Source of the DNA: a virus
Length of the DNA stretch: 64,000 nt
Direction: 5' to 3' (one strand)
IMG/VR virus record: IMGVR_UViG_3300029787_000024
Span: 1-64,000 of that record
The translations under genes and the position numbers were made by a program. Shown here piece by piece: positions 1 to 64,000 of this stretch; the stretch's first letter is position 1; each line of letters opens with the position of its first letter. A model generated the notes under the pieces. It was not told the DNA's origin, searched no databases, and saw only the letters and a program-made list of their open reading frames with translations.

Positions 1-1487
1 ATATACTTAAGAGCTTTCTTTCTCTTAAAATAATCTATAATCCCAATTTTTGTATACTCAATGAGCATTTTAGCATTATAATAAACAGCTAATTTAAGAC
101 ATCCGTCCCAAAATTCTTCAGCTGTTTTAGGTCTTTCTGTGTATTCAGCAACAATATAATCACTAGGCATTTCTGATGAAACAAATCTTCTGTATATAAG
201 AGCGCTACCCATAGAAGATGTTGATTCTGCTGTATCTTGGTCATAAGAGTCAATACCACCTATATCTAATCCTTCATATTCTTCAACAGGATGGTCTAAT
301 ATTTGATAAGGACCATTCTTATCAGCTATCCATTCTACATCATCTGTAAAGCCATCTTCATCATCAAACACCCATTCTAATCTTCCTTTTTGTATTTGGT
401 TCTCTAATCTCTTGTGACTCATTATTCTTCCTCTTTGAGCGTTAATTAAAGATAAATCAAATCTACTTCCTTTAGTTTTTAAGAAAGCTTCCTCAACAGT
501 TAAAGGATAATTTTGTATATGTAAGTTATAAGCCTTACTATTATCTCTACCTTCTAACTTTTCTCTTTCTTTTAATAACTCTTTTCTAGCACCTTTCTCG
601 TCACTAACTCCTGTTTTTAAATCAAAAAATCCATAGTAACATATAGAAGCAGGTATAAACAATGGAATTAAATTAAAAGAGTCTGCATTATAATACATCT
701 CCATAAAATCCTTAGATGACGTTTCTATATCACCACCCGTTCCACCAATTACAGGAACTCCAAACTGAACATTACCATCCATAAAACAAGCTTTAGATGA
801 CATATAAGCATTTAACAATTCCTTAAACTCACCAGCTTCTTCAAATATCATAACACTTAAACGTTCACCCTTAAAGACTTCTGGATTAGACATTGTTCTA
901 CAATGTATAGCAGATTGATATCCACCTATATTCCATTTACCATCTTTTGTTTTTTGTTTATATCCACTTTTAACTACATCCGAAGTATCTTTCAATACTG
1001 AATGTTTAAAGTTATTATGCTGTGCATTTAAACCTTTTTTCACTTTGTCAAAGAACGAATCCGCAGTAACCTGTAGTCCTGCAGCAATCCCAACCTCATT
1101 ATAAGGATAGAATGTATATTCATGCGCACATAGTGCTGAATTCATATAACTAAAACCCTTGTCTCTAGCTTTAATTACAATCATTCCTTTTTGCTCATCT
1201 TTACATTGCTCAAATGTATCAAAATAAACTTTATCCAAGTCTCTATACCATGGAGCAATTAAAGTTTTTCTATTACCAGACTCCTCTCCACTATTACCTA
1301 ATATTCTATAGAAGTTTAGATAATAATAATGCTTACCTGTTATCCTATCCATTCCCTTTGGCTTATAGCCATTCTTACATCTATGAATCTGTTCTTCCCA
1401 ATATTCTTGAAAAGATACTGACTCGGGGTCTAAATCAGGTATACCTTCGTATACTATAGGGGCGTATTTTTTTACACTTTTAGACAT
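1..1487 (-). CDS. terL: Terminase large subunit, C-terminus cut by window edge
   Basis: ATP-driven DNA packaging motor with a nuclease domain; it acts at the portal vertex of the prohead. The frame opens with ATG at 1487-1485 and runs off the left edge after about 495 codons. Visible: an atypical Walker A region (KARDKGFSY, about residues 106-114), a Walker B (LSVMIFEEAGEF, acidic pair about 216-217), and the first acidic residue of the RNase-H-like nuclease (GGIDSYDQD, Asp about 413). The usual GKS/GKT of Walker A is replaced by DKGFS, a variant seen in other large terminases. Its ATG shares one base with the stop of the preceding small gene. The family is clear; the subfamily is not. Confidence 0.9.
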   Translation of the reverse strand, partial: MSKSVKKYAPIVYEGIPDLDPESVSFQEYWEEQIHRCKNGYKPKGMDRITGKHYYYLNFYRILGNSGEESGNRKTLIAPWYRDLDKVYFDTFEQCKDEQKGMIVIKARDKGFSYMNSALCAHEYTFYPYNEVGIAAGLQVTADSFFDKVKKGLNAQHNNFKHSVLKDTSDVVKSGYKQKTKDGKWNIGGYQSAIHCRTMSNPEVFKGERLSVMIFEEAGEFKELLNAYMSSKACFMDGNVQFGVPVIGGTGGDIETSSKDFMEMYYNADSFNLIPLFIPASICYYGFFDLKTGVSDEKGARKELLKEREKLEGRDNSKAYNLHIQNYPLTVEEAFLKTKGSRFDLSLINAQRGRIMSHKRLENQIQKGRLEWVFDDEDGFTDDVEWIADKNGPYQILDHPVEEYEGLDIGGIDSYDQDTAESTSSMGSALIYRRFVSSEMPSDYIVAEYTERPKTAEEFWDGCLKLAVYYNAKMLIEYTKIGIIDYFKRKKALKY

Positions 1488-1660
1488 TAATCTTTTTGAC
1501 CCTCAATAGCATCTTTGCTGTTTGGCATTTTCGTATTACACAATTTACCTCCTACTTTAAAATAGGTTTTCATTCTTTCGTCATAAGCTTTTAATTTATC
1601 TTTTTCAATTAAATTATCACCATCTTTAACGAATTCTTTATCTCCTATAATTATTTTCAT
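1487..1660 (-). CDS. Small hypothetical protein, 57 aa
   Basis: Short lysine-rich protein (starts MKIIIGDKEFVKDGDN, ends IEGQKD) encoded directly before the terminase, with TAATG overlap of its stop with the terminase start. No recognised domain. Continuous spacing with the genes on both sides supports it as real: one base separates it from the next gene upstream. It probably belongs to the packaging/head operon; function unknown. Confidence 0.7.
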   Translation of the reverse strand: MKIIIGDKEFVKDGDNLIEKDKLKAYDERMKTYFKVGGKLCNTKMPNSKDAIEGQKD

Positions 1661-1661
1661 A

Positions 1662-1862
1662 TTAATCGTATTGTTGAGTAAAAGCGTCTCTTACTTTTCC
1701 GCCTTGTTTATACTCCATTTTACCACCATACATTTTCTTTTTCTTTTTTGCATCAGGAAATTTTTCATAATATTTTAAACCTTTAGTTTGAGGATTACTT
1801 CCTGAATAAGTTTTTTTAGGTTCTTTTGATTGCGGTGTATACTCTTTGTTTTTATTTGGCAT
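1662..1862 (-). CDS. Small basic protein with GGK motif and QYD end
   Basis: 66 aa, very rich in Lys, Tyr and Gly, with no hydrophobic core. The C-terminal part (MEYKQGGKVRDAFTQQYD) has a glycine pair and ends in Gln-Tyr-Asp. Similar endings occur in other tiny basic proteins in this window (21758-21913 ends QKD, 21916-22218 and 24476-24739 end QHD). It lies between the terminase-leading genes with 1-4 base gaps, so it is probably co-transcribed and may be a virion component. No function can be assigned. Confidence 0.75.
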   Translation of the reverse strand: MPNKNKEYTPQSKEPKKTYSGSNPQTKGLKYYEKFPDAKKKKKMYGGKMEYKQGGKVRDAFTQQYD

Positions 1863-1866
1863 AACT

Positions 1867-2394
1867 TTATATTTTATCTTTAATATTCATTTGTTGTTCT
1901 AAATAACTCATTTTTGCTTCTCCTTTAATTTTTTTTCTCTCCCCTCTTCTTTCTATAGAATCTAATAATTTTTGTCTAGTATTTAATACTTTTTCAACGC
2001 CAATCATTATCTTCTGCATACTTTCTGCGTTATCCTCGTTAATCTTTACATTCTTCATTAACTGAGTATACTCATCTATCTTCTCATTAAAAGCTATCAG
2101 TTGAGCGTCTAACGGGTCAAACTGTAACTCTTTGTATTTTCTAATTGCATAAGCAACTTTTTCATTCTTAATACCCTTCCAATCATAAGTATTAAATACA
2201 GCCTTACTAACTGACTTTACTTGTTCTCTTTCTACAAAATGTCTATAGGGCGAATCATAATCACATACTAACGCCACCCATAATATTCCTTTTAATCCAA
2301 ACTCCTCTACTACTTCTTTAAACTCTTCAATAGCATACAGACCATCGTCTGTTTCTATAATTTCCCCCCGCTTGTCAATGTTTAGTAAATACAT
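1867..2394 (-). CDS. Conserved pre-terminase hypothetical protein, 175 aa
   Basis: Mostly helical, charged protein; the second half (from about residue 95) looks like a coiled coil (INEDNAESMQKIMIGVEK). A segment with DYDSPYRHFVEREQ resembles proteins often found just before the terminase in Bacteroidota phages. I chose the ATG at 2394 because it directly follows the TAG of the preceding gene (TAGTATG); a start 18 bases earlier would overlap that gene. The position suggests a packaging-related role, with small terminase as one possibility, but there is no motif to prove it. Confidence 0.75.
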   Translation of the reverse strand: MYLLNIDKRGEIIETDDGLYAIEEFKEVVEEFGLKGILWVALVCDYDSPYRHFVEREQVKSVSKAVFNTYDWKGIKNEKVAYAIRKYKELQFDPLDAQLIAFNEKIDEYTQLMKNVKINEDNAESMQKIMIGVEKVLNTRQKLLDSIERRGERKKIKGEAKMSYLEQQMNIKDKI

Positions 2395-2395
2395 A

Positions 2396-2863
2396 CTATG
2401 ATGTTGTGGCATTTAATGCTAAAAACACTTCCACATCAACTGTTCCACTAGCGGCATCAGCTGTTATAGTATCTATTTGAACCATTGCATCAACAGTTAC
2501 GTCGTCATCTGTAGCAAACATTAATGGCATTTCATTACTAGTATTTGATACAGGCATTATAAAACTAGAGCCAGCATCTACCCTTACTGCATAAACAGAA
2601 GCAGTTCCATCTTTAAAAGCTAAAGTAATATAATCTGTATCATCTAAATTAGTAATTCTTAAATAAGAAACACTATGTCTATCAAAAGTTCCTATACCAG
2701 TTGCATCATCAGCAAAAGTTAATAACACAGATTCAGTGGCGTTACATGTTACAACACTTTTTAATACCTGAGTTATACTAGCTATAGTTTTAGTTTGAAC
2801 GGAATCGTATTTTTGACCATTAAGAGTTAAGGTCTCTGTAATTTTAGTTGTTAATGTAGCCAT
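2396..2863 (-). CDS. Decoration-like beta-rich virion protein, copy A
   Basis: 155 aa, rich in Thr, Val, Asp and Ala and predicted all-beta. It starts MATLTTKITETLTLNGQ and contains VSYLRITNLDDTDYITLAF. The neighbouring gene at 2872-3339 encodes a protein of exactly the same length with the same start (MATLT) and the same central motif (YVRITNL), so the two are tandem paralogues. The style and location next to terminase and head genes suggest a capsid or decoration protein. No enzyme motif is seen. Confidence 0.8.
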   Translation of the reverse strand: MATLTTKITETLTLNGQKYDSVQTKTIASITQVLKSVVTCNATESVLLTFADDATGIGTFDRHSVSYLRITNLDDTDYITLAFKDGTASVYAVRVDAGSSFIMPVSNTSNEMPLMFATDDDVTVDAMVQIDTITADAASGTVDVEVFLALNATTS

Positions 2864-2871
2864 AGTTTATA

Positions 2872-3339
2872 TTATTTAGCGTCAGTACTTGCAATAAAAA
2901 CATCAACTTTACCAGGTGCTCTATGACAATATGCTTTTATCTCATCTATATCTGATAAACTAGCTCCTAATTCTGTTGTTGTAATAGCATCATCATTATC
3001 AGCAAATGCTGCTAAAGTATGAGAGTATAAGTAATAAGATTCATTTGGTTGAATTTCATAAGCATAAGCCAAGGTTGAGGTTTCTAGAATAATATTTATA
3101 ACTATTGCTTCATTACCTAAATTTGTTATTCTTACATATTTAATGCTTCCATCATCAAAAACTCCTCCACTTACAGTATCTGCGGTTGTAGTATATAATC
3201 TTGTTAATATTCCTTGTTTAAAAGAAAATACTCTTGAATAAACATCTGAAATATTTTCATATCTTATTGCTTTAGTTGACCCTTGTTGCCTTCCTTCTAT
3301 AGTAATGTTTTCTGTATGTGTAACTGTTAGTGTAGCCAT
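2872..3339 (-). CDS. Decoration-like beta-rich virion protein, copy B
   Basis: 155 aa, paralogue of the downstream neighbour at 2396-2863: both begin MATLT, have a Gly in the first 20 residues, then an I..I segment and the motif Y[LV]RITNL in the middle, and both end in a beta-strand-like VDVFIA/VDVEVFLA segment. The remaining sequence has diverged strongly, so the duplication is old. Probably an exposed head protein; the exact role is unknown. Confidence 0.8.
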   Translation of the reverse strand: MATLTVTHTENITIEGRQQGSTKAIRYENISDVYSRVFSFKQGILTRLYTTTADTVSGGVFDDGSIKYVRITNLGNEAIVINIILETSTLAYAYEIQPNESYYLYSHTLAAFADNDDAITTTELGASLSDIDEIKAYCHRAPGKVDVFIASTDAK

Positions 3340-3633
3340 TTATTTTTTTATTTTAATTTTTAATTTCCAAACTCCATGCTCAACATAAGTATAGGTTTCG
3401 TTAATATACTCACCTGTGTCATAATTTAAATATGTTTCATATCCTTCATAAACCCCTCCACCTACATATAATGTGGTTTTATCTTTAATTATATAGCCAT
3501 TATCAATAAGGCTCATAATAATCTTTTCTTCTTTTTTTGCAAGAGATGAGTACTCTTTAAAAAATGTGGTATGATACAAATCACCTTTAAGGGTTTTGTA
3601 TATAGAACCATATTCAGTTTTTTCTAGTAACAT
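3340..3633 (-). CDS. Hypothetical protein, 97 aa
   Basis: Small mixed alpha/beta protein; the first half is Lys/Glu-rich and the second half Tyr/Gly-rich (YVGGGVYEGYETYLNYDTGEYI), ending in Lys/Ile repeats. No recognised family. It is preceded by a Bacteroidota-type -7 box (TATCTTTG at 3645-3638) only four bases before the ATG, so it may start its own, possibly leaderless, transcript. It sits among head-associated small genes. Confidence 0.7.
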   Translation of the reverse strand: MLLEKTEYGSIYKTLKGDLYHTTFFKEYSSLAKKEEKIIMSLIDNGYIIKDKTTLYVGGGVYEGYETYLNYDTGEYINETYTYVEHGVWKLKIKIKK

Positions 3634-3637
3634 TCTT

Positions 3638-3645
3638 CAAAGATA
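3638..3645 (-). promoter_or_regulatory. Putative Bacteroidota -7 box TATCTTTG
   Basis: TAnnTTTG match on the minus strand followed by four bases (AAGA) and the ATG of 3340-3633. The same box-to-ATG spacing recurs at 4576-4583 and 6188-6195. No convincing TTG -33 element is seen at the usual distance. Confidence 0.4.
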
Positions 3646-3663
3646 TGAAATTTTAACAACATA

Positions 3664-4269
3664 CTATTTCCTTCCAGAAGAAATAGATGTTAACACCTTA
3701 TTAACACCCTGTATGTATCCAGTAGACCTAGAAAACCCATCTCCCCTTACAACAATATCATTATTTCTTTCTTCTCTAAATTCTTTATTTAATTCTTCTA
3801 TAGCAGACATATGTTGGTAGTCTTTTATATTAAGCCTTACCTCATCAATCATTCCACTTGTTCTTTCAAAGAATAAAGACAATATACTTGTAGAATAAGA
3901 ACATGAACCTACAAATTTATTTATAGGATAAGAATAAACACGTTGAATATCGGAATTATAATCTCTTTCCACAAAAACATCATATTGCTCTGCCTTAAAA
4001 TCATCAATAACCGCATCAGTTATGGTGGTAGCAAGTGTAACCCTACTAGCTCCAGTTGATGCATTTATTGTTCCAATATCTGTTTTTACTTTATCGCTAT
4101 TGTAATATTTTACCTTGTCCCCAAGTTTAAGTTTTTTTGTAGACCAATCTATATATTTAGGGTCATTAGTTTCCCAATAACTATTTACAAAATTTCCACC
4201 AGAATTAGTTACAGTAGCTTTTCCTAATTTAATTATATCTGGATTATATGAGAATATTATATGATACAT
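3664..4269 (-). CDS. Head-module family protein with N-terminal extension
   Basis: 201 aa. The C-terminal ~95 residues match a ~100-residue module shared by several proteins of this phage: a Y-x-Y-P-I-N-K-F segment with G and SxS, a strand-like LSLFFER, a strand (VRLNI), a helix with AIEELNKEF, then NDIVVRGDG. The N-terminal ~105 residues are a different, probably beta-rich part (LGDKVKYYNSDKVKTDIG). Its start overlaps the next gene upstream by one base (4269). The family members flank the head genes, which suggests a virion role; biochemical function unknown. Confidence 0.75.
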   Translation of the reverse strand: MYHIIFSYNPDIIKLGKATVTNSGGNFVNSYWETNDPKYIDWSTKKLKLGDKVKYYNSDKVKTDIGTINASTGASRVTLATTITDAVIDDFKAEQYDVFVERDYNSDIQRVYSYPINKFVGSCSYSTSILSLFFERTSGMIDEVRLNIKDYQHMSAIEELNKEFREERNNDIVVRGDGFSRSTGYIQGVNKVLTSISSGRK

Positions 4270-4571
4270 TATTTTGTAACTATTTTAACAAATGTTCCTA
4301 CAGCAGTTACATCTTCAATGTCATATATTGAATCTGTATCAGAAAAAACTATCACAGATTCAGAAGAAGAATTAAATATTTCTCCTATAGACTTAATAGC
4401 TCTTTCACCTGTATTAGCATTAACAGTTAATGGTATTTTATAAGAAAGTGGAGCTTTTTCAAAATATAAGTCTAATACAGTAGAAGATGAGTACTTTCCT
4501 CCCATAAAGTGTCTAACGGGTAATAATAAGTAATCCGTTTCACTATTTACAAACAAAACATATCTTTCCAT
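4269..4571 (-). CDS. Head-module family protein, minimal 100-aa form
   Basis: This is the shortest member of the family and defines the module: MERYVLFVNSE, then a LPVRHFMGG segment, YSSSTVLDLYFEK, IPLTVN, a helix AIKSIGEIFN, SVIVFSDTDS and a final strand after IYDIEDVTAVG. Related sequences are at 3664-4269, 5069-5833, 5833-6183, 60330-61190, 61203-61529 and 62166-62471. A -7 box (TATATTTG) lies four bases before the ATG. Probably a small capsid-associated protein. Confidence 0.8.
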   Translation of the reverse strand: MERYVLFVNSETDYLLLPVRHFMGGKYSSSTVLDLYFEKAPLSYKIPLTVNANTGERAIKSIGEIFNSSSESVIVFSDTDSIYDIEDVTAVGTFVKIVTK

Positions 4572-4575
4572 TTTA

Positions 4576-4583
4576 CAAATATA
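4576..4583 (-). promoter_or_regulatory. Putative Bacteroidota -7 box TATATTTG
   Basis: Perfect TAnnTTTG on the minus strand, four bases (TAAA) before the ATG at 4571. It follows directly after a terminator hairpin (4586-4614), so a new transcript may begin here, with little or no leader. Confidence 0.5.
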
Positions 4584-4585
4584 CT

Positions 4586-4614
4586 AAAAAAAATAGGAGG
4601 CCATGTAGACCTCC
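4586..4614 (-). terminator. Intrinsic terminator after the nuclease gene
   Basis: On the minus strand, GGAGG - nine-base loop - CCTCC is followed by TATTTTTTTT. It lies 52 bases past the stop of the nuclease-like gene (4666-5019) and just before the next -7 box. Confidence 0.7.
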
Positions 4615-4665
4615 CAACCATGAAAACTGAATTAGAAAAGAACTATAAAGATACGAATAATATTT

Positions 4666-5019
4666 TTAACGTTTTCCGCCAAAATATTTTTTAGCATGTC
4701 CTTCTCTAACTAATATATCATTTACGCTTATTTCTTGGTCTTTCTCTACATACATCTCTCCTAATATCCTTCCATACTTACCCTTACCATGTGATTTCAT
4801 AATAATATTATCACTAGCAAGTATTTCCTTTAATCTTTCTTTTGCAGCTAGACCTTTCTTTTTTTCTTCTAAATCTCTAGTTCTAGACTCAGGCGCATTA
4901 ATACCATACATTCTTACACGTCTTTTAATGTGTGTATTAAAACCTAAATCTATCATTACATCTACCGTATCGCCATCCACGACACGCTTGACCTCGACAT
5001 CATAATTGTACTTTTCCAT
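4666..5019 (-). CDS. Staphylococcal-nuclease-like (SNase) protein
   Basis: 117 aa, covering almost only the SNase OB-fold domain. Visible family signatures: VVDGDTVDV (residues 13-21, Ca-binding Asp), RVRMYGINAPES (Arg34/36 and Glu44 match catalytic Arg and Glu) and GKYGRILGEMY (Arg84, second catalytic Arg). There is no signal peptide, so it acts in the infected cell or virion as a probable Ca-dependent DNA/RNA endonuclease. It could degrade host DNA or trim phage DNA. It ends upstream of a clear terminator and is separated from 5069 by a small palindrome. Confidence 0.9.
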   Translation of the reverse strand: MEKYNYDVEVKRVVDGDTVDVMIDLGFNTHIKRRVRMYGINAPESRTRDLEEKKKGLAAKERLKEILASDNIIMKSHGKGKYGRILGEMYVEKDQEISVNDILVREGHAKKYFGGKR

Positions 5020-5032
5020 AACCTATTATATT

Positions 5033-5047
5033 AAACGCGAAGCGTTT
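5033..5047. repeat. Small perfect palindrome AAACGC-GAA-GCGTTT
   Basis: A 6-bp perfect stem with a 3-base loop between the genes ending at 5069 and starting at 5019. On the plus strand a run of T follows, but no plus-strand gene ends here. It may be a weak terminator or an mRNA processing hairpin. Confidence 0.4.
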
Positions 5048-5068
5048 CAAAATTTTTTATACCACCCT

Positions 5069-5833
5069 TTAAGTAAATACAGACACTATTGTTACATACC
5101 CCCCATCAATTTCATCACTTGAACCATCTGAAGTCACTCTTATTATTAAATAATTTGTGTCATCGGCAGTTACTTCAGTGGCTAAGGTACATAGACTATC
5201 TATTGAAGTGGCTCCAGTTCCAACATCTACTATTACTTTATGTGTTATATCTCCTTTATATACATAAAAGTTCTGACCTGTGTCGCTACCATAAACCCTA
5301 ACCTGTGTAGCTTTAAATCCAAGAGGTATCGCCACTGTAGCAAACATATCGTTAGAGCCATCGCTATGTAAAAATAATAAACTACTACCAATACTAGAGT
5401 CATCCATCATTATAGGGCTACCATTATCTGCGGCTACAAAATCTTTTGGTAATATTTTTATTCTACTTCTATGACCATGCCAACCCATGTCATGCAGATT
5501 ACCGCCAACAAATGTCCACGCAACATCTGATATATGTGTAGAAGGAAAGCTGTCAGTCTCTTTATCAAACTCTATATATATCTTTTCTCCAGTTGAGAAT
5601 TCCTTTACTATATCTTGTAAAGTTTCTTTGTGCTTATTTGCAGTTATTGTAAGGGAAACCATAAATTGGTCCATACCTTGAGTTTCCGCGTCTTCAAGTA
5701 TAGGTTCAAAATAAAGTTCTAACACAGTATCTGAAGAAGCATGACCACCACTAAAAGTCTTTATAGGTATAACTATATACCCTTCTGAGGTGCTATTTGT
5801 ACTACTTCCATTTAATATTATAAACTTTTGCAT
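5069..5833 (-). CDS. Head-module family protein with C-terminal beta domain
   Basis: 254 aa. Residues 1-105 are the head module in clear form: IPIKTFSGGHASSDTVLELYFE, then VSLTITAN, a helix (TLQDIVKEFSTG) and IYIEFDKETD, closing with ISDVAWTFVG. Residues ~115-254 form a Gly/Ser/Asp-rich domain (SDGSNDMFATVAIPLGFKA and others), likely a beta-sandwich. The layout is like that of 60330-61190. It overlaps the start region of the upstream member at 5833 by one base. Probable virion protein. Confidence 0.8.
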   Translation of the reverse strand: MQKFIILNGSSTNSTSEGYIVIPIKTFSGGHASSDTVLELYFEPILEDAETQGMDQFMVSLTITANKHKETLQDIVKEFSTGEKIYIEFDKETDSFPSTHISDVAWTFVGGNLHDMGWHGHRSRIKILPKDFVAADNGSPIMMDDSSIGSSLLFLHSDGSNDMFATVAIPLGFKATQVRVYGSDTGQNFYVYKGDITHKVIVDVGTGATSIDSLCTLATEVTADDTNYLIIRVTSDGSSDEIDGGYVTIVSVFT

Positions 5834-6183
5834 TATAAGTTCTCTGTATTTACTGTTATAGCCAAAACACTAGTTACTCCACTTATAAACTCATTAGTTA
5901 CTTGGTCAGCTATTGTTATAAAAATATCATTTCCTGTAGAAAATTCTTCTAAAACATTTTTAATAGTTGCAAGCTCTCCACTACATGTAACCCAAACATG
6001 GTCCCTGTCTCCACCTGCCCTTATTACCATTTCATGTATTGTTTTAAAATAAAAAACTATATTTCCATTATTTATGGTAGTAACGCCTCTAAAAGAGCTT
6101 AAAGGAAACATAACAGAAGAAGTCCTATCATCATCGTCAGCCACGTCAGTGACATATCTAAAGTAAACATACTTTTCATTCAT
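5833..6183 (-). CDS. Head-module family protein, 116 aa
   Basis: Another module member: VMFPLSSFRGVTTINNG, IVFYFKT, a strand near VWVTCSG, helix ATIKNVLEEFSTG, IFITIAD and a closing FISGVTSVLAIT. The FSTG turn is shared word for word with the gene next to it, so these two are the closest pair. It is the first gene of the minus-strand run that ends at the terminase, and a -7 box lies four bases before its ATG. Confidence 0.8.
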   Translation of the reverse strand: MNEKYVYFRYVTDVADDDDRTSSVMFPLSSFRGVTTINNGNIVFYFKTIHEMVIRAGGDRDHVWVTCSGELATIKNVLEEFSTGNDIFITIADQVTNEFISGVTSVLAITVNTENL

Positions 6184-6187
6184 TATA

Positions 6188-6195
6188 CAAAACTA
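6188..6195 (-). promoter_or_regulatory. Putative Bacteroidota -7 box TAGTTTTG
   Basis: TAnnTTTG match on the minus strand followed by TATA and the ATG at 6183, again four bases apart. It would drive the leftward operon of head-module and terminase genes. The upstream DNA is mostly A and T runs with no clear TTG. Confidence 0.45.
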
Positions 6196-6350
6196 CAAAA
6201 ATTTTTTTTATTTTTTTTATACACATGGAAATGGGAAGGTCTATACTACCATAGCCCCCTCGGGCTCGGGATTTCGAACCCTCCCCCTCAAAGTCTAGAG
6301 GAAACTGTACTACACAGAAAAAGCATCCTTATTATTAGCATAAGTAATTA

Positions 6351-6369
6351 TTATGCTGTTCCACAGTGT
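6351..6369 (+). repeat. TTnTGCTGTTC upstream motif, copy 1
   Basis: TTATGCTGTTCCACAGTGT. First of six related copies, all on the plus strand and all outside genes. This copy is the only one not directly in front of a gene; the next one is at 6663. Confidence 0.55.
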
Positions 6370-6375
6370 AGAAGG

Positions 6376-6395
6376 TGTTCGTTACACTCACTATT
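6376..6395 (+). repeat. 20-base direct repeat, copy 1
   Basis: TGTTCGTTACACTCACTATT; matches 8366-8385 at 18 of 20 positions. Both copies are intergenic in the early block. Confidence 0.5.
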
Positions 6396-6408
6396 GTTCA
6401 ATACAACT

Positions 6409-6420
6409 GTTCACTATCAT
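6409..6420 (+). repeat. GTTCACTATCAT motif, copy 1
   Basis: Twelve-base motif also found exactly at 8470-8481 and 12661-12672, always intergenic; the shorter CACTATCAT also occurs at 7428-7436 in front of a small gene. Confidence 0.45.
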
Positions 6421-6662
6421 CTGCTTACTTGTGTGTATGAATGGATGAGTGAACCACATTATCCTGCTATAATTACTATGAGTATGATATGATGTGTTTG
6501 ATAGTTCACTTAGTTGTATATTGTTTAGGTGATTTGCATAGTTAGTATGTACTATCTGTCCCACACCCTCCCAAGTTACGAAAAAAAAATGACATTGTCA
6601 AGTGCATATTGCTAACTATTTGGATGAGTATACTATTTGAGTGTTCTGTTCAAGTTGTGTTA

Positions 6663-6684
6663 TTATGCTGTTCTACAATGTTTA
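6663..6684 (+). promoter_or_regulatory. TTnTGCTGTTC upstream motif, copy 2
   Basis: Core TTATGCTGTTCTACAATG followed by TTTA, about 51 bases before the ATG at 6717. The spacing and the repeated use in front of early genes suggest a promoter or operator. Confidence 0.5.
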
Positions 6685-6716
6685 ATAAATGTTTAACCAA
6701 TTAAAATTATAATGCT

Positions 6717-7058
6717 ATGAATAACTTATATAACTATTACTGTGAATTTGAAGAAACATATGGCACAGGTTCTAATACAGCACGCAAGGTTGTAGAATAC
6801 TTATCTAACAATAGATACTTGCTACACAAATTGTTTGAAGCAACGCGTGACTTACCTTTCCATAACTATGAAGACTATCGTAAGTTTATTATATCTACAT
6901 ATAATCACGATATGTATTCTCTAGTATCTGATGAGTTGCAAACTAACAAAGAACCACGTCAATGTATTGATTGTGGAGAAACTTACGAGAGTGAGCACAT
7001 ATGTCTCTACGATGAAGAGCCTAACTACGAAGATTGGTGGGGAATACCTGCAGTGTAA
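6717..7058 (+). CDS. Hypothetical early protein with zinc-knuckle-like end
   Basis: 113 aa. The first ~75 residues are helical and aromatic-rich (NNLYNYYCEFEETYG). The C-terminal part has CIDCGETYESEHIC, a Cys-x2-Cys...His-x-Cys pattern that could hold one zinc ion, followed by an acidic tail ending WWGIPAV. First gene of the rightward early block, preceded by the recurrent motif and an AT-rich leader ending GCTATG. Function unknown; a small regulatory or host-takeover protein is plausible. Confidence 0.7.
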   Translation: MNNLYNYYCEFEETYGTGSNTARKVVEYLSNNRYLLHKLFEATRDLPFHNYEDYRKFIISTYNHDMYSLVSDELQTNKEPRQCIDCGETYESEHICLYDEEPNYEDWWGIPAV

Positions 7059-7062
7059 ACTG

Positions 7063-7084
7063 TTTTGCTGTTCCCCAATGTTTA
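7063..7084 (+). promoter_or_regulatory. TTnTGCTGTTC upstream motif, copy 3
   Basis: Core TTTTGCTGTTCCCCAATG followed by TTTA, beginning four bases after the stop of the gene before it and about 48 bases before the ATG at 7114. Confidence 0.5.
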
Positions 7085-7113
7085 TAATTTGTTTAATCTA
7101 AATCTTATTTAAA

Positions 7114-7263
7114 ATGGAAAAATTCGCTAATAAATTTCTTGATATACTAGCTAATAAAAAGGCAGAAACATTTATCATAGGCTTTCTTGGTCTTGGTATG
7201 TTATATGTTGTAGTAATGACTGTACTTCTTGCGTACACTCTAATTACTAATGGTACAGTATAA
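7114..7263 (+). CDS. Single-pass membrane miniprotein, 49 aa
   Basis: A short amphipathic N-terminus (MEKFANKFLDILANKKAET) is followed by one strong membrane segment (FIIGFLGLGMLYVVVMTVLL) and a short tail. Preceded by motif copy 3 and an AT-rich leader. Probably inserted in the host inner membrane early in infection; possible roles include exclusion or membrane modification, but nothing in the sequence decides this. Confidence 0.65.
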   Translation: MEKFANKFLDILANKKAETFIIGFLGLGMLYVVVMTVLLAYTLITNGTV

Positions 7264-7444
7264 AGGATTGGTCAGTAGCCTAAATAACAACTGAAGACAC
7301 CGAGATGTGGATAAACTATAATATAAATGAGAGTTAAGTTGGATAGAATCAGACAGCATCTTTAGATATTCAACTAATCTCTCATTATAATCTAAGGTTA
7401 AGTCCTCTCACCTTAAGTAGAGGATATCACTATCATTAATCGCT
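7264..7444 (+). ncRNA. Candidate structured leader or small RNA
   Basis: 181 bases with no gene. The main element is a long hairpin at 7326-7386: AATGAGAG (7326-7333) pairs with CTCTCATT (7379-7386), and the stem continues through TTAAGTTGGATA with TATTCAACTAA allowing one bulge and one wobble. Upstream, TCAGT and ACTGA can pair. Downstream, AAGGT/ACCTT and CCTCT/AGAGG form two mutually exclusive small stems before the ATG at 7445. It may be a regulatory leader or a free RNA; no known family recognised. Confidence 0.4.
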
Positions 7445-7534
7445 ATGGATAAATCATTATACACAGAGTATGAGATACAACAAATACGCGAGTATGGTTA
7501 TGTCAAATATCCTGTTAAAAAGAAAAAGAAATGA
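7445..7534 (+). CDS. Miniprotein, 29 aa, lysine tail
   Basis: MDKSLYTEYEIQQIREYG followed by a Lys-rich end (KYPVKKKKK). It has the GCT-ATG start context common in this block, and its TGA overlaps the ATG of the following lipoprotein gene by four bases (ATGA), which supports translation. Function unknown. Confidence 0.5.
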   Translation: MDKSLYTEYEIQQIREYGYVKYPVKKKKK

Positions 7535-7647
7535 AAAAACTATTATTATTAATGCTATGCATACTATTCTTATCCTCTTGTGCTTCATCTAAAATGAACG
7601 CTTGTTGGGGTAGCAATGGTAAGGCTAAAAATGGACTGTACAAGTAA
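7531..7647 (+). CDS. Tiny lipoprotein, 38 aa
   Basis: Signal peptide MKKLLLLMLCILFLSSC with a lipobox-like LSSC, leaving a mature peptide of about 22 residues (CASSKMNACWGSNGKAKNG and on). Small lipoproteins of this size are known in Bacteroidota phages and hosts. Probably anchored at the cell envelope of the infected cell; a role in superinfection exclusion is possible but not shown. Coupled to the preceding miniprotein by an ATGA overlap. Confidence 0.6.
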   Translation: MKKLLLLMLCILFLSSCASSKMNACWGSNGKAKNGLYK

Positions 7648-7649
7648 TG

Positions 7650-7669
7650 TTGTGCTGTTCTTCAATGTA
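7650..7669 (+). promoter_or_regulatory. TTnTGCTGTTC upstream motif, copy 4
   Basis: TTGTGCTGTTCTTCAATGTA, starting three bases after the lipoprotein stop and about 70 bases before the ATG at 7722. Confidence 0.5.
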
Positions 7670-7721
7670 GGTTATGTTGCTCGCCTTTAAGAGTAACGCA
7701 ATTATTAAATTATTTTAAGCT

Positions 7722-8321
7722 ATGAATTATGATAAAATTTTTAGTGGCGTTACAACAGTAATGCAAAAGAAAGACACAAACGAGGGAGTTGTGTCGGGGA
7801 CTCTAACGAGTTTAAAACCAGATTTTCCTTACTTTATGTACAATGGAACAGACGCTGATGGTATCTTAAAAACAGATAAACCAGCCAAACCATTTAATAT
7901 GGCAAATATTGTACTTAAGAAAAATGTTAAAGTAAATGGTACTTATACTACCAGATACTATAAAGCATTTGCTATTAATATTCTAAATGATGTACAAAGT
8001 GAATCTAAAATAACTACATACAATACTATGATATTTAGAGGTACTACAATAGAAGAGATAGCAAAGGAAATGAAAAGTGGTGACTTAACTAAGTCTAAAG
8101 CGTTTGTATCTATAATGATTGAAAACAATATAGATGTAACAAATGACTTTGTAGGTCAGCTTGAAAAGGGTGTAACATTTGCACAAAGATATGTAAGAAA
8201 CAGTAGTGACTTATCATTTGTTAGTGCAAAGTACTATACAGAACGTCTTAACAGACAAAATAGTACAGTTGTGTCTGAGCCTGTAACAGCAGAATTAGCT
8301 GAAGCAGACTTACCACTATAA
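7722..8321 (+). CDS. Hypothetical early protein, 199 aa, acidic tail
   Basis: Predicted alpha/beta protein with strand-rich N-terminal half (GVVSGTLTSLKPDFPYFMYN) and helical C-terminal half, ending in an acidic tip (AELAEADLPL). Acidic tips of this kind are used by single-strand DNA-binding proteins, so an SSB-like role is one possibility, but no OB-fold signature is obvious. It has its own motif copy upstream and a strong terminator directly after the stop, so it is probably a highly expressed single-gene unit. Confidence 0.75.
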   Translation: MNYDKIFSGVTTVMQKKDTNEGVVSGTLTSLKPDFPYFMYNGTDADGILKTDKPAKPFNMANIVLKKNVKVNGTYTTRYYKAFAINILNDVQSESKITTYNTMIFRGTTIEEIAKEMKSGDLTKSKAFVSIMIENNIDVTNDFVGQLEKGVTFAQRYVRNSSDLSFVSAKYYTERLNRQNSTVVSEPVTAELAEADLPL

Positions 8322-8325
8322 TTAT

Positions 8326-8358
8326 TAGGGAGGGTGTAACAACTCTCCCTATTTTTTA
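8326..8358 (+). terminator. Intrinsic terminator
   Basis: TAGGGAG (8326-8332) pairs with CTCCCTA (8345-8351), followed by a T run. It lies five bases after the stop of the 199-aa gene. Confidence 0.85.
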
Positions 8359-8365
8359 AATATTA

Positions 8366-8385
8366 TGTTCGCTACGCTCACTATT
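8366..8385 (+). repeat. 20-base direct repeat, copy 2
   Basis: TGTTCGCTACGCTCACTATT; matches 6376-6395 at 18 of 20 positions; followed here by a T run. Confidence 0.5.
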
Positions 8386-8392
8386 TTTTTAA

Positions 8393-8411
8393 CCTCTGTT
8401 CGCCACAGAGG
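8393..8411 (+). repeat. Perfect 7-bp hairpin
   Basis: CCTCTGT-tcgcc-ACAGAGG in a gene-free stretch (8322-8569). It lies between two terminator-like elements, so it may be part of a small transcript. Confidence 0.5.
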
Positions 8412-8421
8412 AGGCTATACG

Positions 8422-8443
8422 TGTCCTGCGGACATATTTTTTA
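8422..8443 (+). terminator. Second small terminator-like hairpin
   Basis: TGTCC-tgc-GGACA followed by TATTTTTTAT. The stem is short but the T run is good. No protein gene lies between this and the previous terminator (8326-8358), which suggests either backup termination or the end of a short RNA. Confidence 0.5.
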
Positions 8444-8469
8444 TAACACAAAGACTATGCACAAGACTG

Positions 8470-8481
8470 GTTCACTATCAT
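8470..8481 (+). repeat. GTTCACTATCAT motif, copy 2
   Basis: Exact copy of the 12-base motif at 6409 and 12661, about 100 bases upstream of the small gene at 8570. Confidence 0.45.
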
Positions 8482-8569
8482 AGGCACGGTAGTTTACATC
8501 AATCCTGTAATGTTTTGTTTTGCTTTTCTTTGTTGTTGTTTTTTGTTTAACTATTTAAATTATTACGCT

Positions 8570-8680
8570 ATGATTACAGATATTAATACAGAGGATAATG
8601 TTATCCTTGGCTTCTATTGTTCAGATGACAGTATTAGTGAAGATATATTTGATACATTTGTGTCAAGTTATATATCATAA
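8570..8680 (+). CDS. Acidic miniprotein, 36 aa
   Basis: MITDINTEDNVILGFYCSDD and an acidic, Ser-rich second half (SISEDIFDTFVSS). The start context (TTTAAATTATTACGCT-ATG) matches other early genes of this block. No domain recognised. It lies just before the structured region at 8686-9025 and could be its leader peptide, or an independent small early protein. Confidence 0.45.
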   Translation: MITDINTEDNVILGFYCSDDSISEDIFDTFVSSYIS

Positions 8681-8685
8681 GATAT

Positions 8686-8830
8686 AGTAAGACGGATTAA
8701 AACCATGGAATGAAACCCAAGGTCTGCCAAGTGGGTCAAACCACGCAATAGAGTATACAAAAGGTGTAGTTTACCTCTCAAATTGGTTCTATTGTCCCGT
8801 TAAAAAACTCGGCCATGGAGCCGTCTTACT
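8686..8830 (+). ncRNA. Candidate multi-branched structured RNA domain
   Basis: A 10-bp perfect closing stem (AGTAAGACGG 8686-8695 with CCGTCTTACT 8821-8830) encloses a second stem (CCATGG 8703-8708 with CCATGG 8813-8818), a CCCA...TGGG hairpin (8716-8735) or GTGG/CCAC alternative, and a 7-bp stem CAATAGA/TCTATTG (8746-8752, 8788-8794) that contains AGGT/ACCT. This nested order is that of a folded RNA rather than a protein gene. No known RNA family recognised. The strand is inferred from the downstream terminator. Confidence 0.55.
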
Positions 8831-8838
8831 TTTATATA

Positions 8839-8928
8839 AATAAGGATATTAGGTTACAGATTAACAATTTTTTTTGGTTATTGCACGTTATTTTTCATAA
8901 TATGTTATTCTGTAACCAATACCTTATT
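8839..8928 (+). ncRNA. Long imperfect hairpin, ~90 nt
   Basis: AATAAGGATATTAGGTTACA (from 8839) pairs with TGTAACCAATACCTTATT (to 8928) with only single-base bulges, and the pairing continues toward the loop (TTAACA with TGTTA). The loop is AT-rich. It lies between the branched domain (8686-8830) and a terminator (8939-9025), so all three parts may belong to one RNA of about 340 nt. A DNA role, such as an origin hairpin, is the alternative. Confidence 0.5.
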
Positions 8929-8938
8929 ACAATATTCA

Positions 8939-9025
8939 GGGGAGCGCTCGGCGTAAGTAGCGGTTATTCACTCAGTCGTACGTGTAAGCTGCAGCTAAGC
9001 ACGTGTGAGCTCCCCTATTTTTTTT
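8939..9025 (+). terminator. Branched terminator hairpin
   Basis: GGGGAGC (8939-8945) pairs with GCTCCCC (9009-9015), followed by TATTTTTTTT. Within it, ACGTG (8980-8984) pairs with CACGT (9000-9004) around an AGCTGCAGCT palindrome. The strong stem and T run mark the plus-strand end of the preceding gene-free transcript. Confidence 0.75.
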
Positions 9026-9044
9026 AACCTTTAAAATTTATGCT

Positions 9045-9260
9045 ATGGAAATATATGGAATTAAAATGAAAACATATTTATTTAACAATATTACAGATGA
9101 AACAATAACTAAAGAATGTGTTATAGATAATACAATGTATCAAACATTAGAAGACGCTGTAATTCAATTAGAATTAATATACAATTCACCAGAATTTGAT
9201 GATGAATCAGATGAGGTAGAGTATTATATAGAATCATATACATTAGAAATAAACGATTAA
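9045..9260 (+). CDS. Hypothetical acidic protein, 71 aa
   Basis: Short protein starting MEIYGIKMKTYLFNN, with helix TLEDAVIQLELIY and a strongly acidic stretch (PEFDDESDEVEYYIE). A second Met at residue 8 (MKTYLFNN) could also be the start. First gene after the branched terminator; same leader type (TTAACCTTTAAAATT). Function unknown. Confidence 0.65.
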   Translation: MEIYGIKMKTYLFNNITDETITKECVIDNTMYQTLEDAVIQLELIYNSPEFDDESDEVEYYIESYTLEIND

Positions 9261-9278
9261 CCTTTAAAATATATAATT

Positions 9279-9407
9279 ATGCTTGAAAAAAATAATGATT
9301 ATGAAGATAATCCTGAATATGATAAAATAAATAAAGCTATTCAAGAAGAATTAGAACAAGAAATGATTATGCATACTAAAGATATGTTAAAAGAAATGAA
9401 AAGTTAA
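9279..9407 (+). CDS. Acidic miniprotein, 42 aa
   Basis: MLEKNNDYEDNPEYDKINKA and a helical Glu/Lys/Met-rich second half. It follows 9045-9260 after 18 bases with the repeated leader TTAACCTTTAAAATAT, so the two are probably co-transcribed. It is followed by small palindromes and a terminator at 9473. Function unknown. Confidence 0.5.
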   Translation: MLEKNNDYEDNPEYDKINKAIQEELEQEMIMHTKDMLKEMKS

Positions 9408-9472
9408 GTTTTTCATAGCGAGCCACAGGTAAGTGTGGGACTACACGGTCAAATTTTAAACAAAATCAATGA

Positions 9473-9498
9473 AAGAGTGCTTACCCACTCTTTTTTTT
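9473..9498 (+). terminator. Intrinsic terminator
   Basis: AAGAGTG (9473-9479) pairs with CACTCTT (9486-9492), followed by a run of T. It ends the 9045-9407 unit. Confidence 0.85.
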
Positions 9499-9525
9499 AT
9501 TAACTATCACTAAAAATTTACAACC

Positions 9526-9597
9526 ATGGACGATATTACAGACAATATATTTATAGCAATCATTATACTATTCCTTGCTTATATGTTTATAGGATAA
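9526..9597 (+). CDS. Membrane miniprotein, 23 aa
   Basis: MDDITDN followed by one hydrophobic segment (IFIAIIILFLAYMFIG). The leader AAAATTTACAACC-ATG is nearly the same as that of the membrane protein at 12727 (AAATTTACAAACC-ATG). It stands alone between a terminator and a motif copy. Very short, so confidence is modest. Confidence 0.4.
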   Translation: MDDITDNIFIAIIILFLAYMFIG

Positions 9598-9599
9598 TG

Positions 9600-9619
9600 T
9601 TTTGCTGTTCTACAAAGTT
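9600..9619 (+). promoter_or_regulatory. TTnTGCTGTTC upstream motif, copy 5
   Basis: TTTTGCTGTTCTACAAAGTT, about 43 bases before the ATG at 9646, the first gene of the amidoligase operon. Confidence 0.5.
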
Positions 9620-9645
9620 ATGTTTAACCTTATAAAATTAAAATT

Positions 9646-10125
9646 ATGTCAAAAGAAAATTTAAGACACGCTACTATATTAGAAGCTCTACATGAGTATA
9701 AAAAAACTATAGATAGCGGTGCGATGTACAACGAAAAAGATGTACAAGAAACTATATATCAAATAGAGGATTTAGTTAGTAACAAGGCTATTATTCGTAG
9801 TAAAAACCAAAGACCTGAAACTATTACAGGTAACATCATATTAGAGTGTTATGATGTGTATAAAATGTTTAAATATATTATAAAAGATAGTCCCAATAAA
9901 GTAAGAACATCTTTATTAGATTCTAAATCAAATATACCTGTTAACGCTAATGTGTCATTACGTTATAATGAAAGTTGGGACGAACCTAGAAGGCTTGAAG
10001 AAGTTATTCTTACATTAATAGACACATTAAATTTTACTATGGGTCATATACCTGATACGTATCTTAAAGCAATAAAGAAAAATATTAATGGAGAAATTAA
10101 AAGAAGAAAAGAATGCGAAGAATAG
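9646..10125 (+). CDS. Unknown protein, first gene of amidoligase operon
   Basis: 159 aa, mostly helical and charged, beginning MSKENLRHATILEALHEYKK and ending with a basic KRRKECEE. No recognised domain. Its last 13 bases overlap the start of the next gene, and the following two junctions overlap by 13 and 14 bases, so four proteins (this one, 62 aa, amidotransferase, amidoligase) are made from one coupled message. It is therefore a candidate partner, regulator or substrate of the amidoligase system; this is inference from context only. Confidence 0.75.
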   Translation: MSKENLRHATILEALHEYKKTIDSGAMYNEKDVQETIYQIEDLVSNKAIIRSKNQRPETITGNIILECYDVYKMFKYIIKDSPNKVRTSLLDSKSNIPVNANVSLRYNESWDEPRRLEEVILTLIDTLNFTMGHIPDTYLKAIKKNINGEIKRRKECEE

Positions 10126-10301
10126 ATGATGAGTCAGTAAATGGTGTTCCCTATGAGGCTATAGAGGATTACCGAGAAATACAAGAGCCTTATTGGACTT
10201 GTGTTAGTGCGTTTGATGTGGAGTATTCACTATCATGCGACCAATCAATAGAAAATAACAAATTATTAACTAAAAAATTATATAAATTATGTGTGGATTA
10301 G
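10113..10301 (+). CDS. Unknown 62-aa protein in amidoligase operon
   Basis: Small acidic protein (MRRIDDESVNGVPYEAIEDY) with three Cys and several Tyr/Trp residues. It overlaps both neighbours by 13 bases. Given its size and place between an unknown protein and the amidotransferase, it could be a small subunit or even the peptide substrate of the ligase, but there is no direct evidence. Confidence 0.6.
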   Translation: MRRIDDESVNGVPYEAIEDYREIQEPYWTCVSAFDVEYSLSCDQSIENNKLLTKKLYKLCVD

Positions 10302-11215
10302 TAGGATTCAGTGGTAAAGCTAATACAAGTGTGTTTAAGGCTTTACATTTATTAGCAGATAACGACAGTAGGGGAGGTCACTCTACTGGATTATTTGTAA
10401 ATGGTAAGATTTATAAGACTGTTGAAGAGTCTATGAATATATTACCAATGCTTAAAACAAGTAAAACAGGTAGTGTTCTTATAGGACATACAAGGTATGC
10501 AACTCATGGTGAACACACCGTTGAGAACGCTCACCCTTATCAATATGGTAATATAGTAGGCGCTCATAACGGAGTTCTATCAAATTACGAAGAGGTGGGT
10601 AAAAAGTTTAATATCAAGAAAACTACTGTTGACTCTCAAATGATATTTAAATTATTGTCACAAGAAAAGAATGATAAGCATTTAGGCTTATTTAGTGGAG
10701 CAAAGAATGTCTTGTTCACAAAGGGTGATAACAAATTATATATATATCGTAAAGACAATCCTTTATATTATCTTGAAACAGAAGAAGGTATGTATGTAAG
10801 TTCTTTAGAAGAAGGACTTGAAAAGATTAAGAAAAAGAAAGATAAAGTTAAGGAAGTGCCTGAAAATCAGTTATTTACAATAGAAAATGGTAAGCTTATA
10901 AGTAAACAAAAGATTAAGCATAAGCCTATAGCCGCTAAGGTTTCTGTAAATACAGATTGGAGAAGTTATGGCTCACGTAATTATTATAGTAATCATTATG
11001 GTGGTCATCTTGCAAGAGACTTTAATAACGACCATTTCAATAATGATGATGAACTAAATGACGACGATTTAGAAAAAGAACATTTTGATGAGGTTAATAA
11101 CCACGCAAACTTTGTTCACGATTTATATTGTACTGATAGATTTAATGAGGAAGAGTCTTCAAAGTTAATGGAATTGTATAACTATTTAAACACTATGGCT
11201 TATGAGTACTACTAA
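10289..11215 (+). CDS. Class II glutamine amidotransferase
   Basis: 308 aa. It releases ammonia from glutamine and passes it to a partner enzyme. Hallmarks: Cys2 nucleophile after Met removal (MCGLVGFSG), GHTRYATHG at 66-74 with the glutamine-binding Arg, and AHNGVLSNY at 92-100 with the oxyanion Asn and Gly, plus TTVDSQMIFKLL. After residue ~215 comes a low-complexity, Asn/Asp/His-rich linker and a helical tail instead of a synthetase domain. The synthetase half is thus supplied in trans, most likely by the amidoligase whose gene overlaps it by 14 bases. Confidence 0.9.
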   Translation: MCGLVGFSGKANTSVFKALHLLADNDSRGGHSTGLFVNGKIYKTVEESMNILPMLKTSKTGSVLIGHTRYATHGEHTVENAHPYQYGNIVGAHNGVLSNYEEVGKKFNIKKTTVDSQMIFKLLSQEKNDKHLGLFSGAKNVLFTKGDNKLYIYRKDNPLYYLETEEGMYVSSLEEGLEKIKKKKDKVKEVPENQLFTIENGKLISKQKIKHKPIAAKVSVNTDWRSYGSRNYYSNHYGGHLARDFNNDHFNNDDELNDDDLEKEHFDEVNNHANFVHDLYCTDRFNEEESSKLMELYNYLNTMAYEYY

Positions 11216-12557
11216 AGAGGAATTATTAGAATGTGTGTGTGGAGATTGGCACCCAATAGATGAGTGTTATGAATTATATGGAGGGGGCTATGTCCACGAA
11301 GATGACAAAGATGATTATGTTCAGCTTTCAAGTGATTGCGACAGTTTATACTGTCATCAAGATGAAGTTATTATGTGTGAATGTAATGGGGAATGGTATC
11401 CTGAAGAATGTTTTTCTGATTACGAAGTTGAATATGACAACTATGATGAGTTATACAGATTCACAGATAATATGACGTGGGGTTACTATAACAGAAATCA
11501 TGAAGGTTGGTTTAACAGTGAATGTGATTATGTGCTTTCAGAGAATAATGACGTTTATTTTATGGATAGCTCCGTTGCAGAACGTTGTGGTTATATATAT
11601 TCAGAAAACAGGGAAGATTGGATACACGAAGATGATTGGGATGAGGATGAGGATGGAGATAACGGTGAAGAGTGGGATAATACATATGAATTATTAGATA
11701 AAAGATTTGATAAAACATTTGGCATGAAATATACATTTGGGGTTGAAATAGAAACTTCTGATGGATATATGGATTATCAAGAAAATTTAAATCTTAAAGC
11801 TGTCTTTGACGGTAGTATTAATGGTAAAGAATATGTAACTGGTTGTATGTCAGGTAATTCTGGTGTTAATATGCTAGATAAGATATGTAATTTATTATCA
11901 CATCACGAATGTTATGTAGACTCTACTTGTGGCGTTCATGTTCATATAGGTGGTGCTAACTTCAATAGAAGATTTAGTATACTATCTATTATGCTTGGAA
12001 ATATGCTTCAAGATGAGATATTCTCTATGTTACCAAAGTCAAGAGGTAAGAGTAGTTATTGTGTAGTAATACCTGATAAGTTCTATAAATTAAGAACTGT
12101 TAATAAAAGGCTTTATCCAAGAACACATAGCAGAATGCTTAAGCTTCTTGCTGAGTATTTATATTCTGACAGTGCTGAATTTGGTAGAGCTAATAATAAG
12201 AAAGGGCGTCATCCATATGGAAGATACTGTAGCTCAAGGTATAAGTGGTTAAACTTAAACAACTGTAGTTACGATAAGTCTGGGCCTGATACTATTGAGT
12301 TCAGATGTCACAGTGGCTCAAGAGACTTTAAGAAAATTTATAATTGGTTATTAATCTGTATGTGCTTTGTAAGGTATGTAGAGAATAATTCAAGACAGAT
12401 TATAGATAAATATAAAACGTGGAAATCTGACCCAGGATGTTTAATGTCAGATAGGGTTACTCTACGTGATATAGTCTCAGAAGGTCTTGGTAAGGACGCT
12501 ATGCCTTTATTAGAATATATAGATAAGAGAAAGGATAAGTTCCTTAAGCAGGATTAA
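11202..12557 (+). CDS. Amidoligase (COOH-NH2 ligase) with Cys-rich N-terminus
   Basis: 451 aa. The catalytic half (from ~175) shows the glutamine-synthetase-fold amidoligase pattern: FGVEIET (179-185), DGSINGKEYV (203-212), CGVHVHIGG (243-251), RYKWLNLNN and TIEFRCHSGS (364-373), giving acidic metal-binding and Arg ATP/substrate residues. Such enzymes join an amine to a carboxylate using ATP. Residues ~10-145 are a Cys/Asp/Tyr-rich region with repeated C-x-C..W.P..EC units (CVCGDWHPIDEC, CECNGEWYPEEC) that look like small zinc-binding repeats, followed by an acidic linker. Paired with the amidotransferase before it; a GGCT-like protein is encoded at 18436. Confidence 0.85.
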   Translation: MSTTKEELLECVCGDWHPIDECYELYGGGYVHEDDKDDYVQLSSDCDSLYCHQDEVIMCECNGEWYPEECFSDYEVEYDNYDELYRFTDNMTWGYYNRNHEGWFNSECDYVLSENNDVYFMDSSVAERCGYIYSENREDWIHEDDWDEDEDGDNGEEWDNTYELLDKRFDKTFGMKYTFGVEIETSDGYMDYQENLNLKAVFDGSINGKEYVTGCMSGNSGVNMLDKICNLLSHHECYVDSTCGVHVHIGGANFNRRFSILSIMLGNMLQDEIFSMLPKSRGKSSYCVVIPDKFYKLRTVNKRLYPRTHSRMLKLLAEYLYSDSAEFGRANNKKGRHPYGRYCSSRYKWLNLNNCSYDKSGPDTIEFRCHSGSRDFKKIYNWLLICMCFVRYVENNSRQIIDKYKTWKSDPGCLMSDRVTLRDIVSEGLGKDAMPLLEYIDKRKDKFLKQD

Positions 12558-12572
12558 TCGCTGCTCAATTAG

Positions 12573-12650
12573 AAAGGTGTGTGTATAAGTTAAATGTCCA
12601 GTTAACTTAGTTACTTTAAATGTGTTCGGTAAACACACACCTTTTTAGTT
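12573..12650 (+). terminator. Terminator with 12-bp stem and branched loop
   Basis: AAAGGTGTGTGT (12573-12584) pairs perfectly with ACACACACCTTT (12633-12644), followed by TTAGTTTT. The 48-base loop contains a second stem AAGTTAA/TTAACTT (12587-12593, 12602-12608) and a competing TGTGTT/AAACACA hairpin. It ends the amidoligase operon; the competing stems leave room for regulated readthrough. Confidence 0.75.
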
Positions 12651-12672
12651 TTATGCTGTTGTTCACTATCAT
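12651..12672 (+). promoter_or_regulatory. TTnTGCTGTT motif copy 6 joined to GTTCACTATCAT
   Basis: TTATGCTGTT is followed directly by GTTCACTATCAT (12661-12672), so both repeated elements of the early block sit side by side here, about 76 bases before the ATG at 12727. This copy diverges from the others after TGCTGTT. Confidence 0.45.
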
Positions 12673-12726
12673 TATGTTAACAACTTTATTTTATTATTAA
12701 CAATTATTTATTTAAATTTACAAACC

Positions 12727-12963
12727 ATGAAAAAACTTATTATAATATGTATGCTATCAGTAGGCATTTGTTTACTAATAGTATTATCAAAACTAAGCCA
12801 TAAAGCTAGTCAAGTAGAAATTTTACAAGAACAGATTAATAGTCAAGAATTATATATAAAAGATATATATATAAATACTAATTATAGTCATGTTAATTCT
12901 TTATACTTAGAAATTATGGACTTAGGTGCTCAATTAGATTCAATGAAATTAAAATATGATTAA
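12727..12963 (+). CDS. Membrane-anchored coiled-coil protein, 78 aa
   Basis: One N-terminal membrane segment (LIIICMLSVGICLLIVL) followed by a helical, coiled-coil-like cytoplasmic or periplasmic part (SQVEILQEQINSQELYIKD). It could be a spanin-like or signal-anchor protein; no lipobox. It begins the replication unit and its stop is two bases before the next ATG. Function unknown. Confidence 0.7.
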   Translation: MKKLIIICMLSVGICLLIVLSKLSHKASQVEILQEQINSQELYIKDIYINTNYSHVNSLYLEIMDLGAQLDSMKLKYD

Positions 12964-12965
12964 TT

Positions 12966-13271
12966 ATGGAAAAGTTATTTGATTATTTTTGGAAAAAATA
13001 CCCTAAGAAGGTGGGTAAAAAACAATGCAAAGAATATTGGAAAAAACTAAAACCTTCTCCTGAATTATATACTACTATAATGATTGCTTTAGATAAGCAA
13101 AAGAAATATAAGGATATATGTAATACAAATAATGTTTTTTGTCCTGAATTTCCTCACCCTATTAGATGGCTTAAGCACGAAAGATGGGAAGATGAAGTTC
13201 CAAATATAAAAGAAACATTAAACAATTCAATATATGTTAAACCTAAATACAAAAATTACGATGAAAGATAA
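12966..13271 (+). CDS. Replication-organiser / helicase-loader-like protein
   Basis: 101 aa with the pattern FWKKYPKKVGKKQCKEYWKK near the N-terminus and FPHPIRWLKHERWEDE in the second half. This combination is typical of the C-terminal domain of phage replication initiator or DnaT/DnaD-like proteins that bring DnaB onto DNA. Gene order supports it: a small protein and then the DnaB-type helicase follow directly. The protein consists of this domain alone, without the usual N-terminal DNA-binding part, so DNA recognition may come from another protein. Confidence 0.65.
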   Translation: MEKLFDYFWKKYPKKVGKKQCKEYWKKLKPSPELYTTIMIALDKQKKYKDICNTNNVFCPEFPHPIRWLKHERWEDEVPNIKETLNNSIYVKPKYKNYDER

Positions 13272-13449
13272 ATTAGATAAGGCAATAATAGCAAATTGCA
13301 TAGAAACTTTTAATGCTATAGAATATTTTGAAAGTTTTAGAATGGAAGAATTAAAACAAGATGACCAATTCTATATAAAACATATGATTAAGTATATAAA
13401 ATATTTAGAATTTCAAATACAAATTAAAAATAAAGTTTTAGATGCATGA
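13261..13449 (+). CDS. Small helical protein before the helicase, 62 aa
   Basis: The start is taken at the ATG at 13261 (MKDKLDKAIIANCIETFNAI), which overlaps the stop of the loader-like gene by 11 bases; an earlier in-frame start at 13234 would overlap more. All-helical and charged, no domain recognised. Its stop overlaps the helicase start by four bases (ATGA), so it is coupled to it and may be a helicase cofactor (inference). Confidence 0.6.
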   Translation: MKDKLDKAIIANCIETFNAIEYFESFRMEELKQDDQFYIKHMIKYIKYLEFQIQIKNKVLDA

Positions 13450-14747
13450 ATTCAGATAGATTAGAATTAGAAAGGATATTGCTTGGTAAGTTAATCAACA
13501 ATCCACAAAATTATTATGACAATCATTCTCTTTTAAATCACTCATTATTTGAGAACCCTGACCACATAAAGTTATTTAAGTTGTTAGAAAAACAATACCA
13601 AGATACTGGTAAAATAGATTTAACAGAATTTTATATGTCATTTGCAGATAAGTCATCAGCCATACAAGTTGCACAAAAGTGTACAGAGATGGCTTATGAT
13701 GGGTCTAGTTGTCAGTCTATCATATTGATACTCAATCAGATAAGTAGAAAGAAAGAGCTTAAAATGTTATGCTTAAAAACTATAGATAAAATAGATAATG
13801 ATGAAGACTTATTTGATACAGTAGATTATGTAGAAAAAAGTGTTCAAAAAATAGGTAACGTAGATAATGATGAGTTATGTTCTATTGGAGAGCAAATGCC
13901 TGGAATGTTAAAGGGTTTAGAAAATAATATGAAATCAGATGGTATGACAGGTATACCTAGTGGCTTTCCGTCTATAGATAAGTTTACAAGTGGATGGCAA
14001 AAACAAGACTTAGTTATTATAGGTGGCGCTTCATCTATGGGTAAGACTAGCTTTGCTTTAAACGTGGCAATGAATGCTTCTAATATGGGTCATTCAGTTG
14101 TTATATTCTCTTATGAGATGAGTGTTAATCAAATGCTTATGCGTATGATTAGTGGTGACACTAATATAAATAATAAACATTTACTTAGAGGTACTATATA
14201 TGAAGAGGAGTTAACTAAGATACATAATAGTGTAGCTGATTTTGAAAGGCTTAGTATGTATATAGATGAGTGTAGAAATACATCACTTAAATATCTTCTT
14301 AATAGAATAAGGCAATACGTTATAGCTAAAAAAGTAGAAATGGTTGTAGTAGATTATCTTCAGTTAATATCTTATAGTGTTCGTGGTAGAACAAGAGAGC
14401 AAGAAGTTTCTCAAGTTGCTAGAGCATTAAAGAACATAGCTAAAGAATTAGATATAACTGTAGTAGCCTTATCTCAACTATCAAGAAGTGTTAGTAAGAG
14501 AGAGACTGGTAGACCAAATCTTTCAGACCTAAGAGAATCAGGTGAAATAGAACAAGCAGCAGATGTTGTAGCGTTTGTTTATAGACCTGAGTATTATGGA
14601 CTAAAGACTGATGACGATGGAAATAGTGTAGAGGGTATGGCAGAAATTATATTTGCTAAGGGTAGAAATATAGGTATAGGTAGTAAGTATTTAAAGTTTA
14701 TAGATTATCTAACAAAGTTTGAAGAGATATCAACATTCAACACTTAA
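13446..14747 (+). CDS. dnaB: Replicative DNA helicase, DnaB family
   Basis: 433 aa. An N-terminal helical domain (about 1-105) begins LERILLGKLINNPQNYYDNH, as in DnaB. The RecA-like ATPase domain begins at GIPSGFPSIDKFTSGWQ. Walker A is GGASSMGKTS (193-202), Walker B the VVVDYLQLI segment, and further motifs LSQLSRSVSKRE and SDLRESGEIEQAADVV match motif 4 and the arginine-finger region. It unwinds the replication fork as a hexamer. With no phage primase or polymerase in view, it may recruit host DnaG and Pol III. Confidence 0.93.
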   Translation: MNSDRLELERILLGKLINNPQNYYDNHSLLNHSLFENPDHIKLFKLLEKQYQDTGKIDLTEFYMSFADKSSAIQVAQKCTEMAYDGSSCQSIILILNQISRKKELKMLCLKTIDKIDNDEDLFDTVDYVEKSVQKIGNVDNDELCSIGEQMPGMLKGLENNMKSDGMTGIPSGFPSIDKFTSGWQKQDLVIIGGASSMGKTSFALNVAMNASNMGHSVVIFSYEMSVNQMLMRMISGDTNINNKHLLRGTIYEEELTKIHNSVADFERLSMYIDECRNTSLKYLLNRIRQYVIAKKVEMVVVDYLQLISYSVRGRTREQEVSQVARALKNIAKELDITVVALSQLSRSVSKRETGRPNLSDLRESGEIEQAADVVAFVYRPEYYGLKTDDDGNSVEGMAEIIFAKGRNIGIGSKYLKFIDYLTKFEEISTFNT

Positions 14748-14762
14748 TAAGTTATAAATTAT

Positions 14763-14787
14763 TTTGCTTTTCTTTTTTGTATATTTG
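14763..14787 (+). promoter_or_regulatory. Putative promoter with TATATTTG box
   Basis: TATATTTG at 14780-14787 is a full TAnnTTTG match 26 bases before the ATG at 14814. A TTTG lies at 14763-14766, but the 13-base gap is shorter than usual, so the -33 element is doubtful. It would drive the HU-like/Sak4/recombination run. Confidence 0.45.
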
Positions 14788-14813
14788 TGTTTATTTAGTA
14801 GATTTGCATAAGT

Positions 14814-15038
14814 ATGATTAGATTTGATGACACAGCAAAGAAGGTTTCTAAAAAGTTGAAAATTAATAAAGAGACTATAAAGAAAGTTCTCAACAAAACT
14901 TTTGAAGAAATAGAAAAAAACCTTGAAGATAATAAAAACTTTATGTTCAAGGGGTATGCTAAGATTGTTAAATCTAATCAAAAAAAGAAACCGATAACTA
15001 AAACCGAATTGTTTAATTTAAAAACGAAAGACAAATGA
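14814..15038 (+). CDS. HU/IHF-like DNA-binding protein, short form
   Basis: 74 aa. The N-terminal helices (DDTAKKVSKKLKINKETIKK, then LNKTFEEIEKNL) and the following FMFKGYAKIVKS strand match the start of HU/IHF proteins, where a Gly-Phe/Tyr turn leads into the beta sheet. The DNA-wrapping arm seems reduced or missing, since the protein is about 15-20 residues shorter than HU. IHF-like proteins are a regular feature of crAss-like phages. Stop overlaps the next start (ATGA). Confidence 0.65.
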   Translation: MIRFDDTAKKVSKKLKINKETIKKVLNKTFEEIEKNLEDNKNFMFKGYAKIVKSNQKKKPITKTELFNLKTKDK

Positions 15039-15670
15039 AACCGAATATTATAATCGTAGGGCCATCAGGCTCAGGTAAGTCAAGTTCTATGAGGAACTTA
15101 GACCCAAAAAGAACTGCTGTTTTAAATACAGAAAGAAAGCAGTTACCATTCAAAAATGCAAATGAGTTTATGAATGTTCCAATTAAATCTGTATCAGAGT
15201 TTCACTCAGCTTTAGACAAGGCTATGTCAAGTGACAAGATAGATACAATAGTTGTAGAATCATTTACATCTCTTATAGAAATTATATTTAGAGAGGCCGA
15301 TGTAAGATACAAAGGCTTTGATGTATGGAGTTACTATAACAAAGAGATAGATAAGATTCTAGACAAGTCTAAAAACTCTGACAAGTATGTTGTATTTACT
15401 GCTATTGATGGCGTGTATGATGGCGACAATGGTGTTGAAGAACGTTATGTTGCAGTAGATGGTAACAGATGGAAGAAAAGAGTTGAGAAAGAATTTGTAT
15501 TAGCTTTATTCACAGATGTTAGAGCAACTGATGATGGAGTTACTTACAGGTTTAGAACAAACACTACAGGTAGAGATTCCGCAAAGAGTCCTATGGATAT
15601 GTTTGAAAGTTTACATATTGATAATTGTATTAAATCAATTATTGATAAATGTGAAGAATATTATAAATAA
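15035..15670 (+). CDS. Sak4-like P-loop ATPase (single-strand annealing)
   Basis: 211 aa, a minimal RecA-type core. Walker A GPSGSGKSSS (9-18) and Walker B IDTIVVES (about 67-74) are clear, and a basic KKRVEKEF region follows. Such small ATPases (Sak4 family) help phage recombination by annealing single strands, together with an SSB-like partner, which is indeed the next gene. It lacks the DNA-binding loops of full RecA. Alternative: another AAA-type ATPase of the 'phage nucleotide-binding protein' group, to which Sak4 belongs. Confidence 0.8.
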   Translation: MKPNIIIVGPSGSGKSSSMRNLDPKRTAVLNTERKQLPFKNANEFMNVPIKSVSEFHSALDKAMSSDKIDTIVVESFTSLIEIIFREADVRYKGFDVWSYYNKEIDKILDKSKNSDKYVVFTAIDGVYDGDNGVEERYVAVDGNRWKKRVEKEFVLALFTDVRATDDGVTYRFRTNTTGRDSAKSPMDMFESLHIDNCIKSIIDKCEEYYK

Positions 15671-15692
15671 GTTTAATTAAAATCGAATAAAA

Positions 15693-16241
15693 ATGTTTCC
15701 TAAATTGAATGAAACCAAATTAAAGACTCCTGAAGTTAAGTCAGATTACTTAGGTGCAGGAGCGCACACAGTAGAAATTAGAAAATTTAAAACAAGTAAT
15801 GAAGTACCAGGTTATCAAGGCACACCATATACAGAATTTATAGTGGGTAATGATAAAGGTATAGCATTCTTAAAGTTCACAGGTGTAGACAACTACACTA
15901 GTGAGGCTGCCGCTAGAGTAAGAACAGAGATATTTAAATCTTTCCTTACAGCAGCAGGATGTTCTAACTTCACCGACCCACACATGGCGTGTAACTCTAT
16001 TATAGATAAAAAGGTTGAGGTGTGTTTAGCAAAAAGGGAGTATTGGACTACAGACAAAGACACCAATAAGCCAGAAATTAAATCAAGAGTAGAATACAAA
16101 TTTGCCAATCCTTATGGTAGAAAGATAACTTTTAAAGACAGTTATAATAAACAAATGTCAGCTGAAGAAAGAGCTAGATATGATAATGCTGTAAGTCTTT
16201 CAAATGTAGGGGGCAGTGATAATGTAGAAGTACCATTTTAA
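15693..16241 (+). CDS. SSB-like protein next to Sak4
   Basis: 182 aa, strand-rich N-terminal two thirds (AGAHTVEIRKFKTSNEVPGY and following) compatible with an OB-fold, ending in GGSDNVEVPF. An acidic tail with terminal Pro-Phe is the known partner-binding tip of bacterial SSBs. The place directly after the Sak4-like ATPase supports a single-strand DNA-binding role. Overall similarity to classical SSB is not evident, so this rests on tail, length and context. Confidence 0.65.
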   Translation: MFPKLNETKLKTPEVKSDYLGAGAHTVEIRKFKTSNEVPGYQGTPYTEFIVGNDKGIAFLKFTGVDNYTSEAAARVRTEIFKSFLTAAGCSNFTDPHMACNSIIDKKVEVCLAKREYWTTDKDTNKPEIKSRVEYKFANPYGRKITFKDSYNKQMSAEERARYDNAVSLSNVGGSDNVEVPF

Positions 16242-16251
16242 AAATTAAAAT

Positions 16252-16422
16252 ATGAAATTAGTAAATTATTTTACAGCAAATGCAAGACAATTAGATAAGT
16301 TTAAACTAGAGTTTAGATTACTAGGTTTTACGTTTATAGAATTAAAGTTTGATATATCAAATAGATGTTTCAAATTTGTTCTACTTAATGTAGGAATAGC
16401 AACTAAAAATTGTGCTTGTTAA
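16252..16422 (+). CDS. Small hypothetical protein, 56 aa
   Basis: MKLVNYFTANARQLDKFKLE, then hydrophobic/aromatic strands (LLGFTFIELKFDIS) and a Cys-containing end (KNCAC). It fits exactly between the SSB-like gene and NinB: the TAA is directly followed by the NinB ATG. No family recognised. Confidence 0.55.
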   Translation: MKLVNYFTANARQLDKFKLEFRLLGFTFIELKFDISNRCFKFVLLNVGIATKNCAC

Positions 16423-16827
16423 ATGGGTAGTAAACACTTAGCATATATAAAGAATGGCAAAGTGACCTATCAAAACAAAGATAAGTTTGATGACCACATG
16501 CTTAATTATGAGGGCAAGACTGTAGTTATTACAGTGGGGGAGCAAAAGAAGAGACGTAGTCTCAATCTTAACTCATATTATTGGGCAGTGGTTGTCAAGC
16601 TTTTATCTGAAGAAACAGGTTATGATAAAGACGAAATGCACGAAGTGTTAAAGTCTATGTTTCTTAGAACAAGGTATCAAATAAAAGGAGTGTGGGTAGA
16701 CAGCACTAAGTCAACAACTAAATTATCTCATAAAGAAATGAGTGAGTTTATAGAGGAGACTAAACGATTTGCTTCTACAACATTGGGAGTATATATACCA
16801 GACCCAAACGAAGTTGAGTATGAATAG
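16423..16827 (+). CDS. ninB: NinB/Orf-like recombination protein
   Basis: 134 aa. Pattern typical of lambda NinB (Orf): RRSLNLNSYYWAVVVKLLSE, GYDKDEMHEVLKSMFL, then STTKLSHKEMSEFIEETKRF and a closing GVYIPDPNE. Members of this family bind single-strand DNA/SSB and help loading of recombination proteins. Here it sits between the SSB-like and RusA-like genes, as in many phage recombination cassettes. Its stop lies within the RusA start (ATGAATAG). Confidence 0.8.
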   Translation: MGSKHLAYIKNGKVTYQNKDKFDDHMLNYEGKTVVITVGEQKKRRSLNLNSYYWAVVVKLLSEETGYDKDEMHEVLKSMFLRTRYQIKGVWVDSTKSTTKLSHKEMSEFIEETKRFASTTLGVYIPDPNEVEYE

Positions 16828-17212
16828 TTTTTTTATATTAGGTAACGTTCCTTCAAGTAAGAATGGAAAAAGGTGGACAGGTAAATACCTTATCCATAGT
16901 AAGACTACTATGAGGTATATAAAAGAAACCAAAGAAGATTACTTAAGGTTAAGAAAAGAATTCACAACTGAATTAAAAAAGTATGAGCCTCCCTATATAA
17001 TATCATTTAAATTTATAAGAAACAGTAAGAGAAAGTTTGATTATGTCAATCCTTTACAAACAGTACAAGACCTTATGGTTAAGTATCATTGGATAGAAGA
17101 TGACAATGCAACATTCTTACTACCTGTATTTGAACCGTATGAATATAATAAAGTTAAACCAGGTGTATTAATCACCATAAAATCGAATAACAATGACAAA
17201 GAGAAGAAGTAA
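16820..17212 (+). CDS. rusA: RusA-like Holliday junction resolvase
   Basis: 130 aa using the ATG at 16820, which overlaps the NinB stop; an earlier in-frame ATG at 16769 would overlap NinB widely. RusA-like features: GNVPSSKNGKRW near the start and RKFDYVNPLQTVQDLMVKYH, in which Asp74, Asn77 and Asp84 take the place of the D..N..D catalytic set, followed by DD at 94-95. The canonical D-x-D-N is here D-Y-V-N. It resolves recombination branches before packaging. Confidence 0.75.
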   Translation: MNSFFILGNVPSSKNGKRWTGKYLIHSKTTMRYIKETKEDYLRLRKEFTTELKKYEPPYIISFKFIRNSKRKFDYVNPLQTVQDLMVKYHWIEDDNATFLLPVFEPYEYNKVKPGVLITIKSNNNDKEKK

Positions 17213-17417
17213 TACTCATTATACTAGACTATTAGATTACCTAAAAGAATTTGGTAATGTAACAAGCTTAACTGCAATAAGAGATTTAGGTAACACTAGA
17301 TTGTCAGCAACCATATATCAATTAAGAAAAGATGGGCACAATATAATTAGTGAAGACTTAACAGTAAGAAATAGATGGGGTAACAACACTACCGTATCAC
17401 TATACAAATTAATATGA
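17193..17417 (+). CDS. Winged-helix (HTH) DNA-binding protein, 74 aa
   Basis: The pattern LLDYLKEFGNVTSLTAIRDL, then TRLSATIYQLRKDG matches the phage helix-turn-helix family in which 'TSLxAIxDLGxTRLxxxIxxLR' is the DNA-reading helix pair. It overlaps the resolvase end by 20 bases and its stop overlaps the nuclease start (ATGA). Likely a small transcription regulator or a DNA-binding accessory of the recombination cassette. Confidence 0.8.
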   Translation: MTKRRSNTHYTRLLDYLKEFGNVTSLTAIRDLGNTRLSATIYQLRKDGHNIISEDLTVRNRWGNNTTVSLYKLI

Positions 17418-18208
17418 GACCAAAAATAGAAAGAATTAAAGACAACGAAGTTACAGACAATACTTATTATGAAGACTGTATGTATATGTCTAACTCTATG
17501 CTTAAAACATTTATAGAGAAATGTCCTAAGTATTACGTACATAGATTAGAGAACCCCATTAGGCCAACAGCGGCAATGAAATTTGGAACAGCTTTCCATA
17601 TGCTTATGTTAGAGGGTGTAAAAAAGTTTAAAGAAAATTATATTGAAGAGCCTGATGTAGACAAGAGAACAACTCTTGGTAAGTCTACATTAATAAAATT
17701 TAATGAAAGGTTAGGAGACAAGCAAACTGTATCAAGAAAGGACAATAATAAACTATTGTCTATGTATCAACAGTTGCAAGAAAGCAAACACTATTCTCTT
17801 ATAGATGATTGCAATGAGATAGAGCAAATATATCTATGGAAAAACAAAGATGTTGACATGTTATGTAAAGGAAAGCTTGATGCCGTTAACACTAAGGATA
17901 AGTACATTGTAGATTTAAAGACTACAAGAAATGCTTCTCCTGAAAACTTTACAGAATTAATTATGAATGCGAAGTATCATATGCAGGCGGCGTATTATCT
18001 TGATGCATTGGGGTATGACGACTATTATATAGTTGCCATTGAGAAAGACACACCGCACTGTATATGTACTTACAAGTTGAGTAAGAAAACAATAGAGAAG
18101 GGAAGAGAGCTTTACATGGGAGGATTAACATACTATAAAAGTATACTAGCTTCACCAACGGAGGTGGAGATGTTAGACTATAATGGTGGTAACATATATA
18201 CTTTATAG
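17414..18208 (+). CDS. RecE/exonuclease-VIII-like PD-(D/E)XK nuclease
   Basis: 264 aa. The N-terminal MSNSMLKTFIEKCPKYY and KFGTAFHMLMLEG match the Cas4/RecE-type start, with His62 as a likely metal ligand. The catalytic core is GKLDAV (Asp156) and VDLKTT (Asp167, Lys169), followed by YHMQAAYYLDAL, the conserved Q-x3-Y. It probably digests one strand from double-strand ends and supplies single strands for the Sak4-like annealing protein. Length is near that of the stand-alone RecE nuclease domain. Confidence 0.85.
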   Translation: MRPKIERIKDNEVTDNTYYEDCMYMSNSMLKTFIEKCPKYYVHRLENPIRPTAAMKFGTAFHMLMLEGVKKFKENYIEEPDVDKRTTLGKSTLIKFNERLGDKQTVSRKDNNKLLSMYQQLQESKHYSLIDDCNEIEQIYLWKNKDVDMLCKGKLDAVNTKDKYIVDLKTTRNASPENFTELIMNAKYHMQAAYYLDALGYDDYYIVAIEKDTPHCICTYKLSKKTIEKGRELYMGGLTYYKSILASPTEVEMLDYNGGNIYTL

Positions 18209-18232
18209 TAATATAAACCAAAATAAATTATT

Positions 18233-18448
18233 ATGATAGAAATTAGTCCAAAAAGACTTTCAGAGGCATTAGCCCTAAATGAAACTAAGGAAATATATGG
18301 CGAAGAAGCTATGTATAAAAACAACTATGAGGAATTTAGAGGCCTAGTAATGCACGATGTAGTGAAAGAAACTTATAACAAAATATACAATAAATACTTA
18401 CAAGTTATATTGTCAATTGTACAGGAAAAAGAGCAATGGCAGAGTTAG
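18233..18448 (+). CDS. Hypothetical helical protein, 71 aa
   Basis: MIEISPKRLSEALALNETKE with further helical, charged sequence; ends EKEQWQS. It overlaps the start of the GGCT-like gene by 13 bases, the same overlap size as in the amidoligase operon. No domain recognised. Confidence 0.6.
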   Translation: MIEISPKRLSEALALNETKEIYGEEAMYKNNYEEFRGLVMHDVVKETYNKIYNKYLQVILSIVQEKEQWQS

Positions 18449-18789
18449 TATTTGTATATGGAACATTAAGAAGAGGTCACGGTAATCACGTTCTCCTAAA
18501 GGATTCAAAATTCATTGACGCTGGATTAACAAAAGATAAGTATGCTATGTATCATACAGGTATACCTTTTGTCAACGAAGATGAAGAGGTGTCTAATATA
18601 TTTGGTGAAGTATATCAAGTATCTAAGCACGTATTAAATACGCTAGATTTATTAGAGGGTCACCCCTCTTGGTATAACCGAAAAAAAATAACTGTGTGTG
18701 GTAGTAAAAAAAAGTACCACGCATGGTTATATTTTAACGACGATAAATCAGGTGTACTTATTGAGTCAGGAGACTACGAAAATAAATGA
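18436..18789 (+). CDS. Gamma-glutamylcyclotransferase-like (AIG2/GGCT) protein
   Basis: 117 aa, the usual length of the GGCT fold. Substrate loop VFVYGTLRRGHGNH (YGTLRRG at 8-14) and the catalytic-acid region LDLLEGHPSWYNR (Glu74) are both present, as is FGEVYQV. Known members cleave gamma-glutamyl amines, releasing 5-oxoproline, or act on related isopeptide-like bonds. Amidoligases and GGCT proteins are repeatedly encoded together, so this may trim or recycle the product of the ligase at 11202, although the two genes are 5.9 kb apart here. Confidence 0.88.
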   Translation: MAELVFVYGTLRRGHGNHVLLKDSKFIDAGLTKDKYAMYHTGIPFVNEDEEVSNIFGEVYQVSKHVLNTLDLLEGHPSWYNRKKITVCGSKKKYHAWLYFNDDKSGVLIESGDYENK

Positions 18790-19034
18790 AGAAACACACC
18801 AAAATATATTTAAAATATTTTGACTATGTGCTTGACGATATCATACCATGCACGGTATGTAACAGACAGGCTGTTGACATTCATCACATTGAAAGACGTG
18901 GGATTGGGGGTTCAAAGAATAAGGATTATATAGAAAACCTTGCGGCTCTATGCAGGAGTTGTCATGATAAAGCAGAAACAAATAAAGAGTTTAACCAAAT
19001 GGTAAAAGAACGCCATTTAAAATTATTAAAATGA
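18786..19034 (+). CDS. HNH endonuclease-like protein, 82 aa
   Basis: Core pattern: C22-x2-C25, VDIHHIERRGIGG (His33/34), ENLAALCRSCH (Asn51, Cys56, Cys59, His60). These give the zinc-binding Cys set and the H-N-H catalytic residues. The protein holds only this domain, like small NinG-type or restriction-type HNH nucleases in phages. It overlaps both neighbours by ATGA junctions. Likely a recombination or packaging nuclease; not an obvious homing endonuclease because it sits in the operon as a normal gene. Confidence 0.85.
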   Translation: MKKHTKIYLKYFDYVLDDIIPCTVCNRQAVDIHHIERRGIGGSKNKDYIENLAALCRSCHDKAETNKEFNQMVKERHLKLLK

Positions 19035-19498
19035 AATTAAAGAAAGAGCAAATGACGGGCAATGAATCAATAGATAGCCTAATAATACTAGCTTGTAACT
19101 TAGCTAGAATACACCCAGATGATTTACTTAGTTCATCTAGAGTGTCAAGAGTATTTGATGCAAGATGTTGTGTAGGTAAAATACTAAGAGAGTGTTATGA
19201 TTTAACACAAGTGGAGGCTGGAGAAATATTAAAGAGAGACCATGCAACTATTCATTTCTATGAAAAAGAACACGACAATAAAGTTAAGTATAGATATTAC
19301 TCTACTATATACAATGAGCTTAAGATGTTTGCAAGGAACGAAGGTTATGAGGTAAATGCCACTAAGGTTCAAAACAATGCTAATATAGAAAACCTCAAGA
19401 TAGAAATAGCTACACTAAAAGCTAGAAACAGAGAATTAAAAGAGGATTTAAAGAAGGTAGACTCAATTAAGAAAAGTTTATTATCTTTGTCTGTATAA
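19031..19498 (+). CDS. DnaA domain IV-like DNA-binding protein with coiled coil
   Basis: 155 aa. Residues ~25-90 resemble the DnaA-box-binding domain: DDLLSSSRVSRVFDARCCVG, DLTQVEAGEILKRDHATIHF, where KRDHATIH corresponds to the DnaA signature RDHSTV.H. The ATPase domain is missing. The C-terminal ~50 residues are a coiled coil (NLKIEIATLKARNRELKEDL). It could mark a phage origin, or compete with host DnaA for its sites. Last gene of the plus-strand block. Confidence 0.8.
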   Translation: MKLKKEQMTGNESIDSLIILACNLARIHPDDLLSSSRVSRVFDARCCVGKILRECYDLTQVEAGEILKRDHATIHFYEKEHDNKVKYRYYSTIYNELKMFARNEGYEVNATKVQNNANIENLKIEIATLKARNRELKEDLKKVDSIKKSLLSLSV

Positions 19499-19502
19499 AG
19501 AG

Positions 19503-19566
19503 AAAAAGGAATGCGTAGGTTTCGGATTGATTTCCGTTTAAAACATAATACCGAAGTTCCTTTTTT
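19503..19566. terminator. Bidirectional terminator between converging blocks
   Basis: AAAAAGGAA (19503-19511) pairs with TTCCTTTTT (19557-19565), and inside TTCGG pairs with CCGAA (19521-19525, 19551-19555). A runs on one side and T runs on the other fit termination in both directions, exactly where the plus block (stop 19498) meets the minus block (stop 19567). Confidence 0.85.
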
Positions 19567-20853
19567 CTATTCTATAGGGACGTTATAATAAAACTCAGCC
19601 TGTAATCCATTGTTCTTACTCCATACAAACCCATGAGCCCTTTTAATGTTACCTACATATCCTTTATCATCATGCCACTGGTCAGTTGCACACATACTTC
19701 CTAAATGCCTTACGGTAATTCCACTATACTCTTTAGTAGCACCAATCTTATTATGATGTACTCCATGTAAATGTCCCCTATGTAATTCACAATAATCTAC
19801 ATCACTCCACATTTCTTTAAACCTTTGAGGTAGTACTTGAACTGCTTTCTCAGCTTTCATCTTATGACCGTGGTCAAATGCAATTAAGTTTTTACCGTAT
19901 TTAAAACCTTTCATTAACGGTCTAGTGTTATCCACCAGAACATTATCATTCTGCTCGTAGAACAACTCTAATGCGTCTCCTAGGTACATTATACATTCCT
20001 CATCATGATTACCAGGCATTACCACAACGTGTACAGGGCATATAGAAGACAATTCATCTATAACCATAATCATTAACTTACGAGCCCTCTTATACATTTC
20101 TATATGATGGTCACTATTATACTGAGGAGTTCCTTTAGTCGTTCTTGGAACAGGTTTATCTCCATCAGTATTAAGTAAATCATTACCTACCACAAATAAT
20201 ATCTTATCAATAGTAAATGATGATGCTCTCATCAACATATGTTCAATAGCTTTCATTAATCTTTCCTCAGCAATATCCATACTATATTCATCACCTATAA
20301 TACCTATCTTACCTAGATGTAAATCATATGCTCCAATCTCTAGCAGATGCTCGGTAGTATCTTGTCCATTTATAATCTTATTGTGTTTTGGAGTTCTCTT
20401 TGTAAGTTGACTTAAATCTTCCATTAATGAACGTCTAGTTAATTCTAGATTCTTAAATGGATTTACTTTTTTTAATTTTGCTTTACAACGATACATCGTA
20501 ATAGTGACAGGCTTACGTTCATTATCAAAACCTGTTTGCTCATAAGTTCCTATATCATACCAATCTACCTCCCATTCACTATCATCTACACTAAATGCTT
20601 CTAATAAATCATCTAGTGACTTTACTCTAGTTGTATCTTCTGCTATTATAAATCTACCTTCTGGACCCTCTTCCATGCTCATACGCTCCTTTTTTTTAGT
20701 CCTAGCATTAGTATGTGAACCACGTATAGTTCTAGCAAGACTTCTTACTTGTTCATAATTAGTGCCAAACATTGCGGCAGTATTAGCATAGTCTCCATTT
20801 TGTTTATCAGGATTCTCTAGTAAATACTTTTTAACTTCTTCTGATTTCTTCAT
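19567..20853 (-). CDS. Calcineurin-like metallophosphoesterase
   Basis: 428 aa. The N-terminal ~60 residues hold a helix-turn-helix-like start (NTAAMFGTNYEQVRSLAR). The catalytic domain from ~170 shows D-x-H (GAYDLHLGK, Asp177/His179), GND (223-225), PGNHDEE (GNHD 281-284), DHGH (328-330) and GHLHG (360-364), the full two-metal set. It may act as a nuclease or phosphatase; such genes are common in Bacteroidota phages, with function mostly unknown. Its start overlaps the gene at 20831. Last gene of the minus block. Confidence 0.88.
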   Translation of the reverse strand: MKKSEEVKKYLLENPDKQNGDYANTAAMFGTNYEQVRSLARTIRGSHTNARTKKKERMSMEEGPEGRFIIAEDTTRVKSLDDLLEAFSVDDSEWEVDWYDIGTYEQTGFDNERKPVTITMYRCKAKLKKVNPFKNLELTRRSLMEDLSQLTKRTPKHNKIINGQDTTEHLLEIGAYDLHLGKIGIIGDEYSMDIAEERLMKAIEHMLMRASSFTIDKILFVVGNDLLNTDGDKPVPRTTKGTPQYNSDHHIEMYKRARKLMIMVIDELSSICPVHVVVMPGNHDEECIMYLGDALELFYEQNDNVLVDNTRPLMKGFKYGKNLIAFDHGHKMKAEKAVQVLPQRFKEMWSDVDYCELHRGHLHGVHHNKIGATKEYSGITVRHLGSMCATDQWHDDKGYVGNIKRAHGFVWSKNNGLQAEFYYNVPIE

Positions 20854-21268
20854 AATCTGGGATTGTTGTTTCTAAATCACAAAATAACATTATACTTCTT
20901 TTGTTTATACCCATCTCATCTACTAAATTATTTATATTAAATCCAGTCTTTAAGTCTTCATAAAAGAAAGATACATCACATATATACATATCTGGGTTTC
21001 TAAGAATAAAGTATTTTATATAAGCCTCCATAGAATCTACTTGCTTATAAGTTCTGTTATCTAAGTTATTTTGTTTTAATGGTTTTATATAGGCAAGCTT
21101 TATAATATCTTCGTCTTTTTTTTCTGAGGGATTGTCTACGATAGATAAGGAGCCATCTGTATTGATTAAGTCCCACTTGCCTGGTAGATTTCTTAGTTTT
21201 GGGTCTAAATCTGACTTATTTTCTGTAACAAATACAGCAGTTATAATTAAAAATTTTTTCGGTTTCAT
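20831..21268 (-). CDS. Hypothetical protein, 145 aa
   Basis: Alpha/beta protein beginning MKPKKFLIITAVFVTENKSD, with charged middle and an ending LFCDLETTIPDYEEIRRS. No recognised domain. It overlaps the phosphoesterase start by 23 bases, so the two are coupled. The 82-base gap before it (21269-21350) holds only an AT-rich stretch with A runs. Confidence 0.7.
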   Translation of the reverse strand: MKPKKFLIITAVFVTENKSDLDPKLRNLPGKWDLINTDGSLSIVDNPSEKKDEDIIKLAYIKPLKQNNLDNRTYKQVDSMEAYIKYFILRNPDMYICDVSFFYEDLKTGFNINNLVDEMGINKRSIMLFCDLETTIPDYEEIRRS

Positions 21269-21350
21269 AATAAAACATTGCCAATATCCTAAAATTTTTT
21301 TAAAAAAAGGTATTATAATATGGGTTTTATTAACAATATAGTGTTAATTA

Positions 21351-21629
21351 CTACTTTTTACCCCTATTTCTAGCCCTATTTCTTTTCTGAGCTTCTAATA
21401 TAAGGCTACCACCACGTGTATGAGACATATCTTTCTTGTCCCCTTTTTTACTTGTTTTACTCTTTTTATTGGCTTTATTTAATGATGCACGGTATTTTTT
21501 TCTTTCAGTTGAACTATGATATTTTTTATCATAAGCTTTCTTTTTGTCCCTAGATTTTTTATTCTTTGCATAAAACTTTGCTGTTCTAGATTTACCTGCA
21601 CCTTTACCTGCTAATGAATTTCTTGCCAT
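21351..21629 (-). CDS. Small highly basic phage protein, SHTRGG type
   Basis: 92 aa with about one third Lys/Arg: starts MARNSLAGKGAGKSRTAKFY, has YDKKYHSSTERKKYRASLNK, then DMSHTRGGSLILEAQK and ends NRARNRGKK. This pattern is familiar from small conserved proteins of many aquatic phages; their function is not established. The charge suggests binding to DNA or RNA, perhaps as a packaged component. First of a cluster of tiny Lys-rich proteins (21351-22218). Confidence 0.75.
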   Translation of the reverse strand: MARNSLAGKGAGKSRTAKFYAKNKKSRDKKKAYDKKYHSSTERKKYRASLNKANKKSKTSKKGDKKDMSHTRGGSLILEAQKRNRARNRGKK

Positions 21630-21632
21630 GTT

Positions 21633-21755
21633 TTATTTTTTTTTACCCATTTTTTTCATAGACTTAATGTGCCTATCAAGAATTTTTGCTTGTGATAAAT
21701 GCATTTTAGATGCTTTTTTTAATTCTTTTACTACTTTTTTTAATTTATTATCCAT
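21633..21755 (-). CDS. Lysine-rich miniprotein, 40 aa
   Basis: MDNKLKKVVKELKKASKMHL and a second amphipathic half ending MKKMGKKK. It fits exactly between 21629 and 21758 with 2-3 base gaps, which supports it as a gene although very short. Probably one amphipathic helix; a DNA-binding or membrane-active role is possible. Confidence 0.6.
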   Translation of the reverse strand: MDNKLKKVVKELKKASKMHLSQAKILDRHIKSMKKMGKKK

Positions 21756-21757
21756 AA

Positions 21758-21913
21758 CTAATCTTTTTGATATTCTAATAAACAACAGATTTTACCTCCA
21801 TGTTTCATTTTTCTTTTTTTAACAGGAACACATTTATCTTTACCCTTTTTAGTTCCCGCATAACGATAACCTTTCCAACATGCTTTTCCATCTATACCTT
21901 TTTTCTTTGCCAT
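21758..21913 (-). CDS. Small Cys-containing basic protein, 51 aa
   Basis: The start at 21913 (MAKKKGIDGKACWKGYRYAG) is chosen, because a longer frame would run into the previous gene. The pattern KACWKGYRYAGTKKGKDKCV recurs in small proteins of aquatic phages, to my knowledge without known function. Four Cys could form a metal site or disulfides. It ends GGKICCLLEYQKD, sharing the GG...Q-x-D type ending with other small proteins here. Confidence 0.7.
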   Translation of the reverse strand: MAKKKGIDGKACWKGYRYAGTKKGKDKCVPVKKRKMKHGGKICCLLEYQKD

Positions 21914-21915
21914 AA

Positions 21916-22218
21916 TTAATCGTGTTGTGTAGGTACAACGCAACCACTAGCGCAGTTCCATTTTCTAAGTGATTTATTTATTCTTGAATTAGGGTCTCTA
22001 CGTTTTTTAGAACCTGTTAATTTTTTCTTCATTCCTTTCATCCTAGAACAAAATGATTTTTTTCTAGATTTTCTTTTTCCTTTAGGACTCTTTTCAGTTA
22101 CGGGTGCAGCAAGTTTACTACCAGGATTAGCTTTTTTATAAGAAGCTCTTCCTTTAGCATTAAGACCACCAGATTTGTTTTTTCCAGCTTTACGTTGCCA
22201 TGCAGGTGACTTAGCCAT
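21916..22218 (-). CDS. Basic phage protein, DUF6321-like
   Basis: 100 aa, strongly basic. The pattern SPAWQRKAGKNKSGGLNAKG, then SFCSRMKGMKKKLTGSKK and RDPNSRINKSLRKWNC is the one seen in DUF6321-type proteins of many aquatic phages. Ends CVVPTQHD. Function unknown; candidates are DNA-binding or virion assembly. Directly follows the holin gene in transcription order. Confidence 0.8.
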   Translation of the reverse strand: MAKSPAWQRKAGKNKSGGLNAKGRASYKKANPGSKLAAPVTEKSPKGKRKSRKKSFCSRMKGMKKKLTGSKKRRDPNSRINKSLRKWNCASGCVVPTQHD

Positions 22219-22220
22219 AA

Positions 22221-22607
22221 CTATTTATTTTTACCACTTTTTAACTTTTCGATGGACCTTCCTCCGAAGTAGCTCCCCACGATTGTTATCAAAACTAATT
22301 GTAACAAATCTGTCCATTTTTCTTCAACAACAAAATCTATTGTACCAGCGTCAATAAAGATTAATAACATTGTACATACTAATACAAATATAAGAGTCAT
22401 AGGCCTTACATTCTTACTTAACCAGCTATCTGATTTCATGTCTGCCTTCCATCTATCCGTAACATTCTTTTGCAAATCATTTTCAGAATCAAGAATCATT
22501 TTCTTCATCTCGTTCTTCAATTGCATCTTTTCCTCCTTAGTTGTTACTACATTGTCTATGATACTCCCAGCATCACCAACAAGTTTATTTAAAATTCCTT
22601 TTATCAT
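22221..22607 (-). CDS. Holin-type membrane protein
   Basis: 128 aa. The N-terminal half is helical and charged; then SDSWLSKNVRPMTLIFVLVC starts two membrane segments (TLIFVLVCTMLLIFI and LLQLVLITIVGSYF), followed by the GGRSIEKLK end. The motif set DSWLSKNVRP...YFGGRSIEK matches the phage 3-TM holin family. It would open the inner membrane at lysis and let the endolysin, encoded just upstream with a four-base overlap, reach the cell wall. Confidence 0.82.
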   Translation of the reverse strand: MIKGILNKLVGDAGSIIDNVVTTKEEKMQLKNEMKKMILDSENDLQKNVTDRWKADMKSDSWLSKNVRPMTLIFVLVCTMLLIFIDAGTIDFVVEEKWTDLLQLVLITIVGSYFGGRSIEKLKSGKNK

Positions 22608-23074
22608 AATCCTTTAAAATTGGTTTTTACTTCTCTATACTTTGTTTTGTTATTAGCATCCTTATAAGCCTCTAATACTTGCTTTCTGTTTTTCTTTTTG
22701 TTATAAGATATATGAATCCAAGAATAATCAAATTCATTAATCATTTGGTCAAAGTCTAACTCCATTTCTAATATAGTATCAAAAATAACTTTATTATCCA
22801 TTTCATTATCTCTAACGAACTGTATGTCCGCCGCCATTCCCTTTGAATGCTGTGAGCGAGAACTTCCTCCAATAGCACGGTTTAAAGCTGGGCTTCTGTA
22901 CCCTGAGGTTACTCTTATAGGCCCTATCTTATCTCTAATAGGCTGTATAACATTGTTTATAAGAAAAGATAAATTAGCTAAATGAACCTCTGTGGGCTTA
23001 TTACTTATACCTTTTCTAGCCGCAGTTGTGCTATTAACAAATTCTCTTAACATAAAATTTCTGCTCAACCTCAT
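22604..23074 (-). CDS. Endolysin, peptidase M15 family
   Basis: 156 aa. Zinc-dependent D-Ala-D-Ala/L-Ala-D-Glu peptidase pattern: RVTSGYRSPALNRAIGG, SSRSQHSKGMAADI (His76, Asp83) and SWIHISY (His121) give the three zinc ligands. No signal peptide, so release needs the neighbouring holin. Length is normal for single-domain M15 endolysins. Confidence 0.9.
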   Translation of the reverse strand: MRLSRNFMLREFVNSTTAARKGISNKPTEVHLANLSFLINNVIQPIRDKIGPIRVTSGYRSPALNRAIGGSSRSQHSKGMAADIQFVRDNEMDNKVIFDTILEMELDFDQMINEFDYSWIHISYNKKKNRKQVLEAYKDANNKTKYREVKTNFKGL

Positions 23075-23310
23075 ACTTGAATAAATTTAGTGTTTAACTT
23101 AATAGTAATCTCTGCTCCATTTGAGGTAGATATAGTTTTTTTGTTATTTAATATAGTTGGCTTATTAGTATCTACAGTTATGCGAGGTTTATTGTTTTTT
23201 ATTTCTAAATATGCAGGGGTATTAATAGTTACATTAGTCTTAGTAGGGTGTAAGTTTATAGTAACCTCACCAATATTCGCATTTAATATATTAACTTCTT
23301 CATTATACAT
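23071..23310 (-). CDS. Small beta-rich protein, 79 aa
   Basis: The start at 23310 (MYNEEVNILNANIGEVTINL) overlaps the upstream stop by eight bases; an in-frame start 90 bases earlier would overlap further. Rich in Thr, Asn, Ile and Lys with repeated short strands (TINLHPTKTNVTINTPAYLE), fitting a fibre or tail-accessory piece. No family recognised. Confidence 0.65.
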   Translation of the reverse strand: MYNEEVNILNANIGEVTINLHPTKTNVTINTPAYLEIKNNKPRITVDTNKPTILNNKKTISTSNGAEITIKLNTKFIQV

Positions 23311-23734
23311 CTTGGTTAGCGTATGTGTTAACATCTTTAACAATAAAATCTCCATACAACCACACAGTTTGTTTATTATAAAAATCTGTTGTAGATACAT
23401 GATATTTGTATGTTCCCGCTGGAGGAGAAAATTCTTGCATGTTATTAGTAAATTCTATAGTTAACTTGCCATCTTCTACTTCTACCGTAATCGTTTGATT
23501 TAAGGGAAATGCCGCTACCTGCCCTTCAAATAATACATTAAGAGGAGAGGCGCCTTCAGAATCAAAAAACTTAAAAACACTAGTATCTAATTCAGTAGAA
23601 TCGTTAGGGTTACTAGTAAAATCATAATTAGTTCCATCATTATTTTTAATGTTAACTACAAGTTTAAAATGACTACCTCTAATGTGTTTAATCTTAAGCT
23701 TTTGTGCTGGATGTGTAACTACTGTATTTGCCAT
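23303..23734 (-). CDS. Beta-sandwich virion-type protein, 143 aa
   Basis: Starts MANTVVTHPAQKLKIKHIRG; contains HFKLVVNIKNNDGTNYDFTS and later PPAGTYKYHVSTTDFYNKQT, and a closing VWLYGDFIVKD. This layout (R-G-x-x-F-x-L...DGtxYDfs...AGTYxY) is common for immunoglobulin-like domains in phage tail fibres and baseplates. No catalytic residues. Likely an appendage or decoration protein. Confidence 0.65.
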   Translation of the reverse strand: MANTVVTHPAQKLKIKHIRGSHFKLVVNIKNNDGTNYDFTSNPNDSTELDTSVFKFFDSEGASPLNVLFEGQVAAFPLNQTITVEVEDGKLTIEFTNNMQEFSPPAGTYKYHVSTTDFYNKQTVWLYGDFIVKDVNTYANQDV

Positions 23735-24135
23735 TATTGAAATTTATTTAACGTCAATGTATCCACTGAATTCTGTACTGTTTTTTTACTAGCATCTAAT
23801 TGGAACATTACGTTTGGCTTGAACCTTTCCTTTTCCTCACCATTATCAAAGATGATAACAGTCGGAATGGCAGAGACATCATAAGCCATTTGAATGTCCA
23901 TATAAGTAGCAATATCAACTCTATATACCACACAATCCTTTAATTTTATAAGTTCTTTAAATTCATTGTGAGCATTCCATCCTGCCCAAAATTCTACTAC
24001 TACTATGTCTTTAGCTATTTTTTTATCAAAATCATTAGAGTTAATAAAGTCTTGCCCAAAAGAAGTTCCACAAATAAACATAAGCATCATCACTAAGATG
24101 TATAAATATGATGTTATGTCTATTCTGCGAATCAT
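23734..24135 (-). CDS. Exported thioredoxin-fold protein without CxxC
   Basis: 133 aa. An N-terminal hydrophobic signal (YLYILVMMLMFICGTSFGQ) is followed by a thioredoxin-like fold: VVVEFWAGWNAHNEFKEL takes the place of FWAxWCGPC, so both active-site Cys are lost, while the cis-Pro loop (VSAIPTVIIFDNGEE) is kept. It is therefore probably a binding, not a redox, protein in the periplasm or outer leaflet. It lies among lysis and envelope genes. Retained fold plus lost Cys argues for a changed role, not decay. Confidence 0.75.
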   Translation of the reverse strand: MIRRIDITSYLYILVMMLMFICGTSFGQDFINSNDFDKKIAKDIVVVEFWAGWNAHNEFKELIKLKDCVVYRVDIATYMDIQMAYDVSAIPTVIIFDNGEEKERFKPNVMFQLDASKKTVQNSVDTLTLNKFQ

Positions 24136-24476
24136 TTTTTAATCTCTTTTATATCTTCCTTAAGTTCATCTAACTCTTTTATTATATTGTCAATTTTCTG
24201 TCTAGCCATCTCATCCTTCATATTGAACTCCATTCTTGTAGGGGGCCATGTCTGTGAAGCAGCAGGGTCTCCCATATCTATTGTATAAGTACCTGTTCCT
24301 GGTTTAGGTTTTTCTAAAGCATCCTCAACCTTATCTTCTAGTTCAACAAACTTAGAGTTTATACTACCCATTAAACCAAAATAAGCAGATACAACAGTAG
24401 CTATACCAACGGCAATACCAATAAGTGTTTTAACACTAACCTGAAACTTGCTTTCTTCTGATAGTTCTTTAGCCAT
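24132..24476 (-). CDS. Membrane-anchored coiled-coil protein, 114 aa
   Basis: One membrane segment near the N-terminus (VKTLIGIAVGIATVVSAYFG), then a long soluble part with a Pro/Gly/Thr-rich stretch (KPGTGTYTIDMGDPAASQ) and a C-terminal coiled coil (IKELDELKEDIKEIKK). Gene overlaps on both sides put it in the lysis/envelope operon. A spanin-like or holin-accessory role is plausible; no motif decides. Confidence 0.7.
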   Translation of the reverse strand: MAKELSEESKFQVSVKTLIGIAVGIATVVSAYFGLMGSINSKFVELEDKVEDALEKPKPGTGTYTIDMGDPAASQTWPPTRMEFNMKDEMARQKIDNIIKELDELKEDIKEIKK

Positions 24477-24739
24477 TAGTCGTGTTGTATTATGCCTCCT
24501 TTTTTAAACCTATTTACTACACCACCCTTTTTTGCAGACATTTGGCTCAAAGCAAAATCTACCACTTTTTTATCCTTATCCGTATAAATCTCTTTTCCTT
24601 TAGGCCCTTTAACTTTAGTTTTCTTTTTACCTACAGTAAACTCTGTTCCTGGACCGTATTCAGAATGATTCATAACATGAAAATCTTTACCAAATAAGTT
24701 TTTTACAAACTTTTTTATTTTTTTCTTTCCGTTACCCAT
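24476..24739 (-). CDS. Small basic protein, 87 aa, QHD end
   Basis: Lys-rich, starts MGNGKKKIKKFVKNLFGKDF, with GPGTEFTVGKKKTKVKGPKG and an ending with KKGGVVNRFKKGGIIQHD. The two GG turns and the terminal Q-H-D recall the small proteins at 1662, 21758 and 21916. It touches both neighbours by one base. Function unknown. Confidence 0.7.
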   Translation of the reverse strand: MGNGKKKIKKFVKNLFGKDFHVMNHSEYGPGTEFTVGKKKTKVKGPKGKEIYTDKDKKVVDFALSQMSAKKGGVVNRFKKGGIIQHD

Positions 24740-24975
24740 TATTTTTTACATTCTTTACATTTGTTATTTCCAGCAAACTTTTCTACACCACTAATTCCAA
24801 AGCATCCTAAAACAACCCATACAAATGAGTCATAAACAAATTCGTTAATTACTAAATCTGAACCAGCAGCGCCAGTTACTAAATCAATTATCATTACAAT
24901 AACCATAATTAAAAAAGCTATAAAACCTACTACAGCTTTCTCATTCCAATCATTACTATCTTTAAAAATATTCAT
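24739..24975 (-). CDS. Two-TM holin-like protein, 78 aa
   Basis: MNIFKDSNDWNEKAVVGFIA starts a first membrane segment (AFLIMVIVMIIDLV); the second is YDSFVWVVLGCFGISGVEKF, then a Cys-Lys tail (NNKCKECKK). The two-helix hairpin with charged ends fits a second holin or antiholin next to the holin at 22221. It lies one base from the secreted repeat protein. Confidence 0.65.
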   Translation of the reverse strand: MNIFKDSNDWNEKAVVGFIAFLIMVIVMIIDLVTGAAGSDLVINEFVYDSFVWVVLGCFGISGVEKFAGNNKCKECKK

Positions 24976-24976
24976 A

Positions 24977-25714
24977 TTAATCTAATTTATATTTAACTTT
25001 ACCATTTTGTATATATATCCCATCAGGCTGTCTTATAGCTTGGCCTAATAGATTATACATTGTATCGTCTAATTTTGATTTATTTAACAACTCAGGTATA
25101 TTAGATGTACAAGGAAGTCCTGTGTCGCAATCTAAATACTCTGTGTTAATTATTTCTACATACTCTATTATAGTATCTGTAGTAAAAAATTCTATATATT
25201 CTGTTTCTATTTGTACTATTGTATCAAACACAAATACATCTACATATTCTATTACATCTATATACATTGTATCTAACGCCCCTTCCATCCATAACGTGTC
25301 TGTAACAAATATCTCTTCAAATATAGTTTCATACTCAATTTCTACTATAGTGTCAAAAACTATTTGGGTTATATACTCTGTATTATATATAGTATCTGTT
25401 TGGAAAATAGTCTCATATATATAAATAGGAACATCTACATAAACTGTATCGCATTCTTCAGCTGGCGGAGCGCATTCCTCAAGCGTTGTAGGTACCGCGT
25501 CTTGCTCATCTGAAGCATCCACACAATCTTCCCACCCATCATTAAGGTAGTAAAGCCCATTAAAACCATTAGGAACGCAACCATTAGGACTATACTGAGT
25601 CCAATTAGCAGTATCATCTCCACAATAAAATCCACCTTGCTCCACACAGTCTTCGCAGTTCGTTTGACTAAATCCATAACCAAATACAAATAATAATATT
25701 AATAACTTCTTCAT
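24977..25714 (-). CDS. Secreted D-T-I/V repeat protein with T9SS-like tail
   Basis: 245 aa. Signal peptide (MKKLLILLFVFGYGFSQ), then a Cys-rich segment (NCEDCVEQGGFYCGDD), then about 110 residues of repeated acidic strands built on x-D-T-[IVL]-x (FDTIVEIEYE, TDTIYNTEY, FDTIVQIETE, TDTIIEYVE). The end (MYNLLGQAIRQPDGIYIQNG then KVKYKLD) resembles the last motif of Bacteroidota type IX secretion sorting tails. If real, the host T9SS would carry this phage protein to the cell surface. Only the final motif of such a tail is visible, so this is an inference. Confidence 0.7.
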   Translation of the reverse strand: MKKLLILLFVFGYGFSQTNCEDCVEQGGFYCGDDTANWTQYSPNGCVPNGFNGLYYLNDGWEDCVDASDEQDAVPTTLEECAPPAEECDTVYVDVPIYIYETIFQTDTIYNTEYITQIVFDTIVEIEYETIFEEIFVTDTLWMEGALDTMYIDVIEYVDVFVFDTIVQIETEYIEFFTTDTIIEYVEIINTEYLDCDTGLPCTSNIPELLNKSKLDDTMYNLLGQAIRQPDGIYIQNGKVKYKLD

Positions 25715-25715
25715 A

Positions 25716-26807
25716 TTACAAAAATAAGTAATTTATTCCAATCTTAAATTCGTAAACAGGTCGCATCCAGAATCTTTGATGAGTTCCTTCAATAAAAAAC
25801 CCTAGATTCTTAGAAAACTTAACACCGAATACTAATCCCATGTCCCACTCTATAATGGCTGGTATGCTCTCCTGAGCCCAATCTTCGTCATTATAGTCAA
25901 AGCTATAATCATCTAGACCAAAATGGTAAGGGAGAACATTCATCCAGCCGTGTAACCACCAATTAGAAGACCATTTGTAATAAGCTGCTCCAACAACAAC
26001 AGACAGTTCCTTTTGTAAACCAAGTTTACGTAGTTCACTATCATTAAAATTATCTATAGCATTACCAAAATAGTGCTTCATAAATTCTCCCGTAGTATGA
26101 GCAACCTGTATAGAGTCTCCACTAGATATGTCAAACCAATCATAGTTTACATATCCTGCCTGACTCCATTGTTCACTTACATACCCAAAGTCCTCTGCAA
26201 TCTCAGAGAACGGTGTTACAGCTGGGTCCCAAAAATCATATATTGGAAGAAATCCGTATGTAGGGTGCATTCTAAAAGCAGCACCCATTGAGAAATCAAA
26301 GTTTCCCAAGCTTTTTCTCCATCTTATATCAGATAAAACGTACTTTAAATCAAATTTTTGATTATCTACAAATTGCGCCTTAATAAGGTACGAATCACCC
26401 AAATAACGTAAGAAGTAATCCTGATTTATAAACTCATTCCCCCTATCTCGTACTAAAGATAGGTTAGCAAGGTATTCAAAGCCCTTAGCGTTACCTATAG
26501 GAGCTTTATTTGATATTTGTGACTCAGAACCATCATAAAATGATTTAACCTTGTGTTCGTAATCAAAACGAGCCACCTTACGCAATCCTATAGTATAATT
26601 ATAATCAAAAGGATTAACCTGTGTTATATCTATTAACTCTTTATCTTCTATCTTAAACATTCCATCTTCTAATGTAGAAGAGCCTGTAGAGCTTGATACA
26701 TAAAACGTAGAATATTTAAAAAAGTTCTTAATCTCTTGAGAACAACATTTTTTTGGAGTAGCACAAGATATTAATAGAACTACTATTAGTATTAGTATCT
26801 TTCTCAT
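25716..26807 (-). CDS. Predicted outer-membrane beta-barrel lipoprotein
   Basis: 363 aa. The start MRKILILIVVLLISCATPKK carries a lipobox-like LISC. The rest is rich in alternating hydrophobic and aromatic strands, many Tyr/Trp/Phe and Asp loops, and it ends with strand FKIGINYLFL, as outer-membrane barrels do. No known family identified. Expressed late beside lysis genes, it could alter the host surface, for example to block superinfection, or be a virion surface protein. The one-base overlaps place it in the same operon as its neighbours. Confidence 0.65.
   Translation of the reverse strand: MRKILILIVVLLISCATPKKCCSQEIKNFFKYSTFYVSSSTGSSTLEDGMFKIEDKELIDITQVNPFDYNYTIGLRKVARFDYEHKVKSFYDGSESQISNKAPIGNAKGFEYLANLSLVRDRGNEFINQDYFLRYLGDSYLIKAQFVDNQKFDLKYVLSDIRWRKSLGNFDFSMGAAFRMHPTYGFLPIYDFWDPAVTPFSEIAEDFGYVSEQWSQAGYVNYDWFDISSGDSIQVAHTTGEFMKHYFGNAIDNFNDSELRKLGLQKELSVVVGAAYYKWSSNWWLHGWMNVLPYHFGLDDYSFDYNDEDWAQESIPAIIEWDMGLVFGVKFSKNLGFFIEGTHQRFWMRPVYEFKIGINYLFL
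25719..25726 (-). promoter_or_regulatory. Weak -7-like box TATTTTTG inside gene end
   Basis: TAnnTTTG match whose last base is four bases before the ATG at 25714, as at 3638, 4576 and 6188. It lies inside the last codons of the upstream gene, so it may be chance. Confidence 0.25.
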
Positions 26808-27451
26808 TATTGCATGTCTTTTAAACCTCTATAAGGAACTCCCTTTAAGTGACATATAGCAACATCAGCACTACTTATAGTAGCATGCTTCCATCTTCCC
26901 TCTATAGTTATACCAGCTTCTATATCTCCCGCTATAGCCGTTCCAGCACTTCCGTCTGTAGCTCCATAATAAGAGACCTCATATCCATCATCAAAAGATG
27001 TTGCGCCATCAGCTTGTATTGTTCTTGGAAATCTATTTTCCGCAGGAATTAAATCAGTTAAAGTACCTGCTTTTATTATTTGTATAGCAGCTATTTCAAA
27101 TTTAGGTAAGTCTTTAATTATATGAGAGTTATCTGCTCCAGATATTTTAGCTCCTTTAGTTAATGTTATTGTAGCATCTAAATCACTACCAGCAGAAGTA
27201 CCACTATTTACAGAAACGCTACTAACAGTTCCTATATGCTTTATTCTACCACTTCCTGTCGCCTCACATCCATAAACCTCATCTCCAGCTACAAAATCAG
27301 CTGTTCCTCCATCGTAAGTTAATGTCGTGCTTCCTGCAGTATAAGCTCCATCAGCTAATCCTATTTTACCCGTTAAATCTAGTGAGCTAGTTGCTGATGC
27401 GGCATATAGATGAACTTGACCATCATATAAACTTGTTTTATTACTTGGCAT
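26807..27451 (-). CDS. NKTSxYDG-type virion protein, copy A
   Basis: 214 aa, Gly/Ala/Thr/Ser-rich and strand-rich. Starts MPSNKTSLYDGQVHLYAASA, has SSLDLTGKIG, later SGSGRIKHIGTVSSV-like strands and ends GRWKHATISSADVAICHLKG. The gene just upstream (27467-28060) encodes a paralogue with the same order of motifs. The build (beta-rich with small turns, no enzyme residues) fits a decoration or fibre protein exposed on the virion. Confidence 0.75.
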   Translation of the reverse strand: MPSNKTSLYDGQVHLYAASATSSLDLTGKIGLADGAYTAGSTTLTYDGGTADFVAGDEVYGCEATGSGRIKHIGTVSSVSVNSGTSAGSDLDATITLTKGAKISGADNSHIIKDLPKFEIAAIQIIKAGTLTDLIPAENRFPRTIQADGATSFDDGYEVSYYGATDGSAGTAIAGDIEAGITIEGRWKHATISSADVAICHLKGVPYRGLKDMQ

Positions 27452-27466
27452 AATTTTATTTTTTTA

Positions 27467-28060
27467 TTACATTATTGTTGGGGTTGCTCTTAAATAACAA
27501 ATAGCAGACTCTGTGGTCCCAACACCAGTACAGTCTATCATAACATATTTCCACCTACCCTCTATTGAGGTACCTATTAACTGAGCTCCGTCATACATTA
27601 ATGTTCCATTTTCAGCAACAGTTCCATAATCACTTACTGTATTTTGAGCCCATGTGCCCAAATCTGGCAAATCTTGACCCACAAACCTTCTATCTGAAGG
27701 TGTTAACTTTAATAAATATGTTTCATTACCTATGAAATCAATTTTAACTATTTCAAACTTAGGATAAATATGAACATAATCATCTTGAACTAAATGAATT
27801 TTTGTTCCTTGATGAAAGCTAACATTTGACGCACTCACAGACTCAACTGTGCCTATTAATTCATTAGTCAAGCTTTTCATTAACTTGTCTCCAGGTGATA
27901 TTAAAGTATCAACAGCACCATTCAATCTCACAGTCTTTGTGCCAGCACCAGCGCTTACTACAGCCGCCTTTCTATTTATCCAGCCAGACAAATCTAAATG
28001 GTCTATAGTATTGTTTATAAAAACAGAGCCATCATAAATAGACGTTTTATTGGTAGCCAT
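27467..28060 (-). CDS. NKTSxYDG-type virion protein, copy B
   Basis: 197 aa, tandem paralogue of 26807-27451: NKTSIYDGSVFIN against NKTSLYDGQVHLY, HLDLSGWIN against SLDLTGKIG, IYPKFEIVKIDFI against DLPKFEIAAIQII, GRWKYVMID against GRWKHATIS, and AICYLRATP against AICHLKGVP. Duplication followed by divergence. Likely virion-associated. Confidence 0.78.
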   Translation of the reverse strand: MATNKTSIYDGSVFINNTIDHLDLSGWINRKAAVVSAGAGTKTVRLNGAVDTLISPGDKLMKSLTNELIGTVESVSASNVSFHQGTKIHLVQDDYVHIYPKFEIVKIDFIGNETYLLKLTPSDRRFVGQDLPDLGTWAQNTVSDYGTVAENGTLMYDGAQLIGTSIEGRWKYVMIDCTGVGTTESAICYLRATPTIM

Positions 28061-28070
28061 ATTTTAATTT

Positions 28071-28271
28071 TTATCCTCTAGACAAAGACTTAGCACCTTT
28101 AGTTCTAACGCTTCTTGCAGGTTTTCCTGTTTTTCTACCTTTTTCAGTTTCAGCGTATTTTTTCTTTGACATAGAGCCGATACTTTTAGTTCTAGATTTA
28201 GCTCGCCCTTTAGCGGCACCACCTTTACTTGGTTTTGATGTACGTTTAATTTGGTCTAATAAACTTCCCAT
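28071..28271 (-). CDS. Small basic protein, 66 aa
   Basis: MGSLLDQIKRTSKPSKGGAA followed by Lys/Arg/Ser/Gly-rich disordered sequence ending GAKSLSRG. Similar in style to the basic cluster at 21351-22218. It sits between two pairs of decoration-like paralogues and may bind nucleic acid in the capsid. No family recognised. Confidence 0.65.
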   Translation of the reverse strand: MGSLLDQIKRTSKPSKGGAAKGRAKSRTKSIGSMSKKKYAETEKGRKTGKPARSVRTKGAKSLSRG

Positions 28272-28290
28272 TATATTATATTTTTAATTA

Positions 28291-28716
28291 TTAATATGTT
28301 GTGTCCTCATATATATGTAAGAACTCAATTTCTTGTGTTGCTCCTGCAGAAGCGCAAGTTATATTCACATCACTATTTCCATCATAAGGAAGCAATACAG
28401 CTGACCCTGGAGGAACATTTCCAATGCTTGTTGATGCATATAAAACTATACACTCTTCTCCTGCTGTTGTAGATAAATTTTTAATATATATAAATCCATT
28501 TTTATCAGCAGTAACATTATCAGCCTCAATGATTTTTGTTGCCCCAGTTTGTCCTGGTGAAAACCTTTGAACACCAGATGAAACATCTAGTCCATCTGCT
28601 TTAGAGCCTCTTTTATATAAAGTTGAATTACAAGTTACATTTATAGCAGCGCTAGACAAGTCAGAACTTGTTATAGTTATTGTAGCTTTTGTTGTTGGTG
28701 TTGATTTAAATGCCAT
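28291..28716 (-). CDS. YIKN-type virion protein, copy A
   Basis: 141 aa, Ser/Thr/Ala/Val-rich beta protein. Starts MAFKSTPTTKATITITSSDL; central GFIYIKNLSTTAGEECIVLY; ends IEFLHIYEDTTY. It is the paralogue of its neighbour at 28735-29220 (MAYSTTPTAKATLTLT, GYLYIKNPNTTTKG, EYMIIYEGAD). The YIKN strand also recalls the Y[LV]RITNL motif of 2396-3339, so all four may share one fold. Probable capsid decoration or fibre protein. Confidence 0.78.
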   Translation of the reverse strand: MAFKSTPTTKATITITSSDLSSAAINVTCNSTLYKRGSKADGLDVSSGVQRFSPGQTGATKIIEADNVTADKNGFIYIKNLSTTAGEECIVLYASTSIGNVPPGSAVLLPYDGNSDVNITCASAGATQEIEFLHIYEDTTY

Positions 28717-28734
28717 TTTATTTTTTTTTAATTA

Positions 28735-29220
28735 TTATAATTCTTGTCCTGGTATATATGCTGCATCAGCACCTTCATATATTATCATATACTCTAATGG
28801 CCAAGTATCGTCATCTGAATGAACGGTTATATCAGCCCCATCATGAAGTGTTACGGGCATAAATATAAAATCACCTTCATATAATTCACATAACAACGCC
28901 CCACTTACATTAGTTTCGTAAACAGAAAATTTTCTAGTTCCTTTAGTTGTTGTATTAGGGTTTTTAATATAAAGATATCCTCTACCTCTAGTTGTAGCAC
29001 CACTTGCTGCAGAATAAGATGAAGTATCAAATACTAAAATACCAGCATTACTATTATCTGTACCATTAGCTCTTTTTAAACCAGTAGTTCTTGTACATCC
29101 TAATCTATGCGCCACATCATGCATGTCCATAGAAGTAGTTATAGATGCGTCAGAAGACGACATCCCTGTTGTAGTTAAAGTCAAAGTAGCTTTAGCAGTA
29201 GGTGTTGTTGAATATGCCAT
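28735..29220 (-). CDS. YIKN-type virion protein, copy B
   Basis: 161 aa, paralogue of 28291-28716: starts MAYSTTPTAKATLTLTTTGM, central RGYLYIKNPNTTTKGTRKF, later FIFMPVTLHDGADITVHSDD, ends GQEL. It is the first gene after the giant polymerase gene and is preceded by a good promoter (29244-29270), so a highly expressed structural unit may begin here. Confidence 0.78.
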   Translation of the reverse strand: MAYSTTPTAKATLTLTTTGMSSSDASITTSMDMHDVAHRLGCTRTTGLKRANGTDNSNAGILVFDTSSYSAASGATTRGRGYLYIKNPNTTTKGTRKFSVYETNVSGALLCELYEGDFIFMPVTLHDGADITVHSDDDTWPLEYMIIYEGADAAYIPGQEL

Positions 29221-29243
29221 TATAAATCGGTTTTATTATTATA

Positions 29244-29270
29244 CAAATATACTAAATTTTATTATATCAA
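29244..29270 (-). promoter_or_regulatory. Putative promoter TTG-N16-TATATTTG
   Basis: On the minus strand TTG (29270-29268), 16 bases, then TATATTTG (29251-29244), close to the Bacteroidota consensus. It lies between the giant gene (stop at 29280) and the start of 28735-29220, 23 bases before the ATG. It would drive the decoration, envelope and lysis genes. Confidence 0.6.
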
Positions 29271-29279
29271 TTTTTGCCA

Positions 29280-32200
29280 CTACCTCTCAAATGATTTCCT
29301 AATTGGTTTAGGGAATAATTTAGGCAAAGTACCCATAGCCTTACTAGTTCCTTTCTTAAAATATTTAGTGTCTCTTTGGTATTCTGAGCCAGATATTATA
29401 TATTTTAATCCATTAAGAACATTAAGACCTGTATCTAAAGCAGGAACACTCATTAAGTATTGCCATTTATCTATGTTCATCATTAAATTCATATCCCAGA
29501 ATAAATCTTTTAACTCTCCAATAGTTCCACTTTCATCATCATCATCACTAAATCCGCCTATCATTGATATCAATCCTAAAACAAATATCATACCATAAGT
29601 TCCTCTAGCCGCTTTTGCTATAGCTTCTTGTCTATGCTTAGGAAGGTCTTTAAACTTACCTTTCCATTTTCTTACATCAAAATCTTTATCTCTAACAATA
29701 TCTCTAACAAAAGAAATGGTAGCTCTAGTAGAACCCACATGCCCTCTATTAAATCTATCTATTTTTTCTCCTCCCCATCTGTCCCATATAAATGTAGGTA
29801 ACCATCTTTTAAATTGAAGAAGGGTATTAACAAAACTATAAGTTTGTATTAACCTTTGGTCTAAAGCAGTATAACCTCTACCTTGTACAGCATATACATC
29901 TGATTTATATCTATCAGCATTTTTAGTTAATTGTTCATATACAGCAGAATCTATTACCTCTACCTCTCCATTCTTATTAATAGTAAATGAATTCCATTCT
30001 TCTTGAGTTAACTGACCAACAAAACCAACTCTTTGTATCCATTTCTCAGACACAGACATTGGTGCAAACATAATTTTACCAAACCCACCATCAAACAAAC
30101 CTTCTGATAATTGTTCTGTGGCATCTGTAATAATTCCAAACTCTATAGCTATAGCTGTAGCTTTTTTTCTAGACTCATTACTATAAATACCATTTTGACC
30201 AATTCCCCAGAATCTAGACTCACCTCTTCCCCACTCTTTAATACCACCTCTTCTAAATGTATTGTATTTACCTATAGCTATATTACCAACAGCAGCGGTA
30301 ATATTAAAACCTAAACCAACAAACATAGTCCATTTCTGTAAGTTATCAGCTATCTTATCAGCCCATATTCTTTTTCCATCTTTAGTAAAAATAGATTTTC
30401 TTGCAGTTTTTTGAAGAACATACCTATCTCTTAATAAATCTTTTATCCATCTTTGCGCAAAAGGGTTTCCTCTAAAAGAAGTATAAGATATAGCGCCATC
30501 AATTAAAGGAAGTTTTTCCATCATACCTCTAAAGCTAAATCCAGATTGCGTGTTTAACCCATGCGCCCACATAGTTTTATTAACATATTTTGTTAAGTTA
30601 TTATGTATATCAGATGAAGCCGAAAACTCTGCAGACGAAGAACGTGATGCTAAATTTCTATCAAAACTATGAGCATCACTTACATTAACAATATCTTCTA
30701 TTAATATAATTGGGTTTCCTAAGGCATCTTTACCCCCCTTAACATATCTATTAGCTTGATTAAAAAGAGCTTTAAGTTGTCTTTTAGACTTCATATCTTT
30801 TACGCCTTTTCCTTTATCCATTTGTTGTAATTTATAGTACTCAACAAATTGACCCAAAGGAGCAGTCACTGTAACACCATCCATTTCTCCTACAACAGCA
30901 ATATCTCTAAGCTTAGAATCATAGTTATGGCCTATAAAAGCGGCTGTCATATTTCTATTAATCATCATTTCAAATTTACCCGCAGCCATATTAGGTATAT
31001 ACCTTGAGCCTCTACCATCCTCTAATAAAGGCCTTCCATTTGGCCCTGTTTTTTGAGAAAGATGATTTTCAAACATTCCAGTTGTCTCAACATACATTCT
31101 TAAATAATTTATTTCAGCTTCTGTAAGGTTAGCATTTTTTACTTTAGCATCACTAATTGTTCCATCAGTATTCATAAAATTCTTAAACCTCAACACTCTT
31201 TCATATTTACCAGTTTGCGAATTAACAACTTCATGGTCTTCTACTAAATTCTTAAAAAGAAATTTATTATATAAAAATCTACCATAAGGAACATATGTAT
31301 GTATGGCTTTATGCACAAACCAAGGAACAAACTTAAACCAATTTAATCTACTCTTAAGAAGCTTATTATAAGCCTTGTCCATTTTCCTTCTTATTCTCCT
31401 ATTTTCTTTATAATAATGCATCTCTGACTTATTCAGCTCATTAAGTATAAAAGAAATCTCCCCTCTTTCAGAAGAAGATATATTAGAATCTAACCACATT
31501 TGCGCCCAGCTTATATCTTTAGTTCCAAGAGGATGGCCTTTCTCTAACTTTTCTTGCATGTCCACTAAAGCATCTACTTGTTGTTGAGAAAATCCTTGGT
31601 CCTTTACAGCTTTAATAACATCTTTTATATTAGATAAGTGCATCTTAGCACCTAAAGCTCTATTCATCTTTTCTCTTATGTTAGCCGCAGCAATAGGGTC
31701 TAAGTTGTTTATTTCATTTTTTAATATAGATAACATATCATCTATACCAATTTCCGTGTCTTCAATAACACTAATACCATTTTCATCTCTAGAAAAATAA
31801 GTCTGTTCTAACTTAGCTACCTTATGTATATCCTCCTGATATCTTTGATATTGTTCTTCTACTTTTTTATAAGCTTTTGGGTTTTGTTTTTTTAATGCAT
31901 CTAAGTCTACATGAGTTCCATATGAATTTACATATTCTTGGAAATCCCTATTAGTATTATTTCTTTGGTGAAAGATTTCATCATTTGTTAAATACTTTTC
32001 TTCATTAACAAACATACCATCTGTATCTTTCATTTCCTTTCCATCTATAGTAGCTAATGTTTTATGAGTAACGTTTCTTTTTCTTTGAGGGAATACCTCA
32101 TCAGTAGTTATATTAGACTCCTTAGACTCTATATTCATATCTCTTTCTACAACATCTATTCTAGAAGGCATTCTTTTGTCTCTAGTAAACGAAGATGCTA

Positions 32201-35200
32201 TAGGTGTTAAAGTAACTTTACCCTCTGTAGAGATATTAGCCTTATATAAAAGAGTTACGTTTTGTTTTTGAGAAGACTTTTTAATTTTAGACTTAGCGTC
32301 AACAGAATAAATTTCATTATTTATAAATAAATTTCCTCCTTCTAAATTATAATTATCATTTCTTACAATATTATTTCCCTCTACACTATAAGAAGCGTCT
32401 ATAAAAACTTTCTTATTTATATTTTTATTATTAACAAGAATGTGGTCAGCTACTTTATCTGCAAATTCAGCAGTAATTTTACCTTTACGAGACTCTTGCC
32501 CTTTTGATTTGATAAGCTGACTCTTTGTTACGTTACTAACTTTAGCAGCAGAACCTCCTAAATAAGGAAGTAAAGCTGTAGGCCCAGTATGCTGATTAGA
32601 TATAAGGTCATAAGCAAGTAAAAAATCTTTTACTCTTGCGGGTAATTTTTCAAATGCTTTTCTAGCAGACTCTGGATTACTAACCCCTCTATCGTTAATC
32701 TTAATAGTTGTATTGTTTTTTAAGTCCCCTGCAATTATACCTTGAGCAAACACTCCATCTGCCGTCATAGATACCTTTGTTGTGTTTCCAGTGCTTTCTA
32801 AATACCTACCCCTTCCAATATTTTCTGTTATCTCTAATTGCTCTATAGTGCAATAATTATTTATAAAAGAATATACCCCATTCATATCGCCTTTAGATAA
32901 CATATCAATATGATTAAGACCAAGGTTTAAAATTCTTTCAAAACTTGTATTAGGATTATTTAATTCCTCTAACACCCTTTCATTTTTAGAATAATAATCC
33001 CCAAATACATTAGTTAAACTAAAATTATATATACCGCTTTGAGCTAATCTAATAGAACGAACAGTATTTTCCATTCCAATTATATCTTTAGAGTTTAGAT
33101 TTCTAAAATCAGAAGCATTAACAGCTAATACTCTTCTCATTACAGAACGCCAATCACCAGCATAAGCTGGGTCTGAGTTTATTGTCTCTGCTTGTTTTAA
33201 TAAGATGTTAAAATTCTTTTGTAATATAGGATGCTTAAGGTTTATGGATTCAGATATAGTTTTCATGTCTCCATTTTTTAACGCTAACAATAAACCATCT
33301 ACCTGACTTTGTGTTAAAGTTTTACTAAATAATCTATGAGAAGACATTACATTATCTCTATGAATGTGAGAAAGTTGAATTACTTTTCTAATTAAATCTG
33401 CAACACCTAAACCAGTTTCAGGAAGCGAGCTATCTAAATTAGCTAAAGCCCCAAGAGTATTTGTATTATCTCTTAATGAAGAATTATTTAATTTAACAAT
33501 CAACTGAAGCATTCCAATTTTTGAAGACTCATTATTTAAGTTATTTAAATCTATACTTCTATCAGGTATTTGCCAAAAAGGAATATCTGTTATTTCATTA
33601 AGAAGGCTTTGCACAATATCAAACGTGGATGACTCAGGAGAATTTTGGTATTGCTCAACAAAATCTTTTGCTATATCAGAGTTCATAAGAACGGCTACAT
33701 TATCAAAAGACATTCCTCTAGCAAGAAGTTGAGACCACATATTAAAGGTTTGGGTATTCATATTTAACTCACTTGCATTACCTTTATTAGCGTCGTCTAA
33801 AAAGATGTTTAACATATAAGCTAAATTAAATCCTCTACCCTTATTACCTAAATAGTTATTATCTAATTTATTATTTTTTAACCCAGCGTTTTTAATGTCA
33901 CCCCTAAACATAGCTTTTCCTGTTACACTTAATTCATATGAACTAAGAACCTTGTATAACGTATTAAATAGGGCAGCCCTACCTATATTTTTTTGACCCT
34001 CTCTATTTGAACGAAACTTTTTATTATCATTAATAATACTTAAATCATTTATGTCTGACTCAGTATATTTAATTTTTTTAGACTCTATCTTATTTTTAGC
34101 TTTTTTAACTACCGCATCAAAGCCTATAGACTTTATCATAAACTCATGATACTTTTCACTTAACATAAGATTAGTGGTTGCATCAAAAGCTTTATTATAT
34201 TTATTTTGAGAATCAGTTAATTTTTGTTTAATAGTTTTGTCACCTTTTTTAGATATTTCTTGATGCTTAGATATCACATGTAAAGCGTCTCCATCTAAAT
34301 CAGAACCAATTAAATCAGAAATTTCAGAAGGAATCATAACCATACTTCCAGAACCTTTTATAATTTGAGTGACCTCACCAACTACAGCGTCCCCTAGCTT
34401 AGAGGCAGGGACTCTTTGTAATATAACCTTCTCACCTATTTTAAGACCCATTCCTTCATGAACTGCTACTTGAGCAGCTTTATAATTCTTACCATCTTTT
34501 TTATATCCCCTTAAGCCTAACTTATCATTAGTAGATATATTATCAAGGCTAACTTTAGTACCTACACCAAAATCAGTAGATTGATAAGTTACGCCCCCTT
34601 TACCTCTCATTCTTAAAGCTTTCTTTTTTAAGATAGAATTAGCGAGTCTTCTTCTTAAATCAACGGAGCCATTATCAAAACTACCTGTAGCTAATAAATC
34701 TATAGCAGCTTGAGAAAACACATTAGTATCTGCACTCTTTGCTAGCTTCTCAGAAACTTTCTTTATTTTATCTGCTGTTACCTCTCCAGATATAAAGTTT
34801 TCTGCTAATATACTTTCTACTTGAGACTTAAAAGCGTCAACCCAAAGTTGTTGTACATTGTTAGAATTTTTTATGTCAGCAGGTATAGAGTTTAAATGAA
34901 ACAATATTTGCTTAGCAATAGTTGATGATGAGGATTTTTTATCTAACTCTGTTTGTATACCAAAGAAAGAACCATCTAATCCATATATATCATTATCTTT
35001 CCACATACCATTTTGATGGTCATTTAACAAAACACTTCCATCTTCATTAGTCTTATTAAGTCTAGATAAATCATTTACATTTAAAAGATTGTTTTTTATA
35101 CCTGGACTTTGATTTTTTATAGAAGAACTAAACATTACTACAGGCATAACATTATTAGGAGTTGCTCTATCTCTAATATCTAAAGAGTCTCTAACGCTTT

Positions 35201-38200
35201 TAAAATTAGGGTTCTTTAATATAAAATTATCTGTAAGAACAAAGACATTAGTTTTTCCATAGAAAGGAAATCTTTCACCAGCTTTATTTGAAAATGTTTT
35301 ATTGTCTAAATTTTGTCCATTATAAACAAACTTGTAATGGTCTCCTACTTTTCTTAATCCTCCATATTTATTTTTAACCATCTTTCTTGCCATAGACTCT
35401 GTAATAAAAGAACAAGCATCTGTTTTATTAACACCATCTACTTTAACATCTTTTAACATTATAGGTTCTATTCTTGAATTAGAATCCCACTGAACGTGCA
35501 TAGCTACAGAACCAGCGCTTCTTTTAATATAATCATTAGGGCCTTTAAAATGTTTAGCTGGTCCAATTAAGAGGTCTTTGGCATGATATTTGTTTATAGC
35601 ATAGTTTAAAACTATTTGTCCTAAAAATCTATTATAAGCAGTTTTATCGCCTTTCATTTTCTTTTGAATAGACTTACTTATTAATTCTTTAGGCTGAGAC
35701 CTAATAAACTTATCAAGACTTTGTATTTCTTTTTTAAGTTTGTTTCCTTGTTTATCATACAAATCAAAAACAGGAATATCTCCTTCCAAAAACTTATCTC
35801 CTTTTTTATGAATCTCTTCAGCCTTAGCCCAAGCTTCTGAAGGGCTTAATAAATCTGCATTATTAATTCTTAAATGAAGACTTTTATCTGAGAATATAGA
35901 AATGTTCTGACTATACGTAGAGCTTTTACCAGAGATGGCCTCTGCTAATAAAGACACATCCATCATTGTTCTTTGATTAGAAGTTTCGCTTCCAGAATTA
36001 TAAGCTGAATTATTAACAAGACCTCCTATCATTTGCACCACCTCTACTCTTTCTCCATTTTTAATTTTTTGAAACAATGCGTTATCACCAAACACCCCTT
36101 CTAGCTCAATCATTTCAGCTGGAGTTAAGTTATCAAGCTTGTTCATTAATATATCTATCTGATGTTTTTTAGATATAAGATTAGTCTTTTCTCCATTAGG
36201 CATGGTTACTTGCGTTAAAAACTCTCCCTTAGCAATTCTTTCTGCTAAAGCGATAGATAGTTTTTTTATAATACCAAACTCTCTAATTTGATGAGATATT
36301 CTAGGAGTAGGCTTTCCTTGCTTTAAATACATAGGGTTAAACTCTATATTATTAGAATTAACATTAAGATTTATTCTAGGTCTAGTATCTTTAATTCCTT
36401 TATAAGTACTATTATCAACAGAGTATTCAACTAACTCTTTTAGATTATTCATTTCATCTGTACTAAAGTTTTCTTGTACATCTCTTGTTTTAGACCACTT
36501 TTGAAATGAATTTAATATAGCTTTCTTACCAATACTTTCTGGGTTTTTTCCATTAAAAATAAATATACCCGTGTCTCTAATTAATTGATGAGTAGCGCTA
36601 TTCTTATCTTTCTCCATGATAACATTACCTTTATCATCTTTCATCTCCTTACCGTTCTTATCTAGCTTAGGAATATCTTGTGGTATAAAACTATCAATTA
36701 ACTCTCCCTTTTCTAGCTCTTGAGGACTAATAGAATCTTTATAATTAGCAGGAACTATATTATGATATAAGAATTCAGCAACAGCTCTTCTTTTTTCTAT
36801 TAAAGATAAGTTATCATTATTTACTATTTTATATAAACCACCTACATTAGATAAGAATCTAAGTTTAGAAATTTCTTTTGCATCAAAAGACTTGTCTTGA
36901 TTAACTCTGGTTGGTGAAGATATTGTCATATCATTCTTCATTCTAAGACGAATGTTTTTTTCCATACCTACTTGCTTACCACTTCTATGAGGACTTATCA
37001 TAGGCTTACCATCTCTATAATCTAACTTATAAAAATCTATATTTTTAAAAGCATTTAATTCGTGATACATGTCATTAATAACATTATCCATTAAATCAAT
37101 TGATGAACCTTTATACTTACTGGCTATATATGACTCAGCTAAATAATTAGCAAACCTTGCTAGCATAGCATTTTCAGTTGGTTGAAGATTGTTTTCTTTA
37201 AGGTTAATTAAAGATTGCTCTACTTTAAGTTTAAATTCTTCAAGGGTAGCACTTTCCCAAGCAGCATTATAAAGTATTCTTCTTACTGCATTTCTTCCTA
37301 ATTTTTTATCCCTATCTTCTTTACCTTTTTTAGAATGAAGCGTCCCAAGATTTTCCATGCTAGTATATTCATTTATAGCAGCAGATAAAGTCTCGCCCTC
37401 TCCACTTCTTTTATCTTCCATATAAGCATCCATAGTTCCAACCTCCAATTCTTCTTCAAGTAAGTTTTGACCATCTTCTGAAAACACATCTGTACTCACA
37501 AGTGATTGAGATAGTAAAGCCTCATTTAATATACGATTCCAATTCTCTTCTATATAATCAATTGCTAACTGTTCTCTTTCGTTTTCAAAGTAAGAAATTA
37601 ATGAGTTATTTAAAATTTCTTTATTTTCTATTATAAAAGCTTTTAACTTCTTTTTTCCAGCAGGAGTGATTTGACCATTTTCATAATAAGGATACTCCAT
37701 CATTTCTTCTGTAAATACCTCGTCTTTTAAAAGGTTAATTTCATCATCAATTCTTCTGTTTACTTTTTCCTTTATTAAAGGAGACCTATCTCTTTGTTGA
37801 AAACTCTCAGAACTTCTTTTATTTACTCTAACTTTTCTTAGTGTATAATAATGCCCTTCTTTATTTTTATAATCTTTAACAACAGCTTCTAATGCTTTAT
37901 CAAATTGTTGGGCAAGATTTTCGTTTCCTGTTTTTTCTAAAATTTCTTTAGCCTCTTTTCTTGTAAACATGTTTTTTATAAAGTCCCAAAATCTTCTTAT
38001 AATATTTTTAGCCTCATTTCTTGTCTCTTGATTTTTAGAAATCTTTTTATCTAAAGCTTTTTCATCTAATTTTTTACCTAAAAGGTCAGCAAGAGTTTCT
38101 TCTAACACATATCTTTGTTGACTTGGAGGTAATTCTTTATAACCTTTAAGAGCCCTTTTAGAAGCATCAATGTATTGACTAATAGTTTTGTTTGTATTTT

Positions 38201-41200
38201 GAGGTCTTTTTTTCCACTCAGACCAAGTAACAATAGAATTTTGTGTTTTTAATAATTGAGCAAAAGTAAATACCTCTCCTTTTTTATTTTTAAATAAAAT
38301 CATATCAGGATAAGCCTCTCTTGTATTTTCATACGCAGGATTAACAAACTTTCCATTTTTATCTTTTTGTACAATAAAATTTCTAAGAGCTTTTACAACA
38401 GGTGAGTTCCAAAATTCTCCTAAATATATGTGAGAGCCTTCGTGAAATATAGTTTCTTGATTAGCACTACCCACATCTATAAACATACTTAAACCATGAG
38501 TAAGCCCTAATGTTCTAAGACCTTCTTCACTCATCATTAACTTATCTATAAATGTTATATTAACACCCTTCTTTATCATTTTATCTCTCCAAGCTTTTTC
38601 AAAAGCAATATGTCTTTTAGTATAATAAGGAGAAGTAGCAGATTGTTTGTTTACTTTTTTTCTTTGTAGTAAATCTTTTAGGCTAGTTTTTTTATCTTTA
38701 AATTGAGCTTCAGTTGTTGTTAACTGGCTTCTTTCTAGTTTTAATCTATTTAAGGTATTTATTTCTGATTTAAATAAAGCGCCTTGTTCTTTACTCTTTT
38801 TTTCTATTGCCGCAATTCTCTCATCTATTTCTTTAATTCTATTTTTCTTTTGTTCAGCAACTTTTTCAAAAACAGTCTTTTCTTTTTCTATTGTTTCTTT
38901 CTCTATGTTTCTTTTATTTGTTGAAGAATCAACTGACTTCTCTGCATGATTCATACTAACATCATTTTGTAGAGCAGCCTTTTGTTTAGAAAGCTTTAGA
39001 ATTTTATCTTTAATCTTTTGTTTTTTACCCTCATTCTTTTCTTTATTTAATTGAATGGCTAAATTATCTATTTCTTTTTGTACATTATCAGCTTGTTGCT
39101 TACCAGAAGTTGGTAGTTGCGCTGTCTTGCCTTTAGCTATATTTTCTGCACCTTTTTTAGTAGATATATTAGAAACTTCAATAGTTCCATCTGGAGACAC
39201 TATATTATATTTTCCACTTTTATTTTTTACAACTCTATACTTATAATGATTCTTAGGTCGAGTTTTGTTTTTAATTATATTATTAACCTCCCTCGCAGAA
39301 AGTTTTTTCATTTGAGAACTAGTATACCCAAGCTTCTTTAATTGACTTGCCTTCTTGCCTCTTATTTTCTTTTTTTGAGATTCTTTTTGTTTTATATTAA
39401 TAGGAGTACTATCTTCTTTCTTTTTTATAACATCATCTCTTTTTTTCTTATTCTTATTTTTAATTTCTTTTAGTTGATTTTCATGAAACTTTTTAGAGTC
39501 TGAATATAATTGAGGAATTATTTTTTCATAATTTGTTATAGTTTCTTGAAAAGACTTTTCTTGCATAGAAAATTCTTTATTTATAAAATCTATTTGTTGC
39601 TTTCTAAGCTTAGGGTCTTTTATAGTTTCTTTAACTTTATCTATTTGAGCTTGTTTGTTTGCAACAGTTTCATTTAACATTCTTTGAGTTGCGTCTTTAT
39701 AATAAGCAACTTCTGCTAATTGTTTTCTAGCCTGAGGTGTTAATTGTTTAAGAGACTCATTGTCAAACTTAGAAAACGTTTCGTTCATTTCAGTTAAAGT
39801 CTCTTTATACTGTTGACCTTGCTCCTTAGTAATTTGACCTTGCTTAACCATTATATCTATTCTACCACCTTCTCCTATAGCAGTCTCAACTTCTCTTTCA
39901 GCAACCACACCAAGCAAAAAGTTTTCTTTAGCAATCTCATTTTGAATTATTTTCTTTTGCTCTGGAGTCCAATCTTTTCCAATAATACCTTTTTCTTTTG
40001 CTATTGCTGCTTCTTTAGCAAAAAGTAAATTATAATTATTGCCATCCGTCATTCCAGAGGCATTAATTTTTTCATCTAAAATAGAACTTCTTAATGCCAT
40101 AGCATTAATTGTGTCTTTAAATGCACCACCTACAGTACCTGCAATACCTGGACCTAATGCCATAGCTGAAGATATAAGCCTAGTTTCTGCCGCTTCTGGG
40201 CTATTAAAGTAATCCCAAAACCCACCTTGTTGTTTAAATATTTGCAATGATTGACCAAAATTTCCTCCTGAAAAATCAACTATATTACCATCTTTATCTT
40301 TACCTTCAAACTTTGTACCAAGGGCGTTATGAGCATTTTTTGAAACAGACCAATCTTGATAAGTTTCTTGAACTTGCTCCAGATAAGCATCTGTTACTGT
40401 TATACCACTACTTATAGTAAAATTAGTAACTGCTGGAAGAAAACTTCCCGCAGAATTAACTTTTAATTTTGCACCAACACCTCCAACAAACTTAGACATA
40501 ACCATCCATTTCATAGCATCTACATACATATATTCCATGTTATTAGCCATAGTATATAATGAAGCACTTGCTGCTTGAGCAGTTGTTCCCCCTGCATCTA
40601 AAACTTTTCTATTAGCTTCACCAGCAAGCATTACACCTTCTAGTAAATTAATACCAACAGCGGCTCCACCAACAGCAGCAACGTCTTTTGCGGCCCAATA
40701 AGCTTGAGGCATCTTTCCAATACCCTTATGTCCAAAAAATTTAAACGCAGGATTAAGAACGTTCTTAGAAAGATTAGTGGTCATGTTTATAGGGGTAAGC
40801 ATATTTTTCGCTCCCCAGCTAGTACTAGCAACTCTTGTTCTAGCAAGGTTACTTATTTTTGTACCTGCAAAATAAAAACCAATTAAATTAGGAATCATTT
40901 TTCCAAATTTAGTATACCAAAATTGAGGCTTAAGCATTTGATTATAGTTCAACGTAAAGTTACCCTTTTCGTCATAAAAAAAGTTTTTTTCCAATTCATC
41001 ATCTAAATCAATCATATCATCCCATGTTCCATACCAATCTCCAGCTTCATTCAATACATCAGTAATTGGGTCTAATACACTAATACCAAGAACAGCTTCA
41101 GTTAAAACATCTATACCAATAGGTCCGCTTGCAGACCTTCTATTTATATCTTCTCTTTTTTGTTCACCCCATTCTGAGCCCATAAAAGCCTCCCCACCAT

Positions 41201-41735
41201 AAGACATAACATGCGCACTAAGTCTACCAGCTTCATGTATAAGAGTGTTTCCTAAATCTAATACATCGCCTATAGTATTTAAGAATAAATCCATACCACC
41301 AGCAGTAACACTTCTAATAAGTTGACCACCAACAGTATAATAATTTTTTTCAAAATTAGAAGAAAAAGCAGCGTTCCAAACATGGTCTCCAGCCTGTTCA
41401 GGAAGACCCATTTTTTCAGCAACACTTATTTGTTCTTCTCGATATTTAGCTCCAGTTTCAAAAGGTGTGTATCTCCAATCTTTTTCTATACCTTCTGCAA
41501 GCTGTCTATTTATAGCTTCTCTACCTTCACCAAAAACACTTTGATTAACAAAGCCATATTTGCCGTCTTGAGATTGAGCGTCTTGAGATGTGTATTCTTT
41601 TGGTATATTAGAGATGTTAACAGGTACTTCTTTTTCAGGTTTTGATATTCCCCTGTCATATAAATTAGCGCCTTGTCTTGGTGTATCTATACCAGTACGC
41701 CTTGATTCGTCAAATATTCTTCTTGTTGTAGACAT
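29280..41735 (-). CDS. Giant virion RNA polymerase/zincin polyvalent protein
   Basis: 4151 aa. A zincin-type HEGSH lies at 1098-1102 (context QETIFHEGSHIYLGEFW). The RNA polymerase signature is GSDLDGD, with DLDGD at 2479-2483, preceded by QRVPASKLGDAVVGEVTQ and IMVPSE-like strand VMIPSEISDLI, as in the double-psi barrel of crAss-type and YonO-type polymerases; the Asp residues hold catalytic Mg. Residues ~700-1030 are Lys/Glu-rich and coiled. Near the C-terminus is a hydrophobic helix (GMIFVLGLISMIGGF, about 4047-4061). Probably carried in the virion, injected, and used to transcribe early genes; the protease may process it. Larger than known crAss relatives I recall. Confidence 0.8.
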   Translation of the reverse strand: MSTTRRIFDESRRTGIDTPRQGANLYDRGISKPEKEVPVNISNIPKEYTSQDAQSQDGKYGFVNQSVFGEGREAINRQLAEGIEKDWRYTPFETGAKYREEQISVAEKMGLPEQAGDHVWNAAFSSNFEKNYYTVGGQLIRSVTAGGMDLFLNTIGDVLDLGNTLIHEAGRLSAHVMSYGGEAFMGSEWGEQKREDINRRSASGPIGIDVLTEAVLGISVLDPITDVLNEAGDWYGTWDDMIDLDDELEKNFFYDEKGNFTLNYNQMLKPQFWYTKFGKMIPNLIGFYFAGTKISNLARTRVASTSWGAKNMLTPINMTTNLSKNVLNPAFKFFGHKGIGKMPQAYWAAKDVAAVGGAAVGINLLEGVMLAGEANRKVLDAGGTTAQAASASLYTMANNMEYMYVDAMKWMVMSKFVGGVGAKLKVNSAGSFLPAVTNFTISSGITVTDAYLEQVQETYQDWSVSKNAHNALGTKFEGKDKDGNIVDFSGGNFGQSLQIFKQQGGFWDYFNSPEAAETRLISSAMALGPGIAGTVGGAFKDTINAMALRSSILDEKINASGMTDGNNYNLLFAKEAAIAKEKGIIGKDWTPEQKKIIQNEIAKENFLLGVVAEREVETAIGEGGRIDIMVKQGQITKEQGQQYKETLTEMNETFSKFDNESLKQLTPQARKQLAEVAYYKDATQRMLNETVANKQAQIDKVKETIKDPKLRKQQIDFINKEFSMQEKSFQETITNYEKIIPQLYSDSKKFHENQLKEIKNKNKKKRDDVIKKKEDSTPINIKQKESQKKKIRGKKASQLKKLGYTSSQMKKLSAREVNNIIKNKTRPKNHYKYRVVKNKSGKYNIVSPDGTIEVSNISTKKGAENIAKGKTAQLPTSGKQQADNVQKEIDNLAIQLNKEKNEGKKQKIKDKILKLSKQKAALQNDVSMNHAEKSVDSSTNKRNIEKETIEKEKTVFEKVAEQKKNRIKEIDERIAAIEKKSKEQGALFKSEINTLNRLKLERSQLTTTEAQFKDKKTSLKDLLQRKKVNKQSATSPYYTKRHIAFEKAWRDKMIKKGVNITFIDKLMMSEEGLRTLGLTHGLSMFIDVGSANQETIFHEGSHIYLGEFWNSPVVKALRNFIVQKDKNGKFVNPAYENTREAYPDMILFKNKKGEVFTFAQLLKTQNSIVTWSEWKKRPQNTNKTISQYIDASKRALKGYKELPPSQQRYVLEETLADLLGKKLDEKALDKKISKNQETRNEAKNIIRRFWDFIKNMFTRKEAKEILEKTGNENLAQQFDKALEAVVKDYKNKEGHYYTLRKVRVNKRSSESFQQRDRSPLIKEKVNRRIDDEINLLKDEVFTEEMMEYPYYENGQITPAGKKKLKAFIIENKEILNNSLISYFENEREQLAIDYIEENWNRILNEALLSQSLVSTDVFSEDGQNLLEEELEVGTMDAYMEDKRSGEGETLSAAINEYTSMENLGTLHSKKGKEDRDKKLGRNAVRRILYNAAWESATLEEFKLKVEQSLINLKENNLQPTENAMLARFANYLAESYIASKYKGSSIDLMDNVINDMYHELNAFKNIDFYKLDYRDGKPMISPHRSGKQVGMEKNIRLRMKNDMTISSPTRVNQDKSFDAKEISKLRFLSNVGGLYKIVNNDNLSLIEKRRAVAEFLYHNIVPANYKDSISPQELEKGELIDSFIPQDIPKLDKNGKEMKDDKGNVIMEKDKNSATHQLIRDTGIFIFNGKNPESIGKKAILNSFQKWSKTRDVQENFSTDEMNNLKELVEYSVDNSTYKGIKDTRPRINLNVNSNNIEFNPMYLKQGKPTPRISHQIREFGIIKKLSIALAERIAKGEFLTQVTMPNGEKTNLISKKHQIDILMNKLDNLTPAEMIELEGVFGDNALFQKIKNGERVEVVQMIGGLVNNSAYNSGSETSNQRTMMDVSLLAEAISGKSSTYSQNISIFSDKSLHLRINNADLLSPSEAWAKAEEIHKKGDKFLEGDIPVFDLYDKQGNKLKKEIQSLDKFIRSQPKELISKSIQKKMKGDKTAYNRFLGQIVLNYAINKYHAKDLLIGPAKHFKGPNDYIKRSAGSVAMHVQWDSNSRIEPIMLKDVKVDGVNKTDACSFITESMARKMVKNKYGGLRKVGDHYKFVYNGQNLDNKTFSNKAGERFPFYGKTNVFVLTDNFILKNPNFKSVRDSLDIRDRATPNNVMPVVMFSSSIKNQSPGIKNNLLNVNDLSRLNKTNEDGSVLLNDHQNGMWKDNDIYGLDGSFFGIQTELDKKSSSSTIAKQILFHLNSIPADIKNSNNVQQLWVDAFKSQVESILAENFISGEVTADKIKKVSEKLAKSADTNVFSQAAIDLLATGSFDNGSVDLRRRLANSILKKKALRMRGKGGVTYQSTDFGVGTKVSLDNISTNDKLGLRGYKKDGKNYKAAQVAVHEGMGLKIGEKVILQRVPASKLGDAVVGEVTQIIKGSGSMVMIPSEISDLIGSDLDGDALHVISKHQEISKKGDKTIKQKLTDSQNKYNKAFDATTNLMLSEKYHEFMIKSIGFDAVVKKAKNKIESKKIKYTESDINDLSIINDNKKFRSNREGQKNIGRAALFNTLYKVLSSYELSVTGKAMFRGDIKNAGLKNNKLDNNYLGNKGRGFNLAYMLNIFLDDANKGNASELNMNTQTFNMWSQLLARGMSFDNVAVLMNSDIAKDFVEQYQNSPESSTFDIVQSLLNEITDIPFWQIPDRSIDLNNLNNESSKIGMLQLIVKLNNSSLRDNTNTLGALANLDSSLPETGLGVADLIRKVIQLSHIHRDNVMSSHRLFSKTLTQSQVDGLLLALKNGDMKTISESINLKHPILQKNFNILLKQAETINSDPAYAGDWRSVMRRVLAVNASDFRNLNSKDIIGMENTVRSIRLAQSGIYNFSLTNVFGDYYSKNERVLEELNNPNTSFERILNLGLNHIDMLSKGDMNGVYSFINNYCTIEQLEITENIGRGRYLESTGNTTKVSMTADGVFAQGIIAGDLKNNTTIKINDRGVSNPESARKAFEKLPARVKDFLLAYDLISNQHTGPTALLPYLGGSAAKVSNVTKSQLIKSKGQESRKGKITAEFADKVADHILVNNKNINKKVFIDASYSVEGNNIVRNDNYNLEGGNLFINNEIYSVDAKSKIKKSSQKQNVTLLYKANISTEGKVTLTPIASSFTRDKRMPSRIDVVERDMNIESKESNITTDEVFPQRKRNVTHKTLATIDGKEMKDTDGMFVNEEKYLTNDEIFHQRNNTNRDFQEYVNSYGTHVDLDALKKQNPKAYKKVEEQYQRYQEDIHKVAKLEQTYFSRDENGISVIEDTEIGIDDMLSILKNEINNLDPIAAANIREKMNRALGAKMHLSNIKDVIKAVKDQGFSQQQVDALVDMQEKLEKGHPLGTKDISWAQMWLDSNISSSERGEISFILNELNKSEMHYYKENRRIRRKMDKAYNKLLKSRLNWFKFVPWFVHKAIHTYVPYGRFLYNKFLFKNLVEDHEVVNSQTGKYERVLRFKNFMNTDGTISDAKVKNANLTEAEINYLRMYVETTGMFENHLSQKTGPNGRPLLEDGRGSRYIPNMAAGKFEMMINRNMTAAFIGHNYDSKLRDIAVVGEMDGVTVTAPLGQFVEYYKLQQMDKGKGVKDMKSKRQLKALFNQANRYVKGGKDALGNPIILIEDIVNVSDAHSFDRNLASRSSSAEFSASSDIHNNLTKYVNKTMWAHGLNTQSGFSFRGMMEKLPLIDGAISYTSFRGNPFAQRWIKDLLRDRYVLQKTARKSIFTKDGKRIWADKIADNLQKWTMFVGLGFNITAAVGNIAIGKYNTFRRGGIKEWGRGESRFWGIGQNGIYSNESRKKATAIAIEFGIITDATEQLSEGLFDGGFGKIMFAPMSVSEKWIQRVGFVGQLTQEEWNSFTINKNGEVEVIDSAVYEQLTKNADRYKSDVYAVQGRGYTALDQRLIQTYSFVNTLLQFKRWLPTFIWDRWGGEKIDRFNRGHVGSTRATISFVRDIVRDKDFDVRKWKGKFKDLPKHRQEAIAKAARGTYGMIFVLGLISMIGGFSDDDDESGTIGELKDLFWDMNLMMNIDKWQYLMSVPALDTGLNVLNGLKYIISGSEYQRDTKYFKKGTSKAMGTLPKLFPKPIRKSFER

Positions 41736-41738
41736 ATA

Positions 41739-43616
41739 TTAATTTCCCTGTTTTTGCATAGAATTATGATAATAAGAATGGCCACTCATAAATATATTTG
41801 CACGCTCTCTTATGTCAAAAATTTCATCATCAGTGAGTCCCATTGAATCTCGCAATATAGCAAAATATCCTGAATAGTCTTTTTTATCTAGTTTATTAAT
41901 TAGCTCATCATATTGTTTATCAGAGGCAATTTGATTTAATCTAACCCTTGGGTCTGTATCCATAACATCAGAAAATACTGTTGCCATTATCATAGAGCGC
42001 GCAGTACTATCTGTTTTATCTGAAAAGTTTTTCTTAGTAAGTAATTTATCAACATCACCATAAAGACCACCAACTGCATTATTAACATTTTCAGCTGTAT
42101 ATTGAAATGGCCTTCCTTCTTCCCATTGATAGTTTATAGATTGAGCCTCTCCTCTAGAAGTTCTTCTTGGAACAAATGCAGAGTCTCCTATCCTTTTATC
42201 TATTTTATGTGCAAGCTGGTCATTGTCAAGGTGTAATTCAACATATCTAAAATCATCATCCCCTGTAAGATATATATCTGCATCTGGGTCTTTTAATACC
42301 ATAGCCATAATAGGTATTTTTTGTTTACCCGCGTAGTTAGTGCTTTCTATATCCTTTCTAGAAATAAGCTTATACTTAGGTCTACCATGCTCGTCTTTAG
42401 ACCCAGTGTCAACTTTAAACATTAATTGAGTTCCTTCATATCTCCAATCATCGTCACTAAATGGGTCATTACCCTCATGTTCGCCACCTGCTAATCTCTT
42501 TCCATCTTCATTATAAACAGTAACTTCTCTACTATTTTGCATTATCTCTACCTCATCAAAATCTAATATCTCATTCCAATCAGAACCTTTATCTCCAAAT
42601 ACAGCAAAAGCAATATCATTCCAATGGTCAGTCATTATATCATTACCATATATTTTTTTGTCATTAAGACCTTTTCTATTATCAGTATTAGCCTTTAAGC
42701 CAAATCCTGTTTCAAGGTCTACCATAGCTTGTTCATTACCTTCTAATACCCAAAATCCTACTCCCTCTTCAAGATGAAGTCCCTCCTGTAAAGTAAGAGC
42801 GCCATAACCAGATGTATTACTAAATATAGTTTGCAGTTGATTACTGTAACTTTTTCTATTAGCTTTTACCTTAGCCTCATTAAGAGCTCTATCCCATTCA
42901 TAATGTTCTTTTGTGCCCATTTGACCAGAAACATAATATAATAATTCATCAGCATATTCACTTTTGTCTTTCTCAAGGTCTGTCATACCCATGTCTGTCA
43001 TATAGTTTGCAAGGTATGCATCATAATTTTTAGCCAAGTAAGCTTCCTCGATACTTGAAGCTGCTTCAATTTCTTCATTGCTTGGAGCAGGAGTATCTAA
43101 ATAAGAACCAGCAAACACAAAAGCACCCATTTCTCCTTCCATATATTTTTGAAAATTAATCCTATCTCTATCAGATACTAGATGAGGATTTTCTTGCACA
43201 TCTTTTAAATACTTAGCAACCTCTCCTTGATTAGCTTGTATAACCTGAGCCATGTCGCTATTTAAAACAGAGTCTCTGTATTCAGCAATAGATTGCGCTC
43301 CACCAGCTTTCATAAACTTATTAAAATCTCCTCCATAAAAATTAAGTTGATTCTTTACTTTATTTTCTGCATCTAAAACAATATTCTGCATATCTATCTT
43401 ATGCTTAGGTATAGCATTTTGTACTAGAAATTGAGCTTGACTATCTATTGCTGCCATAGTAGCTTCTGCAGTAGCTTGATTCTGTTGCTCTAATAATTGA
43501 TTTTTCATTTGAAGCTCAAAAGTTTTTTGTTGAGTTTCAATTGCGTGCCTAGCTCTATCTCTACCCTGTTGAGCATTAGACGACCAGCTGTTTATAATAT
43601 TTAAATATTGTGACAT
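41739..43616 (-). CDS. Virion cargo/ejection protein, 625 aa
   Basis: The N-terminal ~100 residues are a Gln/Ala-rich helix (RHAIETQQKTFELQMKNQLL, EQQNQATAEATMAAIDSQAQ). The remainder is mixed and acidic, without recognised enzyme motifs. Its stop is three bases before the ATG of the giant polymerase gene and it follows the lysozyme-containing cargo gene after 12 bases. In crAss-like phages proteins at this place are packed inside capsid and tail and ejected with the polymerase, which I infer here too. Confidence 0.7.
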   Translation of the reverse strand: MSQYLNIINSWSSNAQQGRDRARHAIETQQKTFELQMKNQLLEQQNQATAEATMAAIDSQAQFLVQNAIPKHKIDMQNIVLDAENKVKNQLNFYGGDFNKFMKAGGAQSIAEYRDSVLNSDMAQVIQANQGEVAKYLKDVQENPHLVSDRDRINFQKYMEGEMGAFVFAGSYLDTPAPSNEEIEAASSIEEAYLAKNYDAYLANYMTDMGMTDLEKDKSEYADELLYYVSGQMGTKEHYEWDRALNEAKVKANRKSYSNQLQTIFSNTSGYGALTLQEGLHLEEGVGFWVLEGNEQAMVDLETGFGLKANTDNRKGLNDKKIYGNDIMTDHWNDIAFAVFGDKGSDWNEILDFDEVEIMQNSREVTVYNEDGKRLAGGEHEGNDPFSDDDWRYEGTQLMFKVDTGSKDEHGRPKYKLISRKDIESTNYAGKQKIPIMAMVLKDPDADIYLTGDDDFRYVELHLDNDQLAHKIDKRIGDSAFVPRRTSRGEAQSINYQWEEGRPFQYTAENVNNAVGGLYGDVDKLLTKKNFSDKTDSTARSMIMATVFSDVMDTDPRVRLNQIASDKQYDELINKLDKKDYSGYFAILRDSMGLTDDEIFDIRERANIFMSGHSYYHNSMQKQGN

Positions 43617-43628
43617 AATTATTGTTTT

Positions 43629-46600
43629 TTAACCTCCTGTTTGTGTGTTATCATCTTCCGTTCCCGTGCCTGTATTAACAGCATCTAAATCTGCTTGTAC
43701 CTTTTGTTTATATAATAAATTTACTTGCTCTTCAATCATAGGTCCCATCTCTTTCATTGTTTCTGCATATGATAAATCATTAATAATATTACCTATTAAA
43801 GAAGAACCTATACCTCCAAATACATCAGACTGCCTTTTAAGTTCTGCGTATTTCATTTTATTTTCTACAGCCGCAGTTTCTTTTAAGAAAGTTTCAGCTT
43901 GAGCCATAACCTTTCCATAGCTATCCATATTCTTTTTTCTTTGTTCAGCGTCTACAGCAGATAGCTTTAATAAACCTTTAACTTTATTAGCATTTAACAC
44001 ACCTGCATTAGCTAAGAATGTGGCTCTACTACCACCTGAAGCTCTCATTGCATTTGTAATACCAGCATTATAAGCTTCTCCAAGGTCTTTTCTTGCAGCA
44101 TATTTAGTCTTAGGGTCCATTCCAGATTGAGCAAGTTCTTTAGACATTCTTTGAAAAGCTTTAAAGTCTGGAGATAACTCAGGCATGTCTTCTACAGGAA
44201 TATCTTTCATCGCTTTATGCATAGCCAAAATACCTGTACCAGCTTGTAAAAGAGTTGTTGCTGTTTTACCATGCTTGTCCCAAAAGTTTCCAATTTTATT
44301 TACAGCATTTTGCCATGGATTCCAATCACCAACAAGCTCTTGCATATTTAAAGTAGGGTCATTAAGAGCATCTTTTTGTGTTTGATTATATTTATCATAA
44401 TCTTCTTTAGTCATTGGAATAGCGCTATATATAGAATCTAAACCTCTTGAGCCACTTTCACGTTGTGGGGTATAATATAAATCTTCTGAACTTTGAGTGT
44501 ATCCTTCAGAGTCAAGTGGCATTCTCCAGTTTCCATCATCATCTTGATAAGAACCTTCAGGAAGCCATACAGAGTTACTTCCATCTATAGGAGAAAGAGA
44601 TTCACTTACAGTTGTATTTAAAGCTAAGTCACTTTGAACCATGCCTTGACTTTCAAAATATTCTATTTGTGAGGCTGAATAACTAACTGAAAAATTTCTT
44701 AAATTTCTATCTGCACTATTATTTGGAGTAAAAGGTATGTTTTCTCCATAGTTTCCTTCATCATCTTTTACTCTATAATAAGGATTACCAGCATCATCAA
44801 CTTGAATTCCATATCTTTCACCAATTGTTGAGTCAACATTGTCATCTTCATCGCTTTTTCCTTCAGAATGATACAAAACAAATCTATCAAGTTTATCATC
44901 TTTTTCAGTACCAACTTGAACTCTTAAGTCTTTATTTTCATCTACATAAGTGCCAGGAGGTAAAAAGCCATCACCATACTGCACCCATCCAGCATTTTGC
45001 ATAGACTTGTTAGTATGTTGCCAAGTGTGAGCATAGGTTCCGTCATCTAATTTTGTGCTTCTATATACATATCCTTCAGAATCATAATAATTATTATCAT
45101 CTATAAACTCACCCTTCTCTCCAGCATTAGGGTCCCAATAACCTTTTGTTGTTCCTGGTTGGAAAAAGCGACCATGCTCTGAAGCCCATACATATCCAGA
45201 GTCTTTTAATTGACCAGCAAAAGCTAATACCTTAGCATCATTTCCTTGTCCTAAACCTGGTAATCCAGGAAAGTCTTGTGCGTTATATTTTCCATCATCA
45301 ACAAATGTATATGAACCCGACAATTCATTTTCAAGAACATCCAGAGGAATACCGTCAGGATAAGCTTTATTATAATCTATTAACGTTTGCTCATCTATAT
45401 TTGAACCAGTTATAGGTATAGATACATTAAAATTAATATTATGAGCATTATCAATAGCAACATTTTCTCCTGTGCTTTTTTGAATTTCAAACATCTTATC
45501 TTCTGTTCCTCTATCTTCAATAATATCTAAGCCGCTTGCATCCGTGCTAGCATTAACGTCTATATAAAATCTTCCGTCTTCACCTCTAAATGCATTGGGG
45601 GGATACCAAGACTTGTCTCTATTGTTCCATTGCCACCCTGTTTTTTTATAGGTTTCGCTATCCCTCATGTTCTTTGGAAGATGAATGGTAGTTATTTCAT
45701 TATACCTTTCATCTAATGTAATTTGAAGGCCATCTGAAGTAAACCATTCTTTTCCCTTTTTATAAGAACCTGGAGAATAGAAATGGTCTGTACTAGGGTC
45801 ATAAGGCATTCCTAACTTCTTAGCTGTTCTTTTTCCCCTATTAGTAGGTCTCCAATAACCAGATACTTTATCAGAAGGAAAACTTCCAACATCATCAGAC
45901 ATTTTATATTCAATTCCATTACTGTCTAACTTTATTAATCTCCCTAAATTGTCTCTATGAACACCACTTTCAGTAAACATAAACTGTGTTTTCACATCCC
46001 AATATCCACCATTTTCTATAGTAGCTATACTCCCCATATATAACAGAGGGTCATCTTCAAGGTTCATTCCTGGAAAATCATCATGAGTATATCTTTTATT
46101 AGAAGTAGTAAAGCTACCATTATTTTGCCAATAATAAGCATATCCATTTGCATTAACCCAAGCCCCATGTTTATCTATATAAGAATTAGGAGGATATATC
46201 ATTAAACCCGTACGTCCATCTGGGGTACTTCTTTCTCCATATGTAGTATCAACAACATATCCCGATTCTTTTAATTCAATTAATGTTTCAAAGTTATTTA
46301 TCATTCCACTTGGAACAAGGTCACTTCCAAAAGCCCTTTTGCCTCTATTAGGGTCTCCAGATTGAGTGACTATTAAGTCATCCATTCCTACTGGAACAAT
46401 AATGTTTACATCTTCTGGGCTTGTGTATAAAGAATTAAATTGTTCAGGAGTATATGCTAAACCTGTGTCAGGGTCATGAGGAATCCCTCTAAAATATTTA
46501 GATTTAAATTTATAAGAAAACTCATAATCTTCATATGGAATTTTATTATAATCTTGATAACTTGTAAATTGGTCCTCTTCCCAATCAGCTTGGCTAGAAG

Positions 46601-49271
46601 AATCTTTAGCTACGTTAAATAACGTGCTTATCTTATCATAATCAGCTCCATCAAAATATAGGTCGATATAATCATTTAAATTTTCATTGTTAAAAGATTC
46701 TATATCTAAAGGAATATCTCCACCTGCGTGATTTTTTAATTCGTCAATATTATTAAACGCAACAATATTATCTAGGTTTGATTCAATATAAAAAGATAAA
46801 TTTTCGGAAAAATAAGCATTCTCAACGTTTTGGTGAGCAGCATCATTTGCTGATAATATGCCGAAATCTTCTGCAGGTATAAAAAACACAGTATCATTAC
46901 TCCAACCTGTTTGTTTGTTAAGCACCGCCCTATTTTCACTATTATAAGACAAATCTTTTAGCTTAAAGTATTTACCAGAAGGCCCACTATATTTTTCTGC
47001 TTCTGGAAACTGTATTGGCCTATCATATAAAGTAGGCTCAACGCTTTTAAGAACATCTTTTACTTCATCTTTAGAATATATATTTCTATACAATTCCATA
47101 TTTCCTGAAATAAATTCTACAAATGTTCTATGATTAGGTTCTGATAGCCAACTTTTTATAGAATTTACAGCATCTTTATTTCTGCCTTCAAATATTTTTT
47201 TAAAAAACTGTCCTATATTTTTTTCAAAAGACTCTCCATATTTTGAAAACTTATCTTTAAAAGTTTCTATATTTTTAAATAAAGAACCTTCCATTGACCA
47301 ACTTTCTTGTGAAGAGCCTTCTTGTGATAATTCGCCAGTGAAATTATAATCAACTTCTTCAATAGGGTCGGTCATAAACTCTTCATATTCTCGTCTTTCC
47401 CCTATAACATCTGTACCCCCTTGCTTAACATACTCCCAATAAGTTTCACGCTTATTAAACTCATCCATCATGATTTTATTAGCCTCTGTAGGATAAGGGT
47501 CATTTATATCTGGAACACCGTCTCCATCAAAGTCTAATTCATTTGTTCCCCATTTTGATTGTTCTTTTATTATTTCTTGAGACTGCCTAAGCTTATTATC
47601 TAATTCTTGTATTTTTTGCTTTATTATAGGTATATCATTTGGGCCTGCATTATCCAATTCTTTTAATAACTCTTCATACTGTTTATTATAACTTTCTTCA
47701 CCTAATAGCTCTACTTCTTCACCCATGTGGCCAATAACTATCCTACCATCTTCAGTTTCATAACCAAGTCCTGCATCATCAACCTTAATACCTTCACTAC
47801 TTTCTTTTTGTATCTTTTCTCTTAAATTAAGTATTTCTTCTTTTAAACCTGGAATATCATTTGGATTAGCGCTATCTAATTTTTCTAATAACTCTTGATA
47901 TTTAGCTTGATAATCAGTAGTGTCTTCTTCTTCTTCCATTATACCATCATCATCCGCTAATGGGTCTGATGGCAAAATTAAACCATCTCTAAACTCTTGC
48001 TCTGTTATTTCCCCTTTATTAAATTTATCCATTAGAATTTTATTATTCTCTGTAGGATATATATCATCAACATCAGGCACACCATCTCCGTCCCAATCTA
48101 ATTCACGTTTTCCTTCTGTTTCCCATTTTTCTTTTGCACTTTCAATTTTTTCATTTCTTTTGGTTATTGCATCTATTATTCTATTAACCTCATCATCACT
48201 GCCAGGCTCTATATTTTCAATTTCTTCAATTATCTCATTAAGTTCATCGTCATAATTAGGCTTTCCTTCAATTTTTTTAGTTGGGATAACTAATTCATCA
48301 CCTGTATATATTTTATCTTTGTCTTTAATATTAGGATTAAGCTCCATTAATTCCTCAACAGTTGTGTCAAATTTTTCAGCTAATTGACTTAAAGTATCGT
48401 CTTTTTGTATTGTATAATTCTCTTTAGTAATCTCTTCCTTATTATCACTTTCTTTCACAATAGGAGGCTCATTGTCTGTACCAGACTCATTATTATCAGG
48501 CGTAACTATTGGGTCAGTTATTTCATTATCTACTCTTGGTGTAGGAATTTGTTTATCTGGGTTCTTTTGATATTCATTATATTCTTTAATATATTCCTCT
48601 GAACTACTAGGAAAAATTAAACCTTCTTTTGATTTATCGTTTTTACCAATGTCATATAAATGCTCAACTCTACCTTTTGCTTTTTTTATTGCATTTTGCT
48701 CTACAATTTTTTTTTGTCCTACTATTTGATTTTGTAGTTCTTTAATAGAATTTTTTTCATATTTATTTGTATTTTTTGCTACAATAGCCTCCTGTTTTTC
48801 TATTTTCTTTTTTAAATCCTCAGTGGGGTTTTCCTCGTAAGCTTTTCGTAATTCTTTTAACGCCTTAGCTTCTTGCATATCGCTTAATACATCAGCCCCT
48901 TCAATTGTTGGTCTTTCAAAATTATGTTGAAAAGAATGAGCAGCATCTTCAACAGAGTTATATTCTCTTTCTAAATACTGTTTCATTCTTGAGTCTTTAT
49001 TATCTTCTGCAAAAATAAAATCAACTTGCCCTTTCCAATCAGTCTCCCAATCTTCACCAACATACTCTATCATGTTTTCTCTTCTGTCTCCAGCAATATT
49101 ATACTGAAACAAACCATAAGAGTTACCACTATCTCCAACTGCATTTATTACAAAATTAGATTCACCAGCTATATTAGAAAGTATACCCATAGCCTTATTA
49201 TGAGATAAACCATGTTTCTCAACTAAATAATTATAAACCTCTTGAGAACTTACTCTATTTTCTTTTGCCAT
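43629..49271 (-). CDS. Tail-lysozyme/LysM/TSP3 cargo protein, 1880 aa
   Basis: The N-terminal ~120 residues match the phage tail lysozyme domain: VYNYLVEKHGLSHNKAMGIL, SNIAGESNF (catalytic-type Glu) and NSYGLFQYN. After a coiled part, a LysM domain lies at ~283-332 (YTIQKDDTLSQLAEKFDT, NPNIKDKDKIYTGDELVIP). Two thrombospondin-type-3-like Ca repeats follow (DWDGDGVPDVDD from ~390; DFDGDGVPDIND from ~578) with duplicated helical segments (NDIPGLKEEI, NDIPIIKQKI). The C-terminal ~250 residues are helical. It likely opens peptidoglycan during DNA entry. Confidence 0.82.
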   Translation of the reverse strand: MAKENRVSSQEVYNYLVEKHGLSHNKAMGILSNIAGESNFVINAVGDSGNSYGLFQYNIAGDRRENMIEYVGEDWETDWKGQVDFIFAEDNKDSRMKQYLEREYNSVEDAAHSFQHNFERPTIEGADVLSDMQEAKALKELRKAYEENPTEDLKKKIEKQEAIVAKNTNKYEKNSIKELQNQIVGQKKIVEQNAIKKAKGRVEHLYDIGKNDKSKEGLIFPSSSEEYIKEYNEYQKNPDKQIPTPRVDNEITDPIVTPDNNESGTDNEPPIVKESDNKEEITKENYTIQKDDTLSQLAEKFDTTVEELMELNPNIKDKDKIYTGDELVIPTKKIEGKPNYDDELNEIIEEIENIEPGSDDEVNRIIDAITKRNEKIESAKEKWETEGKRELDWDGDGVPDVDDIYPTENNKILMDKFNKGEITEQEFRDGLILPSDPLADDDGIMEEEEDTTDYQAKYQELLEKLDSANPNDIPGLKEEILNLREKIQKESSEGIKVDDAGLGYETEDGRIVIGHMGEEVELLGEESYNKQYEELLKELDNAGPNDIPIIKQKIQELDNKLRQSQEIIKEQSKWGTNELDFDGDGVPDINDPYPTEANKIMMDEFNKRETYWEYVKQGGTDVIGERREYEEFMTDPIEEVDYNFTGELSQEGSSQESWSMEGSLFKNIETFKDKFSKYGESFEKNIGQFFKKIFEGRNKDAVNSIKSWLSEPNHRTFVEFISGNMELYRNIYSKDEVKDVLKSVEPTLYDRPIQFPEAEKYSGPSGKYFKLKDLSYNSENRAVLNKQTGWSNDTVFFIPAEDFGILSANDAAHQNVENAYFSENLSFYIESNLDNIVAFNNIDELKNHAGGDIPLDIESFNNENLNDYIDLYFDGADYDKISTLFNVAKDSSSQADWEEDQFTSYQDYNKIPYEDYEFSYKFKSKYFRGIPHDPDTGLAYTPEQFNSLYTSPEDVNIIVPVGMDDLIVTQSGDPNRGKRAFGSDLVPSGMINNFETLIELKESGYVVDTTYGERSTPDGRTGLMIYPPNSYIDKHGAWVNANGYAYYWQNNGSFTTSNKRYTHDDFPGMNLEDDPLLYMGSIATIENGGYWDVKTQFMFTESGVHRDNLGRLIKLDSNGIEYKMSDDVGSFPSDKVSGYWRPTNRGKRTAKKLGMPYDPSTDHFYSPGSYKKGKEWFTSDGLQITLDERYNEITTIHLPKNMRDSETYKKTGWQWNNRDKSWYPPNAFRGEDGRFYIDVNASTDASGLDIIEDRGTEDKMFEIQKSTGENVAIDNAHNINFNVSIPITGSNIDEQTLIDYNKAYPDGIPLDVLENELSGSYTFVDDGKYNAQDFPGLPGLGQGNDAKVLAFAGQLKDSGYVWASEHGRFFQPGTTKGYWDPNAGEKGEFIDDNNYYDSEGYVYRSTKLDDGTYAHTWQHTNKSMQNAGWVQYGDGFLPPGTYVDENKDLRVQVGTEKDDKLDRFVLYHSEGKSDEDDNVDSTIGERYGIQVDDAGNPYYRVKDDEGNYGENIPFTPNNSADRNLRNFSVSYSASQIEYFESQGMVQSDLALNTTVSESLSPIDGSNSVWLPEGSYQDDDGNWRMPLDSEGYTQSSEDLYYTPQRESGSRGLDSIYSAIPMTKEDYDKYNQTQKDALNDPTLNMQELVGDWNPWQNAVNKIGNFWDKHGKTATTLLQAGTGILAMHKAMKDIPVEDMPELSPDFKAFQRMSKELAQSGMDPKTKYAARKDLGEAYNAGITNAMRASGGSRATFLANAGVLNANKVKGLLKLSAVDAEQRKKNMDSYGKVMAQAETFLKETAAVENKMKYAELKRQSDVFGGIGSSLIGNIINDLSYAETMKEMGPMIEEQVNLLYKQKVQADLDAVNTGTGTEDDNTQTGG

Positions 49272-49283
49272 TAAATCTATTTT

Positions 49284-50612
49284 TTATTTATAACCACCTG
49301 GCCACTTATCCATAGCGTTAGAAATAAATTTTCCTAACTCCATAAAGTTACCTGAATCTTTTAATTTTTCTATATTTTTTGAATCTTTTGTAGAAAATAT
49401 CATTTCATCTCCTTCAAACTCAACCATATTACCACTTTTTGTAAAACCAGGAATGCCACCTTTTTCATGTGATGGACCAAAAGCCCTTCCTCCTTTATCA
49501 AGTTTATGAGTATACTTTAAATGCTCTGGCCTTTTTTGTACACCACCTTTATCAAAACTAGTTTTTAAAAATTGTTTATAATCATCTGATAAATATTTAC
49601 TAGAAACTCTAGCCCCTTTATCTGCAACTATACCAGAATGGCCAAGTGGAGAATATGGAGTATTTACATCTTGATTTACTATACCAGAATGACCAAATGG
49701 AGTAAAGCCCCATTTTTCTTCAGACCTTAATCTAGACAATTCATCTGCAGATGCAATGTCTTCAGTTCTTGTATTAAGTCTTTGTTGTTCTTTTAAATAT
49801 AAGTCTGCTAAACTTTCGTTTACAGCCAACTTTCTAGATACTTTTCTTTTCATTAAATCAGCAGCAAGCATTGTCGGGGCTTTTATTGCCTCTAACCAAC
49901 CCATAGGGTCTAATCCAGTTGCAGCAGTACCAATACCTTTTACAAATTGTAAGGCTCTACCTGCAACTTCTCCAGCACCAACAGTAGTATCATCATTATC
50001 TGATAACCATTCTTCAGGTTTAATTGCAGATGCTAAAGCAGAAGTTCCTAATTTTTGTACATCAGTAAGTTTAGATACAGCTTCTTGACCTGGTTGTAAA
50101 AGTTGGTTTAATTTACTTTGACCTTTAAAAAGATTTTTAATACCAAATAATCCAGGGTTTTCTGCAGGAATATTTGTAAGCTCTTCTTTTACAAACTTTG
50201 GCGTCATGTCTATTGGATTAGTTGGTGTAAGTTCAGTTAAACCTTTTCGCTCTATTGGGGTTATCTGCGCAAAACGCTCTTTAGGTCTGCCAAAGGGTAA
50301 GTCAAGGTGGGTTCTTGATTGATTTATTATGCCAGAATGACCAGGTGGAGAATAAATAGTTTTACCGCTTCCTTGTAACATAGACATTAAAGTTTCTTCT
50401 TGGCCAGGATATGCTTTTTTAAATATATCAAAGTCTCTAATAAAATCAGGGTTTTTCATAAAATCTGTACCCCCATATGCACTCATCATTCCTTGTGCTG
50501 ATTCGTCTATTTTTGAGGTCATACCTAAAGTTCTATCACCATAAGTACCTCCAGCAACATTTTCTAATTCTAAAAGTTGTTTAAGTTTTTCTTCATTTAT
50601 ATTTAAAGCCAT
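49284..50612 (-). CDS. GHSGI-repeat virion protein, 442 aa
   Basis: It contains three copies of a P-x-GHSGI-[IV] unit (GHSGI at about 91, 307 and 324; the first two followed by N-Q) and a C-terminal section FGPSHEKGGIPGFTKSGN with VEFEGDEMIFS, a pattern common at the ends of phage tail/tape-measure or cargo proteins (PSH..GGI...E-x-E-GDE). The centre has a hydrophobic Ala/Gly-rich stretch. It lies between muzzle and cargo genes, so it is probably an ejection or tail-interior protein. No enzymatic residues seen. Confidence 0.7.
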   Translation of the reverse strand: MALNINEEKLKQLLELENVAGGTYGDRTLGMTSKIDESAQGMMSAYGGTDFMKNPDFIRDFDIFKKAYPGQEETLMSMLQGSGKTIYSPPGHSGIINQSRTHLDLPFGRPKERFAQITPIERKGLTELTPTNPIDMTPKFVKEELTNIPAENPGLFGIKNLFKGQSKLNQLLQPGQEAVSKLTDVQKLGTSALASAIKPEEWLSDNDDTTVGAGEVAGRALQFVKGIGTAATGLDPMGWLEAIKAPTMLAADLMKRKVSRKLAVNESLADLYLKEQQRLNTRTEDIASADELSRLRSEEKWGFTPFGHSGIVNQDVNTPYSPLGHSGIVADKGARVSSKYLSDDYKQFLKTSFDKGGVQKRPEHLKYTHKLDKGGRAFGPSHEKGGIPGFTKSGNMVEFEGDEMIFSTKDSKNIEKLKDSGNFMELGKFISNAMDKWPGGYK

Positions 50613-50623
50613 ATTATTAAATT

Positions 50624-53600
50624 TTAAAGTCTTGAGTATCTATAAAAAGGAACAACAGAGAATATATTAAATTTTTCACTTTTAATACTTCCATATTCCA
50701 AATCTTCATTCTCATTAATTATACCATTTTCTTTCCATCCTAAAACCATTTTAACTTTAGCATGAGTCCCCCTAACTGTATTTTCTAAATTATTTTCATT
50801 TTCTGACGTTCCTAATCTTCTCATTGGAGTATAATGCACAGCATCTTTAACTGTGTACCAAGTCTTTCTATTACTAGGTTGTAGATTATCTTGAGGAGAA
50901 TATATATCTGCTCCTCTATCAAGTTCTACAATATCTCTTCTATTTCCAGCACCTTTGAATACAAATTTACGAAAATAATTATATCTACTTCCTTCATCTG
51001 TATCAGAGCTCATCATTATCTGAATTTTGTCAAATAATTTACTTTGAAAAGGTTCATCATTAAAAACCACTTCAAATTCAAAAGGCTCTTTATATGATTG
51101 AAATGGGATAGGTTCATTATCGTCTGTTGGATAATAATACCCTTGTTCACCAACATTATCAAGCACTGTATCATAATCCCAAATATAATAATCTATTCCT
51201 CCAAAATTTAAATATCTATGAATACCTATTTCTTCAAAGTAGTCAAAATTATCATAATTGTTTTGATAACCATTTGATAAATATATAGAAGATAATGGAT
51301 TTATATCTGAATCATAAGTACAATACAATCTTCCTTTAAATTTAAAATAATCAGCAGCCCTTTTAGATGAAAAAGATGTAAATGCTCCAAGTAATTCATT
51401 ATATATAATTGTTTTAGGAGCGTCACCTTCTGCTTTTAATGTTAACAAAACTTCGCTATATTCAGGGTCATGTCCAATAGATATACCACCAAGACCATCG
51501 CCTAAAGTATTATATAGTTCATTAAATTGCTGATTATAATTTTCAGAAGCAGGCACATCATATACTCTATTAGTTAAAGGAGAATCATTAATAACTTTAT
51601 TTTTATATGTATCAAAATATGATTGCATTCCAGAAGCGTCTCCTAAAGAGTCTACACTAAAACCACCTTTTTTAGGTCTAAGTCCTAAAGATAAAAACTT
51701 ACAATTAGAATCATCATAAAAATATACAGAAGAATCTGTTTCTGCTCTACCATGAAAATGTTGACTTCCATATTGTTGGCTAATATAATCATATCTTTCT
51801 AAAGCGGCACCACTTCCTGTTGCAGCTTGTATATCTTGACCTTCTTCGGTTTTTATTAAAACTCTTGGATTAACACTTAACTTACAAACACCAGAATCTT
51901 GTAACGCAAATAAACTATCTTTTAATAAAAACATTTGTGTTATAGGTCCTTTTACATAATCTAAATCTTTAAATTGATTAATAGGAAAAACAGAATATGA
52001 ATCAGAGTATTCTCCTGTAAATTTTTGCTCTGACCAAGCAACAGTAGATGGCCATTGAAAAACTTCTCTAAAATCAGTAGGTCTAGTCATAAAAGATAAT
52101 ATACTTTGACCACTATGGTAAACCTCATTATATCTATAATCATCTTCTTGAGCTCTTGGTATTTTAGCCCCAGTGCTTCCAAAAAACATTCCGTGCCTTA
52201 AATCTAAATTAACATCTGATTCTATAGGAACCTGATAGCCTATACAAACAGCTCTATCGCTATTTCCTTGTTTAAATGTTTTTCTGTGGTCAAAAAGTCC
52301 AATAAAAGTATCTCCACCAAAAACCTTATTTCCACTATTCCCTATATCAAGCTGAGACTCTCCAAATACTTGATTTTGAAAATCACCAACTGGTGTAAAA
52401 TGACCTGTAGACTGAAAAATATTTCTAGAAAAAGCTCCTGGACTATACCCACCATACATAGTGTTTAAACTTTTTACTCTAGTTATTTGAGCAACAGTTA
52501 CTTCTGGACTATAAGTAGACCTTCCCCCATTTCCTGCTATAGCTTCAGTTGCAGCTCCTATTCCTTTATGTACAGTTTCTGGATAATTATAACCCCAAAT
52601 TTGCTGTCTAGTTAGAGGTAATTGAGATGCATCACCAAGCGCTATTGCTATTGTTTTTGCATTATCGTTATATACCGACCTAGACAAATAACCATTTGTG
52701 CTTTGCCCTTGAACACCATCTAAAGCTAAAGCAAAAACACTAAACGATTCAAACATTGTTAAATCTTGAAAAACATTTCCATTTATATAATTTTTTGAAG
52801 CACCCGTTAAATCAGAGAATATTTCTTCACCTGGCCCAACCACTTTAGCATATTTAATTGTTGCTTCAGGAAAATAATTTTCAATATTTCCTCCTAGAAC
52901 ATTTTCATTAATGTCACTAGCTACTCCAGTTGGCGAACTATCTAAATCACCACTTTGTAATTCTGCAAACGGAAGGCCTTGAGCACGTTTAGAGCCTTCA
53001 GGTAAAAAATAAGGAGACGCATTAGACCAATCATCTTCATTATTAAAAGTTACATTTATTAAGGGGTTTCCTTGTGGAGCGTCAAATGTTGACTTTCCTA
53101 AAGAGTATTGAGGGTAACAAGAAATTCTTTTTGAATAATATTTAGTATAGAACCCAGCCTTAACCGTATCATTACTTAAGGCATTAGAATAAGGACCGTC
53201 ATATTCATTACCTAAAACATCTTCGTAATAATGACCATATAATTCTTGATAATTATCAGAGCCACCTTGATTTGAAAATTGATATTGCCAGGCACCAGCT
53301 TCGTATGTTTCACCAAACATATTAACAGACCCACCTGATAATAAGTCTTCTTTTATACATGCGGCAAATTGATATAAAGAACCTGCAGTACCAAAATTAC
53401 CTGTAACAGTTGATTCATTAAATTCTTGAAAAACATTACCTAATCCTCCTGCACTTTCACCATGATAATATTGGTCAGACAATTCCATGTTCCAATAAAT
53501 ATTAGGGTTTTCAGCCCCATACTGTGAATTATTATATAGTTGTGAAACATTTTGTTTATAACAATAGGCAGACTCTACAAGTCTTAATCTATCTGAAGGA

Positions 53601-56600
53601 GAACTTAGATATAAAAAATCTTCATTTAAAATAACATCAGGAGAATCTAAATAAAATATATTAGAAGAGCTTTCTCTAAAGCCATAATATTTTGATTTTT
53701 CCCAATCAGACTCTTCTTCATCACTAACAAAACCACCAGCACCAGCCGCAAAAGCATTATATTTTGTTTGAAGAATAGGGGTAAATAAAGGAAATGATGG
53801 ATTAACAAATCTATCTTTTCTATCTACAATCTCTGATTCTACATCACCCTCAGTATCATTAGCAATATATTCAGCCCTTCCTATTATACCAGAAGTAATA
53901 ATAGTTTTATTATCTTCTGTCCTTGGGACCCTAACTATAGAATAGCCTCCTACTTTTTTTGCAGTATCAGAAGATATTTTTACTTCAAAATAAGGGTATA
54001 AAGCACAAGCTGTTGTATCAGTAACTGAGCCTCCTACAGGAGTATTAACATATTGTTGAGACACAACTCTTTTAAATCCGTGGTCTACTCGAGTTCTAGA
54101 TGTTTGATAATAATATGGATATTTTTGATATGCCCCAGTTATACTACCTGAATCATCATATTTAGCGGCTATATATTCTGTACTATGTTCTGGCATTCTT
54201 ATATCGCCTATTCTTTTTACAAATAAAGGTGAACCTTTTTTATCGTAAAATAATAATCCAAATCTATAAATTTCACCTCTTCTATATCCTACATAATTAG
54301 AATTATAAACTGGGTTTGAATAATTTTTATAAAAATTGCCATAATCCTGTACATTATCAAAAGGAGGTTCACAACTTATGCCATCTAAATTTCGTATTAA
54401 TTGCGATTGACTATCTATAGTTGGCATGTTTTCATCGTCCAAAATTTTAAAAGTAACTCTAACTCCTTCTTCTTCTCCCGTTTGAGGATTAACTTCATCA
54501 AAATATTTACTTTGAGCGCCAAAAATACCTCTTGCGGAATTATTAGGAGTAGATTCATTTTCAGCATACAAAGCACAAAACCAGTAAGCTGAAGCGTCAT
54601 CACCTGGAGTACCAGGACCTTTTATATATTTATAATGTGAGTATGGATTATAATCTGTTACATATGTACGGCTTTGACCCTGATATTCAGTTGGTGTCAT
54701 AACAGAGTTTGTTCCATAATCTATACCAGCTCTAGAATACATTAAGTCATGATATAAATTTGGATTTCCATCCTCGTAACTGTGTGGCTCGTTTTTATAA
54801 TTATAAGAAGCCACTGTAAAATCAGTATTAATTTTTATAGCTTCATTATTTAAGTTACCACAAAATAATCTATTATCTTTTGTTTCTAAAGCCTTACAAG
54901 TATCCCAATTAATTTGATTAACATTAAAATCTACTATACTTATTTCTTCTAAAGTACTTTCTGTTCCTGTATGAATAAAGTCTATTGTATTTTGTCCATC
55001 AATAACTTCTGGTATTACATATTCATTAAAAACTATTGGAGAGCCAGCTGGTGTATCTGCGTCCATATATGGAACAGCAATCATTTGTATTTTGCTAAAT
55101 CTAGTATCAAGATTTGAAACAATACCTTTTATAGATTTACCAGTATTATTTCCAGGCTCATTTCCCTGAGTGTAAGCAGATGGCTCTGAAGAGCCTGTTG
55201 CTGGAACACTCGCTGGGTTTGATAGGGGGGATATTTGAGAAACCCTACCATCTACAGTTTTATATCTGTAACAATAAGAAAAAGATATAGAATCTAAAGA
55301 ACCGCCATCTTTAAATCCAGTAACTTTTGGAACATTAAATATAGCTGGGCTAAATAAATTAAAATATTCTGGAACATTTACCCAAGGATAATATACCTCA
55401 GGCTCTAATCCAACATTCATACTTCTTAAAGGAAATTCTGTATCAGTAAAATATATTCTTCTTGTAATTTCATTTTCTTCAGAACCTACAACTTTTAATT
55501 TCTTTTTAGGTGAAAATCCTAAATTACCAGCAAAGTAAACTGTATAACTAGAAGCTCCAACTACATCTTGACCTATTATATTTAAAACGGGGTCTGGAAC
55601 AATTGCATCTGAACCAGAAAGTTGTCCATCAGCTTGTTGATATACTTTTAAAACTAAATCTGGAGTTCCAGTAAGAATTGATAAAGCTGGCCAATGTGCT
55701 AATAAAATTAAATAATCAGAAAATCCATATGTTCCTAAAATTTGAAGCCCCCAATTTTCAGGAGTTAAACCTGATTCTAAAATATTTTCATAATTATTTA
55801 GTAAAGAATCTTGAATAAAAAAATTTAATTCTTGAAAATTAACAACAGATGGAGAGATATTTATTACACTTCCACCAAAAGTGTCTGAATTATTAGATAA
55901 ATAATTAGAAACATTTGCCGTTATAATATTTATAATATTACTATATGCCCCACCTAAAGCAACTTCTTCAGATATTCCAAATCCTGCTAAAAAATCTACT
56001 ACAATATCTGTCACCCATTGATTTACATCTCCATATTGAACGCTACCGTTACCAGTTATATTAACATTAAAGCTTGTTACATAATCATCTGGATTAGCAT
56101 TATTAACAAATGACCAAGTTACTTCATCTGTATCTGTTCCAAATACATAGTCGTCTAAATTAGATTGATGATAAATAAATGCTGTTATAGGAATAGAGTC
56201 ATTTGAGTTAATAGCATTTGCAACAATAAGGTCTACATCAGGAAAAGTATTTATATAGTCACCACTAAGCATAGAGTCAGTTAATGATGTTTCTATTGTA
56301 TATTCATTTCCATTATTAGTTATTATAGTAATATTTGCCTGTAAAAAATATCCTTGTAGATTATTCTCTCCATCACCAAAAGAAATAGATTCAGCAGGGA
56401 TTGTTTGACCATTAAGAATACCTGGATAAGGGTCATCTGGCCCAAATGTATATCCACTTACTCCCCATGAACCTTGATTAGATAAAGCGGGCACATCAAC
56501 TTGAAAAGACATTTCACTTTGAAAGTCTATAGCCTTTCTATCACTGGGATAAGGCTGTATACTTACATTGTCTCCATCAAAACTAGTTAACCTTGCATTT

Positions 56601-56695
56601 TTAGCATATCTATATGTTTGCTTTGGCTGAAGAGATTCTTCTGCATCAGCATTCATTCCTTTTACAAAACTATTTGGTTTTCCTGGTTTCGCCAT
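50624..56695 (-). CDS. Tail muzzle/stabilisation protein, 2023 aa
   Basis: Starts MAKPGKPNSFVKGMNADAEE followed by LQPKQTYRYAKNARLTS, the typical entry of phage stabilisation/tail-nozzle proteins (F.KGMN.D....L..G.YR.A.N.R). The protein is very long, strand-rich, with many Tyr, Asn and Ser, and ends in a positively charged strand region (YNYFRKFVFKGAGNRRDIVE ... GTHAKVKMVLGW). Location directly after the ring proteins matches the muzzle (distal tail tube) of crAss-like phages. One-base overlap with the gene upstream. Confidence 0.78.
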   Translation of the reverse strand: MAKPGKPNSFVKGMNADAEESLQPKQTYRYAKNARLTSFDGDNVSIQPYPSDRKAIDFQSEMSFQVDVPALSNQGSWGVSGYTFGPDDPYPGILNGQTIPAESISFGDGENNLQGYFLQANITIITNNGNEYTIETSLTDSMLSGDYINTFPDVDLIVANAINSNDSIPITAFIYHQSNLDDYVFGTDTDEVTWSFVNNANPDDYVTSFNVNITGNGSVQYGDVNQWVTDIVVDFLAGFGISEEVALGGAYSNIINIITANVSNYLSNNSDTFGGSVINISPSVVNFQELNFFIQDSLLNNYENILESGLTPENWGLQILGTYGFSDYLILLAHWPALSILTGTPDLVLKVYQQADGQLSGSDAIVPDPVLNIIGQDVVGASSYTVYFAGNLGFSPKKKLKVVGSEENEITRRIYFTDTEFPLRSMNVGLEPEVYYPWVNVPEYFNLFSPAIFNVPKVTGFKDGGSLDSISFSYCYRYKTVDGRVSQISPLSNPASVPATGSSEPSAYTQGNEPGNNTGKSIKGIVSNLDTRFSKIQMIAVPYMDADTPAGSPIVFNEYVIPEVIDGQNTIDFIHTGTESTLEEISIVDFNVNQINWDTCKALETKDNRLFCGNLNNEAIKINTDFTVASYNYKNEPHSYEDGNPNLYHDLMYSRAGIDYGTNSVMTPTEYQGQSRTYVTDYNPYSHYKYIKGPGTPGDDASAYWFCALYAENESTPNNSARGIFGAQSKYFDEVNPQTGEEEGVRVTFKILDDENMPTIDSQSQLIRNLDGISCEPPFDNVQDYGNFYKNYSNPVYNSNYVGYRRGEIYRFGLLFYDKKGSPLFVKRIGDIRMPEHSTEYIAAKYDDSGSITGAYQKYPYYYQTSRTRVDHGFKRVVSQQYVNTPVGGSVTDTTACALYPYFEVKISSDTAKKVGGYSIVRVPRTEDNKTIITSGIIGRAEYIANDTEGDVESEIVDRKDRFVNPSFPLFTPILQTKYNAFAAGAGGFVSDEEESDWEKSKYYGFRESSSNIFYLDSPDVILNEDFLYLSSPSDRLRLVESAYCYKQNVSQLYNNSQYGAENPNIYWNMELSDQYYHGESAGGLGNVFQEFNESTVTGNFGTAGSLYQFAACIKEDLLSGGSVNMFGETYEAGAWQYQFSNQGGSDNYQELYGHYYEDVLGNEYDGPYSNALSNDTVKAGFYTKYYSKRISCYPQYSLGKSTFDAPQGNPLINVTFNNEDDWSNASPYFLPEGSKRAQGLPFAELQSGDLDSSPTGVASDINENVLGGNIENYFPEATIKYAKVVGPGEEIFSDLTGASKNYINGNVFQDLTMFESFSVFALALDGVQGQSTNGYLSRSVYNDNAKTIAIALGDASQLPLTRQQIWGYNYPETVHKGIGAATEAIAGNGGRSTYSPEVTVAQITRVKSLNTMYGGYSPGAFSRNIFQSTGHFTPVGDFQNQVFGESQLDIGNSGNKVFGGDTFIGLFDHRKTFKQGNSDRAVCIGYQVPIESDVNLDLRHGMFFGSTGAKIPRAQEDDYRYNEVYHSGQSILSFMTRPTDFREVFQWPSTVAWSEQKFTGEYSDSYSVFPINQFKDLDYVKGPITQMFLLKDSLFALQDSGVCKLSVNPRVLIKTEEGQDIQAATGSGAALERYDYISQQYGSQHFHGRAETDSSVYFYDDSNCKFLSLGLRPKKGGFSVDSLGDASGMQSYFDTYKNKVINDSPLTNRVYDVPASENYNQQFNELYNTLGDGLGGISIGHDPEYSEVLLTLKAEGDAPKTIIYNELLGAFTSFSSKRAADYFKFKGRLYCTYDSDINPLSSIYLSNGYQNNYDNFDYFEEIGIHRYLNFGGIDYYIWDYDTVLDNVGEQGYYYPTDDNEPIPFQSYKEPFEFEVVFNDEPFQSKLFDKIQIMMSSDTDEGSRYNYFRKFVFKGAGNRRDIVELDRGADIYSPQDNLQPSNRKTWYTVKDAVHYTPMRRLGTSENENNLENTVRGTHAKVKMVLGWKENGIINENEDLEYGSIKSEKFNIFSVVPFYRYSRL

Positions 56696-57354
56696 TATAC
56701 ATTAAGTAATCCGTTAGAACTTTTAATTGGCACAAGAGTATTCCATATTTGAGCCGCTTTTTTCATTTCTATTGGCGTAGGCATATTATCATTACCTCTC
56801 GCTTGAGCGCATAACCTAGACCAATTTTGATATAAATCCATATAAATATGTCTTTGAAGTTTTCCGTTCCAATAATCTCTAGATTTATATTTATACATTA
56901 AATAAGCTGATACAGCGTCTTCATGGTTATCTGCTATAGTAGGATATCCCTCATCATCTGTATCTACTGCATAATAAGAAATATCAATAGAACTTATATC
57001 GCTAGTAGATAAATTAATAGTGTTTTCTGTAAAATAAAATGTATGTGTTTTATCTATATCTCCAGGAAAACTTGCAGAACTTTGTTCTAGGTAATTAGCG
57101 GAAGTGCCATCTCCTGCTTTCTTCATATCTATTAAACTTAAAAAATCATCAGGTAATGCAGCCTGTTTATTAGCAACAGTTAATGTTTCTGTTTTTTTCA
57201 CAAATGTTTTATAGCTACCTATTTTTCTTTCTGCTTCAAAAGCCCATTCTATAAAACTATTAAAGTTTCTAGATGCATCAGAAATATCCATATTTCTAAT
57301 AACATTTGCTACAACTCGTTTAACGCTAACACGTCTTCCAGCTTGTCCATTCAT
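56695..57354 (-). CDS. Ring/adaptor protein, connector, 219 aa
   Basis: Helical start with FNSFIEWAFEAERKIGSYKT, then VANKQAALPDDFLSLIDMKK, a strand region and a helical end with HRHIYMDLYQ-like QRHIYMDLYQNWSRLCAQAR. The I-E-W-A-x-E-A-x-R-K-I-G plus LP-D-D-F pattern matches the ring proteins between portal and tail in crAss-like phages. The gene order (connectors then muzzle) agrees. No catalytic motif. Confidence 0.72.
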   Translation of the reverse strand: MNGQAGRRVSVKRVVANVIRNMDISDASRNFNSFIEWAFEAERKIGSYKTFVKKTETLTVANKQAALPDDFLSLIDMKKAGDGTSANYLEQSSASFPGDIDKTHTFYFTENTINLSTSDISSIDISYYAVDTDDEGYPTIADNHEDAVSAYLMYKYKSRDYWNGKLQRHIYMDLYQNWSRLCAQARGNDNMPTPIEMKKAAQIWNTLVPIKSSNGLLNV

Positions 57355-57355
57355 A

Positions 57356-57781
57356 TTAATATTCTCTTATTTCTTTAATAACATTTTTAAATCTAGACAA
57401 AGGAAGTATTTTACACTTTTTAAATTTACCTGGTCTTAACCAAACTAATTTATTATAATAGTCATTAAGAATCGGAACTTTATATTTTACTATCTCTCCT
57501 CTTTTTTCGCTTTCTGCAATATCAAGTCTAATATGAAATGCTCTTTTATTTTTGCACTTCTTAACATATACAGTTCCAAACCTATTAGGTAGTCTAGCCT
57601 TATTTCTACTTCTAGCTACCTCGTCTATTAATGTGTCAAAAAACTCACTTACAATTCCCCTATACTCAGTATAAGAAAGTTGTCTATCTTTTTTTACACC
57701 CTTTACTTTTATGCTTTTTCTTATGCTCTTAAATACATCTTTTAAAAGAACGTATTTATCTTTGTATTTTCTTAGCTCCAT
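57356..57781 (-). CDS. Conserved basic protein of the connector cluster, 141 aa
   Basis: The start at 57781 (MELRKYKDKYVLLKDVFKSI) is chosen since the upstream stop (TAA at 57785-57783) lies just before it. Basic; middle part LSYTEYRGIVSEFFDTLIDE and RLPNRFGTVYVKKCKN, then VPILNDYYNKLVWLRPGKF. The pattern Y..I...F...L.....LP.R.G...V.K is typical of a small protein conserved in connector clusters of crAss-like phages, with no proven function. Possible assembly factor or DNA-binding protein. Confidence 0.7.
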   Translation of the reverse strand: MELRKYKDKYVLLKDVFKSIRKSIKVKGVKKDRQLSYTEYRGIVSEFFDTLIDEVARSRNKARLPNRFGTVYVKKCKNKRAFHIRLDIAESEKRGEIVKYKVPILNDYYNKLVWLRPGKFKKCKILPLSRFKNVIKEIREY

Positions 57782-57782
57782 A

Positions 57783-58520
57783 TTATCTTGCCCTAGACCT
57801 TCTTGACCTAGCTTTAGCCGAAGGTTGAGTAACAGGTCTTTGTCTTTGTTTAGTAGATACAGCAGGCCCTTGCATGTTGTCATCTACACTATTATTAAAA
57901 TAATCTTTTCCTATAGCCAACATCATATTAAACTCTTTAGATAAAACAGTTTCTATTAAAGGAGCTACTAATTCATCTGGAATAGGATAAGGATTTGTTT
58001 CATTTGGCTGTGAGGCTATATACTCTAAAGCAAAATTATTCCAACTACTATCTAAAGGAATTCCATCACCTTCCCAAAAACATAATCTATTTGCTTGTTG
58101 AAATCTTTCAATAGTAGCAAAAGGACTATTTTCATTATAAGTAAATCTAGATGCACTCATAAATGATTTGTCTTGTTTCATGTGAATAGGCAATAACTTT
58201 GTCTCATTATCCGACATTACAGATAAAGAAACTAAAGCTCTATTGTTTGGAAAGCCAAGATAATCAGGAAGAAATCCATATGTAACAACACCTGTTTCTG
58301 ATATTAAACCACTAGCTGTAGTGCTAGTAATATTCATTTTAACAAGACTAAGTATTTGTCTTGAAATATATCTACCGCTATCTGTATATTTAAATAATAG
58401 TTGAGCTCTATGATAATGCACCATAGATTCTATTTGTCTTGTAGATATATTAGAATCCTCTGTAGTAACACCACCCTCTAATATGTTTTTAATATTATAT
58501 ACTATTTCGTTTAATGTCAT
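57783..58520 (-). CDS. Ring/adaptor protein, connector, 245 aa
   Basis: Begins MTLNEIVYNIKNILEGGVTT, then DSNISTRQIESMVHYHRAQL, a helical hook typical of head-tail connectors; later a beta region and FALEYIASQPNETNPYPIPD with a helix PLIETVLSKEFNMML. The C-terminal 25 residues are basic and disordered (TKQRQRPVTQPSAKARSRRS). It fits a crAss-type ring protein. A 9-bp hairpin stands in its leader. Confidence 0.72.
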   Translation of the reverse strand: MTLNEIVYNIKNILEGGVTTEDSNISTRQIESMVHYHRAQLLFKYTDSGRYISRQILSLVKMNITSTTASGLISETGVVTYGFLPDYLGFPNNRALVSLSVMSDNETKLLPIHMKQDKSFMSASRFTYNENSPFATIERFQQANRLCFWEGDGIPLDSSWNNFALEYIASQPNETNPYPIPDELVAPLIETVLSKEFNMMLAIGKDYFNNSVDDNMQGPAVSTKQRQRPVTQPSAKARSRRSRAR

Positions 58521-58543
58521 ATTTTTTATTTTTTCTTGCTTTA

Positions 58544-58576
58544 GATAAGGAGCAGGGCGAACACTAACTCCTTATC
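58544..58576 (-). repeat. 9-bp perfect hairpin in leader
   Basis: GATAAGGAG (58576-58568 read on the minus strand) pairs with CTCCTTATC (58552-58544) around a 15-base loop. No T run follows on the minus strand, so it is more likely an mRNA-protecting or processing element than a terminator. It stands 24 bases before the ATG at 58520. Confidence 0.5.
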
Positions 58577-58596
58577 ACAAAGCAGGGAGCAAAAAA

Positions 58597-59457
58597 TTAT
58601 TTATTATCCAACTGCTTTATCTCATTATCCCCCATCATATATCTTTCATCAGCAGTTGTTCCAAGTATTTTTCTAGCAGCAATTTGACAAACTTCTTCTA
58701 TACTATGTTTTGGTAAAAAATCAACAACCTTATTTACATCATAATCATCTAAAACATATTCAAACACAATAAGCTTTATAGAACCATCACTATGAAATGG
58801 ATATATATCATAATGAGGCGTTATATAATAAGCGTTACCAACTTTAACAGCCCTAACGTTATCTTCATCAGGTGAGTTAAAAGGGTCGCTTGCAGCAACT
58901 TGTAAATCATCTAAACTTATAATTTTACAATCTTGATAATCAACTCTATTAATAACTTCATCAGTGGTGTCATAATCCACAGTAACTAAATTAACTCTTA
59001 TAATATAAGAAGAGTTTATTTCTCCCCCATAATTATATTCCTGATTATTGTTATTATATATAAAATCTGGCTGCTTTACAACGCAAGCAATAGGGCTAAT
59101 AGGCCCTATATTTTCGCTAATATTATAAACGTTAGTACCACTATCTGTTTCAGCATTTTGATTTATCCACAATAAAGGTGAGCCATTATAGTTATATTCA
59201 GATATACCAATTGTACCACTAACAGGTTGTATAGAAGGGTTTACTTTAGTAAAACACATAGTTTGAACAAAGTCTCCCAAATCGTCTCTTATCTTTTGTG
59301 TTGCACCAAATTTATCTACTCTTTCCTGAATAAACTCATTAGCAGCCATTGATATAAAGTCATTTATTTCAGCATCGGACATCCAAGGTGAATTTCCTCT
59401 ATCTAAAATAGTTCTAACTCTATTTATAGCATCTGCAACATTTAAGATATTAGCCAT
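58597..59457 (-). CDS. Head completion/ring protein, connector, 286 aa
   Basis: Starts MANILNVADAINRVRTILDR, then GNSPWMSDAEINDFISMAAN with EFIQERVDKFG: an N-terminal helix plus the SPW-S-D-x-E-I-N-x-F-I motif seen in connector proteins that sit under the portal. A middle beta part follows, and a helical C-terminal part (KHSIEEVCQIAARKILGT). First ring-type gene in transcription order after the head genes. No enzymatic residues. Confidence 0.72.
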   Translation of the reverse strand: MANILNVADAINRVRTILDRGNSPWMSDAEINDFISMAANEFIQERVDKFGATQKIRDDLGDFVQTMCFTKVNPSIQPVSGTIGISEYNYNGSPLLWINQNAETDSGTNVYNISENIGPISPIACVVKQPDFIYNNNNQEYNYGGEINSSYIIRVNLVTVDYDTTDEVINRVDYQDCKIISLDDLQVAASDPFNSPDEDNVRAVKVGNAYYITPHYDIYPFHSDGSIKLIVFEYVLDDYDVNKVVDFLPKHSIEEVCQIAARKILGTTADERYMMGDNEIKQLDNK

Positions 59458-59460
59458 TTA

Positions 59461-60174
59461 CTACTTTTTTTTACTTGTTTTTTTTGTTGTAGCTTCCTCC
59501 TTTTGCTCAACTAAATCCATTTCTACTTTACCTCCACCATTCATTTGTGATTTTAATAAAGCATAAATATCCTTGTTGTCTTTTAACCATTTAATTACTT
59601 GGTCTTCAGAAACACCTACAACTTGTGTGCCATACTTGAACACATCTTTTTCCCATTTAATAACACCACCTTCTTGTGCTTCCATAACAAACAATCTATA
59701 ATGTCTGTCATCATCAAACCATAATGCCATAAAGTTTTCTGGTTGTTCAGCAGCTATCTTTAAAACATGTGCTTTTAAGATATCATCTCTAGAATCTAAG
59801 TTTAAACCTAATAATCTAGATAAATCTCTTACTTCTTTCATGTTTAATTTAGCAGCTTCCATTACAGCATTAGCAGAAGTCATAATTGCATTAGCTTCTT
59901 GCTCTTGTCTAACAATAGCATCATCTCTTAACCAAGAACCATTTTTAACTAAAGGATGAGTAATTAAAAAATCATCAACTAATTTATGGTGTTCTAAATT
60001 AATATTTAACCTTATTACAGGTTGAGTATTTGGAAAACCTCTGTGGGCAACACCATTTACATCTGTATATGTATGTTGTTTACCAGTTTGGTCTTTATAG
60101 TTTCCAAAGAAAACATAACTCATTTTTGTAGGGCTTTTACTTCTGTAAAAAACCAAATGTTCATTTTTGCTCAT
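59461..60174 (-). CDS. Hypothetical head/connector protein, 237 aa
   Basis: Starts MSKNEHLVFYRSKSPTKMSY, a strand-rich part with FGNYKDQTGKQHTYTDVNG, then a helical region (EANAIMTSANAVMEAAKLNM) and a closing Lys/Thr-rich, disordered tail. A segment reading DQVIKWLKDNKDIYALLKSQ near the end looks like a small helical domain. No known family recognised; position between the head-module genes and ring proteins suggests an assembly or head role. Confidence 0.65.
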   Translation of the reverse strand: MSKNEHLVFYRSKSPTKMSYVFFGNYKDQTGKQHTYTDVNGVAHRGFPNTQPVIRLNINLEHHKLVDDFLITHPLVKNGSWLRDDAIVRQEQEANAIMTSANAVMEAAKLNMKEVRDLSRLLGLNLDSRDDILKAHVLKIAAEQPENFMALWFDDDRHYRLFVMEAQEGGVIKWEKDVFKYGTQVVGVSEDQVIKWLKDNKDIYALLKSQMNGGGKVEMDLVEQKEEATTKKTSKKK

Positions 60175-60177
60175 AAT

Positions 60178-60330
60178 TTATTTTTTTAATTTTTGTCCAT
60201 GTTTACTAGTCCATTTTAAACCTGGCCCGCTTTTTTTTATTAATATATTACTCCCACCTTTTGGTGTAGACTCAGAGTATTCTTCTACTTTCCCAGTAGA
60301 CGGGTTATATTTTAATATTAGTTTAGCCAT
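60178..60330 (-). CDS. Small basic hypothetical protein, 50 aa
   Basis: MAKLILKYNPSTGKVEEYSE and a Gly/Lys-rich end (GSNILIKKSGPGLKWTSKHG). Start and stop fit exactly: ATG shares one base with the stop of 60330-61190, and the next ATG is four bases past its stop. Probably a real small virion gene. Confidence 0.6.
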   Translation of the reverse strand: MAKLILKYNPSTGKVEEYSESTPKGGSNILIKKSGPGLKWTSKHGQKLKK

Positions 60331-61190
60331 TATCCGTCATATGCAGAATTTGCAAATCCATATAATTCTATTAAAAATACACCTGCACTATATGTTCCAG
60401 CTCCACTTCCATCAGCACTACCTGCTGACATATATATAAAATTATTATTACTACCTACTGCTATTACCTTAACATCTCCAACAGCCCAACTACCGCCCCT
60501 TTCTAAAATTAAAGTATTTGAACCTATATGAGTTTCTCCAGCAATACTATTAAGGGTTGCCTCATATAAATCAATATCAGCATCACCACCCGCAGGAGTT
60601 TCTAAACAAGTTACTGTTCCAGAGCCACCATAATACGAACCTCCTGTATTTACACTTCCATTTCCCCTATGATATAACCAACAGTTAGCATCAGTATCAT
60701 TACCTATAGTATCTCCATTATCAGAAGTAGATTTTAAATCTGTTATATCTACTAAAATTGTTGTTTTAACTATATTACCAATACGAGATATTGATGAGTT
60801 AAATCTAAAGCCTGAAGCCGCTCGTAATCCAGAGCCAGGATATTCATTAGGACCTACATTCGCTTGATTTAACTCAGATAAAGCAGGTAAAGAGCTTGAT
60901 ATTGAATAATCTGAAGCAACATTAGTTATTCTTTTATCTACATCTGCTATGTTTATAAATAAACTTTTAGAATTTGTAAAAGCTTTTAATATATTTAACA
61001 TTACGCTATAACTTTCAGTGACAGTTAATGCTAAGGTATGTACAGCGTCTCCAGAATATTGATGATAAGTAGATTTAAATCCTATAAGAATAAGAGTATC
61101 CGTTTGAGAGTTAGTCATAAATACCATATCAGAAACCTTGTAAGCATACTCAAATCCAGTAGCATTAAAAATTACCATTTTATTTTTCAT
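60330..61190 (-). CDS. Head-module family protein with C-terminal beta domain
   Basis: 286 aa. Residues ~1-105 show the module in diverged form: MVIFNATGFEYAYKVSDMVF, TLILIGFKSTYHQ, ALTVTES, a helix VMLNILKAFTNSK, LFINIADVDKRIT. The C-terminal ~170 residues are Gly/Ser/Thr/Asn-rich (GSVNTGGSYYGGSGTVTCLE), likely a beta-sandwich, and the layout mirrors 5069-5833. Follows two other module members (61203, 62166) next to the capsid gene; probable decoration or head-fibre protein. Confidence 0.7.
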   Translation of the reverse strand: MKNKMVIFNATGFEYAYKVSDMVFMTNSQTDTLILIGFKSTYHQYSGDAVHTLALTVTESYSVMLNILKAFTNSKSLFINIADVDKRITNVASDYSISSSLPALSELNQANVGPNEYPGSGLRAASGFRFNSSISRIGNIVKTTILVDITDLKSTSDNGDTIGNDTDANCWLYHRGNGSVNTGGSYYGGSGTVTCLETPAGGDADIDLYEATLNSIAGETHIGSNTLILERGGSWAVGDVKVIAVGSNNNFIYMSAGSADGSGAGTYSAGVFLIELYGFANSAYDG

Positions 61191-61202
61191 ATCATTTTTA
61201 TT

Positions 61203-61529
61203 TTAACTTGTTTCAATTGCTATTGATTGTATATCGTTAGTAACATATTCATTTGATTTATCATCAGCAACAATTATAATATCAGAATTAGATTTTGAAA
61301 AAGCCGTCATTAAGTTTTGCATAACCGTTTTTCTTTTTCCGCTTTTAACGCTAATTTCAATTTTTACCTTTTCATTTGTGTACTCAAAATACATATCAAC
61401 TTGGTCTGAAACTACTTGACCTATACCTGTAGCCCCTTGTGTGTCTATCCCATGTCTAATATGTTTTAAAGAGCTATATGGAAACATAAAAGAATAATCA
61501 TTACTAGTTCTAAATACTAAATATTTCAT
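61203..61529 (-). CDS. Head-module family protein, 108 aa
   Basis: The start at 61529 (MKYLVFRTSNDYSFMFPYSS) is used; an earlier in-frame start would lie within the upstream gene. Module features: FPYSSLKHI, VDMYFEYTNEKV, IEISVKSGKRKTVMQNLMTA, DIIIVADDKSNEYV and NDIQSIAIE. Closest in form to 4269 and 5833. A small UUCG hairpin lies upstream of its start. Probably a capsid-associated small protein. Confidence 0.75.
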   Translation of the reverse strand: MKYLVFRTSNDYSFMFPYSSLKHIRHGIDTQGATGIGQVVSDQVDMYFEYTNEKVKIEISVKSGKRKTVMQNLMTAFSKSNSDIIIVADDKSNEYVTNDIQSIAIETS

Positions 61530-61553
61530 ATTATTTTTTTTATTAATACCCAC

Positions 61554-61569
61554 CCCCTCCGAAGAGGGG
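61554..61569 (-). repeat. UUCG tetraloop hairpin
   Basis: CCCCTC-TTCG-GAGGGG on the minus strand: 6 bp closed by the very stable c(UUCG)g loop, in the gap between 61589 and 61529. No T run follows. It may protect or punctuate the message between capsid-cluster genes. Confidence 0.6.
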
Positions 61570-61588
61570 ATAAGTATATAGTTTAATA

Positions 61589-62077
61589 TTAAGCAAACGG
61601 ACTTACTAAAGTACCGTCTCCAAATACATAGCCATCTACATGCCATCTATTTAAAGCTGTACAAGTAAGTTTAATAATACCGCCTACAAATCGCCCATTG
61701 TCATCTCCGTCCATAACAATTTTATCATCATCTGAACCATCAGGATGAAATTGTTTTAAACTAACAGTACCTGGAGCGTCTTTATCAGACATTATTAGTG
61801 TACCAATATATAAATCTGATGTTTGTGCAGCATCTAAACTAAAAGTTCCAGTAAACGTAGTACCTATAGAAAAGGTATAAGTTAACCCTGGCTCTGCAAC
61901 TGGCAATGTTACAACAATACCATCGGCTTTATTTAGAGTAAAATGCGTTCCTGATTGAATATCTTCTACCGTATAAGTAGCAGCAGTTATATCAACAACA
62001 CCTATATATTGACCATTTACTTTTTTTAAAACGTCATCGCTATCTGCTGAACGTTTTACGTCAAATACATCTTTCAT
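61589..62077 (-). CDS. Hypothetical head protein, 162 aa, beta-rich
   Basis: Gly/Thr/Asp/Val-rich protein with turns such as GLTYTFSIGTTFTGTFSLDA and KLTCTALNRWHVDGYVFG, predicted all-beta. Begins MKDVFDVKRSADSDDVLKKV. Segment FTLNKADGIVVTLPVAEPG is typical of phage decoration/fibre-base beta domains. Located between the head-module genes and the capsid gene, behind its own terminator at 62117-62155. Confidence 0.68.
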   Translation of the reverse strand: MKDVFDVKRSADSDDVLKKVNGQYIGVVDITAATYTVEDIQSGTHFTLNKADGIVVTLPVAEPGLTYTFSIGTTFTGTFSLDAAQTSDLYIGTLIMSDKDAPGTVSLKQFHPDGSDDDKIVMDGDDNGRFVGGIIKLTCTALNRWHVDGYVFGDGTLVSPFA

Positions 62078-62087
62078 TTTTTATTTA

Positions 62088-62100
62088 TTTTAAAAGTTAA
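62088..62100 (-). promoter_or_regulatory. Shared leader element TTAACTTTTAAAA
   Basis: The 13-base sequence on the minus strand precedes the ATG at 62077, and an exact copy at 62482-62494 precedes the ATG at 62471. These genes have no Shine-Dalgarno, so the A/T-rich element may help start translation or be part of a promoter. Confidence 0.35.
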
Positions 62101-62116
62101 ACACTTAATTATTTTT

Positions 62117-62155
62117 TAAATAAAAGGAGAGCTAAGTGTTACACTCTCCCTTTAT
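62117..62155 (-). terminator. Intrinsic terminator
   Basis: On the minus strand GGAGAG (62149-62144) pairs with CTCTCC (62131-62126), with AGTGT/ACACT pairing inside, followed by TTTTATTT. It ends the transcript after the gene at 62166-62471, or reduces readthrough. Confidence 0.7.
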
Positions 62156-62165
62156 TAATCATTTA

Positions 62166-62471
62166 TTATGCTGCAGTATATGTAATATCTGTACATCCTT
62201 GTGAGTAATCAAGGTCAATAGTTACAATAGCATCTCTATGATTTACAATAGATTTAGCTAAATCATCAGCATATGTAAGTTCCTTACCAGCAGTAATTCC
62301 TTCTATATAAATATAATCATCTTCATTAACATCAGCACCTCTACCAAGTAAATATACTTTTATTTTAGTTGCCTCTGTTTCAATAAATTTAATTTCATCA
62401 GAAGGTAAGTAATATGCCTCATCAGCGTCAACTACGCTTGAAGCAGCTTTACGAAATTTTAATAGTTTCAT
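62166..62471 (-). CDS. Head-module family protein next to the capsid, 101 aa
   Basis: Starts MKLLKFRKAASSVVDADEAY; YYLPSDEIKFI, then KIKVYLLGRG, YIYIEGITAGKELTYADDLA with helix LAKSIVNHRD, IVTIDLDYSQGC and TDITYTA. The order of strands and helix and the final short strand match the family seen at 4269-4571, with weak sequence identity. It is the first gene after the capsid gene, preceded by a shared 13-base leader (62482-62494). Confidence 0.68.
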   Translation of the reverse strand: MKLLKFRKAASSVVDADEAYYLPSDEIKFIETEATKIKVYLLGRGADVNEDDYIYIEGITAGKELTYADDLAKSIVNHRDAIVTIDLDYSQGCTDITYTAA

Positions 62472-62494
62472 TTTTTTAAATTTTTAAAAGTTAA

Positions 62495-62530
62495 GATGGA
62501 GAGAGGGGGTTAATTCCCCCTGTCGCCATC
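62495..62530 (-). terminator. Hairpin after the capsid gene
   Basis: On the minus strand GGGGG (62520-62516) pairs with CCCCC (62509-62505), with GATGG/CCATC (62530-62526, 62499-62495) outside. It lies just after the capsid stop; the T run is poor, so it may attenuate more than terminate. Confidence 0.6.
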
Positions 62531-62541
62531 AATTAAGTTTA

Positions 62542-63972
62542 TTAAGAATTCGAAAGAATACCACAAGATAATGGATTTCTTAAGATAATACCAGATTCAG
62601 AAAGAATTTGACATTCAAAGAAATCATCACCATTTGCAGCCATCATCGAATTGTAGTCATAAGGGTTAACCATACCAGGTACATATTTTTTAACAAAACT
62701 TCTGTTAAAACCTTCAGCACCTTTAGCAATTAACTCTACATTAGAAACACCATTTTGCATTCCCATGTCTACAAATACCATTTTTCCTGATTCATTTGAC
62801 GAATCAAATGTAGAAGAAATAGAATTATGCATGTTAGGGTCATCAAATACTGGACAGTAAGATAATATCATCTTGTTACCAAGAATGTTATACTCACTAA
62901 AGTTAGCACCTAATGCAACAGGAGCTCCTCCTTTAGAAGCAAATAAACCTGCTCCTCCAGCGCCACCAGAGACTAATAAGTCTTTCATAGCTCTGTGGAA
63001 GTCAATTCTTCCTTGAGTTCCTGTAAACACAGTCCATACATTACCTTCAGCAGATAAAGCATTTTTAGAAAGTGTTCCAATAAAGTTAACGATATCTTCT
63101 TCTGTTAATGCACCAGCAGTATAAGTAGCTTGGTTAGAACCATCAATTTGTGCTAATAGACCATCACCCATAACTGGAAGACCAGCTGTAACATCATTAT
63201 CTATACCAGTATCACCAGGATATCCAGCAGGACTTCCTACAGTTTTCTTTCCATACCATCTTTGAGCTTCAAGCTCATACATGAATTGGTCAGTCATTTG
63301 CTGTTCCTTAGTAAAGTACCATAATCTGTGACCATTAGATTCAATCCAAGTAACATCAGTTAAATCAGAACCCATAATTTTTGTTTTCTTACGAGATAGA
63401 GTTAACCAGTTCTTGTATGTATCTGGGTAAGCATAGTTTTGCCCAACCTCAGAAGCTAATGAACCTTGATTAAAAGCATTACCAATACAACCAATTACAT
63501 CACCAGCCGCTAATACGTCAGTTACAGAATCAATAGCTCTAAGTGTAATAGTGTTAGAAACATCGCCTGTACCAGCTCCTGGAGTTCCAGCATCTGTTAC
63601 CATTGCAGTAGCTCCCGAAGGAAATCTAACAATATCATTTACATTTAATTGATTACCATAAATTCCAGCAGCAGTACTATGGTCTAAAATACAAGTGAAA
63701 GAATCACCAGCATTTGTTCCAGCCATTGTTTGAGTTCCATTAGATAAAGATGGTTTTCTATATCTTCCCATCATTTTCCATTCAAACGCGTAATCGCCAA
63801 TAATTTTTTCTGCAGCATTTCTGCCTGCAGCTTCTAACAAATATGTTAGAGAGAAACGTGGATATTGTGAAATAAGCTTCTTGCCTATTTCTGGGTATTT
63901 TAGTAGGTTGGTCACTAACGCCGTTTCATCAGTAGTATCCTTTCCATACGTACCCGTATATATTTTTGCCAT
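62542..63972 (-). CDS. Candidate major capsid protein, 476 aa
   Basis: Starts MAKIYTGTYGKDTTDETALV; helical N-terminal arm, then a probable inserted beta domain (~85-165: NAGDSFTCILDHSTAAG ... ITLRAIDSVTDVLAAGD), followed by a helical/strand core (FTKEQQMTDQFMYELEAQRW, IDFHRAMKDLLVSGG, GANFSEYNILGNKMILSYCP). Length and the order of elements are near those of HK97-fold crAss-type capsid proteins; the location at the head of the structural block, with its own hairpin after the stop, fits a highly expressed gene. There is no single hallmark motif, so the call is by pattern and position. Confidence 0.72.
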   Translation of the reverse strand: MAKIYTGTYGKDTTDETALVTNLLKYPEIGKKLISQYPRFSLTYLLEAAGRNAAEKIIGDYAFEWKMMGRYRKPSLSNGTQTMAGTNAGDSFTCILDHSTAAGIYGNQLNVNDIVRFPSGATAMVTDAGTPGAGTGDVSNTITLRAIDSVTDVLAAGDVIGCIGNAFNQGSLASEVGQNYAYPDTYKNWLTLSRKKTKIMGSDLTDVTWIESNGHRLWYFTKEQQMTDQFMYELEAQRWYGKKTVGSPAGYPGDTGIDNDVTAGLPVMGDGLLAQIDGSNQATYTAGALTEEDIVNFIGTLSKNALSAEGNVWTVFTGTQGRIDFHRAMKDLLVSGGAGGAGLFASKGGAPVALGANFSEYNILGNKMILSYCPVFDDPNMHNSISSTFDSSNESGKMVFVDMGMQNGVSNVELIAKGAEGFNRSFVKKYVPGMVNPYDYNSMMAANGDDFFECQILSESGIILRNPLSCGILSNS

Positions 63973-64000
63973 TTTTTAAATGTTTTAATTTGTTATACAA

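Follow-up and report, generated by a model that had tools for sequence, protein, structure and literature searches.

What chemistry does a phage encode when it couples a glutamine amidotransferase to an amidoligase, and which parts do the small proteins encoded beside them play? The locus that raises this question lies in a stretch of 64,000 nt (the window), positions 1-64,000 of IMGVR_UViG_3300029787_000024, a virus contig of 67.8 kb in full. The terminase and capsid proteins of the record match phage families, and because crAss-like gut phages and Flavobacterium phages are among the nearest named relatives of the capsid protein, the source is likely a distant crAss-like phage with a Bacteroidota host. 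Four plus-strand genes, ORF1, ORF2, a class II glutamine amidotransferase (GAT) and a ligase, overlap successively by 13, 13 and 14 nt, and their coordinates and lengths agree with those of the initial annotation. The features are as follows (comparison loci are given L numbers throughout).

9595-9624 (+): promoter-like repeat TGCTGTTCTACAAAGTT, member of a family upstream of early plus-strand genes
9646-10125 (+): ORF1, 159 aa
10113-10301 (+): ORF2, 62 aa
10289-11215 (+): predicted class II (Ntn) GAT, 308 aa
11202-12557 (+): Amidoligase_2 ligase, whole ORF, 451 aa
11202-11721 (+): N-terminal ~170 residues of the ligase, an acidic beta-hairpin repeat array with non-conserved Cys, best read as degenerate treble-clef/LIM-like
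11722-12557 (+): Amidoligase_2 (GS-fold COOH-NH2 ligase) catalytic domain; E182/E184, E210, H246/H248 and R368 invariant (21 sequences)
12567-12651 (+): strong hairpin with a U-rich 3' end that closes the transcription unit, -29.5 kcal/mol
18436-18789 (+): GGCT/AIG2-like gamma-glutamyl cyclotransferase (PHROG 2520, PF06094), probable functional partner, 6 kb downstream

The upstream motif and the strong terminator that had been described as framing the genes both stand out from shuffled sequence. Five plus-strand copies of the repeat TGCTGTTCYMCAATGTT, with at most 3 mismatches, precede early genes (6354, 6666, 7066, 7653 and 9603); the whole window holds six matches against 0.78 expected, a number reached in 0 of 100 shuffles. 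The hairpin 3' of the ligase forms about 18 pairs (z = -3.98), and none of 200 shuffles was as good. The unit is real, intact and operon-like; it belongs to a known kind, here in a form specific to its clade. Its neighbours are replication and recombination genes, encoding a Sak4-like annealing protein, NinB, DnaB, RusA and an exonuclease. A weak plus-strand match to TGCTGTTCYMCAATGTT is also present at 12646, and a possible ORF for a hydrophobic peptide of 23 aa (MDDITDNIFIAIIILFLAYMFIG) occupies 9527-9598 (+), just 5' of the cassette promoter. Elsewhere in the window, 29280-41735 (-) encodes a 4151-aa protein that has no PHROG match and contains GSDLDGDALHV, which resembles the DxDGD signature of crAss-phage RNA polymerase.

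Both enzymes score above the curated Pfam cut-offs, in support of the identities first assigned to them. The GAT matches GATase_6 (E=4e-14), begins with Met-Cys and carries the motifs HTRYATHG, AHNG and VDSQ; C2, R69, T72-H73-G74, N94-G95 and D115 are invariant in 12 aligned sequences. Judged by its Met-Cys start and its TRxxTHG, HNG and Asp motifs it is a class II (Ntn) GAT, and from these conserved signatures it looks intact as a glutaminase. In sequence it resembles the glutaminase parts of both GlmS and PurF, with which it has the N-terminal Cys nucleophile and the class II motifs in common. Whereas those enzymes possess a SIS or phosphoribosyltransferase acceptor domain, no known kind of C-terminal acceptor domain was found in the 308-aa GAT, and we infer that its ammonia is accepted by the separate amidoligase. 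Among related loci, a second, smaller GATase_4-like protein with the start MCLI follows the amidoligase at L065:10010-10672 (Pfam match run on L065), and one likened to it lies at L063:10004-10753. With its annotated start, the GAT of Cellulophaga phage phi14:2 (g040, L024:3489-3584) has an additional hydrophobic stretch ahead of the catalytic Cys, and a GTG three codons 5' of this Cys may be the true start.

The ligase matches Amidoligase_2 (PF12224) with E=5e-15 and 56.5 bits against a curated cut-off of 22. Besides the invariant residues listed above, the 21 ligase sequences have conserved regions in an E-x-E strand, DGS..E, C-G-x-H-V-H and EFR; the roles of individual active-site residues we take to be those of other GS-fold enzymes. 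Foldseek searches with the AlphaFold model (pLDDT 83.5) returned YbdK (1tt4, 1r8g) and glutamine synthetases as the best solved matches, with PafA and Dop lower down, and the resemblance to GS-fold enzymes, though significant, is loose (E 2e-4, TM ~0.3, rmsd 8.5). Sequence and model thus point to a GS-like fold whose active site has conserved acidic, His and Arg residues. The window ligase has this type of fold in common with YbdK (gamma-glutamyl-cysteine ligase-like) and PafA/Dop, but it is only ~10% identical to them and has an extra N-terminal hairpin array.

How should this extension be understood? It had been described as a Cys/Asp-rich repeat region and proposed as a new scaffold, with structure prediction suggested as a way to find zinc sites. 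Its acidic and folded character is borne out: the extension contains 52 D/E, 9 K/R and 10 C in 172 residues, and AlphaFold models residues 11-130 with high confidence as a row of small beta-hairpins and short helices (block means 86-94). The emphasis on cysteine is not, as none of the ten is invariant in the 21 sequences; C59, the best, is Cys in 16/21 relatives, and no other position has Cys in more than 10. Conserved paired Cys/His ligands, as in a LIM/treble-clef zinc array, were not found in the window clade, and a zinc scaffold was rejected on this ground. The homologous ligase of L095, whose front aligns with the window extension in a profile comparison, has 21 cysteines among its first 150 residues, most of them paired as CxxC, and a sub-threshold LIM match; a viral structure library likewise returns a LIM-named phage protein for the ligase (BFVD A0A6J7X2B6, LIM domain containing protein). 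In these LIM/treble-clef phage amidoligases repeated small units precede the ligase domain, as in the window, but the L095 protein retains its paired Cys, most of which the window clade has lost. The best reading of sequence and model is that the extension is not a new module but a degenerate treble-clef (LIM-like) array, which would bind no metal. A false lead is thereby removed: the Cys-rich front of the ligase is no conserved zinc site.

The GGCT-like protein that had been noticed at 18436 is well supported (PHROG 2520, E=5e-30; PF06094, E=2e-26). GGCT was present in 11/11 amidoligase-bearing records tested and in 0/3 motif-only records (see below for the motif), although the genomes of the clade are related by descent and counts within it are not independent. 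Relatives in IMG/VR keep the order ORF1, GAT, amidoligase, replication protein, DnaB, ... GGCT, and in L063 and L065 GGCT, GAT and ligase are contiguous. Upstream of this trio L065 encodes class I GAT-like, COOH.NH2 ligase and ATP-grasp-like proteins, and L063 encodes proteins of matching size and order (by sequence likeness only). In five distant loci (L095-L099) the amidoligase is always within a few kb of a GAT, directly adjacent in three. Genes g037-g041 of phi14:2 encode GGCT, ATP-grasp, COOH.NH2 ligase, GAT and amidoligase in a row, and uncultured phage cr108_1 (Crassvirales) and Leptolyngbya phage Lbo-JY46 have similar cassettes. In phi14:2 and cr108_1 the GAT is directly upstream of the amidoligase, as in the window, and GGCT heads the phi14:2 cluster; the phi14:2 GAT has 638 aa rather than 308. 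The window phage differs from cassettes of this type in having ORF1 and ORF2 in front and no detectable PF14395 COOH.NH2 ligase in its 67.8-kb, possibly incomplete record.

Given its occurrence across the IMG/VR relatives, phi14:2, cr108_1, Lbo-JY46 and L095-L099, the GAT-amidoligase pairing is general, and it has already been reported in phages (PMC10945688, PMC10580990). According to the available parts of these reports, Phage-ZRK32 and the OM43 phages MEP401/402 have the pair as in the window, Phage-ZRK32 together with GGCT; they are different phages, and those parts mention no ORF2-like leader. The window also resembles the cassettes of Iyer et al. 2009 in that GAT adjoins the amidoligase and GGCT is encoded in the genome. 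It is not of the MurT-GatD type, since peptidoglycan amidation by that pair uses a class I GAT and a Mur ligase, whereas the window encodes a class II GAT and Amidoligase_2. The phage set of GAT, amidoligase and GGCT is thus already published, and the core of the cassette is ordinary.

How might the cassette work? From sequence and structure models we think it probable that the unit is a two-subunit, glutamine-dependent, amide-forming enzyme, with trimming by GGCT, docking by the ligase array, ORF2 as an accessory and ORF1 as a helper. We envision that the GAT, its Cys2 exposed after Met removal, would hydrolyse glutamine to yield ammonia. The GS-fold amidoligase would then activate a carboxylate with ATP, probably a glutamyl-like group of a small molecule or peptide, for joining to this ammonia or to an amine. 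The phage GGCT would trim or recycle the gamma-glutamyl amide products, although the distance of 6 kb to its gene counts against the proposal. The acidic hairpin array might serve as a folded docking or recognition part, derived from a treble-clef zinc array with its metal ligands lost. The complete ammonia-to-amide chemistry proposed in the initial annotation therefore holds insofar as the coupled GAT and amidoligase have intact signatures and GGCT is present, but not as a novelty: phages with this set are already known, and some relatives have a richer cassette with additional ligases.

Read more narrowly, the same amide chemistry would yield peptidoglycan or outer peptides, amidated or decorated with glutamyl groups, and these products would block superinfection. 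Such modification of cell-envelope peptides was proposed for phiEco32-type sets (Iyer et al. 2009, as cited in the available text of PMC10580990); GGCT and ligase would fit gamma-glutamyl chemistry, and related cassettes contain further peptide-type ligases. However, no cell-wall gene was recognised beside the cassette, which has replication and recombination genes for neighbours, and we hold this narrower outcome to be possible but unlikely. Quite improbable, in our estimate, is the view, put forward for Phage-ZRK32, that these are auxiliary genes serving host nitrogen metabolism in general: that phage combines GAT, amidoligase, glutathione synthase and GGCT, and host growth was stimulated in nitrate or ammonium, but the assignment is speculative in the available text of that report (PMC10945688), and it is not obvious how a free GAT paired with a ligase of peptide type would feed central metabolism.

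Alternatively, the pair might serve nucleotide or DNA base modification, placing ammonia or an amine onto a modified base in the manner of archaeosine-type phage pathways. The position of the cassette among replication genes would suit this, and phages do have GAT-containing base modification pathways, such as Gat-QueC of phage 9g. Yet no 7-deazaguanine or base-hypermodification gene was found among the classified neighbours, the ligase family acts on carboxylates and the linked GGCT fits peptides better, which makes base modification very unlikely.

What, then, does ORF2 contribute to the proposed two-subunit enzyme? Its N-terminal motif, D-[ED]-x(2,3)-[NG]-G-[IV]-P-[FYW]-[DE]-A-I-[EDN]-[DE]-Y, recurs in 14 related contigs, found by profile and DNA-pattern searches, as an in-frame GAT leader of 28-32 residues. 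This leader ends directly at the catalytic Met-Cys, and the Met before the Cys is kept in every fused form. The motif is on a separate small protein in the window and in three close relatives (L002-L004). A TAA at 10283-10285 closes the GAT frame of the window two codons before the GAT ATG, ruling out a frameshift that would join ORF2 to GAT, and L002-L004 have a TAA at the same distance. Constraint on the motif acts at the level of the protein (pS 0.65, pN 0.19), with 304 differences at third codon positions versus 88 and 61 elsewhere.

The motif also heads proteins of 55-57 aa in L032, L037 and L044, records in which no amidoligase was found and in whose examined loci no GAT was detected; one motif-bearing record without a detectable ligase is 89 kb long. 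A search of GenBank phages with the 55-aa protein gave no match. Two exact degenerate patterns had 0 matches in 84,980 prokaryote genomes, and a bacterial feature was rejected on this basis. Pfam matches of ORF1 and ORF2 to Terminase_2 and Ribosomal_S17e were sub-threshold and were dismissed as noise. At L032:5444-5881 and L037:5897-6373 (-) the motif-bearing small proteins come after a CPxCGQ zinc-type protein, whose gene in L032 is preceded by a ResIII/Helicase_C-type helicase gene. More distant GAT-ligase pairs are without the motif. Loci of a leaderless sister group have a small ORF of another kind (~53-62 aa) between their GAT and amidoligase genes (L010:7441-7614, L060:8405-8566, L061:1225-1413), and small accessory proteins therefore recur in the cassette.

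Since the motif is fused to GAT rather than to the ligase in 14 contigs, ORF2 is probably an accessory peptide of the GAT, and in the window the separate protein would bind to it. Because the N-terminal Cys of a class II GAT has to be free, a fused leader would have to be bypassed or cleaved off; one that was neither would block the catalytic Cys and speak against a two-subunit enzyme. Retention of the Met before the Cys in every fused form favours an internal start at Met-Cys, and cleavage is a possible alternative by analogy with PurF propeptides, which are known to be cleaved. More speculatively, and rather doubtfully, the motif could regulate an Ntn GAT as an N-terminal peptide specific to phages, with control over whether the catalytic Cys is exposed. 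In its fused state it would be a propeptide that can be detached or an inhibitory leader with a dual start, in its separate state a stand-alone inhibitor or activator, and it would be reused on other small early proteins. The idea that ORF2 is a Pup-like or RiPP-like substrate, suggested by a small protein adjoining a GS-fold ligase with PafA and Dop among its structural matches, deserves hardly any credence: the motif is joined to GAT, is absent from more distant GAT-ligase pairs and is present in the 89-kb record, and the C-terminal tails read LCVD/KCVD, with no Pup-type Gly-Gly-Glu/Gln. That ORF2 is the private substrate of the ligase is also made less likely by the occurrence of its motif in phage contigs without detected GAT or ligase. 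Co-occurrence of ORF2 with the pair, which the initial annotation had proposed to examine, is seen in the fused contigs and the window group and was not detected in L032, L037 and L044.

What does the same comparison show for ORF1? All 14 of its profile matches in IMG/VR are in GAT-amidoligase contigs, and with L002, L003 and L048 it is present in 17/17 clade relatives. It was found only in this clade; the more distant GAT-amidoligase loci L059-L065 gave no convincing match. Of the three larger proteins ORF1 is conserved least (20-53% identity to the window copy), and its weak predicted model (pLDDT 71, pTM 0.31), used as query, found no PDB fold at E <= 0.001. L012-L014, returned by a single-sequence search, were rejected, their 298-aa protein being of another kind; L012 and L014 have no GAT, ligase or ORF1-profile match. 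We propose that ORF1 is a fast-evolving, clade-specific helper. Both upstream genes had been put forward as new and unknown partners. At the level of sequence, what is new is the clade-restricted ORF1 and, in place of an independent ORF2, a leader peptide that is separate in the window and joined to the front of the GAT in most relatives.

Phage amidoligase cassettes are common, and no report of their product was found in the parts of the literature available. The window clade represents a compact version, in which GAT and ligase are coupled, no extra ligase was found adjacent and a conserved accessory peptide is either fused or separate. In so compact a system, three or four small proteins suffice to test assembly, the hand-over of ammonia and what the N-terminus does.
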